Source: Candidatus Nomurabacteria bacterium (lineage in GTDB: Bacteria > Patescibacteriota > Minisyncoccia > Phycocordibacterales > UBA2100). From it: a DNA stretch of 48,523 nt. This document shows positions 1-48,523 of this stretch, in pieces. The notes beneath the pieces are model-generated. The model was not told the origin of the DNA. It worked only from the letters and a program-made list of their open reading frames with translations, and did not search any database. Where the stretch lies: NCBI GenBank assembly GCA_943356775.1, contig CALRFU010000002.1, positions 1-48,523 on the forward strand, given 5' to 3'. Every line of letters begins with the position of its first letter. Positions within the stretch are counted from its first letter, which is position 1. The translations under genes were made by a program, and so were the position numbers.

Positions 1-847
1 CTGTGGCGGCTTCCATTTTCTTCGGATTACCGAGTACATCCGATGCGACACTTCCGTCACGCTGCACCAGAGCACGGATAATGCGGAAATAGATGCATTC
101 CTTCTTGATCTTTTGTGCAATTTGCCATTGGACCGTGCTTTTCACATTCGTTTGTATCGTCGAGATGATTGCGGGGATTCTTTCTACGAGTGCCTCCAAC
201 TCCCCTTCCGCGCCGTCTTTCCATTGCGGAACGTAGAGGAGCCATAAGGCATAGGACAATGAGGCATCGTCTGAACCAAGCAGAGCGCGCCGACAAGCGC
301 AGCGCACCTGAACCTCGAGATGTTCTTTTTCAAATTCCGCGCCCTCTATCCTCGGCTGAACCGTTTTGTAGAAAGCCTGCACGACGGCATCGTCGAGCTG
401 ATGTTCGCGCGGCGCGATGACAGACTCGACTTCGCTTGCTACAAAACTAAGGATGGTGCGCTTGAGTAAGGCCGGGCCGTCGAGAAGCGGTTCAATACGG
501 AGAAATTTATTGATGCTGAGTGTAACCTGACGCGCCACATCCCGCGTCGCACCGCTCCGCGGCAAGTATCCCCCTTCCACGAGCTCGACAAGAAGCGAGC
601 GCGCATCTACCGCCCTGCGTTCGATGAGTATCCAACGTTTGAGAATGCGCTCAATGGCGCTCCGGCGTACCGCGTGCTCTTCCTGATAGTCGACGACATA
701 CCGTAAATTCTCGTAGAGCGAGGCGGCGGGATTCGCGGCGCGGCTCTCATCGATAACGACTTCACTGTCTTCCGCGGGAGACTCGCGCGTCTCGTATCCC
801 CGCATACGGAAGAGGAGCTGCTGAATGGGTTGCGATAAGGGCTGCAT
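1..847 (-). CDS. hypothetical protein, 3'-partial (runs off the window start)
   Basis: An open frame starts at ATG 847 on the minus strand and runs without a stop for 282 codons to the window edge, so the ORF track misses it. The protein begins MQPLSQPIQQLLFRMRGYET and is soluble and helix-rich, with many Arg/Glu residues and no signal peptide or membrane segment. I do not recognise a domain. No clear SD precedes the ATG. The smaller ORFs listed in this stretch are shadows in other frames. The complete gene must be read from the neighbouring sequence. Confidence 0.75.
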   Translation of the reverse strand, partial: MQPLSQPIQQLLFRMRGYETRESPAEDSEVVIDESRAANPAASLYENLRYVVDYQEEHAVRRSAIERILKRWILIERRAVDARSLLVELVEGGYLPRSGATRDVARQVTLSINKFLRIEPLLDGPALLKRTILSFVASEVESVIAPREHQLDDAVVQAFYKTVQPRIEGAEFEKEHLEVQVRCACRRALLGSDDASLSYALWLLYVPQWKDGAEGELEALVERIPAIISTIQTNVKSTVQWQIAQKIKKECIYFRIIRALVQRDGSVASDVLGNPKKMEAAT

Positions 848-914
848 GAGGTATGAATGATTGGCTGGCTGTGCTCCGAAGACTGGACGCGATTAGGATA
901 CATTTAAGCACATC

Positions 915-1196
915 TCAGGTAGCCCCGCGAGGCATATCCGGGGTTGAATCGGGTGCTATTACAGTCGCGGGGAACAACGATTCCCGCCCGTTGCGGTGAC
1001 CTCCAAGGTCGAGCACGAGGAAGTGCCCCTCAATGTCGAGATAATACGTCGGACCAAGTGCCGGAAGCTCGATATCGCCCCCGGCTACCGTTTACGCGCA
1101 AGGGTATGTCTGACTCGCCCGGCTCTTAGATTTCACCAGTATACTCTCGCCCACATCCGGCCTCCCCCGCGTAACAACGAAATATTCCGCGCTCAA
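915..1196 (-). pseudogene. small ORF split by an in-frame TAA
   Basis: A TTG at 1196 is preceded by a well-spaced GGAG and opens MSAEYFVVTRGRPDVGESIL, which ends after 34 codons at a TAA (1092-1094). The same frame then continues for 58 sense codons (GGDIELPALGPTYYLDIEGH and onward) to TGA at 915-917. The downstream part has natural-looking composition but no ATG, GTG or TTG near its beginning. The simplest reading is one 93-codon gene broken by a nonsense change. A sequencing error, or a real 34-aa peptide followed by chance coding-like sequence, is also possible. I do not recognise the family. Confidence 0.4.
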
Positions 1197-1324
1197 AATG
1201 TCTCCGTATCAATTTGCGCTTGCGGCCGCTTCTGCTACCATTTCCTCATACAAGATTGGTGTCTAACGAACGGGGTCCACTACACTTCGACACGATACTC
1301 ACTTATGCTAACCAACCTACTGGG

Positions 1325-1396
1325 CTCTCCGGGTAGGATTCGAACCTACAACTTACTCCTTAACAGGGAGCCACTCTACCATTGAGTTACCGGAGA
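1325..1396 (-). tRNA. tRNA-Asn(GTT)
   Basis: The minus strand folds into a full cloverleaf: acceptor TCTCCGG/CCGGAGA, a D arm with AATGGTAGAG, anticodon stem GCTCC/GGAGT around loop CTGTTAA (anticodon GTT), and T arm GTAGG-TTCGAAT-CCTAC. The discriminator is G, as usual for Asn. The next bases are CCC, so the 3' CCA is not encoded. Confidence 0.95.
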
Positions 1397-1460
1397 ATAT
1401 TGCCGCCAAATGTCGAAACGGCTGTGTCGCAGTATAGCCAAAAACGGCTTGTTCGCAATA

Positions 1461-1491
1461 TAAAACTGGGCGGGAGAGGTCCCCCGCCCAG
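1461..1491 (-). terminator. intrinsic terminator after the DUF6197-like gene
   Basis: A perfect 9-bp stem CTGGGCGGG/CCCGCCCAG with an 8-nt loop is followed on the minus strand by TTTTATATT. It lies 31 nt past the stop codon of the 1522-1953 gene. Confidence 0.8.
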
Positions 1492-1521
1492 AACACTTGT
1501 CGGCCGACTCAACGTGGCCGA

Positions 1522-1953
1522 TCAGGCGGCTGCGTGGACCTGCGCCTTCGCTGGTGCGGGAACGCGCGCGATCATCTCGTACAACTTGGCGAGCGGGATG
1601 ATTGTGAAGCCGGCGGCTGCTTCGACGAAGTTGATTACCTGGCCAACGGTGCGCTTTTCGGCGTCGTTGAAGATCCAGATATTCCGCCGTTCGGAGCTGC
1701 TCTTCATGTGAGCGTAGAGCAATTGACGCGCCTCGGCAACTGCGTTCGTGCCGTATTGCGTCCCAAAACGCATGAGCGCGACGTCGATGCAGAGAGAACT
1801 CATTTGCCGCACCGTCGTCGGATCGGGATCGAAGTCGACGTATGAGCCGTCGGCCTTATATCCCCACCCTCGCGCCCACGAAGCAGGATTCGCCCGGAAT
1901 TCCGCGGCGACCCGACCGAGCAGGGATTGCCCTGCAGACATCGGTTTACTCAT
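1522..1953 (-). CDS. DUF6197-like small protein
   Basis: This is a 143-aa soluble protein. An internal WARGWGYKADGS segment, a central Cys/Ala helix and a C-terminal FNDAEKRTVGQVINFVEAAA segment resemble the W..G..., C..gAl and W/FND..rT..eV....A pattern that I associate with DUF6197, whose function is unknown. The start is firm: GGAGGTG ends 4 nt before ATG 1953. Upstream is a -10-like TATAGT (1998-2003) and a leader hairpin GCGGTC-tcagtt-GACCGC (1974-1991), and an intrinsic terminator follows. The gene is therefore a self-contained monocistron, unlike the SD-less operons around it. The family assignment rests on motif resemblance only. Confidence 0.7.
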   Translation of the reverse strand: MSKPMSAGQSLLGRVAAEFRANPASWARGWGYKADGSYVDFDPDPTTVRQMSSLCIDVALMRFGTQYGTNAVAEARQLLYAHMKSSSERRNIWIFNDAEKRTVGQVINFVEAAAGFTIIPLAKLYEMIARVPAPAKAQVHAAA

Positions 1954-1973
1954 CGCACACCTCCGTTCAAAAC

Positions 1974-2003
1974 GCGGTCTCAGTTGACCGCTTTTGGACT
2001 ATA
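1974..2003 (-). promoter_or_regulatory. -10 element and leader hairpin of the DUF6197-like gene
   Basis: On the minus strand TATAGT (2003-1998) is followed by a hairpin GCGGTC/GACCGC and then by GGAGGTG and the ATG. No convincing -35 was found. The hairpin is followed by GTTTTG, so it could act as a weak attenuator or simply as a 5' stabiliser. Confidence 0.45.
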
Positions 2004-2033
2004 GCACCAAAAAATTATGGTTCTAGCCTTCAC

Positions 2034-2603
2034 TTATTTGGCACAATACTCACTGCGCCGAGCGAGCATATCCTGTAAACGCGGATGCGTCTCGAGGATA
2101 CGGGCTTCCTCTTCGCACCATTCGGAATAGAATCCCGGGCGCGAACGAAGTTCTTCGAGGAATTCAGACCAGGGTACCCAGCGCGTCGCCTCGACCTCAT
2201 CCGCGTTTGGCTTTGGTTGGTCGAGAGTGAAACCCGCAAGTATCGGGCAGATTTCATTCTCCATCACGCCATCCCGCACAAACGTATAACGGTATGGTGA
2301 GATTTTCTCGATATGCGTCGCGCTCATGCGAAGCTCATGCGCGAGGCGACGCTTCGCGGCATCAACGTTCGTCTCGTTGAGAGCGGGGTGGCCGCAAACG
2401 CTATTGGACCAGACGAGCGGCCACGTCTTTTTCGTGTGGCTTCTCTGCTGGAGCAAGATGCGTCCCGCTTGATCAAAAAGAAAAAATGAAAAGCCCCGAT
2501 GCAGTGGCGTCGCAGCCGTGTGCACCGAAGACTTCGGCGAGGTGCCGAGCACGTTGTTCTTTTCGTCCACGAGCACCACGACTTCTGCAGGTTGCATATT
2601 CAT
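2034..2603 (-). CDS. idi: isopentenyl-diphosphate delta-isomerase, type 1
   Basis: This is a Nudix-fold enzyme that interconverts IPP and DMAPP to supply the allylic primer for isoprenoid chains, consistent with uppS nearby. Type 1 IDI landmarks are present in order: the LHRGFSFFLF metal-binding His region, SNSVCGHP with the catalytic Cys (Cys70), and RDGVMENEICP with the metal/acid Glu pair (Glu115, Glu117). At 189 aa it matches the E. coli enzyme in length. The ORF track extends upstream to 2642, but ATG 2603 has AGGAG about 10 nt before it and brings the homology close to the N-terminus. A second ATG at 2597 is also possible. A 5' leader of roughly 85 nt is likely. Confidence 0.9.
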   Translation of the reverse strand: MNMQPAEVVVLVDEKNNVLGTSPKSSVHTAATPLHRGFSFFLFDQAGRILLQQRSHTKKTWPLVWSNSVCGHPALNETNVDAAKRRLAHELRMSATHIEKISPYRYTFVRDGVMENEICPILAGFTLDQPKPNADEVEATRWVPWSEFLEELRSRPGFYSEWCEEEARILETHPRLQDMLARRSEYCAK

Positions 2604-2723
2604 AACGTTGTAACTCCTGCTTATTGCGACAAAGAGCTGCACCGGAGTCTGAGTGAATCTCGGAGTCCGTCAGCCATGTAATAGTATTGGTTAAAAGTAT
2701 GCCTCAGTCAAATGCAATTCTAA

Positions 2724-2752
2724 TTGACCTCACCGACTCAACACACTAAGAT
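2724..2752 (+). promoter_or_regulatory. sigma70-type promoter of the Nudix gene
   Basis: TTGACC (2724-2729), a 17-nt spacer and TAAGAT (2747-2752) precede the Nudix gene. The predicted start near 2759 gives a leader of about 43 nt carrying an AAGGAA ribosome-binding site. Confidence 0.55.
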
Positions 2753-2801
2753 GCAACTTGGCTCGTTCAAAGATTCACTCCAACACAGAAGGAATTCTCT
2801 C

Positions 2802-3287
2802 ATGACGAAACATCTACGTCTGCGAGCGGTGGCGCTTGTCGTCGCAAATCCCGCAGGCGAAATTCTCGTCCTGCAGGAAACTGTGAACAAACCTCACATC
2901 GGCAAGTATCAGGGTATGTGGTCTATACCCATGGAGACCTGCGAGACGGGAGGAAGTTACCTCTCGACACTCAGGCAGCTTCATGAGGAAGAGCTCGGAG
3001 GGCTTCTCTCCATCCAGATGCCCGCAAGACGCATTGGGGCCTACCGAGTGGCGCCTAATATATGGGCGCAACTCCACGCCACGACCTCGTCGACCTACCA
3101 TTTGCCGTCGGTCTTTGGCGATGAGTCGGAGGTCAGGAATCATCAGTGGGTACCCATCCAAGAAGCAATCGGTCTGTGGCTTCGGAGAGGTGCCCTTGAG
3201 ATGATTCGGGACTACGCTGGAGGGCGCGAAGACGTCCTGCGCCGAAGGTGCAGTGAAGTACGGACACAAGAATTCGTGCGGACATGA
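2802..3287 (+). CDS. Nudix-family hydrolase, divergent Nudix box
   Basis: The 161-aa protein has the Nudix layout: a strand with VVANPAGEILVLQE, then W-S-I-P, then a helix with TLRQLHEEELGG. The E-E-x-L-G end of the Nudix box is kept, but the preceding R-E is not canonical, so the substrate cannot be predicted and metal binding may be altered. The start was moved from 2724 to ATG 2802 because AAGGAA lies 7-8 nt upstream and the fold begins there. The gene has its own promoter and follows idi divergently. It could act on nucleoside or isoprenoid diphosphates, but nothing in the sequence decides this. Confidence 0.75.
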   Translation: MTKHLRLRAVALVVANPAGEILVLQETVNKPHIGKYQGMWSIPMETCETGGSYLSTLRQLHEEELGGLLSIQMPARRIGAYRVAPNIWAQLHATTSSTYHLPSVFGDESEVRNHQWVPIQEAIGLWLRRGALEMIRDYAGGREDVLRRRCSEVRTQEFVRT

Positions 3288-3337
3288 GTGCCCGCACAAC
3301 AATACCGAACGCATTCCTACAATTGGGGGTGCGTTCG
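3276..3337. other. two hairpins between convergent Nudix and gmk genes
   Basis: GTGCGG (3276-3281) pairs with CCGCAC (3292-3297) across the Nudix stop codon, and CGAACGCA (3306-3313) pairs with TGCGTTCG (3330-3337). Neither has a clear T tract. They may act as bidirectional 3' ends of the convergent transcripts. Confidence 0.35.
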
Positions 3338-3359
3338 TTCTACATATGGACGTGTCTTC

Positions 3360-3995
3360 CTACACTTTTGAAACCGCAAGCACTTTCTTTCTCATCGATT
3401 CAACTAAAGATGTTAGATCTTCATTGACAACGATATGATCAAAGAGGTCTTTTCGTTCTCTTAAGAGGGTCATGTCCTGCTCCGCATTTTTTAGCCGATC
3501 AAGAATATGCTGCTCGGTATCGCGCCCACGGCCGCGAAGACGATGGAGAAGTTGGCTGAGTCTCGTGCGCTTACTGTTTCCCGGCGGTAGCAGCCCGAAC
3601 GACAGGAGAGAGCGACGACCATAGTAATCTGCGAGGCCTTCGAGAAGCTGCAACTCAGTCACGACGCTCGGTATCTTGCCTGAATTCCAGACCGTCTCGA
3701 TATCGGCACCCCGATAGCCATACTGGCGATTCTCGGTTGAAGACGGAATCTGCGCTGTTGCAACGAGAATTCCACCTCGTTTCATTCGTTCAAATTCTTT
3801 CTGCGTCACATAGACGTATTCTCCGTCGTCGCCCTGTTTTGGGTTCCGTGTTGTGATAATTGCTATGTTCTCGATGTATTCAGAACCTACCCCTGCAAGC
3901 ATTCTACGTATTGTCGATTTACCTACGCCCGAAGGACCCGTGAGGGCGAGTATATAACCAGGGAATTTTCGCGGAGCGGAAGTGATATGGTTCAT
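3360..3995 (-). CDS. gmk: guanylate kinase (divergent)
   Basis: Predicted to phosphorylate GMP to GDP. The protein (211 aa) has the P-loop GPSGVGKST near residue 20, then ITTRNPKQGDDGEYVYV (the GMP-binding TTR..R.GE..G.dY.FV region) followed by QKEFERMKRGG, then QYGYR. A late arginine-rich lid RLRGRGRDTEQHILDRLKNAE corresponds to the RLxxRgtdseexixxRlxxA helix of Gmk. The segment between lid and core is longer and less conserved than in E. coli Gmk. The ATG at 3995 has TATACC or GTATAC 4-5 nt upstream, suggesting a leaderless start, and diverges from uppS. Confidence 0.8.
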   Translation of the reverse strand: MNHITSAPRKFPGYILALTGPSGVGKSTIRRMLAGVGSEYIENIAIITTRNPKQGDDGEYVYVTQKEFERMKRGGILVATAQIPSSTENRQYGYRGADIETVWNSGKIPSVVTELQLLEGLADYYGRRSLLSFGLLPPGNSKRTRLSQLLHRLRGRGRDTEQHILDRLKNAEQDMTLLRERKDLFDHIVVNEDLTSLVESMRKKVLAVSKV

Positions 3996-4073
3996 GCTTG
4001 GTATACGTATGTGCCCATACTACAGGAGTCTTTCGTCAGACGGTACTTCCTTGCTATTATCGGACGTAAGTCT

Positions 4074-4760
4074 ATGAGTGGAAAATCAAACGTTCCTGCA
4101 TGTATCGGCATTATCCTCGATGGTAATCGTCGTTGGGCAAAAGAGAACAGACTCCCCTCCTTCGAAGGTCACCGACGAGGGATGAACAACGTTGAGCCAA
4201 TTGCCTTTGCAGCACGAGACCTAGGGATACAACACATGATCGTATATGCATTTTCGACAGAAAATTGGAATCGTTCCAAAGAGGAAGTCTCGTATCTCAT
4301 GGAAATATTCGAGTCTACGATACGCGAGCGCTTAGCGGAATTTGCGAAAGAACATATAGCGGTGCGTTTTGTGGGGCAGATAGAACGCTTCCCCCAAACC
4401 CTCCAAGACGCAATGCGCGCTACAGAAGAAAAAAATCCGCGAGAGCCTCTGCTTACGATATGGATATGTATTTCATATGGCAGCAAGGCGGAGATGGTAC
4501 ACGCCGCGCGAGCCGCACAGGAGGCAAACGAGACCATCACCGAAGAGTCTCTCGCAGGGCACCTGTGGACATCTGGAATGCCCGACCCAGATCTCATCAT
4601 TCGGACGGGAGGAGAAAAACGCCTCTCCAACTTCCTTTTGTGGCAAGGTGCATACAGCGAGCTATTTTTCTTGGATATACATTGGCCAGCATTTACGGAA
4701 ACAGACCTAAAAAAAGTCCTGAGTGAATACGCTACGCGCGAGCGACGTTTGGGGAAATAA
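4074..4760 (+). CDS. uppS: undecaprenyl diphosphate synthase (cis-prenyltransferase)
   Basis: Condenses IPP units onto farnesyl-PP to make the C55 carrier of wall and surface polysaccharides. The 228-aa protein carries the family motifs: GIILDGNRRWA near residue 10 with the catalytic Asp, YAFSTENWNRSKEEV, and RTGGEKRLSNFLLWQ.AYSE near the C-terminus. The His that usually precedes (H-x-A-I-I-M-D) is absent here. ATG 4074 was chosen over the longer ORF (3987) because conserved sequence begins just after it. The ribosome-binding site is poor. IPP isomerase and MurJ in the same window fit a lipid II pathway. Confidence 0.92.
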   Translation: MSGKSNVPACIGIILDGNRRWAKENRLPSFEGHRRGMNNVEPIAFAARDLGIQHMIVYAFSTENWNRSKEEVSYLMEIFESTIRERLAEFAKEHIAVRFVGQIERFPQTLQDAMRATEEKNPREPLLTIWICISYGSKAEMVHAARAAQEANETITEESLAGHLWTSGMPDPDLIIRTGGEKRLSNFLLWQGAYSELFFLDIHWPAFTETDLKKVLSEYATRERRLGK

Positions 4761-4781
4761 GGGCTGCACCCTCTCAAAGAA

Positions 4782-4966
4782 CCCCGAAGCAGAGCAAAGC
4801 TCGCTACGGGGCAGGCATCGCGCGTTTCCGAACACTAAGCCCAAGCGAGGCTCGCAGTACCTTTGCGAACCTCGCGCAACAAATATTCGTACCGTAACGA
4901 TATACCGTAGTGGTGATACGGGAGCAAGCAGGTACTTTCGTACCGTTCGCAAAGGTACTGCGAGCC
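4782..4966. repeat. long inverted repeat and hairpins after uppS
   Basis: A 22-bp perfect inverted repeat (4849-4870 with 4945-4966, core CTCGCAGTACCTTTGCGAAC) encloses 74 nt, which itself holds GGTAC-tttc-GTACC (4931-4944). A separate imperfect hairpin CCCCG...CGGGG spans 4782-4811. No ORF with coding character covers this spacer between the convergent uppS and SWIB genes. Confidence 0.85.
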
Positions 4967-4989
4967 GAAGGTTCCTAACCAACGCGCAC

Positions 4990-5021
4990 AAAAAGCCGCG
5001 GCCCCTTACGGGGCCGCGGCT
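4990..5021 (-). terminator. intrinsic terminator of the SWIB gene
   Basis: AGCCGCGGCCCC-ttac-GGGGCCGCGGCT is a perfect 12-bp GC stem, followed by TTTTT on the minus strand, 20 nt past the SWIB stop codon. Confidence 0.9.
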
Positions 5022-5041
5022 GGAAATTCTGTCTAGAACCC

Positions 5042-5299
5042 TTACTTCATGTGTGCCGAGACGAGCTTCGTCATCTCGAACATTGTGACTTCACCCTTGC
5101 CTCCGAAAAGGGCCTTCAGCTTGTCGTCCGCCAGGATGTTGCGCTTATTGGCAGGATTCTGGAGGTTGTTTGCCTTGATGTAGACCCAGATCTGCTTGAC
5201 CACCTGTCCGCGTGACATTGGACCCTTACCTACGACTGCCTCGAGTTCAGGAGTGAGGTTGAGGGGCTTTAATAATGCTGGATTTGCTGTTCGTACCAT
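5042..5299 (-). CDS. SWIB/MDM2 domain protein
   Basis: The 85-aa protein is a single SWIB fold: KPLNLTPELEAVVGKGPMSRGQVVKQIWVYIKANNLQNP followed by KRNILADDKLKALFG and a final helix. SWIB domains are best known from eukaryotic chromatin remodellers, and stand-alone versions occur in Chlamydiae and CPR bacteria, where the function is unclear but chromosome or topoisomerase association has been suggested. The start is MVRTANPA at 5299 rather than the ORF-track start at 5509, because the upstream extension is palindromic DNA without coding character. There is no SD; a TATAAT (5330-5335) lies about 30 nt upstream. Confidence 0.88.
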   Translation of the reverse strand: MVRTANPALLKPLNLTPELEAVVGKGPMSRGQVVKQIWVYIKANNLQNPANKRNILADDKLKALFGGKGEVTMFEMTKLVSAHMK

Positions 5300-5414
5300 A
5301 ATGGCAATGTTATTTACTTGTATGGAGGGATTATAGCCCCTGGCAAGGTATACGCTAGGGCACCAGTGTATAACACCGCACGCGAGTGTGCCCCGCTGAA
5401 AGTGGGGTCGAGAG

Positions 5415-5500
5415 TCGGCTGTAAGCCGATGCGAGAGCGTTATGCCCGCGCGTACTCGCGCGGGCATAACGCCACAGGCCGCCCAAGGGCGGCCTGTGGC
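5415..5500. repeat. array of three adjacent perfect hairpins
   Basis: Three unrelated palindromes follow one another: TCGGCT-gta-AGCCGA (5415-5429), a 16-bp stem GCGTTATGCCCGCGCG with loop TACT (5437-5472), and a 13-bp stem GCCACAGGCCGCC with loop CAAG (5471-5500). The last two share bases at their border. They lie between the SWIB start and the stop codon of the DUF378 gene (minus strand). No T tract identifies a simple terminator. Confidence 0.9.
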
Positions 5501-5517
5501 GAAAAACAACTTTCAAA

Positions 5518-5742
5518 CTACATCGAGCTACAATTCCTGCAGATGCCCTTGTGATTCACGACCTCGTAGACCGCAGAGAGACCCACGAGTACGTACACGA
5601 GCGATTCCACCTGTGGCCAAGAGCCGAGAAGCATGGAAACAACGTTCAATTCGGCTCCCATGAATCCACCAAGGCCCACCAAAAGCCAGTTAAGGCCTCC
5701 TACGACGAGGAGTACCCAAGCGACCATGTGCACATTTTTCAT
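5518..5742 (-). CDS. DUF378 family membrane protein
   Basis: The 74-aa protein has two membrane segments. The first, AWVLLVVGGLNWLLVGLGG, matches the G-G-L-N-W-x-L-V-G signature of DUF378 (YuzA-like). The second is VESLVYVLVGLSAVYEVV. It ends in a short cytoplasmic tail with two Cys (GICRNCSSM). The start was moved to the ATG at 5742, where the fold begins. The molecular role of the family is unknown. The 3' side carries a three-hairpin array. Confidence 0.85.
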   Translation of the reverse strand: MKNVHMVAWVLLVVGGLNWLLVGLGGFMGAELNVVSMLLGSWPQVESLVYVLVGLSAVYEVVNHKGICRNCSSM

Positions 5743-5889
5743 ATATATTGGAGAGAAGAGATTGACTAGTAAAGTCGACCCGTTAATAGCACCCAATCAG
5801 TATGAACTCTTTTATGAAGCGCGCCACTCAGTTATCCACTCGAATCGCTTCGCTCGCTCGTGGCAAGCCATTCCCATAATCAAGCTTTT

Positions 5890-6336
5890 TTAAGCCTCTT
5901 CCCGCTTTTTGAGCTCTGCCTCGTAAATTCGCTCGCGTAGGGCGGTCGTCGAAAAATTATGCCCGCGTGAATTGAAATACATCTCTATCGGCAATTTATG
6001 TCCGGTGTACTCTTTCCCCTCCCAATCAGCCCCAATAATCCTAATGTCGGGCTTGATGGTGACAAGGAGGTCGTATAAATCCTTTTCGCTGCTGTACACG
6101 ACGACCTCATCAATGTACCGGATGCCCTCGAGAATAATGCGACGTTCTTCGAGCGACATGATGGGCTTATTCTTCTTCTTGCCCCGGTAGTCACCCTCTG
6201 TCTGCGAAGGATCATCTTGCAATGCGACGATAAGATAACCGCAGACCCCCTTCGCCTCTTTGAAAACCAGCATGTGCCCGGCGTGACAGAGGTCGAACGC
6301 TCCGGCCGTAATTCCCACCTTCTTGCCGTCTTTCAT
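5890..6336 (-). CDS. cytidylyltransferase-like nucleotidyltransferase
   Basis: The 148-aa protein belongs to the TagD/RfaE-C nucleotidyltransferase superfamily. It has GAFDLCHAGHMLVF with the H-x-G-H CTP/ATP site, a middle segment SLEERRIILEGIRYIDEVVVY, GADWEGKEY, and SRGHNFSTTALRERI matching the R..G.STT motif. Such enzymes couple CTP or ATP to a phosphorylated alcohol or sugar (glycerol-3-phosphate, heptose-1-phosphate, FMN and so on), and the substrate here cannot be read from sequence. The start at 6336 has TATTCT six nt upstream and no SD, so it is probably leaderless, and diverges from the purH-like gene. Confidence 0.8.
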   Translation of the reverse strand: MKDGKKVGITAGAFDLCHAGHMLVFKEAKGVCGYLIVALQDDPSQTEGDYRGKKKNKPIMSLEERRIILEGIRYIDEVVVYSSEKDLYDLLVTIKPDIRIIGADWEGKEYTGHKLPIEMYFNSRGHNFSTTALRERIYEAELKKREEA

Positions 6337-6382
6337 GGCAGAAGAATACCATAGAATACAGTGCGTATGCTAGAATGGCGGC

Positions 6383-6961
6383 ATGAAAACTGCGTTACTT
6401 GCTTCATACGAAAAGGACGAGGCTCTGCGAAGGCTGGGGAAGCTCCTTATCGATAACGGCTGGACGCTCCTTGGCTCTGCCGGTACCGCAAAGCACCTTA
6501 TGGACAATTCAATCCCCTGCCGCGACGTGGCGAGCATCGTGGGACCGCCTATCTTGGGTCACCGCGTGGTCACGCTCGCGCGCGAGGTCTACGCAGGACT
6601 CCTCTCAGCCACACCGGAAGATGCGAAGGAGCTGCGACATCTAGGAATCGCGCCCATAGATCTTGTATACGTAACCCTCTATCCACTCGAAGCGACGATT
6701 TCCGATACGACGTCGACACCCGAAGACGTCATTGAGAAAACTGACATCGGAGGACCGACGCTTTTGCGCGCAGCCGCAAAGGGTCGACGCCTCGCGCTAT
6801 CCAATCCAGACCAAATCGACGCGCTTGAATCGTGGATAAAGAACGGTTCACCGGAAAGTGAGCGCGAAGCTTTCGTTACGTATCTTGCGGCGGCGGCTGA
6901 GCGCCGTGTCGCCGATTACGTCAATGCATCTGCAACGTATTGGGAAAGCAAAACGGCGTAA
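6383..6961 (+). CDS. stand-alone IMP cyclohydrolase-like protein (PurH N-terminal domain)
   Basis: The 192-aa protein matches only the N-terminal MGS-like cyclohydrolase domain of bifunctional PurH, which closes FAICAR to IMP. Recognisable parts are NGWTLLGSAGTAKHL, VGPPILGHRVVTLAREVYAGLL, DLVYVTLYPLEATI and KTDIGGPTLLRAAAKG. The Tyr, Asp and last Lys of the known active site align, but the Lys of the usual K-T-L-H-P motif is Val (VVTLARE, Val63). No AICAR transformylase domain follows. TAGAAT lies 6 nt before the ATG (leaderless type). The HAD gene follows after 4 nt. Confidence 0.75.
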   Translation: MKTALLASYEKDEALRRLGKLLIDNGWTLLGSAGTAKHLMDNSIPCRDVASIVGPPILGHRVVTLAREVYAGLLSATPEDAKELRHLGIAPIDLVYVTLYPLEATISDTTSTPEDVIEKTDIGGPTLLRAAAKGRRLALSNPDQIDALESWIKNGSPESEREAFVTYLAAAAERRVADYVNASATYWESKTA

Positions 6962-6965
6962 TTAC

Positions 6966-7694
6966 ATGCAAAAACACTTTTTCTTCGACCTCGATAATAC
7001 GCTCACTCCGAGCAAGTCGCTCATTGAAGCGGCGCACCTTCCGATACTGAAGCGGCTCGCTGAGCGTGCCGACGTCATCGTTGTATCCGGACACGGCGAA
7101 GCGGATATCCGGAGCCACCTGACGGAAGCCCTTCACGGGGCCTTCTACACGCTCGGGCAAAACGGAAACCGGGCAAACACTAAAGACGGTGATATTTTGT
7201 GGAATAACTCTCTCCAACAGGGGCAGCGGGATTCAATACTTGCTTTCATAGCGAAGGCGCGGGCTTTGCTTAATTACACTGTTCGTGATGAGAATGACAT
7301 TGTAGAAGACCGTGATTCCCAAATAGCCTTCTCGCTCATCGGACACCACGAAGACAAAGCCAAGAAGGATGCTTTCGACCCTCGGCACGAAATTCGTTTT
7401 AAGCTTCTGACAGACCTTGCCTCGGACGTTGAAGCTCTGAAAGTCGCGAATGTAGAAGTACGCATCGGCGGTACAACGAATCTTGATTTTTTCGAGTACG
7501 GAAAGAACAAGGGGTACAACGTCAACCTCTTCATTGAAAAAATGGGATGGGACAAGTTAGATTGTATCTACATCGGAGACGCCCTTTTCCCAGGCGGAAA
7601 CGATGAGACCGTAGTCGGGGTCATCGCCACACACGCGGTCAAAGACTATAAGGAAACATATTCGTATCTTTCAGATATTCTATTAAACTCCTAA
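6966..7694 (+). CDS. HAD-superfamily phosphatase, phosphomannomutase-like (HAD-IIB)
   Basis: The 242-aa protein begins with the HAD motif I FFFDLDNTLTPS (nucleophile Asp plus Asp). It has motif II VVSGHGEADI and a C-terminal IYIGDALFPGGNDETV, which is the G-D-x-x-x-x-G-G-N-D signature of eukaryotic-type PMM and related HAD-IIB enzymes. It is probably a sugar-phosphate mutase or phosphatase. A paralogue lies at 25413-26174. The start at 6966 is 4 nt after the purH-like stop codon. The ORF track extends upstream out of frame with any homology. Confidence 0.75.
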   Translation: MQKHFFFDLDNTLTPSKSLIEAAHLPILKRLAERADVIVVSGHGEADIRSHLTEALHGAFYTLGQNGNRANTKDGDILWNNSLQQGQRDSILAFIAKARALLNYTVRDENDIVEDRDSQIAFSLIGHHEDKAKKDAFDPRHEIRFKLLTDLASDVEALKVANVEVRIGGTTNLDFFEYGKNKGYNVNLFIEKMGWDKLDCIYIGDALFPGGNDETVVGVIATHAVKDYKETYSYLSDILLNS

Positions 7695-7699
7695 TCCGC

Positions 7700-8470
7700 A
7701 TGTCGGCTCCCGCACTCAAAATTACAGACCTGAAGAAGACCTACGCGACGGGCACTGTTGCTCTCAAAGGAGTCTCGCTGGAAATTCCTGAAGGCGACTT
7801 TTTTGCGCTCCTTGGTCCCAACGGAGCGGGCAAGACAACCATCATCGGTATCACAGCAGGTCTTGTAAACAAAACATCGGGCACTATCGAAGTCTTCGGC
7901 AAGAACACTGACACGGAAACCGAGCTCGCAAAGATGGACATCGGACTCGTCGGACAAGAGGTTAATTTTAATCCGTTTGAGAAGCCCATCAACATCGTCG
8001 TAAATCAGGCGGGCTACTACGGCATTCCCCGTTCTGTCGCCATCCCCCGCGCACGCAAACTTCTCACCGACCTCGGGCTCGCAGAAAAGATGGAACAGAA
8101 CTCCATGACGCTCTCAGGCGGTATGAAGCGCCGCCTTATGATTGCACGTGCACTTGTGAACGAACCGAAGTTCCTGATTCTCGATGAGCCGACCGCGGGC
8201 GTCGACGTCGAATTGCGCCGCGGCATGTGGGATTACCTCACGGGATTGAGTAAGAGCGGTCTTACCATCCTCCTCACGACCCACTATCTCGAAGAGGCCG
8301 AGCAACTCTGTAAGCATGTAGCCATCATCAACAAAGGAGAGATTGTGGCGCAAGGTGGCATGGAGGAGATACTGCAAAAGCACGGAAGCGACGAAGCAAA
8401 AAAAGAAGGCTACCGCGGCGGCCGACTCGAAGAAGTGTTCCTCAAGCTCACGAGCGAAAAAACAGTATGA
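7700..8470 (+). CDS. ABC transporter ATP-binding protein
   Basis: The 256-aa ATPase has Walker A GPNGAGKTT (39-47), a Q-loop near GLVGQEV, signature LSGGMKRRL (138-146), Walker B FLILDEPTAGVD (158-169) and a switch His in LTTHYLEE. The short C-terminal region suits ABC-2 type exporters (drug, polysaccharide or lipid). Its stop codon overlaps the permease start by ATGA, indicating translational coupling. The cargo is unknown. Confidence 0.95.
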   Translation: MSAPALKITDLKKTYATGTVALKGVSLEIPEGDFFALLGPNGAGKTTIIGITAGLVNKTSGTIEVFGKNTDTETELAKMDIGLVGQEVNFNPFEKPINIVVNQAGYYGIPRSVAIPRARKLLTDLGLAEKMEQNSMTLSGGMKRRLMIARALVNEPKFLILDEPTAGVDVELRRGMWDYLTGLSKSGLTILLTTHYLEEAEQLCKHVAIINKGEIVAQGGMEEILQKHGSDEAKKEGYRGGRLEEVFLKLTSEKTV

Positions 8471-9249
8471 CAATCTACCAACTTTGGATTAGTTTCTACA
8501 CGATGCTCCGCAAGGACATTGTCCGCATGTTCCGTATCTGGGTACAGACCTTCCTCCCCAGCGTCATTACCTCCTGTCTCTATTTCCTAATTTTCGGTGC
8601 AGTTCTTGGCTCCAAGATTGGCGAGATGCAGGGCGTGGATTACATGAGCTTCGTCGTCCCCGGCCTCGTCATGCTCGCGATTGTGACCAACGCATACTCC
8701 AATACTTCGTTCACCTTTTTCCAGTCAAAATTCTTCTTCCGCGGCATTGACGAAATACTCGTCTCTCCTACACCTCCATGGCTCCTTATCCTCGGATTCA
8801 TCTCAGGAGGCGTGGTGCGCGGCATATTGGTCGGGACCATCGTACTTCTCATATCGACCTTCTTCACCGGACTGCATCTCGCAATATACAATCTATTCAT
8901 TATATTCGGATTCGCCGTTCTGACTGCGCTTGTGTTCTCGCTCGCAGGTCTCGTCAACGGCGTGTACGCAAAATCAATCGATGGCATCAACCTCGTGCCG
9001 ACTTTCGTCCTCACACCACTCGTATATCTCGGCGGAGTATTCTATTCGGTCCACTCACTCCCCGCCTGGGCCCAAGGCTTTACCTACATCAATCCAATCT
9101 TTTATCTCATCAACGGCTTCCGCTACGGCTTCCTCGGCATAGCCGACATCCCCGTTTGGATATCGCTCTCGGTCCTCGGAGGAATGATAGGTCTCCTTGT
9201 CGCCATCAATTGGTACCTCATCCGCACGGGACTAGGATTGAAACAGTAG
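8467..9249 (+). CDS. ABC-2 type transporter permease
   Basis: The 260-aa integral membrane protein has six predicted membrane segments, an N-terminal amphipathic region (MLRKDIVRMFRIWVQT) and a conserved LVYLGGVFYSVHSLPAW...INPIFYLINGFRYGF stretch typical of ABC-2 permeases of the drug/NodJ-like group. It partners with the ATPase encoded just upstream (4-nt overlap). Its stop is separated by one base from the converging purB stop. Confidence 0.93.
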   Translation: MTIYQLWISFYTMLRKDIVRMFRIWVQTFLPSVITSCLYFLIFGAVLGSKIGEMQGVDYMSFVVPGLVMLAIVTNAYSNTSFTFFQSKFFFRGIDEILVSPTPPWLLILGFISGGVVRGILVGTIVLLISTFFTGLHLAIYNLFIIFGFAVLTALVFSLAGLVNGVYAKSIDGINLVPTFVLTPLVYLGGVFYSVHSLPAWAQGFTYINPIFYLINGFRYGFLGIADIPVWISLSVLGGMIGLLVAINWYLIRTGLGLKQ

Positions 9250-9250
9250 T

Positions 9251-10678
9251 CTAGTTCCCCCTTGCGATCTCGGCCGCGAGGCCGGTGTAGTTTTCAGGAC
9301 GTAACAGTTTAAGGCGCGCTTTTACTTCTTCGCCGACCAAAAGTCCGTCGATAAATTTCGCAAAATCTTCGAGTGTCACCTGCTTGCCTCGGGTTAGTGC
9401 CTTCAATTTTTCGTACGGTACTTCAACTCCTTCACGGCGCAAAACTGTTTGAATTGCTTCTGCAATGACTTCTGGATGTTCGTCGAGTGCTGATTGAAGA
9501 GCCGTTGTGTTCACACTGATTTTTCCAAGTCCTTTTATAAGCGAATTATATGCGATAAGAGAGTGTGCAAATGCTGTTCCAAACACCCGCTCGACGGTGG
9601 AGTCCGAAAGGTCGCGCTGCAAACGAGAGATTGGGAGCTTGTTTGAGAAGTGATTAAAGAGCGCGTTGGCGACACCCAGATTTCCTTCTGCATTTTCGAA
9701 ATCGATAGGATTCACTTTGTGCGGCATCGCCGATGAGCCGACTTCGCCCTCCTTCGGCTTTTGCGTCACCCAACCATCGCTAATGTAGCGCCACATGTCT
9801 TGCGAGAAGTCGATGAGAATGACGTTGATGCGTCGCAGATTATCGAACAATTCCGCGTATGTGTCGTGCGGCTCGATTTGTGTCGTCGTATCATTCAAGG
9901 CAAGCGAAACCCGTAGGTTAAACCTACTATTGACATCTGTATTCTCTGTGTTAAATCCATCAACGAATTTCTTACTGAATTGTATCCAGTCTACCTCCGG
10001 CGCAGCGGCCACATGTGCGTTCCAATTTCCAGTGGCGCCTCCAAATTTCACCAGAATGACCGATTTCGCGAGGCTCGCAAATTGTCGTGCAATCCGCTGT
10101 TCAAACACACGAATCTCTTTGCCAAACGTAGTCGGTGAAGCGGATTGTCCGTGCGTGCGTGCAAGCATTGGTGTTGTCGCATATTCGTTCGCCATGCCGT
10201 TCAACGTCGACTGAATCTCTTCAAGCGAAGGAATCACTATCATCTCAATCGCATTCCCCAACATCGCAGCGTACGCAAGACTGTTGATATCTTCTGAGGT
10301 AAGAGCGAAGTGTATCCACTCGTTCACATCGGCAAGTGACGTACCTGCCAATTTCATTTTCAAAAAGTATTCAACGGCTTTGACGTCGTGATTCGTGGCT
10401 AGAATCTTTTCGTACCCCTCGCGTTCGATTTTTTTAATAATCTCGGCATCATCCACAGAGAAATCGACTGCAGCGGCTCGCAACATATCTTTTTCGTCGG
10501 CGGTGAGCACGCGAACGCCAACGCCATTCGTTTCCGAAAGTGCGATGATGTACTCGCACTCGACACGAACGCGCGCGCGAATCAGACCATATTCAGAAAG
10601 ATACGGCGCAAGCGATTCAGCTACCGACCGGTAGCGACCGTCTATTGAACTTACTGCGGTGAGAGGTTCAAGCGGCAT
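9251..10678 (-). CDS. purB: adenylosuccinate lyase
   Basis: Cleaves SAICAR to AICAR and adenylosuccinate to AMP, releasing fumarate. The 475-aa protein carries the fumarase/aspartase-superfamily signature GSSAMPHKVNPIDFENAEGN with the mobile Ser loop, plus ARTHGQSASPTTFGKE with the catalytic His region and TSEDINSLAYA. Architecture and length follow the E. coli-type PurB. It is the last gene of the purine operon and its start overlaps the purC end by 11 nt. Confidence 0.96.
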   Translation of the reverse strand: MPLEPLTAVSSIDGRYRSVAESLAPYLSEYGLIRARVRVECEYIIALSETNGVGVRVLTADEKDMLRAAAVDFSVDDAEIIKKIEREGYEKILATNHDVKAVEYFLKMKLAGTSLADVNEWIHFALTSEDINSLAYAAMLGNAIEMIVIPSLEEIQSTLNGMANEYATTPMLARTHGQSASPTTFGKEIRVFEQRIARQFASLAKSVILVKFGGATGNWNAHVAAAPEVDWIQFSKKFVDGFNTENTDVNSRFNLRVSLALNDTTTQIEPHDTYAELFDNLRRINVILIDFSQDMWRYISDGWVTQKPKEGEVGSSAMPHKVNPIDFENAEGNLGVANALFNHFSNKLPISRLQRDLSDSTVERVFGTAFAHSLIAYNSLIKGLGKISVNTTALQSALDEHPEVIAEAIQTVLRREGVEVPYEKLKALTRGKQVTLEDFAKFIDGLLVGEEVKARLKLLRPENYTGLAAEIARGN

Positions 10679-11606
10679 ATTCTTTTAGATTGCGTTCCAT
10701 GCGCGGGATGACGGGTAATTCCCCGGGGACGAATGTCTCCCCCGTAATCTGTTCATACATCTGAATATAGCGGCGTGAGAGCTCTTCTACAAGCTCAGGT
10801 GGTGCGTCAGGAAGTGTCGCGTCTTTGTACGGGTCGCAGTTCTCCTTAAACCACAGCCGCAAGAATTCTTTGTCGAAACTCTTCGGCTCGGTACCGTTTT
10901 CCAAACTCGCTTCGTAGCCTTCCATTTGCCAGTAGCGCGAAGAATCGGGAGTGTGAATCTCATCGATGAGTACCAGCTCGCCGTTTTCATCGGTTCCGAA
11001 TTCGTACTTGGTATCGACGAGTATCAGCCCTTGGCGTGCTGCGATATCCTGACCTCGTAAGAAGAGCTTGGTCGCAGTGTCTTTGACCTTGGCGAGAAGT
11101 TTGGCAGTGATGAGTCCCTCTTCGATCATCTGGTCCGTTGAAATAGCGCGGTCGTGCGTATCTTCCTTTGTTGTCGGGTCAAAGACCGGCTGCGGAAGCT
11201 TGGTATTTTTCTTCAGTCCATCGGGGAGCGTGAGGTCGCCAAAGGTGCGCATACCACCTGAGTATCGCGTCCAAATAGCCGTATCCGTGACGCCGGTGAG
11301 ATACCCACGCATTACCGCTTCAACGGGCACCACCTTCATTTTCTTGCCCACAGTCACATTGGGGTCCGGTACCGCGAGTACATGATTCGGCACGATATCC
11401 TTCGTAGCCTCAAACCACCACGCACTTATCTCATTGAGTACCTGCCCCTTCCACGGGATATGCGCAATGACGCGGTCAAAAGATGAATGGCGGTCGGTCG
11501 TAATCAATACGAGACGGTCCGGCTGTATGTATATGTCGCGCACCTTGCCGGTTTTCTTCTCACCTATAAAATCAAAATTCGTTTCGCGAAGGACTTCCAT
11601 ATTCAT
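10668..11606 (-). CDS. purC: phosphoribosylaminoimidazole-succinocarboxamide (SAICAR) synthase
   Basis: Joins CAIR and aspartate using ATP. The 312-aa protein contains GKVRDIYIQPDRLVLITTDRHSSFD (nucleotide-binding start), EAVMRGYLTGV, IADTKYEFG-like LVDTKYEFGTDENG and DEIHTPDSSRYW, all standard PurC elements. The length fits the roughly 300-aa class seen in yeast-type enzymes. The ORF track uses a TTG at 11621; ATG 11606 follows the purM stop by 5 nt and is preferred. The end overlaps purB. Confidence 0.95.
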   Translation of the reverse strand: MNMEVLRETNFDFIGEKKTGKVRDIYIQPDRLVLITTDRHSSFDRVIAHIPWKGQVLNEISAWWFEATKDIVPNHVLAVPDPNVTVGKKMKVVPVEAVMRGYLTGVTDTAIWTRYSGGMRTFGDLTLPDGLKKNTKLPQPVFDPTTKEDTHDRAISTDQMIEEGLITAKLLAKVKDTATKLFLRGQDIAARQGLILVDTKYEFGTDENGELVLIDEIHTPDSSRYWQMEGYEASLENGTEPKSFDKEFLRLWFKENCDPYKDATLPDAPPELVEELSRRYIQMYEQITGETFVPGELPVIPRMERNLKEYAA

Positions 11607-11611
11607 ATATT

Positions 11612-12655
11612 CTATTTCCAATTAAGCTCGCCGGTAAATTTGACCGTCTTACTCCCTTCCGTGATAACCCCCACCTCATACGCCTCGACTCCCTGTGATT
11701 TTATATGAGCCATCGCCTCTTCAGCGAATTCTTTCCGAACGACCGCGGTAATACCAACACCCATGTTGAATGTCCGCATCATGTCAGCGTCTTCAAGATT
11801 GCCGAATTTCTTCAAAGTCTGGAATATCGGGAGAATTCTTACCTGCGAGAGGTCGACGTTGGCGCTGAGAGCTTCCGGCAATATGCGATTGAGATTTTCT
11901 CCGATGCCGCCGCCCGTTATGTGTGCAAGCCCTACCAGTCCGTCATTCTCAAAAAGATCTTTCAGGCAGTTGTAGTAGGCACGATGCGGAGTGAGTACGG
12001 CGGTGATGAACGGCATGCCCCCCACTTCTTCTGCAAGAATCTCCGGAGCAGCTTCCATAATCTTGCGGACGAGGGAAAGTCCGTTGGTATGCACCCCGCT
12101 TGAGGAAAGTGCGATGACGACGTCACCGTCCTGGATTTTTGAGCCGTCGATGATGCGATCTTTCTCTACGACGCCGGTGATGCTTGCGGTGAGGATGTAG
12201 GTTCCCGGTGCGACGACGCCAGGCTGTTCCGAAGTCTCACCACCGGTCAATACGCAGGCATTATCTTTGCATGCTTCGGAAAGTGAGGACACGATTTTCA
12301 AAATGACATCTTTTTCGAGCTTCCCGCACACGATGCAATCCTGTACAGAGAGCGGCTTCGCCCCCATCACAATGGCGTCATTCACGAGGTGATTGATGAG
12401 GTCTTGGCATATAGTCTCAATACTCCCGTGCTCAAAAGCGAGTTTCTGTTTGCTCCCGGGTTCTTCAGTCTTGAATACAAGAACGGGGTGCTTGTATTCG
12501 GGGAAAGCCCCGTCGAAGAGCGACGCGAAAGCGCCGACTTTGTTGAGAACGCGTACGTTGGCGCTCTCCAATATTCCCGCCATCTGGCGTTTCGTGTCGT
12601 TGGCGGTATCAATATCTACTCCCGATGTTTTGTAAGATAATTTTTTATCTGTCAT
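11612..12655 (-). CDS. purM: phosphoribosylformylglycinamidine cyclo-ligase (AIR synthetase)
   Basis: Converts FGAM to AIR with ATP. The 347-aa protein starts with [14 protein letters not shown] (the Y-x-x-S/A-G-V-D motif), contains [41 protein letters not shown] and [13 protein letters not shown], all hallmark PurM segments. Its ATGA overlaps the purE stop by 4 nt, and purC follows after a short gap. Confidence 0.96.
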
Positions 12656-13185
12656 ATCAATCCCTGCTCCTCGAGGTATTTTTTGAAGCCTTTTTCTTGC
12701 AGACTATCGTCTTTGGCGACGATGTCCCCCGCCATCTTTTCTTTGTACGCAACGATTTTAGCGCGTACGCCCATATCCCCTGCGCCGATTATTTGCGCGG
12801 CGAGAATTCCCGCATTTTTCGCGCTGCCGATGCCCACCGTCGCAACAGGAATGCCCGGCGGCATCTGCACGGTGGAAAAGAGCGAGTCCACCCCTGCAGC
12901 TCCCATTTTGGCCGCCATCATCGGGACTCCTATCACCGGAAGCGCGGTATGCGCCGCAACGACTCCCGCCAAATGTGCGGCGCCTCCGGCGCCGCAGATA
13001 AAGACTTTGTAACCATCCGCTTCGCTCTTTTGTATGTATTCAACGACTACTTCCGGTGTGCGGTGCGCCGAGAGTGTATGCACTTCATATCCGATGCCAA
13101 ATTCCTCCAACACCTTTGCCGCCTCCTGCATGACCGGCAAGTCCGAATCAGAACCCATAAGAATTCCTACGAGTGGTTTGTTCAT
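12652..13185 (-). CDS. purE: 5-(carboxyamino)imidazole ribonucleotide mutase (class I PurE-like)
   Basis: Rearranges N5-CAIR to CAIR. The 177-aa protein has [13 protein letters not shown] near the N-terminus, [30 protein letters not shown] and [23 protein letters not shown], the standard PurE core. No purK is next to it, so either N5-CAIR synthase lies elsewhere or the enzyme works from AIR and CO2. It overlaps purQ and purM by 4 nt each, which indicates translational coupling. Confidence 0.95.
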
Positions 13186-13952
13186 ATGAAGTAGTTTACC
13201 GCATTTTTAAAGATTTGAAGCCCGGGGCCTTCTGTTGGCAATTCTTTACCACCGCGTACGTATTCCTCCCGGAGATTCGTCCAGTGCGGTAGCTGCGTGA
13301 AGCGCACCGCACGCTCGGGATGCGGCATGAGCCCTAAGACGCGGCCGTTGTGTGAAGTGACTCCCGCGATATTTTCGAGTGAGCCGTTGGGATTCGCGGC
13401 CATGCTGAAATGCTTTGCAGTCTCACCTTCCACATACTTGAGCGCGATCTGACTCGCCTTACTTAGTAAAGCGAGTTGGGATGGTGGTGCGTAGTATTTA
13501 CCTTCCCCATGCGCGATCGGCACCGACAGGGTCTTGATGTCCTTGAGCCACGGGCTCTCGCCTGTCACCTCAAGGTCGACCCAGCGGCACGAGAAGCGGC
13601 CGGAATCATTGGTAAGAAGCGCGCCATCTACGAGTCCCGCATTGGTGAGTATTTGGAATCCATTGCAGATGCCTATCATAAGGGTGTCACGCTTGAGGAA
13701 TTCCTCGATTGCAGCGCCGAGATGCTGTTTGAGCCGATTGCCATACGCCTTGCCCGAGCCGGTGTCGTCACCGTAAGAAAACCCACCGGGCATGACGAGT
13801 ATTTGTGCCTTCTGCAAAAGCGAAGGCTTTGCGATGAGGTCGTTGATGTGCACGATGTCAGCTGTGGCTCCGACGGACTCAAACGCGGACTTGGTCTCGT
13901 CTTCGGTGTTGAGACCGTATCCGGAAAATATAATGACGTGTGGTTTTTTCAT
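13182..13952 (-). CDS. purQ: FGAM synthase glutaminase subunit
   Basis: Supplies ammonia from glutamine to PurL. The 256-aa class I glutamine amidotransferase has LVMPGGFSYGDDTGSGKAYG, the nucleophile motif GICNGFQIL (Cys96) and the late HPER motif of the triad. ATG 13970 (MLTINN extension) is an alternative start; 13952 (MKKPHVIIFSGYG) puts the beta-strand of the fold at the N-terminus. Neither has an SD. It sits directly after purL and overlaps purE by 4 nt. Confidence 0.94.
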   Translation of the reverse strand: MKKPHVIIFSGYGLNTEDETKSAFESVGATADIVHINDLIAKPSLLQKAQILVMPGGFSYGDDTGSGKAYGNRLKQHLGAAIEEFLKRDTLMIGICNGFQILTNAGLVDGALLTNDSGRFSCRWVDLEVTGESPWLKDIKTLSVPIAHGEGKYYAPPSQLALLSKASQIALKYVEGETAKHFSMAANPNGSLENIAGVTSHNGRVLGLMPHPERAVRFTQLPHWTNLREEYVRGGKELPTEGPGLQIFKNAVNYFI

Positions 13953-13976
13953 ATTATTTATAGTGAGCATGTCGAA

Positions 13977-16892
13977 CTACCAATGTTTAAAGAACGACCG
14001 GTAACTTTCGGTCAACGTTGAGAGCGGAAGTTCGACCGCGGCTTCCGGTAGTTTTATAGAGAGTGACGCTGCCTGGACGACTTCACCGATATTCGCGAAC
14101 GCTACGCCTTTCATGGCTTTCTCAAATTCCTTCTGCGAAGTACGGGCAACGGATAGAAGGAGTCGTCCTTGGCTTTCTGAGAACATCACCGCTTCATCGC
14201 TCTTGGCGTTGCCCGGCAGTTTCGCAAGATTGAGTTGTGCGCCGAGTTGCCCTGCGACTGCAGACTTCGCGAGTGCAATGCCGAGCCCCCCGCGACCGAC
14301 GCCGACAGCAGAAACGACGAGACCTTTTTGTATCGCTTTAGATAACGCATCATACGTCTTTGCGTTCTTTTTTACATCAACAACGGGTACCGTACCTGCG
14401 CCACCGTATTCGGATGCACCGAGTTCGTCATTGGTGTCGCCGATTACATACACGAGGTCGCCCACGCGCTTGAAATCTATTGTCATGGTTTTTGATACGT
14501 CGGGAATCACGCCGATTGCGGACACGAGAAGTGTCGGAAGTGCCGCGATATGAGTAGGCTTGCCGTCAGCCGTATATCCGCGGAAATCGTTGAACATCGA
14601 GTCTTTTCCGGAAATGAAAGGCGTGCCGTATGCGGTCGCTATGTCGTAACAGGCTTTCGCCGCTTGTTTTAATTCATACAAACGCTCCGGCTTCTCGGAA
14701 GACGACCAGCAGAAGTTGTCGAGAATAGCGAGATAGTCGCGCGAAGCTCCCGCCGCGATAGCGTTGCGAACTGCCGTATCAATGGCAGCGGCCGCCATCG
14801 CGTATGTATCAATCTGCGAATACCAAGGTGTATACCCGTGCGAAAGCACAACGCCTTTTGTAGAATCGAAAACTGGTTTAATGACCCCCGCATCTGCATT
14901 CACGCGACCCTTGCCTTGGAGCGGCTTCGTGACTGATGTGCCCTGCACTTCGTGGTCGTATTGCTGCGACACAAACGAGATAGAGCCGAGATTTGGCCCC
15001 GAGAGCATCCGGAGAATTGCTTGGGCGGGTTCTTCCGGAGAGATTTTCTCTTGCAGGACTACGCGTTTCGGCTCGGCACTTTTTTGCTGCTCAACAGGAC
15101 GTCCATCGTGCAGAAAATCAAGAGAAATATCGGAAATAATCCTTCCTGTATGGCGGATAATGACACGCTCGGATTTGGTGAACTCCCCGATACGCGTTGC
15201 TTCCACATCGTGCCGGTCACAAATCTTTTTGAACGCTGCCCACTTTGCCTTCGGCACTGCGAGTGTCATACGCTCTTGTGATTCAGAAAGCCATATTTGC
15301 CAAGGAGCGAGGCCGGGGTACTTAAGCGGGATTTTCTCAAGATCAACGACGGCTCCGCCGCTCTCACCCGCCATCTCGCCTACTGAGCCTGAGAGGCCTC
15401 CTGCTCCGTCGTCGGTAATGCTGGAATAGAGACCTTTATCGCGGGCTTCGCGAATGAGAACATCCGAAAGTTTCTTCTGTGTGATCGGGTCTCCGATTTG
15501 AACGGCTGTCGCAGGAGAGCCTGAAGAGAGTGATTCCGATGAGAATGTGGCGCCGTGAATGCCGTCCAGTCCGACGCGACCGCCGAGCATCACAATGTAA
15601 TCGCCTGGTTTTGCCTTTTTCTCGTAGAGCTTACGACCTTTGTTTTTGCGCGGGATAAGACCTACCGTCCCGCCGAAGACCAGCGGCTTTCCGCGATAAC
15701 TGGGGTCTACCGCGATAAATCCGAGCGGAGTCGGGATACCGCTCTGATTGCCCCCGGCATTGATGCCGCGAATAACGCCTTCGAGAATGCGACGTGCCGG
15801 TAAGAGCGGCTGCGTCTTTGCCTGGTCGCGGAAGAGTTCGGTCTTGTCGTTCGGGTCGGCGACGAAAAATCCGTACACATTCGCAATCGGCTTTGCACCA
15901 AGTCCGAATCCGAGACAATCGCGATTCACCCCCACGATCGCCGTCACCGAACCGCCAAATGGATCGAGTCCTGATGGAGAATTATGCGTCTCGACTTTGT
16001 GCGTAATCAAATATTTCTCATCGAATGCAATGGCGCCAGAATTGTCTTTAAATACGGAAACGCAAAAATCTTTTTTGCCTTTTGCTTTGCGTATTCTTTC
16101 TGTTGCACCCTTGATGTAGCGGTTATAAATCCCCTCTTTCACCTCGTCGAGCGGGTCGGCGAATATCGTGTGCTTACAGTGTTCCGACCATGCTTGCGCA
16201 AGCGCCTCAAGCTCGATATCCGTCGGGTTCCTTTTTTGTTTCTTGAAATAATCACGTATCACTTCGAGCTGCTTCAGCGAGAGAGCAAGCGGACCACGCC
16301 GTGTACCTTCGGCATTTTTGATGCCTTCTTTGCCGATGCGGGACAATTCGGCATCATCCACATCGAGACTGACTTCGTCGACAGAGGTGTGTTCGTGAAG
16401 TTCGACGCGCGGAACGATAACTTTGAAATCAGAACCGGCGGGATAGACACTTGCGCGCTCGATGAGCGGATTATGCAATTCGCGCGCCATTGCGTGCGCT
16501 TCCTCTTGCGAAAGACTGCCCGAGAGAAAAAGGAAGTACGACGAGTACACTTCTCCCTCCCCAAGACTCCGCCCGAGACAATCCTCAATCGTTTCCCGCG
16601 CCGTGCGTCCCACATTATCGGTAACTCCCGGAAGGCACCCGATTTCAAGTGCGTACGAGAAATTGCCCGGTGTGGGGATTTTGCCTGTCGAGGATACTTC
16701 CGTAACGGGGTGCGTGAGCCGCTCGGCGACGCGTCTGAGCTCATCGGGAGTCAAATCTGCATCGACCGTATACGCCTGAACGTAAGAAGCGCCTTCTAGG
16801 GCGCTTTGGGGAAACAGAGCTTTCAGACTGCGGAGGAGGCTTTCGGCGCGCGCGTCCTCAACTTTCGAAGAGACGGCTATCCGATGTGTCAT
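13977..16892 (-). CDS. purL: FGAM synthase, PurS-PurL fusion
   Basis: Catalyses ATP-dependent amidation of FGAR to FGAM. The 971-aa protein has an N-terminal region of about 170 aa resembling two PurS-like units (YVQAYTVDADLTPDELRR; ALEIGCLPGVTDNVGRTA and onward), followed by the full PurL: LEALAQAWSEHCKH, HKVETHNSPSGLDPFGG, the GINAGGNQSGIP region, SDVLIREARDKGL and IPLKYPGLAPWQIWLSESQERM. It is therefore longer than the roughly 740-aa PurL of Bacillus, which uses separate PurS. First gene of the purine operon. Its promoter TTGACT-17-TACAAT ends 5 nt before the ATG, so the mRNA is probably leaderless. Confidence 0.95.
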   Translation of the reverse strand: MTHRIAVSSKVEDARAESLLRSLKALFPQSALEGASYVQAYTVDADLTPDELRRVAERLTHPVTEVSSTGKIPTPGNFSYALEIGCLPGVTDNVGRTARETIEDCLGRSLGEGEVYSSYFLFLSGSLSQEEAHAMARELHNPLIERASVYPAGSDFKVIVPRVELHEHTSVDEVSLDVDDAELSRIGKEGIKNAEGTRRGPLALSLKQLEVIRDYFKKQKRNPTDIELEALAQAWSEHCKHTIFADPLDEVKEGIYNRYIKGATERIRKAKGKKDFCVSVFKDNSGAIAFDEKYLITHKVETHNSPSGLDPFGGSVTAIVGVNRDCLGFGLGAKPIANVYGFFVADPNDKTELFRDQAKTQPLLPARRILEGVIRGINAGGNQSGIPTPLGFIAVDPSYRGKPLVFGGTVGLIPRKNKGRKLYEKKAKPGDYIVMLGGRVGLDGIHGATFSSESLSSGSPATAVQIGDPITQKKLSDVLIREARDKGLYSSITDDGAGGLSGSVGEMAGESGGAVVDLEKIPLKYPGLAPWQIWLSESQERMTLAVPKAKWAAFKKICDRHDVEATRIGEFTKSERVIIRHTGRIISDISLDFLHDGRPVEQQKSAEPKRVVLQEKISPEEPAQAILRMLSGPNLGSISFVSQQYDHEVQGTSVTKPLQGKGRVNADAGVIKPVFDSTKGVVLSHGYTPWYSQIDTYAMAAAAIDTAVRNAIAAGASRDYLAILDNFCWSSSEKPERLYELKQAAKACYDIATAYGTPFISGKDSMFNDFRGYTADGKPTHIAALPTLLVSAIGVIPDVSKTMTIDFKRVGDLVYVIGDTNDELGASEYGGAGTVPVVDVKKNAKTYDALSKAIQKGLVVSAVGVGRGGLGIALAKSAVAGQLGAQLNLAKLPGNAKSDEAVMFSESQGRLLLSVARTSQKEFEKAMKGVAFANIGEVVQAASLSIKLPEAAVELPLSTLTESYRSFFKHW

Positions 16893-16897
16893 AGGCC

Positions 16898-16926
16898 ATT
16901 GTACTACTATTGACAGAATAAGTCAA
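16898..16926 (-). promoter_or_regulatory. promoter of the purine operon
   Basis: On the minus strand TTGACT (16926-16921), a 17-nt spacer and TACAAT (16903-16898) are followed after only 5 nt by the purL ATG (16892). A normal start 6-7 nt past the -10 would place +1 at the ATG. It lies back to back with the ATP-grasp promoter. No purine box or riboswitch is seen. Confidence 0.75.
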
Positions 16927-16929
16927 GCA

Positions 16930-16958
16930 TTGGTAAATGCCGACTGCCCATGTATGCT
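16930..16958 (+). promoter_or_regulatory. promoter of the ATP-grasp gene
   Basis: TTGGTA (16930-16935), a 17-nt spacer and TATGCT (16953-16958) end 6 nt before ATG 16965. This favours MKGKREHL as the real start with a leaderless mRNA. A TTGACA at 16910-16915 has no good partner -10. Confidence 0.6.
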
Positions 16959-16964
16959 CGGCTC

Positions 16965-17969
16965 ATGAAAGGAAAGCGTGAACATCTTGTCCTAGCAGGA
17001 TTGCTCAAGAAGCTCGCGCCTAAAGTAGGTGCACACGTGCTTCTTGAGCCCGAGTGGCGCATCGCCGGGCAGATACAGTACAAAGACGGCTCAAATCGCT
17101 ATTTCCGCTACAACACCCTCGACCTCAATCCGGTCGGCGCATCGGATATTGCGAAGGATAAGGACTACGCAAATTTTTTCATGGCTCGTATGGGCTACCC
17201 GACCGTTCGCGGAAAATCTTTCTTTTCGGGCGAATGGTGCGAGGCTATCGGCTCCCGGCGCGATGCCAAGGCGGGATATGCGTACGCGCAGAAGCTGGGC
17301 TTCCCCCTCATCGTAAAGCCCAATTCGGGTACCCAGGGTACCGACGTCTCGCTCGTACACACCAAGCAAGAATTCTTCCGTGCGATGAAACAAGTCTTCA
17401 AGCACGACCGCGTCGCACTCGTGCAAAAGCGCGTCGCCGGTAAAGATTATCGTATCGTTGTTTTGGACAAAGAAATAATTTCGGCGTACGAGCGCATTCC
17501 GCTCAACGTCATAGGCGACGGCCGCTCCACCATCAAACAACTGCTTGCAAAGAAGGCGCGAGGGTTCGTGGCATCGAGTCGCGATACCCGTATCAATCTC
17601 AAGAACCCGCGCATCACGGCCAAGCTCAAACATCAAGGACTATCCTTGACGCATGTCCCCCGAGCCGACGAGCGCGTATATCTTTTGGACAACGCCAATC
17701 TCTCGACGGGCGGTGATGCGGTGGACGTGACGGAAGAAATACATCCTAAATTCAAAAAGCTCGCTATCAAGCTGACGAAGGACATGGGGCTGCGCCTCTG
17801 TGGAGTCGACCTCATGGTGGATGGCGATATCAGAGAGAAGCCGGAGAAATATTCAATACTTGAGATAAACGCCGCGCCGGGATTGGATCACTACGTAAAG
17901 ACGGGGAAAGCGCAACAAAAAATTGTCGAAGATTTGTATTTGAAAGTTCTCAAAAGTCTTGCAAGATGA
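16965..17969 (+). CDS. ATP-grasp ligase, cyanophycin synthetase/GshAB-like
   Basis: The 334-aa protein has an ATP-grasp fold: FRYNTLDLNPVGASDIAKDKDYANFF, LGFPLIVKPNSGTQGTDV (phosphate-binding Lys), KDYRIVVLDKEIISAYERIP, VIGDGRSTIKQLL, and metal ligands in GVDLMVDGD...YSILEINAAPGLDHY. The R-x-V-V...A...R-x-P-x-x-V-x-G-D-G-x-x-T-I pattern is typical of the ATP-grasp part of cyanophycin synthetase and the GshF C-terminus. The Mur-ligase-like half of true CphA is absent. It probably makes an amide or peptide bond to an unknown acceptor. The ORF track start is 16950; 16965 fits the promoter better. Confidence 0.8.
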   Translation: MKGKREHLVLAGLLKKLAPKVGAHVLLEPEWRIAGQIQYKDGSNRYFRYNTLDLNPVGASDIAKDKDYANFFMARMGYPTVRGKSFFSGEWCEAIGSRRDAKAGYAYAQKLGFPLIVKPNSGTQGTDVSLVHTKQEFFRAMKQVFKHDRVALVQKRVAGKDYRIVVLDKEIISAYERIPLNVIGDGRSTIKQLLAKKARGFVASSRDTRINLKNPRITAKLKHQGLSLTHVPRADERVYLLDNANLSTGGDAVDVTEEIHPKFKKLAIKLTKDMGLRLCGVDLMVDGDIREKPEKYSILEINAAPGLDHYVKTGKAQQKIVEDLYLKVLKSLAR

Positions 17970-17972
17970 TTC

Positions 17973-18000
17973 TTGACAGTAAAATTTTTAATCGTATGAT
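17973..18000 (+). promoter_or_regulatory. strong sigma70-type promoter of the LOG-family gene
   Basis: TTGACA (17973-17978), a 16-nt spacer and TATGAT (17995-18000) form the best canonical promoter in the window. It starts 3 nt after the ATP-grasp stop. The predicted +1 near 18007 gives a leader of about 109 nt. Confidence 0.75.
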
Positions 18001-18006
18001 CTCACG

Positions 18007-18115
18007 TTAGTGCCGCCGCCACTTTCGGCTTTACAAAGGTGGTGCCAAATCTGACGGGAAAACCCGCAGATACTCAACTGTCTCCCATGGGAGCAAACCA
18101 AAAGGTTTATGTGCC
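18007..18115 (+). ncRNA. structured 5' leader of the LOG-family gene (possible cis-regulatory RNA)
   Basis: The leader folds as four consecutive hairpins: CGCCACTTT with AAAGGTGGTG (one bulge), ATCTGaCGGG-aaaa-CCCGCAGAT (9 bp with a bulged A), CTCC-catg-GGAG, and AAACC-aaaa-GGTTT. The GG of the last stem belongs to the AAAGG ribosome-binding site, so this hairpin could gate translation. I compared it by eye with common riboswitch cores (SAM, TPP, cobalamin, c-di-GMP, THF, ZTP, fluoride) and did not find a match. Whether it senses anything is unknown. Confidence 0.5.
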
Positions 18116-18844
18116 GTGAAAACTGATACGAACGTGGTCCCATCGGGAACCGGTACCGAAACGCGTCCACTCACCCCCCCGACAGCCGAGGAAGCCTTCG
18201 CGGAGGCGTGGCAAGGTCTCGAGAGGCTAGACCAAAGCTTGACACCGGAACGGAAATTCCGCGTCGTCCTCTTTGGGAGTGCTCGCGTGCCCGAAGATGA
18301 CCCGGTCTATGGCGACTGCTACCAACTCGGCAAGGCCATCGGCCAACATCGGATCGGCGGCGTTACGGGAGGAGGCCCCAGCCTCATGACTGCATTCAAC
18401 AAAGGCATCGTCGAAGGGTGGGCTGGGCAACCGGAGGCCTACAGTCACGGCGTCTGCATCAAGCAGATCAATCGCGATGAAGCTCCGAATGTTTTCCTCC
18501 GGCAGGCCTATTACCATCGCCTGATTCTCACGAGACTGCACCAATTCGTGAGGCTCGGGCACTGGGGAGCAATCATTCTGGCTGAGAAAGGTGGGTATGG
18601 CAGTGACCTCGAAAAGGCGCTGATACACCAGCTCCTTCAATTTAGACAGATGGACGTTCCGCTGATCGCCATCGGTCCGATGTGGAAAGCACGCAAAGCA
18701 TGGGAAAAAGCCTGGATTATCGACCAAAACTTGGCCGAACCCCACGATCTCGACTACATGCAGTGCGTTCCCAAAGCGATGGACGCGCTGCCAATCATTC
18801 TTGAAGCGCATGCGCGCTACAAGGCAAAGAAGGCCGCGGGTTGA
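18116..18844 (+). CDS. LOG-family (TIGR00730-like) Rossmann protein
   Basis: The 242-aa protein has the LOG/lysine-decarboxylase-like fold: VVLFGSARVPEDDPVYGDCYQLGKAI, GGVTGGGPSLMTAFNKG (85-96), RLILTRLHQFVR, and EKGGYGSDLEKAL where phosphoribohydrolases have P-G-G-x-G-T-x-x-E. The G-G and Glu are kept but P is Lys and T is Ser. LOG enzymes release base from cytokinin-type nucleotides, while many bacterial homologues have unknown substrates. A GTG start at 18116 follows AAAGG by 10 nt. It has its own promoter, leader and terminator. Confidence 0.8.
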   Translation: MKTDTNVVPSGTGTETRPLTPPTAEEAFAEAWQGLERLDQSLTPERKFRVVLFGSARVPEDDPVYGDCYQLGKAIGQHRIGGVTGGGPSLMTAFNKGIVEGWAGQPEAYSHGVCIKQINRDEAPNVFLRQAYYHRLILTRLHQFVRLGHWGAIILAEKGGYGSDLEKALIHQLLQFRQMDVPLIAIGPMWKARKAWEKAWIIDQNLAEPHDLDYMQCVPKAMDALPIILEAHARYKAKKAAG

Positions 18845-18863
18845 CCGCGACCATAGAATATCT

Positions 18864-18905
18864 GGAACCCTCTGCTGCGGTGCGGCAGGGGGGTCCATCT
18901 TTTTA
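18864..18905 (+). terminator. intrinsic terminator of the LOG-family gene
   Basis: GGAACCC.CTGC pairs with GCAG.GGGGTCC around a short GC loop and is followed by ATCTTTTT. It lies 20 nt past the stop codon. Confidence 0.8.
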
Positions 18906-19406
18906 TACCCGCTCCAAATCAACCCACGAATATTTCAATCCGTTCCATTCGCGCTTTTCTTCAAATACTTTTTTTGTGAAGGTATCGGCGTACGGCGGGA
19001 AAAAAGAATCCGCTTCTTTTTCGTTGTCGATGAGCGTGATGTAGAGTTTTTCGATATACGGGAGCGCTTGCTTGTAGATTTGCGCGCCGCCGCCGATGTA
19101 TACCTCTTGGTCGTCGAATTCTCTCCCCTTCGCAATCGCCTCTTCAAGCGAAGAAGCGACAACGACGCCCTCGTAACTCCACTCCGCATCACGGGTGACC
19201 ACGATGTTGGTACGTCCTGCGAGGGGCTTACCGTGGGTGTAGCCGAGAATAGATTCAAATGTCTTGCGCCCCATGATGATGGGGTGTCCGAGCGTTAATT
19301 CTTTGAAGCGCTTGAGGTCATCGGGAATATACCAGAGAAGCTTCTCGCCATATCCTAGCTCTCGATTCTTCCCGATAGCGACCACCGCGCAGATACGGCC
19401 CGCCAT
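18903..19406 (-). CDS. folA: dihydrofolate reductase
   Basis: Reduces dihydrofolate with NADPH, regenerating THF used by thymidylate synthase. The 167-aa protein shows ICAVVAIGKNRELGYGEKLLWYIPDDLKRFKELTLG (substrate Asp in IPDDL), PIIMGRKTFESI, GRTNIVVTRD, EVYIGGGAQIYKQALPYIEKLYIT and a C-terminal DSFFPPY. The ORF track begins at TTG 19415; ATG 19406 lies one base after the dcd stop and is preferred. It is the third gene of a thyA-dcd-folA run. Confidence 0.95.
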   Translation of the reverse strand: MAGRICAVVAIGKNRELGYGEKLLWYIPDDLKRFKELTLGHPIIMGRKTFESILGYTHGKPLAGRTNIVVTRDAEWSYEGVVVASSLEEAIAKGREFDDQEVYIGGGAQIYKQALPYIEKLYITLIDNEKEADSFFPPYADTFTKKVFEEKREWNGLKYSWVDLERV

Positions 19407-19407
19407 A

Positions 19408-20043
19408 TTATTCAAGTGCCGAGAAATCCTTTTTCAATTTTTTGAGGTCGCCATTAAATACGAGTTTCATCTCGGCCGCCCTCTCTTTCTTACCCTTCTC
19501 CACTACATCCTTCTGATGCCAGCGGGATTTACGTGGTTCGACTTTATGTTTGAGCTCTTCGAAGACAATCTGACAGAAGCGTTCGCCGGGATGGAGTTGG
19601 ATGGTTTGCGAGTTCGTGTTGTTGCGGATAGGAAGTGTGAGCGGTCCTTCGTAGCCGGAATCGATGATACCCGTGAGGTCAACAGAAAGTCCTTTGCGAT
19701 TGACGGATGAACGCGGATATAAAACGGCCATTAAATCATTCGGTACTTTGATTGTTTCGAATGTAGAGACGAGCACATATTCTTGCGGCAAAAGCTCGAA
19801 GCACTGACCTTGTTCGAGCTCGATGACATCAAAGTATTCGGGCCCATGATCTTTTAGAGGGTCGAGACTGAGGGCCTGTCTCCCCTTCGATGTCATCTTC
19901 CAGGCCTTTGGAATAAGAAAGGTGAACCCGAGGCGAAGGTCGACCGCATGCATCTGTAATTGAAATTTGTCGAGTCCCGGGTTGAACTCAATATTGCCGG
20001 ATTTAACCCGCTCAAGAATCTCGTCTTTGGTGAGGATTGCCAT
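19408..20043 (-). CDS. dcd: dCTP deaminase (dUTPase superfamily)
   Basis: Deaminates dCTP to dUTP, feeding dUMP supply. The 211-aa trimeric-fold protein has LYPRSSVNRKGLSVDLTG (the P-R-S-S motif with catalytic Arg/Ser), IIDSGYEGPLTLPIRNN (catalytic Glu in Y-E-G) and IQLHPGERFCQIVFEEL. A C-terminal basic tail (KSRWHQKDVVEKGKKER) is longer than in E. coli. Whether it is also a dUTPase (bifunctional Dcd-Dut) cannot be told. It lies 12 nt after thyA and 1 nt before folA. Confidence 0.9.
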   Translation of the reverse strand: MAILTKDEILERVKSGNIEFNPGLDKFQLQMHAVDLRLGFTFLIPKAWKMTSKGRQALSLDPLKDHGPEYFDVIELEQGQCFELLPQEYVLVSTFETIKVPNDLMAVLYPRSSVNRKGLSVDLTGIIDSGYEGPLTLPIRNNTNSQTIQLHPGERFCQIVFEELKHKVEPRKSRWHQKDVVEKGKKERAAEMKLVFNGDLKKLKKDFSALE

Positions 20044-20055
20044 AGGTCGTACAGT

Positions 20056-20892
20056 CTACAACACGATTTGCATCCCCGTAATGGCAGGCGACGGATTGTA
20101 TTGGGCCGCGATAGGCGCGACTATTTCATCCACCAATTTCCTGTCTTTCTTCTCTGAGCGGTCAAAAACATTTTTCGGGAGGACCACATGAATTGGCTTG
20201 TGATCATTGGTTCGCTTCACCATCTCACGCGCGACATCGTACTGATTGTCCCAAACATGCGCATTGGATATTGAATGTGAATACACGCCGGACTCGACAC
20301 CGAGCTTCTGCGCCAAGATTATTTGCAAGAGAGCGAATCCGGCGACGTCTGACGGGAATCCCAAGACCATGTCATTAGAGCGCACCATGTTGTGAAGATG
20401 TAATTTACCTCCGATGATGTTGACGGTAAATGTATACGGGCACGGCACATTCGCTTTCTTCGTACCGCCGAGTCCATCCCCCGCCGGATCCCACGTGACG
20501 ACGACGCCATGACGTGAGCTTGGATCTTCTTTCAAAAGCTTCACGAGAAGTCCGAGTTGGTCGCGCCCAAAGTGTTTGCGCCACCGGTAGCCGTAGGCGA
20601 CCGTTACGACTCCGCCGGGGTTTGTGAAGCTGTCCCAGATTTTTGTGTAGTCACCCAAGAAATCGGCGGGCTTGCGAAGACCTGCAATAAACCAGACTTG
20701 CTCCGCGACAAACATCTTGACGGGGATTTTGCGGAGCGTCAGCAACGGAAAACCATCCTTACCCACGTCGTGGGAGAAATGGAGTCCCGGCACAGCTATG
20801 GTTGCGTGTCCGTTGCGCTCACTCTTTTGCTCTATCCCCTCACTGAGAATTCGCTTCAGCAAGCCTTGATACATTTCGTCGAAGCGGGTCAT
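20056..20892 (-). CDS. thyA: thymidylate synthase-family enzyme with dCMP-type Asp
   Basis: The 278-aa protein is clearly ThyA-like: WFIAGLRKPADFLGDY, SSRHGVVVTWDPA, nucleophile Cys151 in NVPCPYTF, HNMVRSNDMVLGFPSDVAGFALL and SISNAHVWDNQ. Aligned without gaps to E. coli RSCDVFLGLPFNIAS, the dUMP-selecting Asn177 is Asp182. In T4 dCMP hydroxymethylase and in the N229D mutant of L. casei ThyA, this Asp confers dCMP preference. The His after the catalytic Cys is Pro and the Tyr of H-x-Y is Trp. It may be a dTMP synthase with relaxed specificity or a dCMP (hydroxy)methylase. ATG 20892 has TACAAT six nt upstream (leaderless type). Confidence 0.85.
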   Translation of the reverse strand: MTRFDEMYQGLLKRILSEGIEQKSERNGHATIAVPGLHFSHDVGKDGFPLLTLRKIPVKMFVAEQVWFIAGLRKPADFLGDYTKIWDSFTNPGGVVTVAYGYRWRKHFGRDQLGLLVKLLKEDPSSRHGVVVTWDPAGDGLGGTKKANVPCPYTFTVNIIGGKLHLHNMVRSNDMVLGFPSDVAGFALLQIILAQKLGVESGVYSHSISNAHVWDNQYDVAREMVKRTNDHKPIHVVLPKNVFDRSEKKDRKLVDEIVAPIAAQYNPSPAITGMQIVL

Positions 20893-20898
20893 TCGGGC

Positions 20899-20939
20899 AT
20901 TGTACGCCACGAACTTAGCACCGCAAATTGTGCTAAAGT
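20899..20939. promoter_or_regulatory. divergent thyA / dCMP-deaminase promoter region with an inverted repeat
   Basis: The 54-bp gap between the divergent starts holds TACAAT for thyA (20904-20899, minus) and TAAAGT for the deaminase gene (20934-20939, plus). An inverted repeat TTAGCAC-N8-GTGCTAA (20915-20936) covers the likely -35 zone of thyA and touches the -10 of the other gene, a plausible shared operator. Confidence 0.5.
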
Positions 20940-20946
20940 TGCGTTC

Positions 20947-21444
20947 ATGTCGGATATTACCTATCCCTATCTCCCCTCCGGTCGCACGATTCTATACGTT
21001 CCTGAGAGCGATGCGTTTATACAAGAAGCGCGTGCATATGCCAAAGAACATTCGCTGGACGATACCGTTCAAACCGGCTCGGTCATTGTGAAAGACGGCG
21101 AGATTATCGGCCGCGGTGCAAACGGTACCGACTACCATAAAACACACGAATGCGAACGCGTGAAGCGTGGTATTCCAACCGGCCAACACTACGAACTCTG
21201 CGAGGGCTGTCATCCCAATAATCACAGCGAACCGCGTGCAATTGCCGATGCGCTCAAAAATGGCCACAAAACCCTCGGCACCGACCTCTATCTCTGGGGC
21301 CATTGGTGGTGCTGCGAGCCATGCTGGAATGCAATCATCAAAGCCGGCATCGAGAATGTGTACTTACTCAAAGACAGCGAGAAACTTTTCAACAAAGCGC
21401 ACCCCAACAACACCGTCAGCAAGCAATTTGCCGATGTAGAATGA
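20947..21444 (+). CDS. deoxycytidylate deaminase-like zinc enzyme
   Basis: The 165-aa protein belongs to the cytidine/deoxycytidylate deaminase superfamily. The catalytic zinc site is H93-S-E95 (HSEPRAI) plus C123-E-P-C126 in the WWCCEPCWNAII stretch. An extra Cys/His-rich insert, ECERVKR...ELCEGCHPNN, is typical of dCMP deaminases that bind a second zinc. It would turn dCMP into dUMP, or 5-methyl-dCMP into dTMP. ATG 20947 replaces the ORF-track start at 20557, which is antisense to thyA. TAAAGT lies 7 nt upstream. Confidence 0.85.
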   Translation: MSDITYPYLPSGRTILYVPESDAFIQEARAYAKEHSLDDTVQTGSVIVKDGEIIGRGANGTDYHKTHECERVKRGIPTGQHYELCEGCHPNNHSEPRAIADALKNGHKTLGTDLYLWGHWWCCEPCWNAIIKAGIENVYLLKDSEKLFNKAHPNNTVSKQFADVE

Positions 21445-21447
21445 AGT

Positions 21448-22059
21448 ATGCGCGGGAAATTCATCGTTTTTGAAGGCGGCGACGGCTCGGGCAAAACGAC
21501 TATTGTCGAGCGCCTGAAGAAAGAATTCCCTGACTTTATATTCACACAAGACCCCGGCGGCACCACATTCGGCGAGCACGTACGCGCGCTCCTTATGTCA
21601 GAAGATACAAAAAACATCGACGTGCGGGCAGAGCTCCTTCTTTTTCTCGCTTCGCGTGCTCAATTGATTTCTGAAGTAATACGGCCCGCACTTGAGAGCG
21701 GAAAGAATGTGATTTCCAACCGCTTTGCACTCTCCTCTATCGCCTATCAGCTATATGGTCGGGAGCGTCCAGAATTATTGCAGCTCTATAAGTCGGTTTC
21801 CGACGTCCTCCTCGATGGCGTACTGCCAGACGCGACAATTCTTCTCGACGTCAGCCCCGAAGTCGGTATCGCGCGAGTACACTCGCGCCCCGAAGAACCT
21901 ACTCGTTTCGACCTCGAGGCAATCGCCTTTCATGAGCGGGTACGGGATGGCTACAAAAAGCATATCGCCGAGTTCGGAACGCCCTTCATCATCGACGCAA
22001 ACAAGCCGCTTGAAGAGGTGTGGCAAAAAATCCAAGAGGCAGTACAATCGGCGCTATAA
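21448..22059 (+). CDS. tmk: thymidylate kinase
   Basis: Phosphorylates dTMP to dTDP. The 203-aa protein has P-loop FEGGDGSGKTT (8-18), DPGGTTFGEHVR, LLLFLASRAQLI and a LID-like RPEEPTRFD. The D-R-Y/F/H motif that follows the VIS strand reads N-R-F (Asn91-Arg92), so the usual Asp is missing. The start at 21448 lies 3 nt after the deaminase stop and has an overlapping TAGAAT 5 nt upstream, so it may have both an operon and an internal leaderless transcript. Confidence 0.93.
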   Translation: MRGKFIVFEGGDGSGKTTIVERLKKEFPDFIFTQDPGGTTFGEHVRALLMSEDTKNIDVRAELLLFLASRAQLISEVIRPALESGKNVISNRFALSSIAYQLYGRERPELLQLYKSVSDVLLDGVLPDATILLDVSPEVGIARVHSRPEEPTRFDLEAIAFHERVRDGYKKHIAEFGTPFIIDANKPLEEVWQKIQEAVQSAL

Positions 22060-22115
22060 CATTTGTATGATTTAGGTACTTTACATACCCCTTTTATTCC
22101 CCTCACTTCATCACC

Positions 22116-23384
22116 ATGAATGATTACGAGCACATCAAAAAACAAGACCCGGAAATATTCGCCTCCCTTGAGGGCGAAGAGCATCGCGAGGCAGAAGGAC
22201 TGGAATTGATACCGTCAGAAAACTACGTCTCGATGGCGGTGCGCGAGGCCAATGGTTCGTGCCTCACCAACAAATATTCCGAAGGCTATCCTGGCAAGCG
22301 TTACTACGGCGGGCAGACCTACACGGATATGGTAGAAACGCTCGCAATCGAACGTGCGAAGAAACTTTTTAATTGTGGGTACGCCAACGTGCAGACCTTG
22401 GGTGGTGCGAATGCGAATATTGCGATGTACTTCGCGCTTCTGCAACCAGGTGACACCGTGCTCGGTATGGACCTTTCACACGGCGGACATCTTACCCATG
22501 GACACCCAGTCACGTACCTCACCAAGATATTCAACTTCGTACGCTATAAGATGAAGGATCCGAACACAGGAGAAATTGATTACGATGAGATGTTGAGGGT
22601 TGCAAAAGAGAGCAAGCCTAAGATTGTGCTTGCAGGCTTCTCCGCATATCCCCGCGAGCTCAACTATGCAAAATTCGTTGAGATAGCGCGCGAGGTCGGC
22701 GCCTATGCAGTGATGGATATCGCACACATCGCTGGCCTTATCGCAGGCAAGGCGGTCAAGAGCCCTTTTGATTTTGGATTCGACGTGATGACCTCAACCA
22801 CTCACAAGACGCTCCGCGGTCCACGCGGAGGTCTTATCCTCACACGCGATAACGAGGAGATTGCCAAGAAAATAGACAAGATGGTCTTCCCCGGCCTTCA
22901 AGGCGGACCGCATATGAACAACATCGCCGCTAAGGCCGTCGCCTTCGATGAAGCGCTGCAACCCGCATTTCAGACCTACGCCGTGCAAATTCTTAAGAAC
23001 GCAAAAGCTATGGAAAAAATATTCTTGGACAACGGTGTCCGCCTGCTTACCAGCGGGACCAGCAATCACCTGCTCCTTGCCGACGTATTCGGCAGCCTCG
23101 GCATTACCGGCCAAGAGGCGGAGACATTGCTGGACCAAGCGGGAATCACACTCAACAAAAATTCGATTGCGGACGATACGCGCAAACCGATGGACCCATC
23201 CGGTATTCGCTTTGGTACACCCGCGATAACCACGCGCAAATTTACAGAAAAGGAAAGTGCGCAGGTCGCGCAATTGATGGTGGATGTGATGAAAAACAAG
23301 AGCGACGAAAAGAAGCTCGCCGCCATCCGAGAAGAAATCCGTACGCTGTGCAAGAAGTTCCCTATCCCCGAGTCGTTCGTATAA
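22116..23384 (+). CDS. glyA: serine hydroxymethyltransferase
   Basis: A PLP enzyme that converts serine and THF to glycine and 5,10-methylene-THF, the one-carbon donor for ThyA. The 422-aa protein has GLELIPSENYVS, TNKYSEGYPGKRYYGG, GMDLSHGGHLTHG, VMDIAHIAGLIAG and the Schiff-base Lys motif TSTTHKTLRGPRGG. All active-site blocks are intact and the length is normal. No SD is seen; TATGAT lies about 47 nt upstream. It sits in the nucleotide region and links folate and dTMP metabolism. Confidence 0.97.
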   Translation: MNDYEHIKKQDPEIFASLEGEEHREAEGLELIPSENYVSMAVREANGSCLTNKYSEGYPGKRYYGGQTYTDMVETLAIERAKKLFNCGYANVQTLGGANANIAMYFALLQPGDTVLGMDLSHGGHLTHGHPVTYLTKIFNFVRYKMKDPNTGEIDYDEMLRVAKESKPKIVLAGFSAYPRELNYAKFVEIAREVGAYAVMDIAHIAGLIAGKAVKSPFDFGFDVMTSTTHKTLRGPRGGLILTRDNEEIAKKIDKMVFPGLQGGPHMNNIAAKAVAFDEALQPAFQTYAVQILKNAKAMEKIFLDNGVRLLTSGTSNHLLLADVFGSLGITGQEAETLLDQAGITLNKNSIADDTRKPMDPSGIRFGTPAITTRKFTEKESAQVAQLMVDVMKNKSDEKKLAAIREEIRTLCKKFPIPESFV

Positions 23385-23395
23385 GAATAGCGCGC

Positions 23396-24004
23396 ATGCA
23401 CTATTTCGACCTCGTAAGTTTGCTCCAACTCGTCGGCTATCCTGGCCTGTTTACTGCAGTCTTTCTCGAATCAGGAGTGTTCTTCGGGTTTTTCCTCCCT
23501 GGCGCGTCAATGCTTTTCACCGCCGGGCTCCTCGCCTCTCAAGGCATCTTCAATATATGGATACTCATTCCTCTACTCACTCTCGCCGCCATCCTTGGTG
23601 ATAGTGCTGGATACTGGTTTGGGGCGAGGGTCGGCGTGAAATTTTTTGAGCGAAAAGATTCTCGGTTTTTTCGACAAGAGTATCTGGAACGTGCAAGGGA
23701 TTTCTATCAGCACCATGGCGTGCTTGCGATAGTCCTTGCGCGTTTCCTCCCCATCATCCGTACCTTCGCACCCATCGTCGCAGGCATCGTGCAGATGCGA
23801 TACCGCACATTCTTCATGTACAACGTCATGGGCGCACTTCTCTGGGGCGCGGGCGTTACCTTCATTGGATATTACCTGGGAGAGAAAGTTCCTGGTATCG
23901 AGAAATACCTCACGCCGATTATTCTTCTCATTATTCTCGCCACCTGTATTCCCGTCGTACGGGAATATCTGCGTCAAAACAAGAAAGCTAACGCATCTGT
24001 TTGA
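23396..24004 (+). CDS. DedA family (SNARE-associated Golgi/VTT) membrane protein
   Basis: The 202-aa polytopic protein has ESGVFFGFFLPGASMLFTAGLLAS (the E...G...P.PG motif), a re-entrant segment with GYWFGARVG, and the basic F-x-x-x-H-G-x-x-x-x-x-x-x-R-F-x-P-x-x-R block (YQHHGVLAIVLARFLPIIRTFAP). DedA proteins are implicated in undecaprenyl-phosphate or phospholipid translocation. The ORF-track start (23348) lies inside glyA; ATG 23396 is preferred. Its 3' end overlaps the converging ROK gene by 17 nt. Confidence 0.92.
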   Translation: MHYFDLVSLLQLVGYPGLFTAVFLESGVFFGFFLPGASMLFTAGLLASQGIFNIWILIPLLTLAAILGDSAGYWFGARVGVKFFERKDSRFFRQEYLERARDFYQHHGVLAIVLARFLPIIRTFAPIVAGIVQMRYRTFFMYNVMGALLWGAGVTFIGYYLGEKVPGIEKYLTPIILLIILATCIPVVREYLRQNKKANASV

Positions 24005-24779
24005 GAAGCGCGATTCCACCCCGCAGACCGCCATTGTCCCCGAGCTCTGCCATTTTTATGACGGGTGGCTTCGGATACTTTGAGAGGAGTTTGCTCAATG
24101 ACTCTTGCACGCGTGGAATAGGAATCGGATTCACACCCACAATCATCGAGCCGCCAAGGACTATGGTATCCGATGGCCATCGCTCCATGACGACACCAAG
24201 CCCTTCTGCAAGAGTGTCCGCGAGCTTATTGCGCTCTTCTAGTGAATTCAAATCTTTCGGATGAATACCGAATTTCTTGGTAACCGCAGTACCTGAAACA
24301 ATGTCTTCCAGGTCAACCCCATTAATTTTAATACCCGCAATACCGCCAGCAGCCACAATCTTCCCCCCCCTAATCCAACCCCCGCCGACACCTGTTGAAA
24401 CGGTAATATACGCGAGTGCCGTCGCTCCTCTTCCCGCTCCTGCATATGCTTCTCCCAAGCCAGCAAGCGCCGCGTCGTTTACCACTCGTACAGAAACGCC
24501 AAGTGCACCTGAAAATTCCCGCACAATATTTGTCCCTTCCCACGCACGTAAATTACGCGCGTCTGATATCACACCTTCGTCGCTCACGCTCCCCGCGACA
24601 CAACCAGCAACTGCCGTAATTTCCTCGCCACCCGCGCATTCACGAGCCAATGCAATAAACGTTGTAATTCCTTCCGATGGCTCTTTTGGCGTCGGGATTT
24701 TCTTTATGGTATCCAACGAGTCACCTAAAACTGTGGCGACCCGCATGTTGGTCCCGCCAATGTCCGTAACGATATACAT
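23988..24779 (-). CDS. ROK-family sugar kinase (glucokinase-like)
   Basis: The 263-aa ASKHA-fold protein opens with IVTDIGGTNMRVA (phosphate loop), has VRVVNDAALAGLGEAYAG with the catalytic Asp, and VSTGVGGGWIRGGK. The Cys-rich zinc motif of many ROK proteins is absent. It probably phosphorylates glucose or a related hexose. It lies just after the cupin-type phosphoglucose isomerase gene, which suggests a glucose entry module. TAAACT lies 6 nt before the ATG and there is no SD. Confidence 0.88.
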   Translation of the reverse strand: MYIVTDIGGTNMRVATVLGDSLDTIKKIPTPKEPSEGITTFIALARECAGGEEITAVAGCVAGSVSDEGVISDARNLRAWEGTNIVREFSGALGVSVRVVNDAALAGLGEAYAGAGRGATALAYITVSTGVGGGWIRGGKIVAAGGIAGIKINGVDLEDIVSGTAVTKKFGIHPKDLNSLEERNKLADTLAEGLGVVMERWPSDTIVLGGSMIVGVNPIPIPRVQESLSKLLSKYPKPPVIKMAELGDNGGLRGGIALLKQMR

Positions 24780-24788
24780 GGTCGGAGT

Positions 24789-25376
24789 TTATTGTTCTGC
24801 GACGGCAATTCCTCCAAAATCACTTTTTCGAACCTCTTTGTACAGCGGATTGGGCACCAGAGTCGGCGTGCCACTCTTATCAACGACATAATACGCAAAA
24901 CCACGCATCTGCTTCACCATCGCATAATCCGCGTGGCCGGGCATCGAAGCAGAGTCTTCCGCACCCTCCACAGGACTATCGTCTGCCGTGACGAACCACT
25001 CTTTTCCCGTATTCACAGCGAGATGTCCGTAGCCGGGCGGCATGTAGACTGAATCACCCGCTTTTACAGGAATAGCTTTGAATTCTTCAATTTTTTCTGG
25101 TTGCGGCACACCACCTTCGACGACCATCTTTTGTTGAAGAATAATTCCATCACCTTGAATTATCCAGTAGGTCTCATCGAGGTCGCCCACATGATAATGA
25201 CCGTATGTCTTTATATATTCACCATCCACCTGCCCTGATTCCCACACTGTAATATTCCGTTTCTTGGAGCCGCCGCGAATCATGTAGTAGTGGATTGCGG
25301 GCCCAGCAGCCCCGGGGCTCATCAATACCTCTTTCATCTTTTCATGAGTCCGTGCTGCATATGGTTCGAATGACAT
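24789..25376 (-). CDS. cupin-type glucose-6-phosphate isomerase
   Basis: The 195-aa protein matches the metal-dependent cupin PGI best known from archaea: EYIKTYGHYHVGDLDETYWIIQGDG holds the G-H-Y-H...E metal site (His60, His62, Glu68), followed by VKAGDSVYMPPGYGHLAVNTG with the last metal His. It would interconvert glucose-6-P and fructose-6-P in place of the classic PGI. ATG 25376 was chosen over 25472 because the fold starts there and TACAAT lies 7 nt upstream. Confidence 0.85.
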   Translation of the reverse strand: MSFEPYAARTHEKMKEVLMSPGAAGPAIHYYMIRGGSKKRNITVWESGQVDGEYIKTYGHYHVGDLDETYWIIQGDGIILQQKMVVEGGVPQPEKIEEFKAIPVKAGDSVYMPPGYGHLAVNTGKEWFVTADDSPVEGAEDSASMPGHADYAMVKQMRGFAYYVVDKSGTPTLVPNPLYKEVRKSDFGGIAVAEQ

Positions 25377-25412
25377 GTAAAGTATTGTACCACCTCGTGT
25401 TATTCTGAAACC

Positions 25413-26174
25413 ATGCAATGTCCTCGCGCAGTATTCTTCGACCTCGACGACACCCTCGCGGAGAGCTTCCATGCGCCCTCACCGGAGGCACTCGCAGGAT
25501 TGAGAAAATTACTAGAGAGTATACCCGTCTCGATTATCACAGGCGCGACCTTCCAACGCATGGAGTCGCAATTCCTCTCGGAACTTGAGACCCACCCTGA
25601 TTTCGGTCGACTCTACATCTTCCCAACGAGTTCGGCGCAAGGGTACACCTACTCTCAAGGAAAATGGCAGCCTCTCTACGACCTTGCGCTCACAGAAGAG
25701 GAACGCTCTCGCATAAAGAAGGCTGTTCTCGAAGCCGTCGATAGCATCGAAGAGTTTAAGGACATTCCCCACTATGGAGAACAAATGGTTGATAAAGGAT
25801 CGCAGATTGCTTACACCCCCGTGGGAATTGATGCGCCGAAGGATGTAAAAGATTCGTGGGATACCGATGGGTCGAAACGACAATCACTCTGGAAAGCCCT
25901 CAAAAAATCACTCCCCGAATTTGAAGTCTTGGTGGGCGGCGTTACGACGATAGACATCACACGCAAAAATGTAAATAAATCATACGGCGTACTCTGGCTC
26001 TCGAAGGAGCTCGATATTCCGCCAAGTGAAATGCTCTATGTAGGAGACGCGCTGTATCCCGACGGCAACGATGCGGTCGTTATTCCGACAGGTATTCAAG
26101 TCCGCTCCGTAACGGGACCGGATGAGACGCAAACAATTATCAACGAACTCGTGGAAGTTTGCAGCACGCTATAG
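25413..26174 (+). CDS. HAD-superfamily phosphatase, phosphomannomutase-like (second copy)
   Basis: The 253-aa protein shares its architecture with the 6966-7694 product: motif I VFFDLDDTLAES, motif II SIITGATFQRMES, and the distal MLYVGDALYPDGNDAVV with G-D-x-x-x-x-x-G-N-D. It is a HAD-IIB, PMM-like mutase or phosphatase. It diverges from the cupin PGI gene, which fits hexose-phosphate metabolism (mannose or glucose phosphates). TATTCT lies 6 nt before the ATG with no SD, a leaderless signature. It converges with the next gene with a 3-nt gap. Confidence 0.78.
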   Translation: MQCPRAVFFDLDDTLAESFHAPSPEALAGLRKLLESIPVSIITGATFQRMESQFLSELETHPDFGRLYIFPTSSAQGYTYSQGKWQPLYDLALTEEERSRIKKAVLEAVDSIEEFKDIPHYGEQMVDKGSQIAYTPVGIDAPKDVKDSWDTDGSKRQSLWKALKKSLPEFEVLVGGVTTIDITRKNVNKSYGVLWLSKELDIPPSEMLYVGDALYPDGNDAVVIPTGIQVRSVTGPDETQTIINELVEVCSTL

Positions 26175-26177
26175 TTT

Positions 26178-27182
26178 TCATTTGGTAGATGGTGCGGCGT
26201 AAAGCTGTCTTGCCTTCTCCCAGAATTCGGGATGCTTCTGTTTTTCTTTGAGGTAATACCACCACTCGGCGCCCCACAAATACTGAGTGCTAAAACTCGT
26301 CTGCCGCGCATAAGAGATGATTTCGTCGAACTTTTCGATGTCCATGCGGGCAAGCTGCGTTTCGAGAGGGGCTTTACCCGTCGGTTCGACGAGCCAGGGC
26401 TCCAGAGAGAGCTCGATGAGGAATGTCGGCTTTGTACCGTACATAAAATCCACCAGTCGCTCCTTCATACGATAGACAAGTGCAGGAAGTTTTGTTTTGA
26501 ACTGCCCAAACTCCGGATTCCAGAAATACACGTAGAGACTTGTGCCGAACGCGTCGCCGTTTTTGTACGGACCCATCCATGTCCCCAGATTGCCGCTGTC
26601 GGTCACAAGCACGGGGCGGCTATCGAGCGAATGCACGAGCGCTATTTCTTCCTTCAGAAATGTTTCGTCGAGCTCTCCGCAGTGCTCAAACGCAAACGCT
26701 TTCAGATACGGCTCGTTCTCGACTTGCCAATAGGTAATCGCGGGGTTGTCTTTGTACCGTTCCACGACCGCGGTAATGTAGGCACGCAATTCCGTTTTCT
26801 GTTCGTCCCATGAAAGGCTTTGCGCCCAATCAGGAACGTGACACTCAGGCCAGCGCGGGAGACGGCGCCCGACAGCAAGAACCACCTGCGCATCGCGTGC
26901 GCGGGCTTCGCTCAGTTGAAAATCGAGCTCGCTCCAGCTGTACACGTCGCGTTCCGGCTCTACACGCGACCAATATGCGGGGATGCGAAGATTACGCACC
27001 TTGAGGTCATCGAGGACGGCACGATAGGTCGCGCGCCAATCAAGCCCGAGCTCCTCGGCATGCATGACACTGAACGAAGCGCCGTAGGTAACATCCGCAG
27101 GCACCGGCCGGATGGTAAAGGCCAGAAAGAGAATCATTCCGAGTATGGCAAGTCCGGCTATTTTGAGTAGAGAGTACGACAT
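26178..27182 (-). CDS. membrane-anchored or secreted clan GH-A-like glycoside hydrolase
   Basis: The 334-aa protein starts with a signal/anchor helix (LLKIAGLAILGMILFLAFTI), then a TIM-barrel glycosidase domain: LKVRNLRIPAYWSRVEPERDVYSWSELD, ITYWQVENEPYL with the likely acid/base Glu157, and KPTFLIELSLEPW with the likely nucleophile Glu257. The pattern fits the GH5/GH39/GH42 clan, but the family cannot be fixed. ATG 27182 was chosen over 27227. It is the last of a three-gene run with GH1 and an EamA transporter. Confidence 0.75.
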   Translation of the reverse strand: MSYSLLKIAGLAILGMILFLAFTIRPVPADVTYGASFSVMHAEELGLDWRATYRAVLDDLKVRNLRIPAYWSRVEPERDVYSWSELDFQLSEARARDAQVVLAVGRRLPRWPECHVPDWAQSLSWDEQKTELRAYITAVVERYKDNPAITYWQVENEPYLKAFAFEHCGELDETFLKEEIALVHSLDSRPVLVTDSGNLGTWMGPYKNGDAFGTSLYVYFWNPEFGQFKTKLPALVYRMKERLVDFMYGTKPTFLIELSLEPWLVEPTGKAPLETQLARMDIEKFDEIISYARQTSFSTQYLWGAEWWYYLKEKQKHPEFWEKARQLYAAPSTK

Positions 27183-27187
27183 AGGAA

Positions 27188-28081
27188 TTACAGGACAAAA
27201 AGTATTGCGAGTCCGAGCACGACGCACACTATTCCCGCCAACTTATGCCACAGGCCTTTCGGGTTCATTTCGCCACGCAGCACGGCGGGAAACCAACCGG
27301 AAAGAAAGTACGCAATAACAAGCAGAAATACAAACTGAAGCCCTGCGAAGGCCTGCACGATGGAGACACTCCCGAGACTGATGGCAAAAAGCGTCAGCAC
27401 TCCCGCAATACCGCCGAGGGTTTTATTCGCGATGACGAGCCCCTTTGTCCCGGACGACGAGCCGCTGTAGCCGGAGAATATTGCGCTGCGGTTTGCGGGG
27501 ATGACGAGAAGTAAAAGGGCGCCGACGACATTCGTCATACGCGACCAGAAAAATCCGTCGAGAAAGCTTGTCTCGAGAAATATGAGCTTGGTGAGAAAAG
27601 CGGTGACGCCGAAGAAGATGCCCGAGAATACAACGAGAAATTTCTGACGCGTCGTAAGGCGGAAGTGCGAAATGAGGAGCATGCCCAACACCATCAAACC
27701 GAAAGCCGGAATGAAAGCAGGGGGCAAGTCTTGGTGGAGCCACTGCGATGCGCAGACTGCTGTCGCGACCGCGCTGACACCGCCGACGACGGGCATGATA
27801 TCCGAGGCGTGCCCTTCTTTGAGTGCGGTATACAAAAGCACGATTGAACTGATGAACGTGACCGACGACACAAATGAGAGGAGAAGGACGGTAGCGGACG
27901 GAAGCGAGACCAGCCCGAACGGCACGAGGACAAGGACAAATCCCGAGAGAATGCTGATATAAAAGGCGTACACGATTGGCTTGCCCACGTGTGATTTGCT
28001 CACGAGCACGTACTTGTCTATGAAAATAATCCCCGCTGAAATGAACTGAGCAAGAGCCGCAAGCACAATCCACAAAACCAT
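27188..28081 (-). CDS. EamA/DMT-family transporter-like membrane protein
   Basis: The 297-aa protein has about ten membrane segments in two similar halves, the layout of drug/metabolite transporters. The loops are short and contain few charged residues. Substrates of this group range from sugars and amino acids to drugs. Placement between two glycosidase genes suggests a sugar-related solute, which is inference only. It starts 4 nt past the GH1 stop; TAGACT overlaps that stop and lies 6 nt before the ATG. Confidence 0.78.
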   Translation of the reverse strand: MVLWIVLAALAQFISAGIIFIDKYVLVSKSHVGKPIVYAFYISILSGFVLVLVPFGLVSLPSATVLLLSFVSSVTFISSIVLLYTALKEGHASDIMPVVGGVSAVATAVCASQWLHQDLPPAFIPAFGLMVLGMLLISHFRLTTRQKFLVVFSGIFFGVTAFLTKLIFLETSFLDGFFWSRMTNVVGALLLLVIPANRSAIFSGYSGSSSGTKGLVIANKTLGGIAGVLTLFAISLGSVSIVQAFAGLQFVFLLVIAYFLSGWFPAVLRGEMNPKGLWHKLAGIVCVVLGLAILFVL

Positions 28082-28085
28082 GCGC

Positions 28086-29315
28086 TTAGTCTATCAGAGC
28101 GTTCCCCTCACAAATGCCTTTATACACGTACGCCGATTCCCTGATACGACGCTCCTGCGTAGAGTAATCAATCTCGACGAGTCCGAATCTCGGGCCAAAT
28201 CCGCTCGCCCACTCGTAATTATCAAGAAGCGACCAATACATATACCCGCGCACATCGACACCGTTTTCAATAGCAAAGTGGATGCACTTGACGGTCGAGC
28301 GTATGTATCCGGCGCGGATACGGTCTTCCGCATCGGCGACACCCGCTTCGCTTACGTAAACCGGTTTTTTGTAACGTTTGAGCATCATGAGAGCCGTGCA
28401 GATGCCTTCCGGAAACACATCCCAGTCCATATCGGTCTTGTCGTACACTCTCCTATCGCCGAATTTTTTATGCAGGTAGTAGTTGAGCCCTACCACATCA
28501 CACTTCGCAATCACGCGGCTCATAAAATAGTACGTCCAGAACCGATTCATCACCCACGCCAGAATCCAGTTGATTGGATTTGCGTTTGCTTGGTAGAGGA
28601 TGACCTGCTTCACGATGCCGACCTCGGCATCCGGACACATCTTCTTGATTGCATCGTACGCGGCGTTGTGCGCACGTACGAGACGATGCATCACCGAAAC
28701 ATAGCGGATGATATTTCCGAATCCAAGCTTTGACTGCGGATTGATAGTGCGGCCGGAGGTCGTTATCGACGCATATTCAATGCCCGGCCACTTTTTGAAA
28801 GGCGGCCACGTGCCACGTGCCCAGCCATTGGAAACAAATACCATAGGCTCGTTCATGGTTGAAAAATGAACGCACAAATCTTCGAGCTTCCCCGTCACGT
28901 ATGCGCAGTAACGTGCGAATATCCTTGGCGCATCCTCACGCTCAAAGCCTCCCGACCGGGAGAACCAAAGCGGGAGTGTGAAGTGCCAGATGGTAATAAA
29001 CGGCTCGAGGCCACGTGCCCGTAACGCCAGCAAGACCTTGCGATAGTGCTCTATCTCTCGCTCATCGAATCGGCCTTCGACTGGCTCAATGCGGGCCCAT
29101 TCGATAGAAAGTCGGTGGCAATTGTGTCCAAGAGATTTCGCAATATCAAAGTCTTCTTCATATCGCTCATAGTGCTCGCACGCACGACCGCAGGGCGGCA
29201 CCTTGCCCTCCCGAGCCGCTTCTGCCCAGTCATTATTTTCTATCCCACCTTCGACTTGATACGAGGCAGTCGCTGCCCCCCATTTGAATCCTGAGGGGAA
29301 TCTTTTCTCAGCCAT
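28086..29315 (-). CDS. GH1 family glycosidase (beta-glucosidase-like)
   Basis: The 409-aa protein is a complete GH1 barrel: FKWGAATASYQVEGG near the N-terminus, HRLSIEWARIEP, TIWHFTLPLWF, FSTMNEPMV with acid/base Glu156, and VYVSEAGVAD with the nucleophile Glu323 in SEAG where most GH1 enzymes have T-E-N-G. No signal peptide, so it is cytoplasmic and probably hydrolyses imported beta-glycosides. The start at 29315 has TAGAAT 6 nt upstream and no SD. First gene of the GH1-EamA-GH run. Confidence 0.92.
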   Translation of the reverse strand: MAEKRFPSGFKWGAATASYQVEGGIENNDWAEAAREGKVPPCGRACEHYERYEEDFDIAKSLGHNCHRLSIEWARIEPVEGRFDEREIEHYRKVLLALRARGLEPFITIWHFTLPLWFSRSGGFEREDAPRIFARYCAYVTGKLEDLCVHFSTMNEPMVFVSNGWARGTWPPFKKWPGIEYASITTSGRTINPQSKLGFGNIIRYVSVMHRLVRAHNAAYDAIKKMCPDAEVGIVKQVILYQANANPINWILAWVMNRFWTYYFMSRVIAKCDVVGLNYYLHKKFGDRRVYDKTDMDWDVFPEGICTALMMLKRYKKPVYVSEAGVADAEDRIRAGYIRSTVKCIHFAIENGVDVRGYMYWSLLDNYEWASGFGPRFGLVEIDYSTQERRIRESAYVYKGICEGNALID

Positions 29316-29390
29316 TGGGTAATTCTACATCATGAGAGACGTCCCTTAAAAGAAGTACGACGAGCAAACTAACGGCACCTAGACCCGTCC

Positions 29391-30016
29391 TTACACCTCG
29401 AAACCTGGTGGTGTCGGAAGGAACGTAAACACACTCACACTGGTCGACGTCGCCGCATCGCCTGAAGCGTAGTACGCCGCGACCGCAAACGTAGTGGTCG
29501 CATTGTTTCCGAGCAAGAATCCCAATGAAGTGGCTGTCGTCGTTGCGTTGAATATACTATTTTTTTCTATCGCATACTGCGTCGCGCTCGATATTGCATT
29601 CCACTGCAAGTTGACTATCAATCCGGGGAAAGCGCAATATCCTCCCACCGGCACCAAACACTCTGCTAAGGACTTGGTAAAGGAGATTTTGGTATCTGAG
29701 GAGTTGGTGGAGATTGTGTAAAAGCACTCGCCGCGGCGGCACCCTGACTTGCCAAGTTTACCTTCGGAGCAGTTTGAAAGGCGCCGATCCCCTCTACCGT
29801 CGCGTTGACTTGCGCAGGGTCGGGTGGTGGCGGGAGATGTTCGCCGTTTACATTTTCAATCGTGAGTTTCTGCGAATGAATACGTGCAACGGTTTCTTCC
29901 GTCCTTTGATAATCTAATGCATGCGGGATGCTTTTAATAACGATAGCAATATAAAGGATGAGGACGGTGCCGAGCGGCCAGCGGACAATACGCCACGCGC
30001 GATGGGAGCGTTGCAT
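29391..30016 (-). pseudogene. anchored beta-rich surface protein interrupted by a frameshift
   Basis: ATG 30016 (TATAAT 5 nt upstream) opens a 116-aa frame: basic N-terminus, membrane segment TVLILYIAIVIKSI, then a Pro-rich stalk (HLPPPPDPAQVNATVEG). It stops at 29666. The -1 frame continues at once as STNSSDTKISFTKSLAEC and a Thr/Ala-rich, FN3/Ig-like domain ending PTPPGFEV at 29391. The switch point is best placed at a T4 run (29720-29723, minus GCT TTT ACA). Adding one T, or slipping back one base there, gives a single protein of roughly 208 aa. It could be a mutation, a sequencing error or a functional -1 frameshift. It lies downstream of the DipZ-like gene. Confidence 0.55.
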
Positions 30017-30048
30017 AATCTATTATAGTACAGCCGCGGGAGGAGAGC

Positions 30049-31791
30049 CTAGCCGAATGTGAAGGTGTAGGCTTCGAGACCTGAATTCTCTACTTCGATT
30101 TCGATTGTATGCTCCCCATAGTCAGCTCCGTTAATTAATTTGTAGAGTCTATCTTCTCGAATAGTAGCTTCGCCGTTTCTGTCGACATCCGCTCCCCTTT
30201 CATCTCCCAGAGTCTTGCCGCCATCGCGCGTCACTCTTATCTTGATGGGCTTATCGGATGCGGCGACGAAATAGACATTCTTGGCATCGTAGCGAAATTG
30301 TATCTGCGCTTTGACTGAGGTACTCTTCGCGTATTCTCCGGTAAAATTCCACACGCCGTCGAGATAGAGCATGTTGGGCTGGAGGTGTTCGGGGGTTTTT
30401 AATGTTTGTACTCCAGTAAGCCCTTGCGTGCCATTGCCGAGGTATTGATTACGCGACGCACCAAAATATGTTTCGGGACTATCCACGAGAGCCGCATTCA
30501 CCACAACGACTTCTGCAGGTTTTGTCTCCGGCACTGCTGACACCTCGACACCGAGCCGCAGGGCACGTTCGGCAAGCGCTTTTTTGATAGCCTCCTCCGT
30601 TTCTGCATAATTCCCTTCCCCAATGTGGTCGTAGACGATGTACCCATCAATATCGATAAGGTACTTACGCGGCCAATATTGATTGCCGAGCGCATTCCAC
30701 GTCTGATACTCATTGTCCAACACGACAGGATACTCGAGTCCAAAACCCGTGACCGCAGCTTGGACATTCGAGAGCACATGTTCAAAGGCGAATTCCGGCG
30801 TGTGTACACCAATAATCTCGAGACCGTTGGCAGAATATTTTTCGTACCACGCTTTGAGGTACGGCAGCGTGCGTTGGCAGTTGATGCACGAGTACGTCCA
30901 AATATCGAGAAGAACGACTTTCTTGCCGTTGAATTCTCGAATGGTGATAGGCTTCCCTCCGGTATTAATGTATCCATCGGGAGTTACCAATTCGGGCGCT
31001 TTCTTATACACAAGCGCCTTCGATTCCGACGTAAGCCCTGTCGATGTCCCTGATGTATTCACTGGAGTCCCCATCGGCGCCCCCAAAAGAATGTGCTCAT
31101 ACTTTGTCGCATCAAATCCCCTCTCTAGAAGCCATGCTTCGACGCGTGCCGACACTCCAGTCGCAACACCGAGTCCGACAATAATAAAAAGAATGCCGAT
31201 GGTTTTCCGGAACCAACCACCCGGCTCGATCGTCACACCCAGTCGGTCAACCAACCGTTGCCCCGCGAGCGCAATGATGAAAAGAAAGCCCGAGAGTCCG
31301 ACCGCATACGCGAGGAGATCGAGGAATCCCATGAAAAAACTCGCGGGCAATACGGTCGCAAGGATGACAAAGTACGTCGGAGAGCAACTTGCGAAGACCG
31401 GTCCGAGTGCGGCACCCATGAGCATGTCGCCCCAGAGAGAATTGCGTTGGTAACCGACTGCGAGTGCTTTATTCGAACTTCGATTCAGGAGATTCACAAA
31501 ACCAAGCGAATCCCACAGACGCGGAAATATCATTACAAGACCAAATAGGATAAGGATGCCGCCCGAAAACCATTGCCAAAACGATTGCGGCACGTTGATG
31601 AAGGCTGTACTCGCCTTGAGAAGCAGCGTGAAGACAATGACCGAGCCACCGAGCGAGATACAGATGACATAAGCGCGTCGCAAGCTGCCCGTCGTCAAAG
31701 AGCCGCCCACGATGACAGGCAAGAGCGGTAGCACGCACGGGGCTAATACAGTGAGCACGCCGGCGACAAATGAGATGAGGAACAGAATCAC
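30049..31791 (-). CDS. DipZ-like thiol-disulfide protein (CcdA + thioredoxin + C-terminal beta domain)
   Basis: The 580-aa protein has an N-terminal CcdA-type electron-transfer domain (residues 1-215, six membrane helices, redox Cys in LAPCVLP and FASCSPTY), an exported thioredoxin/TlpA domain with YSCINCQRTLP (302-305), and a C-terminal beta-sandwich (about 435-580) of the kind found in mycobacterial DipZ. It would carry reducing power from the cytoplasm to the outside face. It starts with GTG 31791, and CATAAT lies 6 nt upstream. Confidence 0.9.
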   Translation of the reverse strand: MILFLISFVAGVLTVLAPCVLPLLPVIVGGSLTTGSLRRAYVICISLGGSVIVFTLLLKASTAFINVPQSFWQWFSGGILILFGLVMIFPRLWDSLGFVNLLNRSSNKALAVGYQRNSLWGDMLMGAALGPVFASCSPTYFVILATVLPASFFMGFLDLLAYAVGLSGFLFIIALAGQRLVDRLGVTIEPGGWFRKTIGILFIIVGLGVATGVSARVEAWLLERGFDATKYEHILLGAPMGTPVNTSGTSTGLTSESKALVYKKAPELVTPDGYINTGGKPITIREFNGKKVVLLDIWTYSCINCQRTLPYLKAWYEKYSANGLEIIGVHTPEFAFEHVLSNVQAAVTGFGLEYPVVLDNEYQTWNALGNQYWPRKYLIDIDGYIVYDHIGEGNYAETEEAIKKALAERALRLGVEVSAVPETKPAEVVVVNAALVDSPETYFGASRNQYLGNGTQGLTGVQTLKTPEHLQPNMLYLDGVWNFTGEYAKSTSVKAQIQFRYDAKNVYFVAASDKPIKIRVTRDGGKTLGDERGADVDRNGEATIREDRLYKLINGADYGEHTIEIEVENSGLEAYTFTFG

Positions 31792-31851
31792 AGCACTATT
31801 ATGCCACGCCCTGTGTTTCTCATGTAAACCATTTCCCTAGAGCTTGTAAGA

Positions 31852-31879
31852 TTGACTAAAGTCATAAATAAGGTACAAA
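31852..31879 (+). promoter_or_regulatory. sigma70-type promoter of the 101-aa orphan gene
   Basis: TTGACT (31852-31857), a 16-nt spacer and TACAAA (31874-31879) give a leader of about 35 nt that carries AAGGAGG. Confidence 0.55.
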
Positions 31880-31920
31880 CACTCTACACAACGCAATCAG
31901 AAGCCAAGGAGGACTCAGCG

Positions 31921-32226
31921 ATGATCGCGACCGTGCATGCTCTTAAACTGAAACGCCCATCAGGGTACCAGCCGCTTCTGTTCTCGGAAATCGAGCAGGT
32001 GGTCGCCGGGGCGTTTAACGCAGGCGACGGCGCTCGAGTCGAAGCCGCTGCCGACGCTTGGACAAACGAAGTCACCAAAAATACAGAGCTTCACCCCGTG
32101 CGTTACCGCATTCTGCGCGGTTGGGCACGGAACGTCCTCGCCCGAAATGCCGAACGAGGCACAAGCCCAATAAGCGTTATAGCGGAGCTTCGAGACCTTC
32201 TCAAAAGTCCGTGCTGGAAATTCTAG
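31921..32226 (+). CDS. 101-aa hypothetical protein
   Basis: I do not recognise this small soluble protein. It begins MIATVHALKLKRPSGYQPLLF, has an Ala-rich helical centre (EIEQVVAGAFNAGDGARVEAAADAW) and ends with ELRDLLKSPCWKF. ATG 31921 is fixed by a strong AAGGAGG 8 nt upstream; the ORF-track start at 31852 lies inside the promoter. Promoter, SD and terminator make it a self-contained unit like the DUF6197-like, LOG and CDP-alcohol genes. Confidence 0.7.
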   Translation: MIATVHALKLKRPSGYQPLLFSEIEQVVAGAFNAGDGARVEAAADAWTNEVTKNTELHPVRYRILRGWARNVLARNAERGTSPISVIAELRDLLKSPCWKF

Positions 32227-32250
32227 ACTCGGACAACCCCACCTAGCGCA

Positions 32251-32289
32251 GAGGGCCGCCCCCAAAAGGACGGCCTTCTCTATTTTTAC
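32251..32289 (+). terminator. intrinsic terminator of the 101-aa gene
   Basis: GAGGGCCG..CC and GG..CGGCCTTCTC pair around an A-rich loop and are followed by TATTTTTA, 25 nt past the stop codon. Confidence 0.8.
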
Positions 32290-32304
32290 TGCTATAATCC
32301 CACC

Positions 32305-33954
32305 ATGAATCTACGCGAAGAACTCGCGCACGTCGTACAAGGCGACGTGAGCGACGATTTGAAATTGCGCACGCAATACAGCCGCGACACGAGTATTTTT
32401 GAGCGCATGCCTGCGGTCGTCGTTTTTCCGAAAAATGCTGAAGATGTCGTTGCGGTCGTCAAATACGTGAACGAAGCAAAAAAGAAAGGGCAGAATCTTT
32501 CTATCGCGCCACGCTCTGCCGGTACCTGCATGGTTGGCGGACCCTTGACCGACTCGATTGCGCTCGTCTTTTCGAAATACATGAATCGCATCGGGGAAAT
32601 CGGACTGGACTATGCCGAGAGCGAACCGGGCGCCTACTACCGTGATTTTGAGAAAGCGACGCTCAGAAAGCGTGGAATGATTATGCCTTCCTATCCTGCT
32701 TCGCGCGAGATTTGTGCTATCGGTGGGATGATCTCAAACAATTCTGGCGGCGAACTTACCCTTCACTACGGTAAGACAGAAAAGTACGTGCGCGGACTTG
32801 ATGTGGTTCTCGCCGACGGCAGTCAGGTTGTTCTGAAGCCCCTCACAATGAGCGAAGTGACTATAAAAGAAGCGCAACAAAATCTGGAGGGAAAAATCTA
32901 CCGTGAAATCAATGCGCTCATAAAAACTCACGCGATCGAGATAGAGGCTGCACGACCGAATGTCACCAAAAATTCTGCTGGCTATGCGCTGTGGAATGTA
33001 TTCGACAAAAAACACAATACGTTTGACCTCACACAGCTCATCGTCGGCTCTCAGGGAACGCTTGGACTGGTTACAAAAGCTAAACTCGGTCTTGTGAAGA
33101 CTAAAGAGCACCGCGCGATGCTCGTAGTATTTCTTTCCGATATCGGAATACTCCCCGAGATCGTGCATCGTGTCCTAAAATTAGACCCCGAATCCTTTGA
33201 ATCCTACGACGACCAGACGTTCAAGCTCGCCGTCCGATTCATTCCTCAAATCATCGGACACTTCGGTATCATGCAAATGATACGGCTCGGACTCGCATTC
33301 ATTCCAGAAATGTGGCTGGTCTTGACTGGCGGTGTACCCAAGCTCGTCCTGATGGCAGAATTCGCAGAAGACACCGCCGACGCAGCACTCGAAAAGGCGG
33401 AAGATGCGCGAGACGCGCTCGACGGCCTCGCGGTACGGACGAAGATTGCCCGCTCAGAAGCGGCAGCCAAGAAATATTGGACTATCCGGCGCGAAAGCTT
33501 CGCACTCCTCCGCAAAAATCTCAAAGGGCTCTACGCCGCTCCGTTTATCGACGATATTGTGGTACATCCCGATGATTACCCAAGATTTTTGCCTGAACTG
33601 ACCACCATGCTCTCGCAGCATCATCTCCTCTATACAATAGCTGGACACATCGGCGACGCCAATTTCCACATCATTCCATTGATGAATTTGGGCGATCCAA
33701 AAATGCGCCGCGAGATACTCGAGCTCTCTCCTAAGGTCTACCAGCTTGTCGCCAAGTATCACGGCTCTATCACGGGCGAACACAACGACGGCATCATCCG
33801 CACGCCGTATCTGCCGCTCATGTATGGAGACAAAATGTGTGCGCTCTTCGCGGAAGTGAAAAAGATATTCGATCCGCTGAATATCCTTAACCCGGGGAAA
33901 AAAGTGGGTGGTACGATAGAAGACGTAGAAAAATATATGATACGACGTGGTTAG
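32305..33954 (+). CDS. FAD-binding oxidoreductase, GlcD/D-lactate dehydrogenase-like
   Basis: The 549-aa protein has a PCMH-type FAD domain (PAVVVFPKNAEDVVAVVKYVNEAK; APRSAGTCMVGGP; ICAIGGMISNNSGGELTLHYGKTEKYVRGLDVVLADG; IVGSQGTLGLVTKAKLGL) and an FAD-oxidase C domain with TIAGHIGDANFHIIP, ITGEHNDGIIRTPYL and IFDPLNILNPGKK. This matches glycolate/D-lactate dehydrogenases. The 2-hydroxy acid and electron acceptor are unknown. TATAAT lies 6 nt before ATG 32305. The next gene overlaps its end by 8 nt. Confidence 0.9.
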   Translation: MNLREELAHVVQGDVSDDLKLRTQYSRDTSIFERMPAVVVFPKNAEDVVAVVKYVNEAKKKGQNLSIAPRSAGTCMVGGPLTDSIALVFSKYMNRIGEIGLDYAESEPGAYYRDFEKATLRKRGMIMPSYPASREICAIGGMISNNSGGELTLHYGKTEKYVRGLDVVLADGSQVVLKPLTMSEVTIKEAQQNLEGKIYREINALIKTHAIEIEAARPNVTKNSAGYALWNVFDKKHNTFDLTQLIVGSQGTLGLVTKAKLGLVKTKEHRAMLVVFLSDIGILPEIVHRVLKLDPESFESYDDQTFKLAVRFIPQIIGHFGIMQMIRLGLAFIPEMWLVLTGGVPKLVLMAEFAEDTADAALEKAEDARDALDGLAVRTKIARSEAAAKKYWTIRRESFALLRKNLKGLYAAPFIDDIVVHPDDYPRFLPELTTMLSQHHLLYTIAGHIGDANFHIIPLMNLGDPKMRREILELSPKVYQLVAKYHGSITGEHNDGIIRTPYLPLMYGDKMCALFAEVKKIFDPLNILNPGKKVGGTIEDVEKYMIRRG

Positions 33955-34984
33955 AAAATTCCTCGTCATTTGTACGGGAATTATCGCACTCCTTCCTAGA
34001 TTCACTTTTGCCCACGAGGTGTACGCGCTTGACGCAGCGTCAATATACCGCGCGATGCACACAGCGTCTCCCAATCCCTTCTCAGCTATTGCTGGCAACG
34101 AGTCTGATTTCTTTTTCTGGGGCTTCGTGTCATTCGTGACTGTCTCGACCATTTTGTGCGCCTCTCTATTCCGCGTATTCGAAAGAACCCTTGATCCGTT
34201 TCTTTCCTATCTCAAGCGCTGGGCTCACCCCCTCGTGAGAATTACTGTAGGAGCCTGCCTTATATCATTCGGCCTCGCGGGAGAACTGTACGGTACCGAA
34301 ATCAGTTTCGGGAGCCTCTTCGGCGCTTTGAGTCTCACCATGCAAGGGCTCTTCATCCTGGGCGGTGCCGCGACCATCGCGGGAATATATGTCCGGACTG
34401 CCGCAGTTTTCTCGATTGCGGTATACGCCTACGCCGCGAGCGTGCTCGGATGGTACGTCCTCACGTACACCGACCACTTGGGCGCTTCTCTCTTACTCCT
34501 CGTCCTGGGAGCCGGTTCGTGGTCACTTGAAAATCTTCTGCACAGAGGGCACCTCTCCCATTCTATGCGGTCATACCTCCAACCCTTTGTCCCGCTCGCG
34601 TTCCCCGCCATGCGCATGCTTTTTGGTTTTGGAATTATGTTTGCAGCCGTATACGCAAAATTCTTTCACAGCCAACTCGCGCTCGACGTTGTGAATCAAT
34701 ACAATCTCACTACATACTTCCCCTTTGAACCTCTTTTCATCGTGCTCGGCGCGCTCATTATCGAATTCCTTGTGGGGTTGATGATGTTCCTGGGCGTCGA
34801 AATTCGCTGGACAGGGCTTTTCCTCCTTTTCTGGCTCACGCTCTCACTGCTCTACTTCCAGGAAGCGGTATGGCCGCACATCATACTCTTCGGCCTCGGA
34901 ATTGCCGTTTTCTTTCACGGAAACGACCGGCACTCACTCGAAGGTCGACTATTCAAGCGACACGGTATTGAGCCGACTTCCTAA
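33947..34984 (+). CDS. polytopic membrane protein, DoxX-like
   Basis: The 345-aa protein has an N-terminal signal-like helix ending FTFAHEVYALD, an outside-facing segment, then about seven membrane helices. The second half (MRMLFGFGIMFAAVYAKFFH, PLFIVLGALIIEFLVGLMMFLGVEIRWTGL) resembles DoxX/DoxD-type modules that pass electrons to quinones. A GTG start overlaps the FAD-oxidase gene by 8 nt, so the two are probably co-translated and may form an oxidase-quinone unit. The DoxX link is by pattern only. Confidence 0.65.
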   Translation: MVRKFLVICTGIIALLPRFTFAHEVYALDAASIYRAMHTASPNPFSAIAGNESDFFFWGFVSFVTVSTILCASLFRVFERTLDPFLSYLKRWAHPLVRITVGACLISFGLAGELYGTEISFGSLFGALSLTMQGLFILGGAATIAGIYVRTAAVFSIAVYAYAASVLGWYVLTYTDHLGASLLLLVLGAGSWSLENLLHRGHLSHSMRSYLQPFVPLAFPAMRMLFGFGIMFAAVYAKFFHSQLALDVVNQYNLTTYFPFEPLFIVLGALIIEFLVGLMMFLGVEIRWTGLFLLFWLTLSLLYFQEAVWPHIILFGLGIAVFFHGNDRHSLEGRLFKRHGIEPTS

Positions 34985-35517
34985 ACTGCTCGTTTTCTGA
35001 CAAACAACATCAGCACGATAAGAAAACCAAAGAGTGTCGCGGCCATAAAGGGAAACGTGATGTAGCCGAATTCAAACATAAGACGCTGCGCACAATCACC
35101 TGCTCCGGTTGCCGGACAGGGAATGAGGGCACTGCCTCCCATTTGCAAATAATGCTGGTAGAGAGCTGCAGCGGCTCCAAAGATAGAAAACGCAATAGAA
35201 TAATCTGCAGCGCTGCGGTCACGTTTGTAGAGAGCGAGCGCAAACAAAACAACCTGCGGCCACAAAAATACCCGCTGCACCCAGCACCAGCCGCACGGCA
35301 CAAATCCGAGCACTTCAGAGTAATACAGAGTCATGGCGGTGGCTCCAAGTGTAAGGAACAGACCGACCCATATTCCCCAACGACTTAAAAGACCGGCAAT
35401 ATCCCGCAAATCAGCAAACCGTTTCTGCAAAAAATACAAAGCGAGAAATCCGGCGCCTGCGACCTGCATCGCAAGTGTACCGACAGCGAGTAGGTAATTG
35501 AGTGTTTCAACCGGCAT
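34981..35517 (-). CDS. DsbB-family disulfide bond protein
   Basis: The 178-aa protein has five predicted membrane helices, more than the four of typical DsbB. The first redox pair is VPCGWCWVQR (Cys75, Cys78) and the second is IPCPATGAGDCAQR (Cys134, Cys142). It would reoxidise the DsbA-like partner encoded 6 nt upstream and pass electrons to quinone. Its 3' end overlaps the converging DoxX-like gene by 4 nt. Confidence 0.9.
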   Translation of the reverse strand: MPVETLNYLLAVGTLAMQVAGAGFLALYFLQKRFADLRDIAGLLSRWGIWVGLFLTLGATAMTLYYSEVLGFVPCGWCWVQRVFLWPQVVLFALALYKRDRSAADYSIAFSIFGAAAALYQHYLQMGGSALIPCPATGAGDCAQRLMFEFGYITFPFMAATLFGFLIVLMLFVRKRAV

Positions 35518-35523
35518 GGTTAC

Positions 35524-35901
35524 TTACGGAAGCGTGCATCCGCTCGCGGTCGAGAGTGCTTGAAGCGATTGCTCGCCGCTGAGCGTAGTTGTGCTGTTCG
35601 CGAATGTCCATGTCGGATATCCTTCGATTTTCTTTTCTTTACAGATAGGAAGCTGTTCTTTACCGTCCGGAGTCGAACACTCAACGTACGGCAAAAGACG
35701 TGCGGCACTACCGAACATCCTCTTCGTCGCCTGGCAGTGCGGACACCAGAAGGCACCATAGAACACGGCGCCTTTATCCTTCAAACACTGTGCGAAGCCG
35801 TCGAGCTTGCTCGGAGTAGCGCGTATAAAGAAAGACGAACCGATACCCGCAACGATAATAGCGATGATAACGAGCCAGAATATGAGTACCCCCCTTTTCA
35901 T
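35524..35901 (-). CDS. membrane-anchored DsbA-like thioredoxin-fold protein (CPHC)
   Basis: The 125-aa protein has an anchor helix (VLIFWLVIIAIIVAGIGSSFF) and a compact thioredoxin domain with AFWCPHCQATKRMFG (CPHC at 53-56, the DsbA motif), the cis-Pro loop EGYPTWTF and a second Cys pair (VEC, PIC). It lacks the DsbA helical insert and resembles the thioredoxin part of VKOR fusions. ATG 35901 replaces the ORF-track start at 36024; TATCAT lies 6 nt upstream. It forms an oxidative-folding pair with DsbB. Confidence 0.85.
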   Translation of the reverse strand: MKRGVLIFWLVIIAIIVAGIGSSFFIRATPSKLDGFAQCLKDKGAVFYGAFWCPHCQATKRMFGSAARLLPYVECSTPDGKEQLPICKEKKIEGYPTWTFANSTTTLSGEQSLQALSTASGCTLP

Positions 35902-35963
35902 GCACGCATGATACCGCTCGCCGAAAGAAATGCCAAACATGCGACGTCTGATAGAATGGCTCC

Positions 35964-36479
35964 ATGACAAACCCGATACTCGAAGTTGAGAAAGCGTTAC
36001 ACGTTGAGGATGTGGACCGCGCATTTCTGCTCAAGGTTGTGCAACCATCACTGGTGGGGCTCATCGACGGATCCATCTCGACACTCGCACCGCTCTTCGC
36101 AGCGGCCTTTGCAAGTCACAATTCGCATATCACCTTTCTCGTAGGCACGGCGGCGGCTATCGGCGCGGCTATCTCGATGGCCTTCGCAGAGGGACTTTCG
36201 GACACGGGAGAACATACGGGACGAGGTCACCCCGCAATACGCGGCTCTATTGTCGGCGCCGCAACGTTTATCGGAGGTATTTTCCATACCCTCCCGTTCC
36301 TTCTCACCAACCTGACTGCCGCCCTCTATCTCGCCTATATAATCGTTGCTGTGGAACTACTTGCGATAGGCTATATTCGCTATCGGTATTTCAAAATGGG
36401 TTTTTGGTCGTCTGTAGGACAAGTGGTTTTCGGCGGGGCGCTCGTCTTCCTCGCAGGCATCCTTATCGGGAGTGCTTGA
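35964..36479 (+). CDS. VIT1/CCC1-like membrane protein
   Basis: The 171-aa protein has about five membrane segments. QPSLVGLIDGSISTLAPLFAAAFA resembles the first helix of VIT1/CCC1 transporters (x-G-x-x-D-G), and MAFAEGLSDTGEH carries acidic residues in the usual ferrous-metal position. Iron or manganese export is the usual role of the family, but this member is short. TAGAAT lies 6 nt before ATG 35964 with no SD. Confidence 0.65.
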   Translation: MTNPILEVEKALHVEDVDRAFLLKVVQPSLVGLIDGSISTLAPLFAAAFASHNSHITFLVGTAAAIGAAISMAFAEGLSDTGEHTGRGHPAIRGSIVGAATFIGGIFHTLPFLLTNLTAALYLAYIIVAVELLAIGYIRYRYFKMGFWSSVGQVVFGGALVFLAGILIGSA

Positions 36480-36543
36480 TTTCAATAATTCAATCCAATT
36501 GAATTGCTGAAATCACGTCGCGCGTATCCAATACGTGCGACGT
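36477..36543. repeat. two adjacent hairpins after the VIT1-like gene
   Basis: TGATTTCA...TGAAATCA (36477-36515) encloses AATTCAAT-cca-ATTGAATT (36487-36505), and ACGTCGCGCGTAT pairs with ATACGTGCGACGT (36515-36543, one G.T pair). The first stem includes the stop codon of the VIT1-like gene. The SET gene converges from the right. Confidence 0.85.
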
Positions 36544-36563
36544 GAACAGATTCACCATTCCCA

Positions 36564-36965
36564 CTACAGATGTTTCGCCGCGCCACACTTACACCCAACG
36601 GGACGGATAAACTCGTCAAAGTACTCGGTATCGTAATCAATTGTTAATTCTTCTCCCTTTTTTATATCCCGTACCGCAATAATGAGAATCTTTCCATCGG
36701 AAATTTCTGCCTCCGTATTTGGATTGCATGAATGGTTGATATACCGTGCGGTATTTGAACGCGGTGAACCGTCAATCGTCCACTCCTCATCAATCTCGAA
36801 GAGATACCGGGCATGTTTCATGTAGTCGGCAGCGTCCGTGGAAATCTTCTTTCCCGTATATTCAAGAATGAACTCACCCCTCTTGATATCGCACAGTGCA
36901 AAAAGACCCTGCCCCATCCCCGGGGAGGACCTGCGTACCCTAAAACGTGCATCTATCGTTTTCAT
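36564..36965 (-). CDS. SET-domain protein (predicted lysine methyltransferase)
   Basis: The 133-aa protein is almost only a SET domain: GQGLFALCDIKRGEFILEYTGKKI, YINHSCNPN (77-83, AdoMet-binding N-H-S-C), GEELTIDY (104-111, catalytic Tyr) and a post-SET CKCG near the end. Such proteins methylate Lys in histones or other proteins; bacterial targets are mostly unknown. ATG 36965 replaces the TTG start of the track. It diverges from hisS with overlapping -10 elements. Confidence 0.9.
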   Translation of the reverse strand: MKTIDARFRVRRSSPGMGQGLFALCDIKRGEFILEYTGKKISTDAADYMKHARYLFEIDEEWTIDGSPRSNTARYINHSCNPNTEAEISDGKILIIAVRDIKKGEELTIDYDTEYFDEFIRPVGCKCGAAKHL

Positions 36966-36975
36966 GGAGGCCAAG

Positions 36976-36983
36976 TATAATAC
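36976..36983. promoter_or_regulatory. overlapping divergent -10 elements of hisS and the SET gene
   Basis: TATAAT (36976-36981, plus) lies 7 nt before the hisS ATG, and its complement reads TATTATAC on the minus strand, 8-12 nt before the SET ATG. No good -35 is seen on either side. The two genes cannot be transcribed from here at the same moment. Confidence 0.55.
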
Positions 36984-36988
36984 AGTGC

Positions 36989-38251
36989 ATGACCAAACGC
37001 GAAAAACTCTCTACCGAAAATTATAAAGGTGTGCGCGATTTTTATCCTCAAGACCAGTTCATTCAACGCTATTTGTTTGAGCACATGGAGCGTGTCTGTG
37101 AACTTTTCGGCTACGAAGAATATAGCGCCTCGATACTCGAACCGGCCGAGCTCTACCGCGCCAAGACGAGCGAAGAAATCGTAAACGAGCAAACGTACAG
37201 CTTTACCGACCGCGGCGGCCGCGAGGTCACCCTACGCCCGGAGATGACGCCGACCTTCGCACGCATGGTCGCGGCACGACAACGCGATATTCCCCTCCCC
37301 GCACGGTGGTACTCGATTCCCAATGTCTTCCGCTATGAGCGCCCGCAGAAGGGTCGCCTACGAGAACACTGGCAGCTCAATGCCGATATCGTGGGTGCTG
37401 AAGGTGTTGAGGCCGATGCCGAAATAATCGCCGTTGCCCACGGTGTCATGCGCTCCCTCGGAGCCGACGAACGCAATTTTGAGATACGGGTATCAGACCG
37501 CCGGATTCTCGATGCCATCTACCACTCCGTCGGTATCGCAAAAGAGTACACGGGCAGCGTCACCAGACTCCTCGACCGCCGTGCAAAGATTGGGGACTTC
37601 GAAAAGGAGCTCACTACCCTTATTGCTCACGAGGAAAAAGCGATAAAACTTATTGAGGAGCTTGAAAACATCACCTCAACCGCCTATCTCGAGGAATTGC
37701 GTGTCGCACTCGAGCGCCTCGGCGTACGCAATATGGTTGTTGATACCTCCATCACGCGCGGTTTTGATTACTACACCGGGATGATTTTCGAGGTGTTCGA
37801 TACCGATGAGAGTAACCGTCGCTCCCTCTTCGGTGGCGGCCGCTACGATAGTCTCTTAAGCCTCTTCGGAGGAGATCCCATTCCTGCCGTAGGGTTCGGC
37901 ATGGGTGACGTCACCGCACGGGATTTTCTTGAGACACACAACCTCTTGCCTACCTACACCCCGTCGACCGAGCTCATGATATGCATCGTCGAGCCCGAGG
38001 CCACATCGCATGCGGTACAGCTCGCACAGGGATTGCGTCGCGAAGATGTGACGACTGCAGTCAACTTCTCCGGCAAGCGCATCGGCGACCAGATACGGGG
38101 TGCCGACAAAATGAAGGTTCCGTTCGTTATTGCGGTGGGTGCAAAAGAACGCGATTCTGGGCGCTACACGCTCAAAAATCTTGCATCGGGAGTAGAGATA
38201 ACGCTCCCCGCTGACCGCATCGCGGAACACCTCTTTAGTTCTCTTGGCTAA
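36989..38251 (+). CDS. hisS: histidyl-tRNA synthetase
   Basis: The 420-aa class II synthetase has GVRDFYPQDQFIQRYLFEHMERVCELFGYEE, motif 2 TLRPEMTPTFARMVA and the ATP/His site VFRYERPQKGRLREHWQ, the HisA motif ITRGFDYYTGMIFEVF, and GGGRYDSLLSLFGG. The C-terminal anticodon-binding domain ends in LPADRIAEHLFS. Start at ATG 36989, the conserved N-terminus; the track start at 36947 would overlap the SET gene. It is followed after 2 nt by the HEQEH-protein gene. Confidence 0.96.
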   Translation: MTKREKLSTENYKGVRDFYPQDQFIQRYLFEHMERVCELFGYEEYSASILEPAELYRAKTSEEIVNEQTYSFTDRGGREVTLRPEMTPTFARMVAARQRDIPLPARWYSIPNVFRYERPQKGRLREHWQLNADIVGAEGVEADAEIIAVAHGVMRSLGADERNFEIRVSDRRILDAIYHSVGIAKEYTGSVTRLLDRRAKIGDFEKELTTLIAHEEKAIKLIEELENITSTAYLEELRVALERLGVRNMVVDTSITRGFDYYTGMIFEVFDTDESNRRSLFGGGRYDSLLSLFGGDPIPAVGFGMGDVTARDFLETHNLLPTYTPSTELMICIVEPEATSHAVQLAQGLRREDVTTAVNFSGKRIGDQIRGADKMKVPFVIAVGAKERDSGRYTLKNLASGVEITLPADRIAEHLFSSLG

Positions 38252-38253
38252 GT

Positions 38254-39498
38254 ATGAGTGAGATGCTGCGGCCCGAGCAGTGGGGTGAAAATCTTCGCGA
38301 ATTGCCATCGGAGCAATGGACCCGCTATGCGGAGCTTCGTGCAAAGGGTCCGGACAATGAGCTCGCACCGCAAGACTTCCGGAAGGTCATCGAGTGCGAG
38401 ATGGCACTTTCGACCGTCGACAATCCGGGAATTAATGGAATATTCGACCCTGAAATTGAACTGAAAGAAATTCGATCGCTCGCGCACGACAAAAAAGAAG
38501 CTGCGCTCGAAACCTTCAAAGACAAGCTCGTTCGACAACGACGGGCTTTCATGCAGTGTCGATTGTTCATCGAGCGAACAATTCAATACGACCGTGATAC
38601 GGATTCGGAACAATTAAAAGATATCGGAGATTTTTTCGCCGACCGCTACGGTTTTTCTGGTTTTTCAAGAGGTCTGGTGCACGACCTCATCTACGCGTAT
38701 GAAGAACAACACAAGATGACGAGGGCATTCCGCGCAAAGTATTCCGACGTCGGTGAGCTCATCAAGGAACTGTGCGGTGTCTCCGTGAATGCGGGCACTG
38801 TGCAGATATCGGAAGGACCACTGAGTATTGATATCCTCACGGATCGCCCGACCGCAGAACGCCTCTACCCTGTAAACGGACCGGCTGGGGGGATGAGCAA
38901 ACAGTTCTGGGGCTTCCAGACCAGTAACCTCAAAGGTATCCACTATACGGTCGTCGTGAACGGCGGACCCCGTCGCGACGACACGCACATTCATGAACAA
39001 GAACATGTGAAAAACAAGGTTCTGCGAGATTTTTTTGACCTTGACGACCCTGAAAATACTACCGTTCCGAACATCAGAACGCGCATCAACAATGAAATTG
39101 ACCCTGAGGTACGCTCGGAGCTGCGGAAGGAGGAGTTGCGCATCATTCGCGACCGGGTGCTTGATAGAACTAAAGACGAGCTTACGGCGATGTTTAAGGA
39201 CGGTGCATCTGCATACTTCCATCGATTTTACGAAAAGAACGGTAATCCGTATGATTACCTGAAGGGCGAGCGCGATGAATACTACAAAAATCCTGACTAC
39301 GCCGAGCTTGCTCATGAAATCCTCGTTGAGGAGTATGAACGTGTTATCAAAGAATCAATCTTGGCGTTCGGAGAATTACGTAAGGTGGGCAATCACTCGA
39401 CCGATGAGGCAATTGCTCTTCTCACCGACATGCCGCTCGATCGCTGGCCGAGCACGGTGAGGCATTTGAGTGACTATGTATACAGGCACGGGCAGTGA
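38254..39498 (+). CDS. hypothetical protein with HEQEH (HExxH) zinc-site motif
   Basis: I do not recognise this 414-aa soluble protein as a named family. A strand IHYTVVVNGG is followed by THIHEQEHVKNKV, an H-E-x-x-H site (247-251) in a predicted helix. The later KDELTAMFKDG (Glu309) could be the third ligand, as in gluzincins. N-terminal 130 residues are highly charged helices. There is no signal peptide, so a cytoplasmic metallopeptidase or a scaffold derived from one is possible. It is coupled to hisS (2-nt gap). Confidence 0.7.
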   Translation: MSEMLRPEQWGENLRELPSEQWTRYAELRAKGPDNELAPQDFRKVIECEMALSTVDNPGINGIFDPEIELKEIRSLAHDKKEAALETFKDKLVRQRRAFMQCRLFIERTIQYDRDTDSEQLKDIGDFFADRYGFSGFSRGLVHDLIYAYEEQHKMTRAFRAKYSDVGELIKELCGVSVNAGTVQISEGPLSIDILTDRPTAERLYPVNGPAGGMSKQFWGFQTSNLKGIHYTVVVNGGPRRDDTHIHEQEHVKNKVLRDFFDLDDPENTTVPNIRTRINNEIDPEVRSELRKEELRIIRDRVLDRTKDELTAMFKDGASAYFHRFYEKNGNPYDYLKGERDEYYKNPDYAELAHEILVEEYERVIKESILAFGELRKVGNHSTDEAIALLTDMPLDRWPSTVRHLSDYVYRHGQ

Positions 39499-39520
39499 GA
39501 CGGAATGATATACTCCCGCC

Positions 39521-40096
39521 ATGCGCGTCGTGACATTTGATATCGAAACGGCGAATTGGCTTTCGGACATCGGGTCTTCAGACCCCGCGGACCTCACCAT
39601 CGCGCTCGTCTGCGTCCACGACTCGGAGACCGATACGTACTCAAGCTTTCTTGAACCGGAACTTTCTAAGATGTGGCCTATTTTGGAGCGTACTGACGTT
39701 CTCGTGGGATACAACTCCAATCACTTCGACATTCCGCTTTTGAACAAATACTACCCCGGCGACCTCACCCGGATACAGAGTCTCGATATCATGCAGGAGG
39801 TTCATTCTGTAATAGGACGACGATTGAAACTTGATTCAATAGCGGAAGGTACCCTCGGGGAGAAGAAGAGTGCTTCCGGCGCACAGTCTGTGCAGTGGTG
39901 GCGTGCGGGCGAGATAGAAAAAGTCCGCGATTATTGCCTCAAAGACGTCGAGATAACTAAAAAGATATTCGACTATGCGCTCAAGAATAATTCACTCAAA
40001 TACCAGGAGCTCGGTAAGGCCCGCGAATTCAAGCTCGACACCTCAAAGTGGCTCTCGCCAAGCGGCGGGGCGATGACGTTCACCCTGGGACTCTAG
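39521..40096 (+). CDS. DEDDy-type 3'-5' exonuclease-like protein
   Basis: The 191-aa RNase H-fold protein has VVTFDIETAN (Asp7, Glu9), VGYNSNHFDIPLL (Asp70) and RDYCLKDVEITKKIF (Tyr138, Asp142), giving the complete D-E-D-D-y set of proofreading-type exonucleases. No polymerase or helicase domain is attached. It may act on DNA or RNA ends. TATACT lies 6 nt before ATG 39521, with no SD. Confidence 0.85.
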   Translation: MRVVTFDIETANWLSDIGSSDPADLTIALVCVHDSETDTYSSFLEPELSKMWPILERTDVLVGYNSNHFDIPLLNKYYPGDLTRIQSLDIMQEVHSVIGRRLKLDSIAEGTLGEKKSASGAQSVQWWRAGEIEKVRDYCLKDVEITKKIFDYALKNNSLKYQELGKAREFKLDTSKWLSPSGGAMTFTLGL

Positions 40097-40099
40097 TGC

Positions 40100-40128
40100 T
40101 TGACCGATGGCGGGATAATCCGTAGGCT
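40100..40128 (+). promoter_or_regulatory. candidate promoter and leader of the CDP-alcohol phosphatidyltransferase gene
   Basis: TTGACC (40100-40105), a 17-nt spacer and a weak TAGGCT (40123-40128). A leader of about 68 nt would follow, containing the hairpin ACGGG-ctctatt-CCCGT and a strong GGGGAGG before the ATG. Confidence 0.4.
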
Positions 40129-40202
40129 GATGCACTGGTGACGGGCTCTATTCCCGTTTGTTCAAACCGCGTTATTTTCGCTAAACGAAAGGGGAGGTCT
40201 GA

Positions 40203-40823
40203 ATGTCCAACATTACAATTATCCGGCTTTGGGGCCGGACCCTTGCAATCAATTGGGAGCTCGTGCGGAAATCTATCCCGACCGTGCTCAGTATGAGCAG
40301 AGTGCTCTCACCGGTGTATCTGGTGCCGCTCATCGTGACAGGACACCCGTTCGCCTTCACACTGGTGGCATCGGCGGCGGCCCTAACCGACTGGCTCGAC
40401 GGCGCCCTGGCCAGGCGGTGGAATGTCGCAACGCAACGTGGAGCCGAGTTGGACATCTACGGTGATAAGGTCTTGTGCTGTGTCCTCTTGGGCGCAGGTC
40501 TCACAAGCCCGGACGGATGGTCACATATTGCACCGACACTTATTCTGGTGCTGTATCACACTGTGGTCATCGTCGTGCGCGTTGTCGGCGACCTGCTTTT
40601 CAAGTCAAGCAGGATTGCCAAACTCAAGATGTTCTTCGAGATGCCTGCCCTTATCGCGTCGGCGACGTATCTCGATGCCTTCGGTCTGGCGTGGGTAAAT
40701 GATCTCGGCATGCTCTTCCTGTGGATGACGACGGTTCTCGCCACGTGGTCGATGTTGCACTATCTTTACCCGCTACAAGTCCCGGACTGGCCAGAGAAAT
40801 TCTGGCCAAGGAAATCATTGTGA
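40203..40823 (+). CDS. CDP-alcohol phosphatidyltransferase family protein
   Basis: The 206-aa integral membrane enzyme carries the full signature D-x-x-D-G-x-x-A-R-x8-G-x3-D-x3-D: TDWLDGALARRWNVATQRGAELDIYGD (Asp63, Asp66, Asp84, Asp88). It transfers a phosphoalcohol from a CDP-linked lipid (PgsA-, cardiolipin- or inositol-phosphate-type); the acceptor cannot be told. The start is fixed by GGGGAGG 6 nt upstream. It has its own leader and terminator and stands apart from neighbours. Confidence 0.88.
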   Translation: MSNITIIRLWGRTLAINWELVRKSIPTVLSMSRVLSPVYLVPLIVTGHPFAFTLVASAAALTDWLDGALARRWNVATQRGAELDIYGDKVLCCVLLGAGLTSPDGWSHIAPTLILVLYHTVVIVVRVVGDLLFKSSRIAKLKMFFEMPALIASATYLDAFGLAWVNDLGMLFLWMTTVLATWSMLHYLYPLQVPDWPEKFWPRKSL

Positions 40824-40828
40824 ACCCT

Positions 40829-40867
40829 GACGGCCCGGCCCCACATTAGGTCCGGGCCGGCCATTTT
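40829..40867 (+). terminator. intrinsic terminator of the CDP-alcohol phosphatidyltransferase gene
   Basis: GGCCCGG pairs with CCGGGCC around an 18-nt loop, and GGCCATTTTTTA follows directly. Confidence 0.85.
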
Positions 40868-40871
40868 TTAC

Positions 40872-41009
40872 TTTTGTGCTTGGGACTCAGATACTGGGAA
40901 ACCCTCGGTTTTCCCAGTCCTTCCTCCACGGGAAACTCCCGTTTCCCGACCCCTTCCCATTCTGGTCCCAATCCAGAAAACTCACTCTGTTCGTTTTTGT
41001 GCTTGGGAC
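40872..41009. repeat. 15-bp repeat of the tRNA-Phe 3' end flanking two hairpins
   Basis: TTTTGTGCTTGGGAC occurs at 40872-40886 and again at 40995-41009, where it covers the tRNA-Phe acceptor 3' strand and flank. Between them lie ACTGGGAAA-N8-TTTCCCAGT (40893-40918) and CGGGAAAC-tccc-GTTTCCCG (40929-40948). No gene is seen here. Confidence 0.8.
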
Positions 41010-41072
41010 CAGAATCGAACTGGTGACCCTTCCCTCTTCAGGGGAATGCTCTACCAACTGAGCTACCCAAGC
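41000..41072 (-). tRNA. tRNA-Phe(GAA)
   Basis: Complete cloverleaf on the minus strand: acceptor GCTTGGG/CCCAAGC, D arm GCTCAGTTGGTAGAGC, anticodon stem TTCCC/GGGAA around CTGAAGA (GAA), T arm ACCAG-TTCGATT-CTGGT, discriminator A. The CCA is not encoded. Confidence 0.96.
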
Positions 41073-41146
41073 AAATGAGGACGCCTGTGTATGTAATACC
41101 CAAGCATCCGTGCCACTTTAGCACAGGATAGAAAGCCCTTCACCTC

Positions 41147-41449
41147 TTATTGAGGACTACTTGAAGAACCACCAAATTTTGCCTGAAAGTCTTTCCACAT
41201 CGTTTCGAAGCCACTCATCTGCGCCTGTGCCTTGGCTCCTGTCCCCTGTATCTGCTCTACCGTTTTGACCATCCTCTCTACCGTCGCGCTGAGATACGTC
41301 ATGTAGAACCATATCGGCGCAAGCAAGATTATGCCCCATATAACAAACTTGAATATTCCACCCGACAGAGCATTCCGCCGCATCTTGTGGAGCATGCGGT
41401 TATTCTCTTGAGTGAGACGGTACATCTCCTGCTGCATCTGTTCATCCAT
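41147..41449 (-). CDS. small coiled-coil membrane protein, hypothetical
   Basis: The 100-aa protein has an N-terminal heptad-rich helix (EQMQQEMYRLTQENNRMLHKM), one membrane segment (FKFVIWGIILLAPIWFYMTYL) and a C-terminal polar helix ending in a Ser/Gly tail. I do not recognise a family. TAAAAT lies 6 nt before ATG 41449 and there is no SD. Confidence 0.75.
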   Translation of the reverse strand: MDEQMQQEMYRLTQENNRMLHKMRRNALSGGIFKFVIWGIILLAPIWFYMTYLSATVERMVKTVEQIQGTGAKAQAQMSGFETMWKDFQAKFGGSSSSPQ

Positions 41450-41509
41450 GACTTTATTTTAGCATCTCAATCTGACTCTAAATGCCCTCGGCAGGCATAT
41501 CGGATTCTA

Positions 41510-41581
41510 TGCCCCCGCCAAGAGTCGGACTTGGATTCTCGCGTTAGGAGTGCGAAGTTCTATCCGTTGAACTACGGGGGC
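41510..41581 (-). tRNA. tRNA-Arg(CCT)
   Basis: Minus-strand cloverleaf: acceptor GCCCCCG/CGGGGGC, D arm GTTCAACGGATAGAAC, anticodon loop CTCCTAA (CCT) on a stem with one A.C mismatch next to the loop, T arm CCAAG-TCCGACT-CTTGG, discriminator A. The 5' half also encodes the last residues of the adjacent CDS. Confidence 0.93.
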
Positions 41582-42209
41582 CTGCGACAAGCATCTTATC
41601 AGCAACACCCTTATATAGACAATGGACAAGTTTCAAATGGTACGCACCTTTCTTTAACGTGATGCGACATATTCCATACTTTGTAGTACTTTTATTATGT
41701 TTATCGTGATGATTGATTCGAATCTGTGACAAGGGTACATTGACAACTTCTGCCCAGTATTTCCGGCAGACCAGGGCATCCATCGGAGCACATGTACGGA
41801 TCATGAAATCAAGCGCGTCGTTTTTTACACCAAGATTCGTTCTCAATATAAAAAGAAAGACGCGGATCATTCGTTCGTCAGTATTGGTAAATACAAAACT
41901 GCTTTTTGTGCCTTCGCTCCAATACAATGCTGCATACAAAATTGGCCATGCTGACTTGATATCAGTTTTCTCTAGGATTGAAGAGGCCTCTTTCTCAGCC
42001 CGTTCCCATTCACGGACTTTCTCTGCCCTGCTACCACCCAAGTATGATCGAATGGCTTTCCGTTTCTCCGGAGACAAATATATATCTTTTACGTGATGCC
42101 ATACATTCGTTTTTGACATCTGGTACTTAGACATCAATTGGGAGAGCGATATGCCTTTGGCACGATCTTTCTTCACGCCATTGATCACCGTAACCGGATA
42201 CCGTCGCAT
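41544..42209 (-). CDS. HTH plus LAGLIDADG-like (homing-endonuclease-type) protein
   Basis: The 221-aa protein starts with an HTH-like region (GISLSQLMSKYQMSKTNVWHHVKD), a charged helix, then PILYAALYWSEGTKSSFVFTNTDERMIRVFLFILRTNLG, whose L-Y-W-x-E-G is reminiscent of LAGLIDADG-fold endonuclease motifs, and a second alpha/beta unit. The family call is tentative. TATAAT lies 6 nt before ATG 42209. Its last 12 codons run into tRNA-Arg and its TAA stop lies in the anticodon loop (CCTAA). Confidence 0.6.
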   Translation of the reverse strand: MRRYPVTVINGVKKDRAKGISLSQLMSKYQMSKTNVWHHVKDIYLSPEKRKAIRSYLGGSRAEKVREWERAEKEASSILEKTDIKSAWPILYAALYWSEGTKSSFVFTNTDERMIRVFLFILRTNLGVKNDALDFMIRTCAPMDALVCRKYWAEVVNVPLSQIRINHHDKHNKSTTKYGICRITLKKGAYHLKLVHCLYKGVADKMLVAGPRSSTDRTSHS

Positions 42210-42299
42210 CCGTCAATTATAGTACAGTGACGTCTGTAGACACAATTTCAGGTTGTAAATGTGTGCACAACGAAGAACGGTCGATTCCTACCGAGGGCA

Positions 42300-42542
42300 C
42301 TAGATAGCCAGAAGTTCGCGGAGCTTCGGCTCGTCGAAACCGACGATGAGGTCTTTGCCCACGGTAATCACCGGCACGCCCATTTGTCCGCTTTTCTCTA
42401 TCATTTCCTTACGCTTTTCAAGGTCAGTACCGACATTGTAATCGGTGAATGCGACGTTATTAGCAGTGAAAAAATCTTTCGCCGCGTGGCAGAAGTGACA
42501 TGTCGGGGTCGAATAAATGGTGACGTGCGGTTTAGTGGCCAT
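42300..42542 (-). CDS. glutaredoxin-like protein
   Basis: The 80-aa thioredoxin-fold protein has HVTIYSTPTCHFCHAAKDFF with a C-H-F-C redox site, MGVPVITVGKDLIVGFDEPKL with the cis-Pro and GF/D elements of the Grx/NrdH group. It is cytoplasmic and probably reduces protein disulfides or ribonucleotide reductase. Its reductant is unknown. Confidence 0.9.
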   Translation of the reverse strand: MATKPHVTIYSTPTCHFCHAAKDFFTANNVAFTDYNVGTDLEKRKEMIEKSGQMGVPVITVGKDLIVGFDEPKLRELLAI

Positions 42543-42604
42543 ATATTGTCATGCGCTTAACAATTATTAAGGACGGTCAGTATATCATAGGTACTTATCC
42601 ACAA

Positions 42605-42675
42605 TGCGGGTACGGAGAATCGAACTCCGATCTAGTGCTTGGGAAGCACTCGTTCTGCCACTAAACTATACCCGC
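42605..42675 (-). tRNA. tRNA-Gly(CCC)
   Basis: Minus-strand cloverleaf: acceptor GCGGGTA/TACCCGC, anticodon stem AGTGC/GCACT around TTCCCAA (CCC), T arm CGGAG-TTCGATT-CTCCG, discriminator A. The CCA is not encoded. Confidence 0.95.
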
Positions 42676-42800
42676 CTTCGCTGAAGCTGCGGCGAGGCAA
42701 GCCCGCTTCGCTCGCACGTAAAATGTAACAGAATTCTCAAGCCCAAGCGAGAGCGGCTATGCTTCTCTACCGTGTCTCGCAATGCAACGACGCGACTGCC

Positions 42801-42927
42801 CGCACAAGCTTGTGCGTGCCTGACCCGCATCATGTCGGCATGCGGGTCCTTGCATCGAAACGTACTCGTTTCGATGTGAACCTTCTCCTATCGGCCGGCA
42901 GGCCGACAGTCGAACCGCCTTCGGCGG
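42801..42927. repeat. array of five perfect palindromes between tRNA-Gly and the FtsB-like gene
   Basis: In order: CGCACAAGCTTGTGCG (42801-42816), GACCCGCAT-N9-ATGCGGGTC (42822-42848), CATCGAAACG-tact-CGTTTCGATG (42853-42876), TCGGCC-ggca-GGCCGA (42891-42906) and CCGCC-ttc-GGCGG (42915-42927). They are unrelated in sequence. The gap 42676-42942 holds no credible gene. Confidence 0.9.
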
Positions 42928-42942
42928 CACCTCACCGTGGAT

Positions 42943-43317
42943 TCACCACCACGTAAACGTCTTTTTGAACCAGTCTACGAGAGTCGAGGTCGCATGAGTC
43001 GGTGCCACCGGAGGAGTATCAACAATAACGATGAGGCCCTCACCGCGAGCCGCGAGCGCGTACTGTTCGCGCAGTACCTGTTCCTTGCCGCGGTCCGTCT
43101 CCAAGCTCGCAATATTGCTATCGAGCTGCGTTTGTCGCTCTCTAAGGTCGTTAAGCTGTATTTCCGCCTCTTGTCGCAATGCATATGATTCCCGCTCTTT
43201 TTTATACGTGCTCCACACCCCCGCCCCGGCGATAATAATGAGGCTGAGCAGCCCCAGAAGGACAAGGCGCCTGCCAAAAAGGCGTACCGGGTTGTTCCTT
43301 GGACGTAAAACTGCCAT
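42943..43317 (-). CDS. FtsB/DivIC-like septum formation initiator protein
   Basis: The 124-aa protein has a basic cytoplasmic tail, one membrane helix (LVLLGLLSLIIIAGAGVWSTY), a coiled coil (KKERESYALRQEAEIQLNDLRERQTQLDSNIASLE) and LREQYALAARGEGLIVI, the layout of FtsB/DivIC, which links the division complex. ATG 43317 replaces 43335 of the track. GATTAT lies 5 nt upstream. It diverges from a 42-aa membrane protein gene. Confidence 0.8.
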   Translation of the reverse strand: MAVLRPRNNPVRLFGRRLVLLGLLSLIIIAGAGVWSTYKKERESYALRQEAEIQLNDLRERQTQLDSNIASLETDRGKEQVLREQYALAARGEGLIVIVDTPPVAPTHATSTLVDWFKKTFTWW

Positions 43318-43327
43318 ACGGTATAAT
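43299..43327 (+). promoter_or_regulatory. promoter of the 42-aa membrane protein
   Basis: TTGGAC (43299-43304), a 17-nt spacer and TATAAT (43322-43327), 13 nt before ATG 43341. The -35 lies inside the 5' end of the divergent FtsB-like gene. Confidence 0.55.
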
Positions 43328-43340
43328 CGTACCATTATCT

Positions 43341-43469
43341 ATGAGTTTCCTTTTTCACAAACGAACCAAAAAAGTAGTCCAGTGGATGTGGGGCTTTGTC
43401 GCCATATTCGTATCTCTTGGTATGGTGTTCTTCTTTGCCCCCGGCCTCGTAACCCTGATTACGGGCTAG
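43341..43469 (+). CDS. 42-aa single-pass membrane protein (below ORF-track cutoff)
   Basis: ATG 43341 to TAG 43469 encodes MSFLFHKRTKKVVQWMWGFV and a continuing hydrophobic helix ending VTLITG. A basic N-terminus before one membrane segment predicts N-in topology. A good promoter precedes it and its end overlaps the converging lepA stop by 4 nt. Family unknown. Confidence 0.65.
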   Translation: MSFLFHKRTKKVVQWMWGFVAIFVSLGMVFFFAPGLVTLITG

Positions 43470-45250
43470 CTCTCCCTGACCACCTTTAAGAAGACATCGT
43501 TCGGGATGTCTACCTTGCCGCGCGCAAGCATCTTCTTCTTGCCTTTCTTTTGCTTGTCACGGAGTTTCATCTTTCGTGTGATATCGCCGCCGTACATATG
43601 CTGTGTGACATCTTTCTTCATAGCCGAAAGACGGCGCGACGCGATAATACGACCCCCTGCTCTCGCCTGTATCTTGAGTTCAAACATCTGCCGCGGTAAA
43701 AGCTTCTCAAGTCGTTCTACCATAGCCTCAGCCTCGAGATTGATGCGTCTCCCTGAAACAATGCGCGAGAATGCCGGCACCACCTCTTCGGCGACCAATA
43801 CATCGAGACGCACCACATGTGCCTCCCGTAGCCCGAGTATCTCGTACGAGAGGGACGCAAATCCCGATGATGTACTTTTTAGACGGTCGAAAAATCCGCG
43901 CATAAGCTCCCGGAGGGGCATGAGCGAGTGAATCTCCATCTTGCCATCCGGCAAGGTTTCAGTATTTCCCACTTCTGCCTCGTGGTCGTACAGAAGTTGC
44001 GAGATGCCGCCGATATAATCGGAGGGTGTCAAAATCGTCACACTTGCCCACTTTTCCCGCACCTTCTTTACCGTACCGTCGTCCGGAAAGCGCGCGGGAG
44101 AGTATATTTCTTCGACAGAATCGTCCGCCTTCGTTATCTCGTATACCGTTGTCGGCTGAGTAACAACGAGTTCCATATTAAATTCCCGCCGCAAACGTTC
44201 GATGATTATTTCAAGATGTAACATTCCCAAAAAGCCGCAACGGAATCCTCTCCCCATGACGCCGGAAGATTCTTCCTCATACGACAGTGATGAGTCGGAC
44301 AATTTGAGTTTGTCCAACGATTGACGCAACATAGTAAGATCATCCTGACTTTCAGGATAGACGCTCGCCCAAATAACGGGTGTCGGGGCAAGGTACCCGT
44401 GAAGCGCAATCGCCGGCCGCTTACTCTGCGTAATCGTGTCCCCCACCGATGCAATTCCCGGCTTTTTTATACCCGTCACAATGTACCCGATTTCACCCGA
44501 TTCGAGGGAGTCACGAGGCGCCTCGCCGGGCATGAGCACGCCGACTTCAAGCGCGATGAAATCTGCCCCCGCCGCTACGAACCGGAGATAATCACCCTTC
44601 TTAAATTGCCCGCCAAATATTCTCAGATACACAATGATGCCGCGATGGTCTGAATACCCGAAGTCAAAGATAAGCCCCTGTGCGTCGGTCATAGCCACTG
44701 AGGGCGGCGGTACCCGCTCGATGATTGCATCGAGGAGCGCGGAGACCCCCTCCCCCGTCCTCCCTGAGCAACCCAGGACTTGAGATTCTTCTACCCCAAG
44801 AAGCATCGCCAATTCCGTCGTGATTTCTGCCCTCCGTGCGTGTGGTGCATCAATTTTTGAAACTACCGGAATGATGACGAGATCGAGCTTCTTTGCGACT
44901 GCAAGAACCGAGAGCGTTTGAGCCTCGACTCCCTGCGTCGCATCAACGAGGAGAATAACGCCTTCGACCGCGGTGAGCGCGCGTGACACTTCATACGAAA
45001 AATCCACGTGCCCGGGAGTATCAATGAGGTTAAGGACGTATGAAGTGCCGGAGTTCTTCCACTCCATGCGGACCGGAGCCATCTTGATAGTGATTCCGCG
45101 CTCGCGCTCGAGGTCCATCTTATCCAAGACTTGCGCTTGCATATTTCTCGCCTCAATCGTACCGGTCAATTCAAGCATCCGGTCGGCAAGCGTGGACTTG
45201 CCGTGGTCAATGTGAGCGATGATAGAAAAATTTCGTATGTGAGATGCCAT
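43466..45250 (-). CDS. lepA: elongation factor 4 (LepA GTPase)
   Basis: A ribosome-associated back-translocase GTPase. The 594-aa protein has IAHIDHGKSTLADRMLELTG (G1), ERGITIK (G2), DTPGHVDFSYEV (G3), the SKIDAPHARR G4 segment, EF2-like domains, and the LepA-specific C-terminus with QMFELKIQARAGGRIIASRRLSAMKKDVTQHMYGGDITRKMKLRDKQKKGKKKM. Length is normal. It follows murJ's partner gene order on the minus strand; murJ starts its own ORF 30 nt further downstream. Confidence 0.97.
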   Translation of the reverse strand: MASHIRNFSIIAHIDHGKSTLADRMLELTGTIEARNMQAQVLDKMDLERERGITIKMAPVRMEWKNSGTSYVLNLIDTPGHVDFSYEVSRALTAVEGVILLVDATQGVEAQTLSVLAVAKKLDLVIIPVVSKIDAPHARRAEITTELAMLLGVEESQVLGCSGRTGEGVSALLDAIIERVPPPSVAMTDAQGLIFDFGYSDHRGIIVYLRIFGGQFKKGDYLRFVAAGADFIALEVGVLMPGEAPRDSLESGEIGYIVTGIKKPGIASVGDTITQSKRPAIALHGYLAPTPVIWASVYPESQDDLTMLRQSLDKLKLSDSSLSYEEESSGVMGRGFRCGFLGMLHLEIIIERLRREFNMELVVTQPTTVYEITKADDSVEEIYSPARFPDDGTVKKVREKWASVTILTPSDYIGGISQLLYDHEAEVGNTETLPDGKMEIHSLMPLRELMRGFFDRLKSTSSGFASLSYEILGLREAHVVRLDVLVAEEVVPAFSRIVSGRRINLEAEAMVERLEKLLPRQMFELKIQARAGGRIIASRRLSAMKKDVTQHMYGGDITRKMKLRDKQKKGKKKMLARGKVDIPNDVFLKVVRES

Positions 45251-45280
45251 AAGTATGTGATCCGGTTGGGTGCGGGGATG

Positions 45281-46981
45281 CTACTGCAGAGTGGTCGGAC
45301 TGCTCTCTTCCGAGGACACCACGGCGGTTTGCGGAATCGGGATAGAAATTCCCCGAAGACGCCCGCGGATGACCTCCGTGATTTCCGTGAATTCACGGCT
45401 TCTCAAGAGAGCGTACACGAGTCCTGCGACTATAATCCCAAAAGCTCCTGCGACAAAGCCTCGCGTAAAGACCGAGAGCGTTGTCGATGCAAGGGTAATC
45501 GGACCTATCACGACGAGCACGGCGTACGCAGCGCTTCCGGCGAGTAGCGCGGCTATAGCACTTTGAGCCCACGCGCGCCATACGCGGGAAAGGAATCCGG
45601 AGAAACGTCGCTCGAAATGCAGCACAAGCACCAGTGTGCCGAGGATGGAGACGCTGGCCGATGCAAAGGCGAGTGCCAAAACAGTACTTCCCGGCACATC
45701 CACCACACGCAAGAGTCCCTGCGCGAGCTCAGAAATGATCTTGTTTTGGAATACCCCTATGAGTATCGCACCGAGGCCGACCGTGGAGAGAGCGGTACCC
45801 AAGGCGACCAAGAACGGTACAAACGTGCGCCCCGACGCGTAGTATCCGCGGACGAGCAGGAATGTAATCCCCTGTGCCGTGAGGGAAAGTGAGAGTAAAG
45901 CCAAGACCGCAGCCGTAAGGCGTGTATCGGTCCAATCGAAAGCTCCGCTTCCCAATATGACCCGTACGATATGTGCGCGCAGTACGATAATGAGGGCGGT
46001 AGCGGGAAGCGACCAGAATACGACGAGCCGGGCAGCGTTTGCGATGTGTTCGACAAAGAACGCTTTGTCACCACGCGAAAATGCCGCAGCGAGTATCGGG
46101 AACGCGGCGACAGAATACGATGCGCCGATGACGGCAAGAGGAACCGCCTGGAGGTTGGACGCAAACATAAAAACGGCGATAGATCCGGGGACCAGTGTGC
46201 CCGCAAGCGCCACCATTCCGATGAATGAAATCTGATTCATGGAAAGTGCGAGAGCTCGGGGTATTGATATCTTCACCGTCTGCAGAAAAATTTGCGGCTT
46301 GAAAGCCGTGGGCCACGAATGGAAGAATCCGTCGGAAAAGACTGATGGTATTTGTATCGCGACATGCATACAAGCCCCGAGAACAACGCCTACGCCAAGT
46401 CCGGTGAGTCCCCAGTGCGGATAGAAAAAGAGTATACCGCTTATGATGCCCGCGTTGTAGAGCAGCGGAGACAGGGCGTAGAGAGCGTACCGCTTCCGGA
46501 TCTGGGTTATTGCGCCGAATATGTTTGAGAGGCCGAGAAATATCGGCTGCAGCAACATAAGTCGCGTGAGTCCGACGAGGGTCGGCAGATATCCCGCGGT
46601 GGTGATATCCGGGAAAAGAGCCGAAAGAATTGCCGGTGCGAAAATAGCCGCAACTATGGAAACCGATACTGCGACCAGGGAAAATCCCACGATAACCGTG
46701 TCAATGTACTCGCGTTGTTCCCGAGAGGAGCGGCGCGTGAGTTCAGGAATGAGAATATACACGGACACAAGTGCGCCGGTAGCCACAAAGATAAGATCGG
46801 GAATACGAAAAGCCGCATAATAGATATCGAGCATAGCGGACGCCCCGAAAGCATGTGCGAGGAGCCTGTCCCGTAAAAGCGCCAGGATCGAAGAAAGGAG
46901 GGACGAAAGCGCAATGAAATACACGGCAGTATGAAGTCCGCGCACCTCGTATGAAAGGAGCTTGAGGGCCTGAATCATCAT
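45281..46981 (-). CDS. murJ: lipid II flippase MurJ (MviN)
   Basis: The 566-aa MOP-superfamily flippase has about 14 membrane helices. SSLLSSILALLRDRLLAHAFGAS near the N-terminus holds the conserved R-D/E-x-x-x-A-x-x-F-G-A motif, and DIYYAAFRIPDLIF follows (D-A-F-x-x-A-F-x-I-P). It moves lipid II across the membrane, in line with uppS. The upstream gene is the O-antigen-ligase/TPR protein, ending 6 nt before the ATG, so the two are co-transcribed. Confidence 0.93.
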   Translation of the reverse strand: MMIQALKLLSYEVRGLHTAVYFIALSSLLSSILALLRDRLLAHAFGASAMLDIYYAAFRIPDLIFVATGALVSVYILIPELTRRSSREQREYIDTVIVGFSLVAVSVSIVAAIFAPAILSALFPDITTAGYLPTLVGLTRLMLLQPIFLGLSNIFGAITQIRKRYALYALSPLLYNAGIISGILFFYPHWGLTGLGVGVVLGACMHVAIQIPSVFSDGFFHSWPTAFKPQIFLQTVKISIPRALALSMNQISFIGMVALAGTLVPGSIAVFMFASNLQAVPLAVIGASYSVAAFPILAAAFSRGDKAFFVEHIANAARLVVFWSLPATALIIVLRAHIVRVILGSGAFDWTDTRLTAAVLALLSLSLTAQGITFLLVRGYYASGRTFVPFLVALGTALSTVGLGAILIGVFQNKIISELAQGLLRVVDVPGSTVLALAFASASVSILGTLVLVLHFERRFSGFLSRVWRAWAQSAIAALLAGSAAYAVLVVIGPITLASTTLSVFTRGFVAGAFGIIVAGLVYALLRSREFTEITEVIRGRLRGISIPIPQTAVVSSEESSPTTLQ

Positions 46982-46987
46982 AAGCTT

Positions 46988-48523
46988 TTAATTAGCCTGA
47001 GTTTCAACGGGTACCGGAGCTGCACCCGCCCGGAGATTTTTAATCGCGTCCTGTACCACTTGCTGGTTAGGCTCGAGAGCTTGGAGTGCCTCAAATACCT
47101 TGAGAGAGTCGGCGACGCGTCCCACATCGTAATATGCAAGGCCAAGCACATATGCAGCGTTGGCATAGCTTGATTGAAGCGTAAGCGCTTGCTCAAGAGC
47201 GGCTACGGCATTCGTATAGTCTTTGCCGGCGTAGGCAATTGCACCGGCGTTGTACCACGCAAGTGGGTCTTGGGGGGCGTACTGTGTAGCAAGCACAGCA
47301 GCCGAAAATGCGTTTTTAAAGTCATTTTCGGAAGCGTATATTTGCGATGCGGCATAGTAAGCGGCAGCAAAATCTGGTTTTAGCTGTGCAGCGGCTGCTA
47401 GATTCTTTAGGGCAACATCTTTGTGTCCCTCGAGCACCTCGAGCTGAGCGAGTCGGAACAACGGCGCGGGGCTTGAAGGATTTTCCATGCGTGCGCGTTG
47501 GTAAGCTGCTCGAGCATTTTCATACGCGCCCGTGACCTTGAAGCCAGCAAGTTGCTGATAGAGGCCGGCAAGCTCGAGCCAGTTCTGATAATCGTTCCCG
47601 CTGATAGCGACCGCATCGAGTCCGTGCTGGATGGTCGCTTGCAGTGTGGCTTGGAGCTGAGCACGTGCCGCTTCGTCTTTTGGGTCAGCTTGTGCAGCCA
47701 TTGCTTGTAACTGTACGAGTCCAAGTTGTATTGCTAAACGGTGTGCACGCGTGTTTGAAGGATTGACCCAAAGAGCTTTCTTTATGAGGTCAGACGTAGC
47801 TTGCGTATCTTTGGTTTCGTTATATACGACGATGCTGCGGTTCAAAAGTATTTCTGCCGAAAGCACTCGTGACACTCCGAGAGGCGCAACAATGATGCTG
47901 AGACCGAAAATGGAAAGCACGGCTGATTGCGCAATGCTTCGCATGCTACCCCCTTTCAGAGAAGCATAGAGGAGTCTCGAGAGACGCGCACGAACGGAGA
48001 AAGCCACAAGCATGCCCGTCATGAGAAATACGAGTGTGCTCAGTGCTGGCCCTGGCACATAAAACACCAAGAAAACAACGAGGTAGCCCGATGCGAGACC
48101 AAGAGCGGAAGCATAGAGCGTATCGGGCACATCTTGTCCGCGACGTATCAAGGCGCGTACTGCCGTCCACAAAAGCAACACGATGAATATAATCCAGGAA
48201 AAGATGCCGAAAATTCCCGTTGTTACGAAGGATGTTGGGATAGAACCTACGCCGACGCTGAAGTCGGTGTTCCAAAAGACCGTTTGATTCACGCCGGTCG
48301 GCTTATAGAGATCCCATTCACGTGCAAAGGTGTTGGGTCCCGCGCCGAAGAAGAACGACGCTGGCTGGGTGAGCGCCGCCCCTCCTATGTCCATGGTTCC
48401 CTGCCATGATGGTCGCACTTCCGTATGGGCGACCTTGATGCGTGATGGGAGCACGTCGTTTATAGAGCCGCCCCATATCATACAGAGAGCGGCAAGCACG
48501 ACGACTCCCGCCCAGACCCCGTG
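46988..48523 (-). CDS. O-antigen ligase/Wzy-like membrane protein with TPR domain, 5'-partial
   Basis: The frame is open to the window edge, so the N-terminus is missing; the GTG at 48499 is just an internal Val. The N-terminal part is membrane-bound, with PASFFFGAGPNTFAREWDLYKP (a Wzy/WaaL-type outside loop with G-x-G-P/x-x-T/F) and hydrophobic helices. The C-terminal 300 residues form TPR-like helix pairs (AAYYAASQIYASENDFKNAF; PLAWYNAGAIAYAGKDYTNAV; ANAAYVLGLAYYDVGRVADSL). It probably joins or polymerises surface glycans; it lies in front of murJ. Confidence 0.85.
   Translation of the reverse strand, partial: HGVWAGVVVLAALCMIWGGSINDVLPSRIKVAHTEVRPSWQGTMDIGGAALTQPASFFFGAGPNTFAREWDLYKPTGVNQTVFWNTDFSVGVGSIPTSFVTTGIFGIFSWIIFIVLLLWTAVRALIRRGQDVPDTLYASALGLASGYLVVFLVFYVPGPALSTLVFLMTGMLVAFSVRARLSRLLYASLKGGSMRSIAQSAVLSIFGLSIIVAPLGVSRVLSAEILLNRSIVVYNETKDTQATSDLIKKALWVNPSNTRAHRLAIQLGLVQLQAMAAQADPKDEAARAQLQATLQATIQHGLDAVAISGNDYQNWLELAGLYQQLAGFKVTGAYENARAAYQRARMENPSSPAPLFRLAQLEVLEGHKDVALKNLAAAAQLKPDFAAAYYAASQIYASENDFKNAFSAAVLATQYAPQDPLAWYNAGAIAYAGKDYTNAVAALEQALTLQSSYANAAYVLGLAYYDVGRVADSLKVFEALQALEPNQQVVQDAIKNLRAGAAPVPVETQAN

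Follow-up and report, generated by a model that had tools for sequence, protein, structure and literature searches.

Among described RNAs, those closest to the leader analysed here are the riboswitch classes of Rfam 15, of which the small pseudoknotted aptamers preQ1 and SAM-II are functional analogues, and the ompA-type 5' untranslated region, a 5'-terminal stem-loop that stabilises bacterial mRNA. As in the ompA-type stabilisers, structure would lie at or beside the first nucleotide, further hairpins precede the Shine-Dalgarno sequence and there is no terminator; the leader differs from them in the conserved primary sequence of its loop and linker, and in a possible pseudoknot of the 5' end where ompA-type regions have a plain hairpin. 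With preQ1 and SAM-II it has in common that it is a short RNA of the 5' untranslated region, whose hairpin loop may pair with a flanking single strand, and that nucleotide-metabolism genes lie downstream. Unlike the riboswitch classes of Rfam 15, however, it matches no covariance model, its 5' tail would pair with the loop, it possesses no conserved expression platform, and it is restricted to one genus. Since its hairpins recur, with compensating changes, before nucleotide-processing genes of seven genomes, the leader looks like an undescribed, narrowly distributed gene-control RNA.

Results

An earlier note on the window (i.e., the whole stretch of 48,523 nucleotides that was analysed) described a near-consensus promoter and, between it and a GTG start, four consecutive stems, two of them with AAAA loops. 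All of these are present (P1–P4, the AAAA loops being those of P2 and P4), and the features of the locus are as follows:

16950–17969, forward strand: ATP-grasp gene, upstream of the promoter, left edge of the variable interval
17973–18000, forward strand: sigma-70-type promoter TTGACA-N16-TATGAT (-35 at 17973–17978, -10 at 17995–18000), 11 of 12 positions as in the consensus
18009–18015, forward strand: AGUGCCG, probable transcript 5' end and proposed 5' strand of a pseudoknot (AGYGCCG begins all seven members)
18018–18043, forward strand: hairpin P1 by folding, GCCAC (18018–18022)/GUGGU (18039–18043) with inner UUU/AAA; covaries in other members
18026–18032, forward strand: P1 loop CGGCUUU, complementary to AGUGCCG, putative pseudoknot partner (CCG/CGG in 7/7)
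18049–18071, forward strand: hairpin P2 by folding, AUCUG-A-CGGG, loop AAAA, CCCG-CAGAU; a hairpin stands here in five of seven members, with differing sequence
18075–18078, forward strand: CAAC, conserved and unpaired, separating P2 from P3 (six members have CAAC, G009 has CAAA)
18082–18093, forward strand: hairpin P3 by folding, CUCC-CAUG-GGAG (CUCUCAUGAGAG in G003)
18095–18108, forward strand: hairpin P4, AAACC-AAAA-GGUUU, pairing GG of the Shine-Dalgarno AAAGG (18101–18105); not conserved as such
18116–18844, forward strand: gene for a divergent protein of the LOG / SLOG superfamily, nucleotide phosphoribohydrolase-like, 242 aa, starting with GTG
18903–19415, reverse strand: dihydrofolate reductase (DHFR) gene, convergent, right edge of the interval

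Promoter-like sites number two in 2 kb, against 1.3 expected. The promoter spacing would place the transcript start at A18009, so that the structured leader of about 109 nt described earlier (18007–18115) stands as such but its 5' boundary does not, the leader presumably covering 18009–18115 (about 107 nt). Since TAG(Y)GCCG follows the -35 element (TTGAC) at a distance of 28–30 nt in six of the seven members described below, the A of AGYGCCG is probably +1 or close to it, an arrangement that would provide the structure at the very 5' end that is expected of a stabiliser. The G036 leader is intercistronic and has no promoter directly in front of it. A terminator hairpin with a U-run was not found in the window leader.

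The predicted folding energy of the window leader was -34.5 kcal/mol (z -2.0; 9 of 200 shuffles as good) and, in a second run, -36.4 (z -2.2; fewer than 1% of shuffles as good), z amounting to about -2.0 to -2.3 across runs. Among 49 leaders of the same 122-kb contig (genes with at least 90 nt upstream) it ranked only eighth by z and tenth by energy. Hence, folding energy alone does not set the leader apart from its contig, and its significance comes from the comparison between genomes, not from the fold. In the ensemble of the window leader, a longer GUGCCGCC/GGUGGUGC pairing competes with P1, and pairing of GUGCCGYY with the 3' side of P1 and its flank is the energetically favoured alternative in the window genome (G000) and in G008. 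It is possible that the leader switches between a form with P1 joined by the 5' end and this alternative pairing. The inability of the earlier note to name a riboswitch class was borne out by a covariance-model search against Rfam 15, which gave no match to the window leader even at E<=10; on the G005 and G003 loci, the only two matches were weak (E 0.36 and 0.17), and both scored well under gathering and lay beyond the leaders.

The gene behind the leader had been assigned to the LOG family, which is right for the superfamily (phmmer to PDB chains: 1wek, E 6e-14; 5wq3, E 2e-12). By its sequence, the protein is not a member of the curated LOG / cytokinin riboside monophosphate phosphoribohydrolase family (TIGR00730, 19 bits against a cut-off of 96; PF03641, 19 against 27; both below threshold); it is a divergent relative, and the leader is not LOG-specific, as two of the seven copies precede GTP-cyclohydrolase operons. 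Within the genus it has one close relative, that of G009 (72%), and a tight protein look-up of the window LOG in GTDB returned none. At the position of the LOG-enzyme motif PGGxGTxxE the window protein has EKGGYGSDLEKA and that of G009 has DKAGYGSDLEKA, a change that may alter LOG activity. The GTG start at 18116, also proposed earlier, is plausible, because the match with the G009 protein begins at residue 22 and AAAGG precedes the start by 10 nt. The same frame is open for a further 35 codons upstream of GTG18116 (277 aa against 242), as would be expected if the leader were part of the coding sequence. However, these 35 codons contain no ATG, GTG or TTG, and in G008 the stop-to-stop LOG frame starts five codons before the TTG start, which leaves the greater part of the G008 leader unable to code in this frame; we regard a coding leader as very improbable. 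A short ORF overlapping the GTG (ATG18087–TGA18119) is not conserved in G003 and was rejected.

Leaders of the same plan were found in seven Ca. Kaiserbacteria genomes (G000, G003, G005, G006, G008, G009 and G036), the six outside the window preceding four LOG genes and two four-gene operons. When the genus was searched at the DNA level, a single significant match turned up outside the window, namely the G003 promoter together with the 5' portion of its leader (81% identical), behind which lies a gene unrelated to the window LOG gene. G009 and G036 were found through LOG relatives, G005 through the ATP-grasp gene in 25 genomes, G006 through the cargo, and G008 with an AGTGCCG pattern that already required CGG. 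The common plan consists of the AGYGCCG start, P1, CGG in the P1 loop, CAAC downstream (clear in six of seven) and usually two hairpins that are unrelated in sequence. P2 and P3 occur in five members, always as hairpins and with differing sequences; G009 and G006 have neither, the latter keeping CAAC and fitting P1 poorly. The Shine-Dalgarno sequence lies about 10 nt before the start, within a stem in G000, G005 and G036 and within a hairpin loop in G009. Thus, the sequestration of GG of the ribosome-binding site by the last stem, as claimed earlier, holds for P4 in the window but is not conserved, a stem over the Shine-Dalgarno being found in only three of seven members.

Covariation in homologous leaders, the check proposed in the earlier note, was found in P1, which reads GCCAC/GUGGU in the window, GCCGC/GCGGC in G008, GCUAC/GUAGC in G009 and GUCAC/GUGAC in G036. 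Both sides change at three of the five pairs (C-G to U-A twice, A-U to G-C once). In a hand alignment with G006 left out, 29 of 30 P1 cells were paired, which 0.3% of shuffles reach, and the both-side changes were reached by 1.6% of shuffles. In alignment A6, column shuffles gave a weak result (32 of 500 for score); the covariation counted by the tool is weaker there than in the hand alignment because the MAFFT columns are imperfect. P1 thus combines recurrence with compensatory changes, as would the stem of a new structured RNA family, with modest statistics from seven related members. With no Rfam match and with covariation in P1, the earlier suggestion that this may be an undescribed cis-regulatory RNA or structured stabiliser withstood both of the refuting conditions set in the note and is partly supported.

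Directly 3' of the P1 5' strand, each of the seven members has CGG, which is complementary to the 5'-end CCG, and four to six pairs can form. The combination of P1 and a loop that could pair with the 5' end beats shuffles in the five members that were not chosen for it (combined p about 8e-5; this value and the shuffle tests treat related sequences as independent). Because the CCG and CGG letters never vary and so provide no covariation of their own, we put forward the pairing of the 5'-end AGYGCCG with the P1 loop as a proposal, that of a possible pseudoknot. The same letters, read as DNA, form an inverted repeat (AGTGCCG...CGGCTCT) just past the start point, which could be the site of a repressor, the RNA fold being incidental; near-perfect half-sites (AGNGCCG / CGGCNYT) indeed lie beside the promoter in several members. 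A DNA operator is nevertheless less likely since the spacing of the half-sites varies from 9 to 13 nt. Moreover, P1, which lies between them, covaries, no promoter adjoins the copy in G036, and the P2/P3 hairpins and CAAC are left unexplained, which makes this reading improbable in our view.

In 40 congeneric genomes, model R2 gave five members at 53–68 bits, against 20.5 bits or less for anything else; these five had been used to train it, and it missed the copy in G036. Model R1 returned, in the genus, its own members and two matches at E 0.5–0.8. Weak R2 matches (G041, G025, G051, G032 and others) were not accepted after reading by eye, and pattern matches in G047, G016 and G038 were rejected by context. 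Patterns of AGTGCCG...CGG gave hundreds of chance matches in the genus and, among the matches listed, one true new member (G008). Promoter-plus-TAGTGC patterns in the genus, order and class gave, beyond the known members, essentially chance matches, like the reversed-pattern controls. Three of 15 matches in a GTDB pattern scan were true, namely Kaiserbacteria already known, the others being weak by R1; a strict pattern found none in IMG/VR. Overall, no convincing member outside the genus was found in 384 class genomes or in other GTDB species with strict patterns, which would miss diverged copies, and the element occurs once per genome. It was absent from the housekeeping LOG genes with a readable 5' side (17 loci besides G008 and G006, most unresolved by script).

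Other 5' leaders were noted along the way. A short leader in G032 (contig C16, L111 951–994, forward strand), AGTGCCGTTCGCCGTTCTTGCGGCA, precedes a small ORF with a lipoprotein-like N-terminus, scores 15–19 bits with R1/R2 and has a -10 region overlapping AGT; it is possibly a reduced relative. In G036, a small membrane gene precedes the LOG gene (L003, L156, reverse strand), and its transcript would likewise begin with AGUGCUG and a 5'-terminal hairpin; other 5'-terminal hairpins follow strong promoters in L221, L226 and G043 (loci L221, L226 and L155), so that such hairpins may be widespread in the genus. In a related member of the order (G087, contig C3), L106 1537–1622 (forward strand) matches the type III hammerhead ribozyme (RF00008) at 34.2 bits and E 4e-6, below gathering, with a long stem II insert; flanked by a 5S rRNA gene and an ORF of 265 aa, and immediately preceded by a TTGACA...TATACT promoter, it is predicted to be a self-cleaving 5' leader.

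The interval between the ATP-grasp and DHFR genes (17970–18900 in the window; homologues L149–L166) holds varying cargo across the genus. In the window, genes read by eye as dCTP deaminase and thymidylate synthase lie nearby, as does a thymidylate kinase gene. The interval is empty or contains LOG, the four-gene operon, deoxyribosyltransferase-like, aspartokinase-like or small membrane protein genes. The leader stands before LOG genes in G000, G009, G036, G008 and G006, which range from barely TIGR00730-like to full members, and before the operon in G003 and G005, i.e., always before nucleotide-related cargo, which may or may not belong to one pathway; the nucleoside deoxyribosyltransferase-like, aspartokinase-like and other genes of the interval have no leader element. 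The operon (L149 277–3600, forward strand; L150 1478–4875, reverse strand) is led by the gene for a PRK07198-type GTP cyclohydrolase II, which we take to be of the URC1 type; its other products are a TIM-barrel-like protein weakly similar to PRAI, a GTP cyclohydrolase resembling RibA, and a protein without a Pfam match that was labelled deaminase-like by eye. Possibly, it represents a GTP-derived pathway of an unrecognised kind in two Kaiserbacteria genomes; no URC1 protein was found in 397 genomes of the order, a sample without a positive control.

G003 resembles G000 in 30 of 34 promoter positions and 38 of 41 positions within the first 48 nt of the leader, the cargo being unrelated, and resembles G005, whose cargo it shares, in 21 of 33 and 37 of 42, respectively. 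Since G003 is closer to G000 than to G005, and empty ATP-grasp/DHFR sites show no visible remnant of the element, the promoter and leader seem to be exchanged independently of the cargo, as a portable module between these two genes. The element resembles integron attI/attC sites in being structured DNA near a promoter with exchangeable cargo downstream; however, no R''/R' box pair (RYYYAAC / GTTRRRY) was seen by eye in the leaders, round the common structure, and the element lies at the transcript start, not at the gene end, so an attC site was rejected. The promoter and 5' sequence might instead be homologous by descent or recombination at this site, with no selected RNA function. Such a relic would account for the members lying in one variable chromosomal interval and for the promoter spacer being alike in G000 and G003, where selection is unexpected. 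The compensations in P1, the hairpins kept with changed sequence, the absence from empty sites and the shifted position in G003 and G036, where another gene comes first, speak against it, and we hold it to be quite improbable.

Discussion

We tentatively postulate, as a reading that falls a little short of even chances, that the conserved 5'-terminal structured leader acts in cis, after initiation, and sets mRNA stability and translation. Transcription would begin at the A of AGYGCCG, and the first seven nucleotides would pair back onto the P1 loop, tying the 5' end of the mRNA into a compact knot, while two further hairpins and CAAC would extend the structure as far as the ribosome-binding site. 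This reading builds on the sequence that the members share, their position relative to the promoter, the covariation of P1 and the recurrence with unrelated cargo. The likely effect would be that the 5' end is shielded from decay and translation of the nucleotide-processing gene is held at a fixed level. An action on mRNA stability or translation is suggested because the leader contains no terminator, and a protective knot is favoured because of the position of the element at +1 together with the pairing of the 5' end. Against this reading stand the small number of members (only seven), the poor fit of G006 to P1, the lack of P2/P3 in G006 and G009, the lack of a direct promoter in G036, the alternative pairing that energy favours in some members, the invariant CCG/CGG letters, the weak A6 shuffles and the ordinary folding energy; moreover, the conserved letters of CGG and CAAC exceed the needs of a passive stabiliser.

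These conserved unpaired letters, together with the nucleotide-related genes, favour a sensor, in which the pseudoknot of P1 and the 5' end, with CGG and CAAC, would be an aptamer for a nucleotide or its breakdown product and would gate the ribosome-binding site as a translational riboswitch. The cargo of five LOG-type nucleotide hydrolases and two GTP-cyclohydrolase-type operons, clustered beside thyA, dcd and folA, fits this idea, as do the readable housekeeping LOG genes lacking the element, the two competing pairings of the 5' strand and the stem over the Shine-Dalgarno in three members. However, neither a terminator nor Shine-Dalgarno sequestration is conserved as an expression platform, the hairpins vary freely, members differ in how far the Shine-Dalgarno sequence is exposed, the element is confined to one genus with one copy per genome, and an aptamer has no need to start at +1. 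We consider the sensor the main rival reading, albeit an unlikely one, and rank it below the stabilising 5' knot. More doubtful still is a bolder version, i.e., a new class of small 5'-terminal pseudoknot riboswitches, specific to Kaiserbacteria, that would sense a nucleotide or breakdown product and control acquired nucleotide-cleaving enzymes by the thymidylate/folate cluster of an ultra-small, probably symbiotic bacterium.

Kaiserbacteria have reduced genomes and little known gene regulation, and among the papers searched we found no report of a riboswitch in them. The genes that the leader accompanies, namely acquired nucleotide hydrolases and those of a GTP-cyclohydrolase operon, point to a short list of candidate ligands, and its 5' core is small enough for direct testing. 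If the leader were only a stabiliser, it would still be an example of a promoter and leader common to unrelated cargo genes.

Follow-up and report, generated by a model that had tools for sequence, protein, structure and literature searches.

A chromosomal cassette of Patescibacteria that probably makes thymidylate by methylating before deaminating

Comparative sequence analysis indicates that a three-gene chromosomal cassette in a Candidatus Nomurabacteria genome probably makes dTMP by methylating before deaminating. The cassette, which comprises an Asp-type homologue of thymidylate synthase (P0001), a protein of the dCTP-deaminase/dUTPase family (P0002, here called DCD-like) and a zinc deaminase (P0003), lies in the window, the 48,523-nucleotide stretch of DNA analysed here (Table 1). 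Thymidylate synthesis is universal and a drug target, and to our knowledge cells make thymidylate only from dUMP, by ThyA or ThyX. A methylate-first route has so far been reported only from a bacterial virus, phage Xp12, and a literature search that left most subscription journals outside found no earlier report of a chromosomal, apparently sole, methylate-first dTMP route in bacteria. The residue signature of the synthase homologue, the co-occurrence of the genes, the exchange of a thyA-dcd pair for the cassette at one locus and the lack of other dTMP sources in the genomes checked are direct observations; the enzymatic steps are what we infer.

In the route we propose, P0002, which lacks the deaminase Glu, would first convert dCTP to dCMP. 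The Asp-type enzyme would then turn dCMP and methylene-THF into 5-methyl-dCMP and DHF; conserved residues and published mutants suggest that its Asp182 protonates and holds N3 and N4 of cytosine, where ordinary thymidylate synthase (TS) uses Asn for uracil. The zinc deaminase would finally convert 5-methyl-dCMP to dTMP, which Tmk would carry on to dTDP, and the DHFR and SHMT encoded next door would recycle folate, with glyA as the methylene-THF source. The model does not need modified cytosine in DNA. The original prediction, which had the enzyme acting on dCMP in a route from dCMP through 5-methyl-dCMP to dTMP, thus gains comparative support from an invariant Asp, 13/13 co-occurrence, the locus swap, the lack of another dTMP source and kinship with Xp12-type enzymes. 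The divergent dCMP-deaminase-like gene and the tmk that follows it are also as it described, and to these we add the DCD-like pyrophosphatase, which is the third gene of the cassette and was missing from it.

Table 1. Features of the cassette and its neighbours, in window positions
Feature	Position	Strand	Basis or remark
Dihydrofolate reductase, folA	18903..19415	-	Pfam DHFR_1, 154 bits
dCTP-deaminase/dUTPase-family protein P0002, 211 aa, proposed dCTP (and dUTP) diphosphatase	19408..20043	-	Pfam DCD, 119 bits
Pro138 codon of P0002 (catalytic Glu138 site of E. coli dCTP deaminase)	19630..19632	-	Alignment
Asp-type thymidylate synthase homologue P0001, proposed dCMP methylase	20056..20892	-	278 aa from ATG, ORF intact
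Asp182 codon of P0001 (E. coli TS Asn177, T4 gp42 Asp179)	20347..20349	-	Alignment
Asn148-Val-Pro-Cys151-Pro152 codons of P0001	20437..20451	-	Catalytic Cys; Pro at E. coli His147; Asn at Cys-3
dCMP-deaminase-like zinc deaminase P0003, 165 aa, proposed 5-methyl-dCMP deaminase	20947..21444	+	Pfam dCMP_cyt_deam_1
Thymidylate kinase, tmk	21448..22059	+	NCBIfam DTMP_kinase, above cut-off
Serine hydroxymethyltransferase, glyA	22116..23384	+	NCBIfam SHMT, above cut-off

P0001 belongs to the thymidylate synthase superfamily, matching PF00303 (Thymidylat_synt) at 164.7 bits in Pfam and NCBIfam thym_sym at 118 bits, above cut-off, with the catalytic Cys present; its AF2 model (pLDDT 87.5) matches E. 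coli TS at a TM of 0.8. Residues were placed by phmmer against the PDB and by a MAFFT multiple alignment. In both the pairwise and the multiple alignment, RSNDMVLGFPSDVAG runs against E. coli RSCDVFLGLPFNIAS without gaps, so that Asp182, within RSND..LGFPSD, falls at Asn177 of the E. coli enzyme, as had been predicted. Asp is present there in 56/56 aligned Asp-type sequences and in 0/15 ordinary ThyA of the Patescibacteria (CPR). Cys151 and Asn148 are equally constant (56/56 each), Val98 occurs in 54/56, and the predicted Pro in place of the His after the catalytic Cys holds across the group (Pro152, 55/56). The replacement of Tyr by Trp in the H-x-Y motif is real in P0001 but fails as a signature: position 214 is Tyr in 52/56 Asp-type relatives, so the Trp is local variation, and as E. 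coli Y209W structures also exist we dropped it.

Compared with canonical ThyA of E. coli and L. casei, the Asp-type enzymes keep the fold, the catalytic Cys, Glu58, Trp80, Tyr94, Arg126, Arg166, Ser167 and His207, but differ in having Asp for Asn177, Pro for His147, His or Gln for Arg127 and Asn for Leu143; in P0001 these are Asp182, Pro152, His128 and Asn148, and Trp214 stands at Tyr209. P0001 thus has Asp at 177 and Pro at 147, positions that are Asn and His in a dUMP-specific ThyA, and it shows the features of an Xp12-type dCMP methylase, with Asp177, an NVPCP motif and no hydroxymethylase signature. TS mutants in which this Asn becomes Asp move their preference toward dCMP, according to work cited in PMC8670742, and in phage TS from contigs with modified and unmodified cytosine, positions 177 (Asp versus Asn) and 147 separate the two best (PMC8670742). 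The dCMP hydroxymethylase T4 gp42 and the CMP hydroxymethylase MilA (PMC5175136) also have Asp where the base is selected. The signature proposed for hydroxymethylases, however, is Asp three residues before the Cys, where TS has Leu, and Ser two before the Tyr (PMC6400193); unlike gp42, the enzymes here lack both, since Asn148 (56/56) and Val98 (54/56) stand in those places. Asn at Cys-3 is common to the Asp-type CPR enzymes and the Xp12-group phages. Three ordinary, Asn-type CPR ThyA (L028, L029 and L031) carry His-Asn at the phosphate-binding Arg126-Arg127 positions.

P0003 has the HxE and CxxC zinc motif of dCMP deaminases (PF00383) and their fold, laid out as H93-S-E95 ... GHWW-C-C123-E-P-C126. 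Among its orthologues E95, C123 and C126 are conserved in 54/54 and H93 in 53/54, and the GHWW before CxxC is invariant except for one W at 53/54. Cys69, Cys85 and Cys88 are further invariant cysteines and perhaps form a second zinc site. The protein matches the PHROG dCMP deaminase at 1e-14, and the top Foldseek matches of its AF2 model (pLDDT 91.9) are the dCMP deaminases of S-TIM5, T4 and PBCV-1. Known dCMP deaminases take 5-methyl-dCMP as well as dCMP (PMC12088426), and the deaminase by itself therefore leaves the order of steps unfixed. A second PF00383 gene of the same genome, considered as a true dCMP deaminase, was rejected as RibD, and no further PF00383 gene was present besides. What look like stops in some deaminase loci mark C-terminal ends, and the deaminase at L139 of genome G026 looks frameshifted.

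The third protein, P0002, shares its family and N-terminal domain with dCTP deaminase and bifunctional DCD-DUT, but the catalytic Glu is replaced: the Glu138 site holds Pro in 50/50 full-length orthologues, against Glu in 8/8 aligned dcd genes beside ordinary thyA. Motif III is dUTPase-like (GIIDSGYEG, of the form GIIDxGYxG) with its catalytic Asp kept, and Asp128 and Tyr131 are each found in 49/50 orthologues. We expect P0002 to act as a diphosphatase that does not deaminate; it would convert dCTP to dCMP, the step that the model requires. In genomes G034 and G080 and the distant G199, a separate true dUTPase sits in the same locus as the DCD-like gene, which argues that P0002 serves something other than dUTP. 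Asp122, which by alignment faces the base site and is invariant in near orthologues, was considered as a cytosine selector and set aside, as the residue varies in more distant orthologues, Asn being one of those found. In the dcd genes of genomes with Asn-type ThyA (L081-L091), the position of E. coli Asp128 is Asn in all 8 of 8 beside ordinary thyA.

Across 98 genomes examined around our own (G000, itself included), 15 carry the Asp-type enzyme at 67-100% identity: 13 belong to the genus, one to the family and one to another part of the order; most of the others have an ordinary ThyA (about 30-38% identity), ThyX or neither. For the genus this amounts to 13/52 genomes; the remaining 39 have ThyX, an ordinary ThyA accompanied by an intact dCTP deaminase, or neither synthase. 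Among named genomes, a scan yielded 55 Patescibacteria loci (58-89% identity) from Kaiser-, Taylor-, Nomura-, Colwell-, Doudna-, Vogel-, Campbell- and Pacebacteria and one Saccharibacteria; one contig, labelled Saprospiraceae, is probably misbinned. In a phylum-wide draw, 5/152 other genomes had the enzyme (49-60% identity), and all five keep the Asp. Genome G037 has two copies of the cassette on short contigs (C53 and C57), possibly through strain mixture.

Its partners follow it closely. Within the genus, all 13 Asp genomes have a deaminase orthologue, against 2/39 of the rest (Fisher p about 1e-10), and all 13 have a DCD-like orthologue, against 0/39 (p about 1e-12). Neither value is corrected for kinship, and counts within the genus lack phylogenetic independence. 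One of the two other deaminase-bearing genomes, G046, is probably a cut cassette, because its deaminase fragment stands at a contig edge and precedes tmk-glyA; the other, G015, has ThyX, and its orphan GHWW deaminase (L108, 6574-7080) lies away from the ThyX locus. Of the 55 named loci, 53 have the deaminase, the two absences being contig ends, and 52 have the DCD-like gene, with one absence at a contig cut. The true exceptions are L169 and L170, whose genomes lack the DCD-like gene; there a MazG-like NTP-pyrophosphohydrolase (a weak Pfam match, just below cut-off) adjoins folA instead. In the five distant genomes of the phylum draw, a GHWW/GHFW-type deaminase, forecast beforehand, was present in 5/5: four are strong matches (190-256 bits), two of these adjoining ThyA, and the fifth is weak but carries the GHWW-CxxC signature. 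In three of the five the deaminase is away from ThyA. The longest cassette, in G199 (L211, 860-4803), has all its genes in one orientation: Asp-thyA, the DCD-like gene, the deaminase, a second deaminase fused to a kinase-like domain, a dUTPase and DHFR. Rfam found no RNA families between 15000 and 26000 of the window.

In Asp genomes the deaminase, Asp-thyA and DCD-like genes lie between tmk/glyA and folA, and G036 and G007, two Asn genomes, have a thyA-dcd pair in the identical slot with the same outer neighbours. The genes that make dTMP have been exchanged in situ. Nor did we find another source of dTMP: the Asp genomes, G000 among them, have no ThyX and no second, ordinary-type ThyA (in G000, with 811 kb and 98% completeness, PF00303 matches P0001 alone), and thymidine kinase was found in 0/30 genomes tested, Asp genomes among those checked. 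If dTMP is not imported, its synthesis must be fed by the Asp enzyme.

The best phage relatives of P0001 come from Mesyanzhinovviridae (PaMx74, AAT-1, Mallos, A1432 and AXL1) and from Rhodobacter, Roseobacter and Achromobacter phages, with RDJL-type phages among the closest. All those aligned have Asp at 177 and NVPCP. In most of those examined, the genes next to TS are the dCMP deaminase that pairs with it, an NTP-pyrophosphohydrolase and DHFR; Achromobacter 83-24 has no DHFR annotated near its TS. The Xanthomonas phage Xp12 is a Bosavirus of this group (PMC11946847). Its DNA has 5mC in place of all C, and it obtains 5-methyl-dCMP by methylating dCMP from a folate donor (PMC8543423). PMC12088426 cites reports from 1982 of "a new thymidylate biosynthesis" and of a 5-methyl-dCTP deaminase in this phage; its dCMP methyltransferase and this biosynthesis are credited to Kuo & Tu 1976, Feng 1978, Kuo 1982 and Wang & Ehrlich 1982. 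The predicted bacterial route resembles that of Xp12 in its dCMP methylation by a TS-family enzyme with a folate donor and in a deaminase giving a thymidine nucleotide, and the Xp12-family operon of pyrophosphohydrolase, TS, deaminase and DHFR is similar. Unlike here, Xp12 makes 5mC DNA, and its deaminase is, in the sources as cited, reported to act on 5-methyl-dCTP. The bacterial genes, moreover, are chromosomal, their deaminase falls in another subgroup (GHWW), the MazG/PRA-PH-type hydrolase gives way to a DCD-like protein, and the enzyme is apparently the cell's only dTMP source. In a tree whose root is not fixed, and in the sequence comparison, the same-genus phage AXL1 stood in for Xp12 (MT664984). 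The Asn enzymes form one clade (95/98), the CPR Asp enzymes and the viral contig L174 another (82/89) and the Xp12-type phages a third (98/99), with gp42 far off. L174 (IMGVR_UViG_3300036766_000613), whose Asp-ThyA comes closest to the bacterial enzyme among its viral relatives, at 50% identity, encodes a dUTPase, a deaminase, an MT-A70-like methylase (by eye) and the Asp-ThyA at 3604-5795. Microbacterium phage Huwbert (L203, 1635-3280) has two adjacent TS genes that differ at 177, where the first type has Asp and the other Asn, and also a dCMP deaminase.

The alternative that survives best, although we consider it unlikely, is the usual order, in which dUMP arises from dCMP through the deaminase, P0002 acts simply as a dUTPase and the Asp-type enzyme methylates dUMP to dTMP. 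The same gene set fits this order too, dCMP deaminase with TS being the common Gram-positive and eukaryotic route (PMC10733785), and L174 pairs a true dUTPase with the deaminase and Asp-ThyA. Among the points that we count against the methylate-first route are the lone GHWW deaminase of the ThyX genome G015 and the dUTPase-like motif III of P0002, both of which favour the usual order, and the unlinked deaminases of 3/5 distant genomes. Against the usual order stand the invariance of Asp177, at which the published Asn-to-Asp mutants, as cited, shift toward dCMP; the covariation of Pro147 with it; the separate true dUTPase beside the DCD-like gene in G034 and G080; and the closest phage relatives, which belong to the dCMP-methylating group.

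It is very improbable that 5-methyl-dCMP is made for 5mC in DNA, as in Xp12, with dTMP coming from elsewhere. Xp12 carries 5mC for C, and its relative AXL1 withstands many restriction enzymes (PMC9206674, PMC7653180); a C5-cytosine DNA-methyltransferase-like ORF, recognized by eye, also lies about 500 bases downstream of Asp-ThyA in one distant carrier (L212, 5322-6419). This reading is opposed by the absence of ThyX, ordinary ThyA and thymidine kinase in the Asp genomes checked, by the place of Asp-ThyA in the thyA slot beside tmk and by the near-constant presence of the deaminase alongside it. A dCMP hydroxymethylase like T4 gp42, with which the enzyme shares the Asp179-type residue and the RSND..xG...D motif, is just as improbable given the missing hydroxymethylase signature (PMC6400193), the absence of any other dTMP source found and a DHFR-type gene near most Asp-ThyA loci (40/57, in one query), which fits reductive methylation.

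We favour the methylate-first route and regard it as reasonably likely that some cellular lineages make all their thymidylate without dUMP, by way of dCTP, dCMP, 5-methyl-dCMP and dTMP, on a cassette that replaced thyA-dcd in place. Like ThyX, this would give cells that lack ThyA another thymidylate synthase; unlike it, the enzyme would not use dUMP, as ThyX, a flavin enzyme of unrelated sequence, still does. If the reading is correct, it has several consequences. First, dUMP would be avoided as an intermediate in a cellular lineage. Second, the annotation of Patescibacteria metabolism would change for genes now called thyA and dcd. Third, a route of a 5mC phage would serve as housekeeping metabolism, giving cells a third way to thymidylate beside ThyA and ThyX. 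The exchange of cassettes within one genus offers a clean natural comparison, and the question can be tested with three small proteins.
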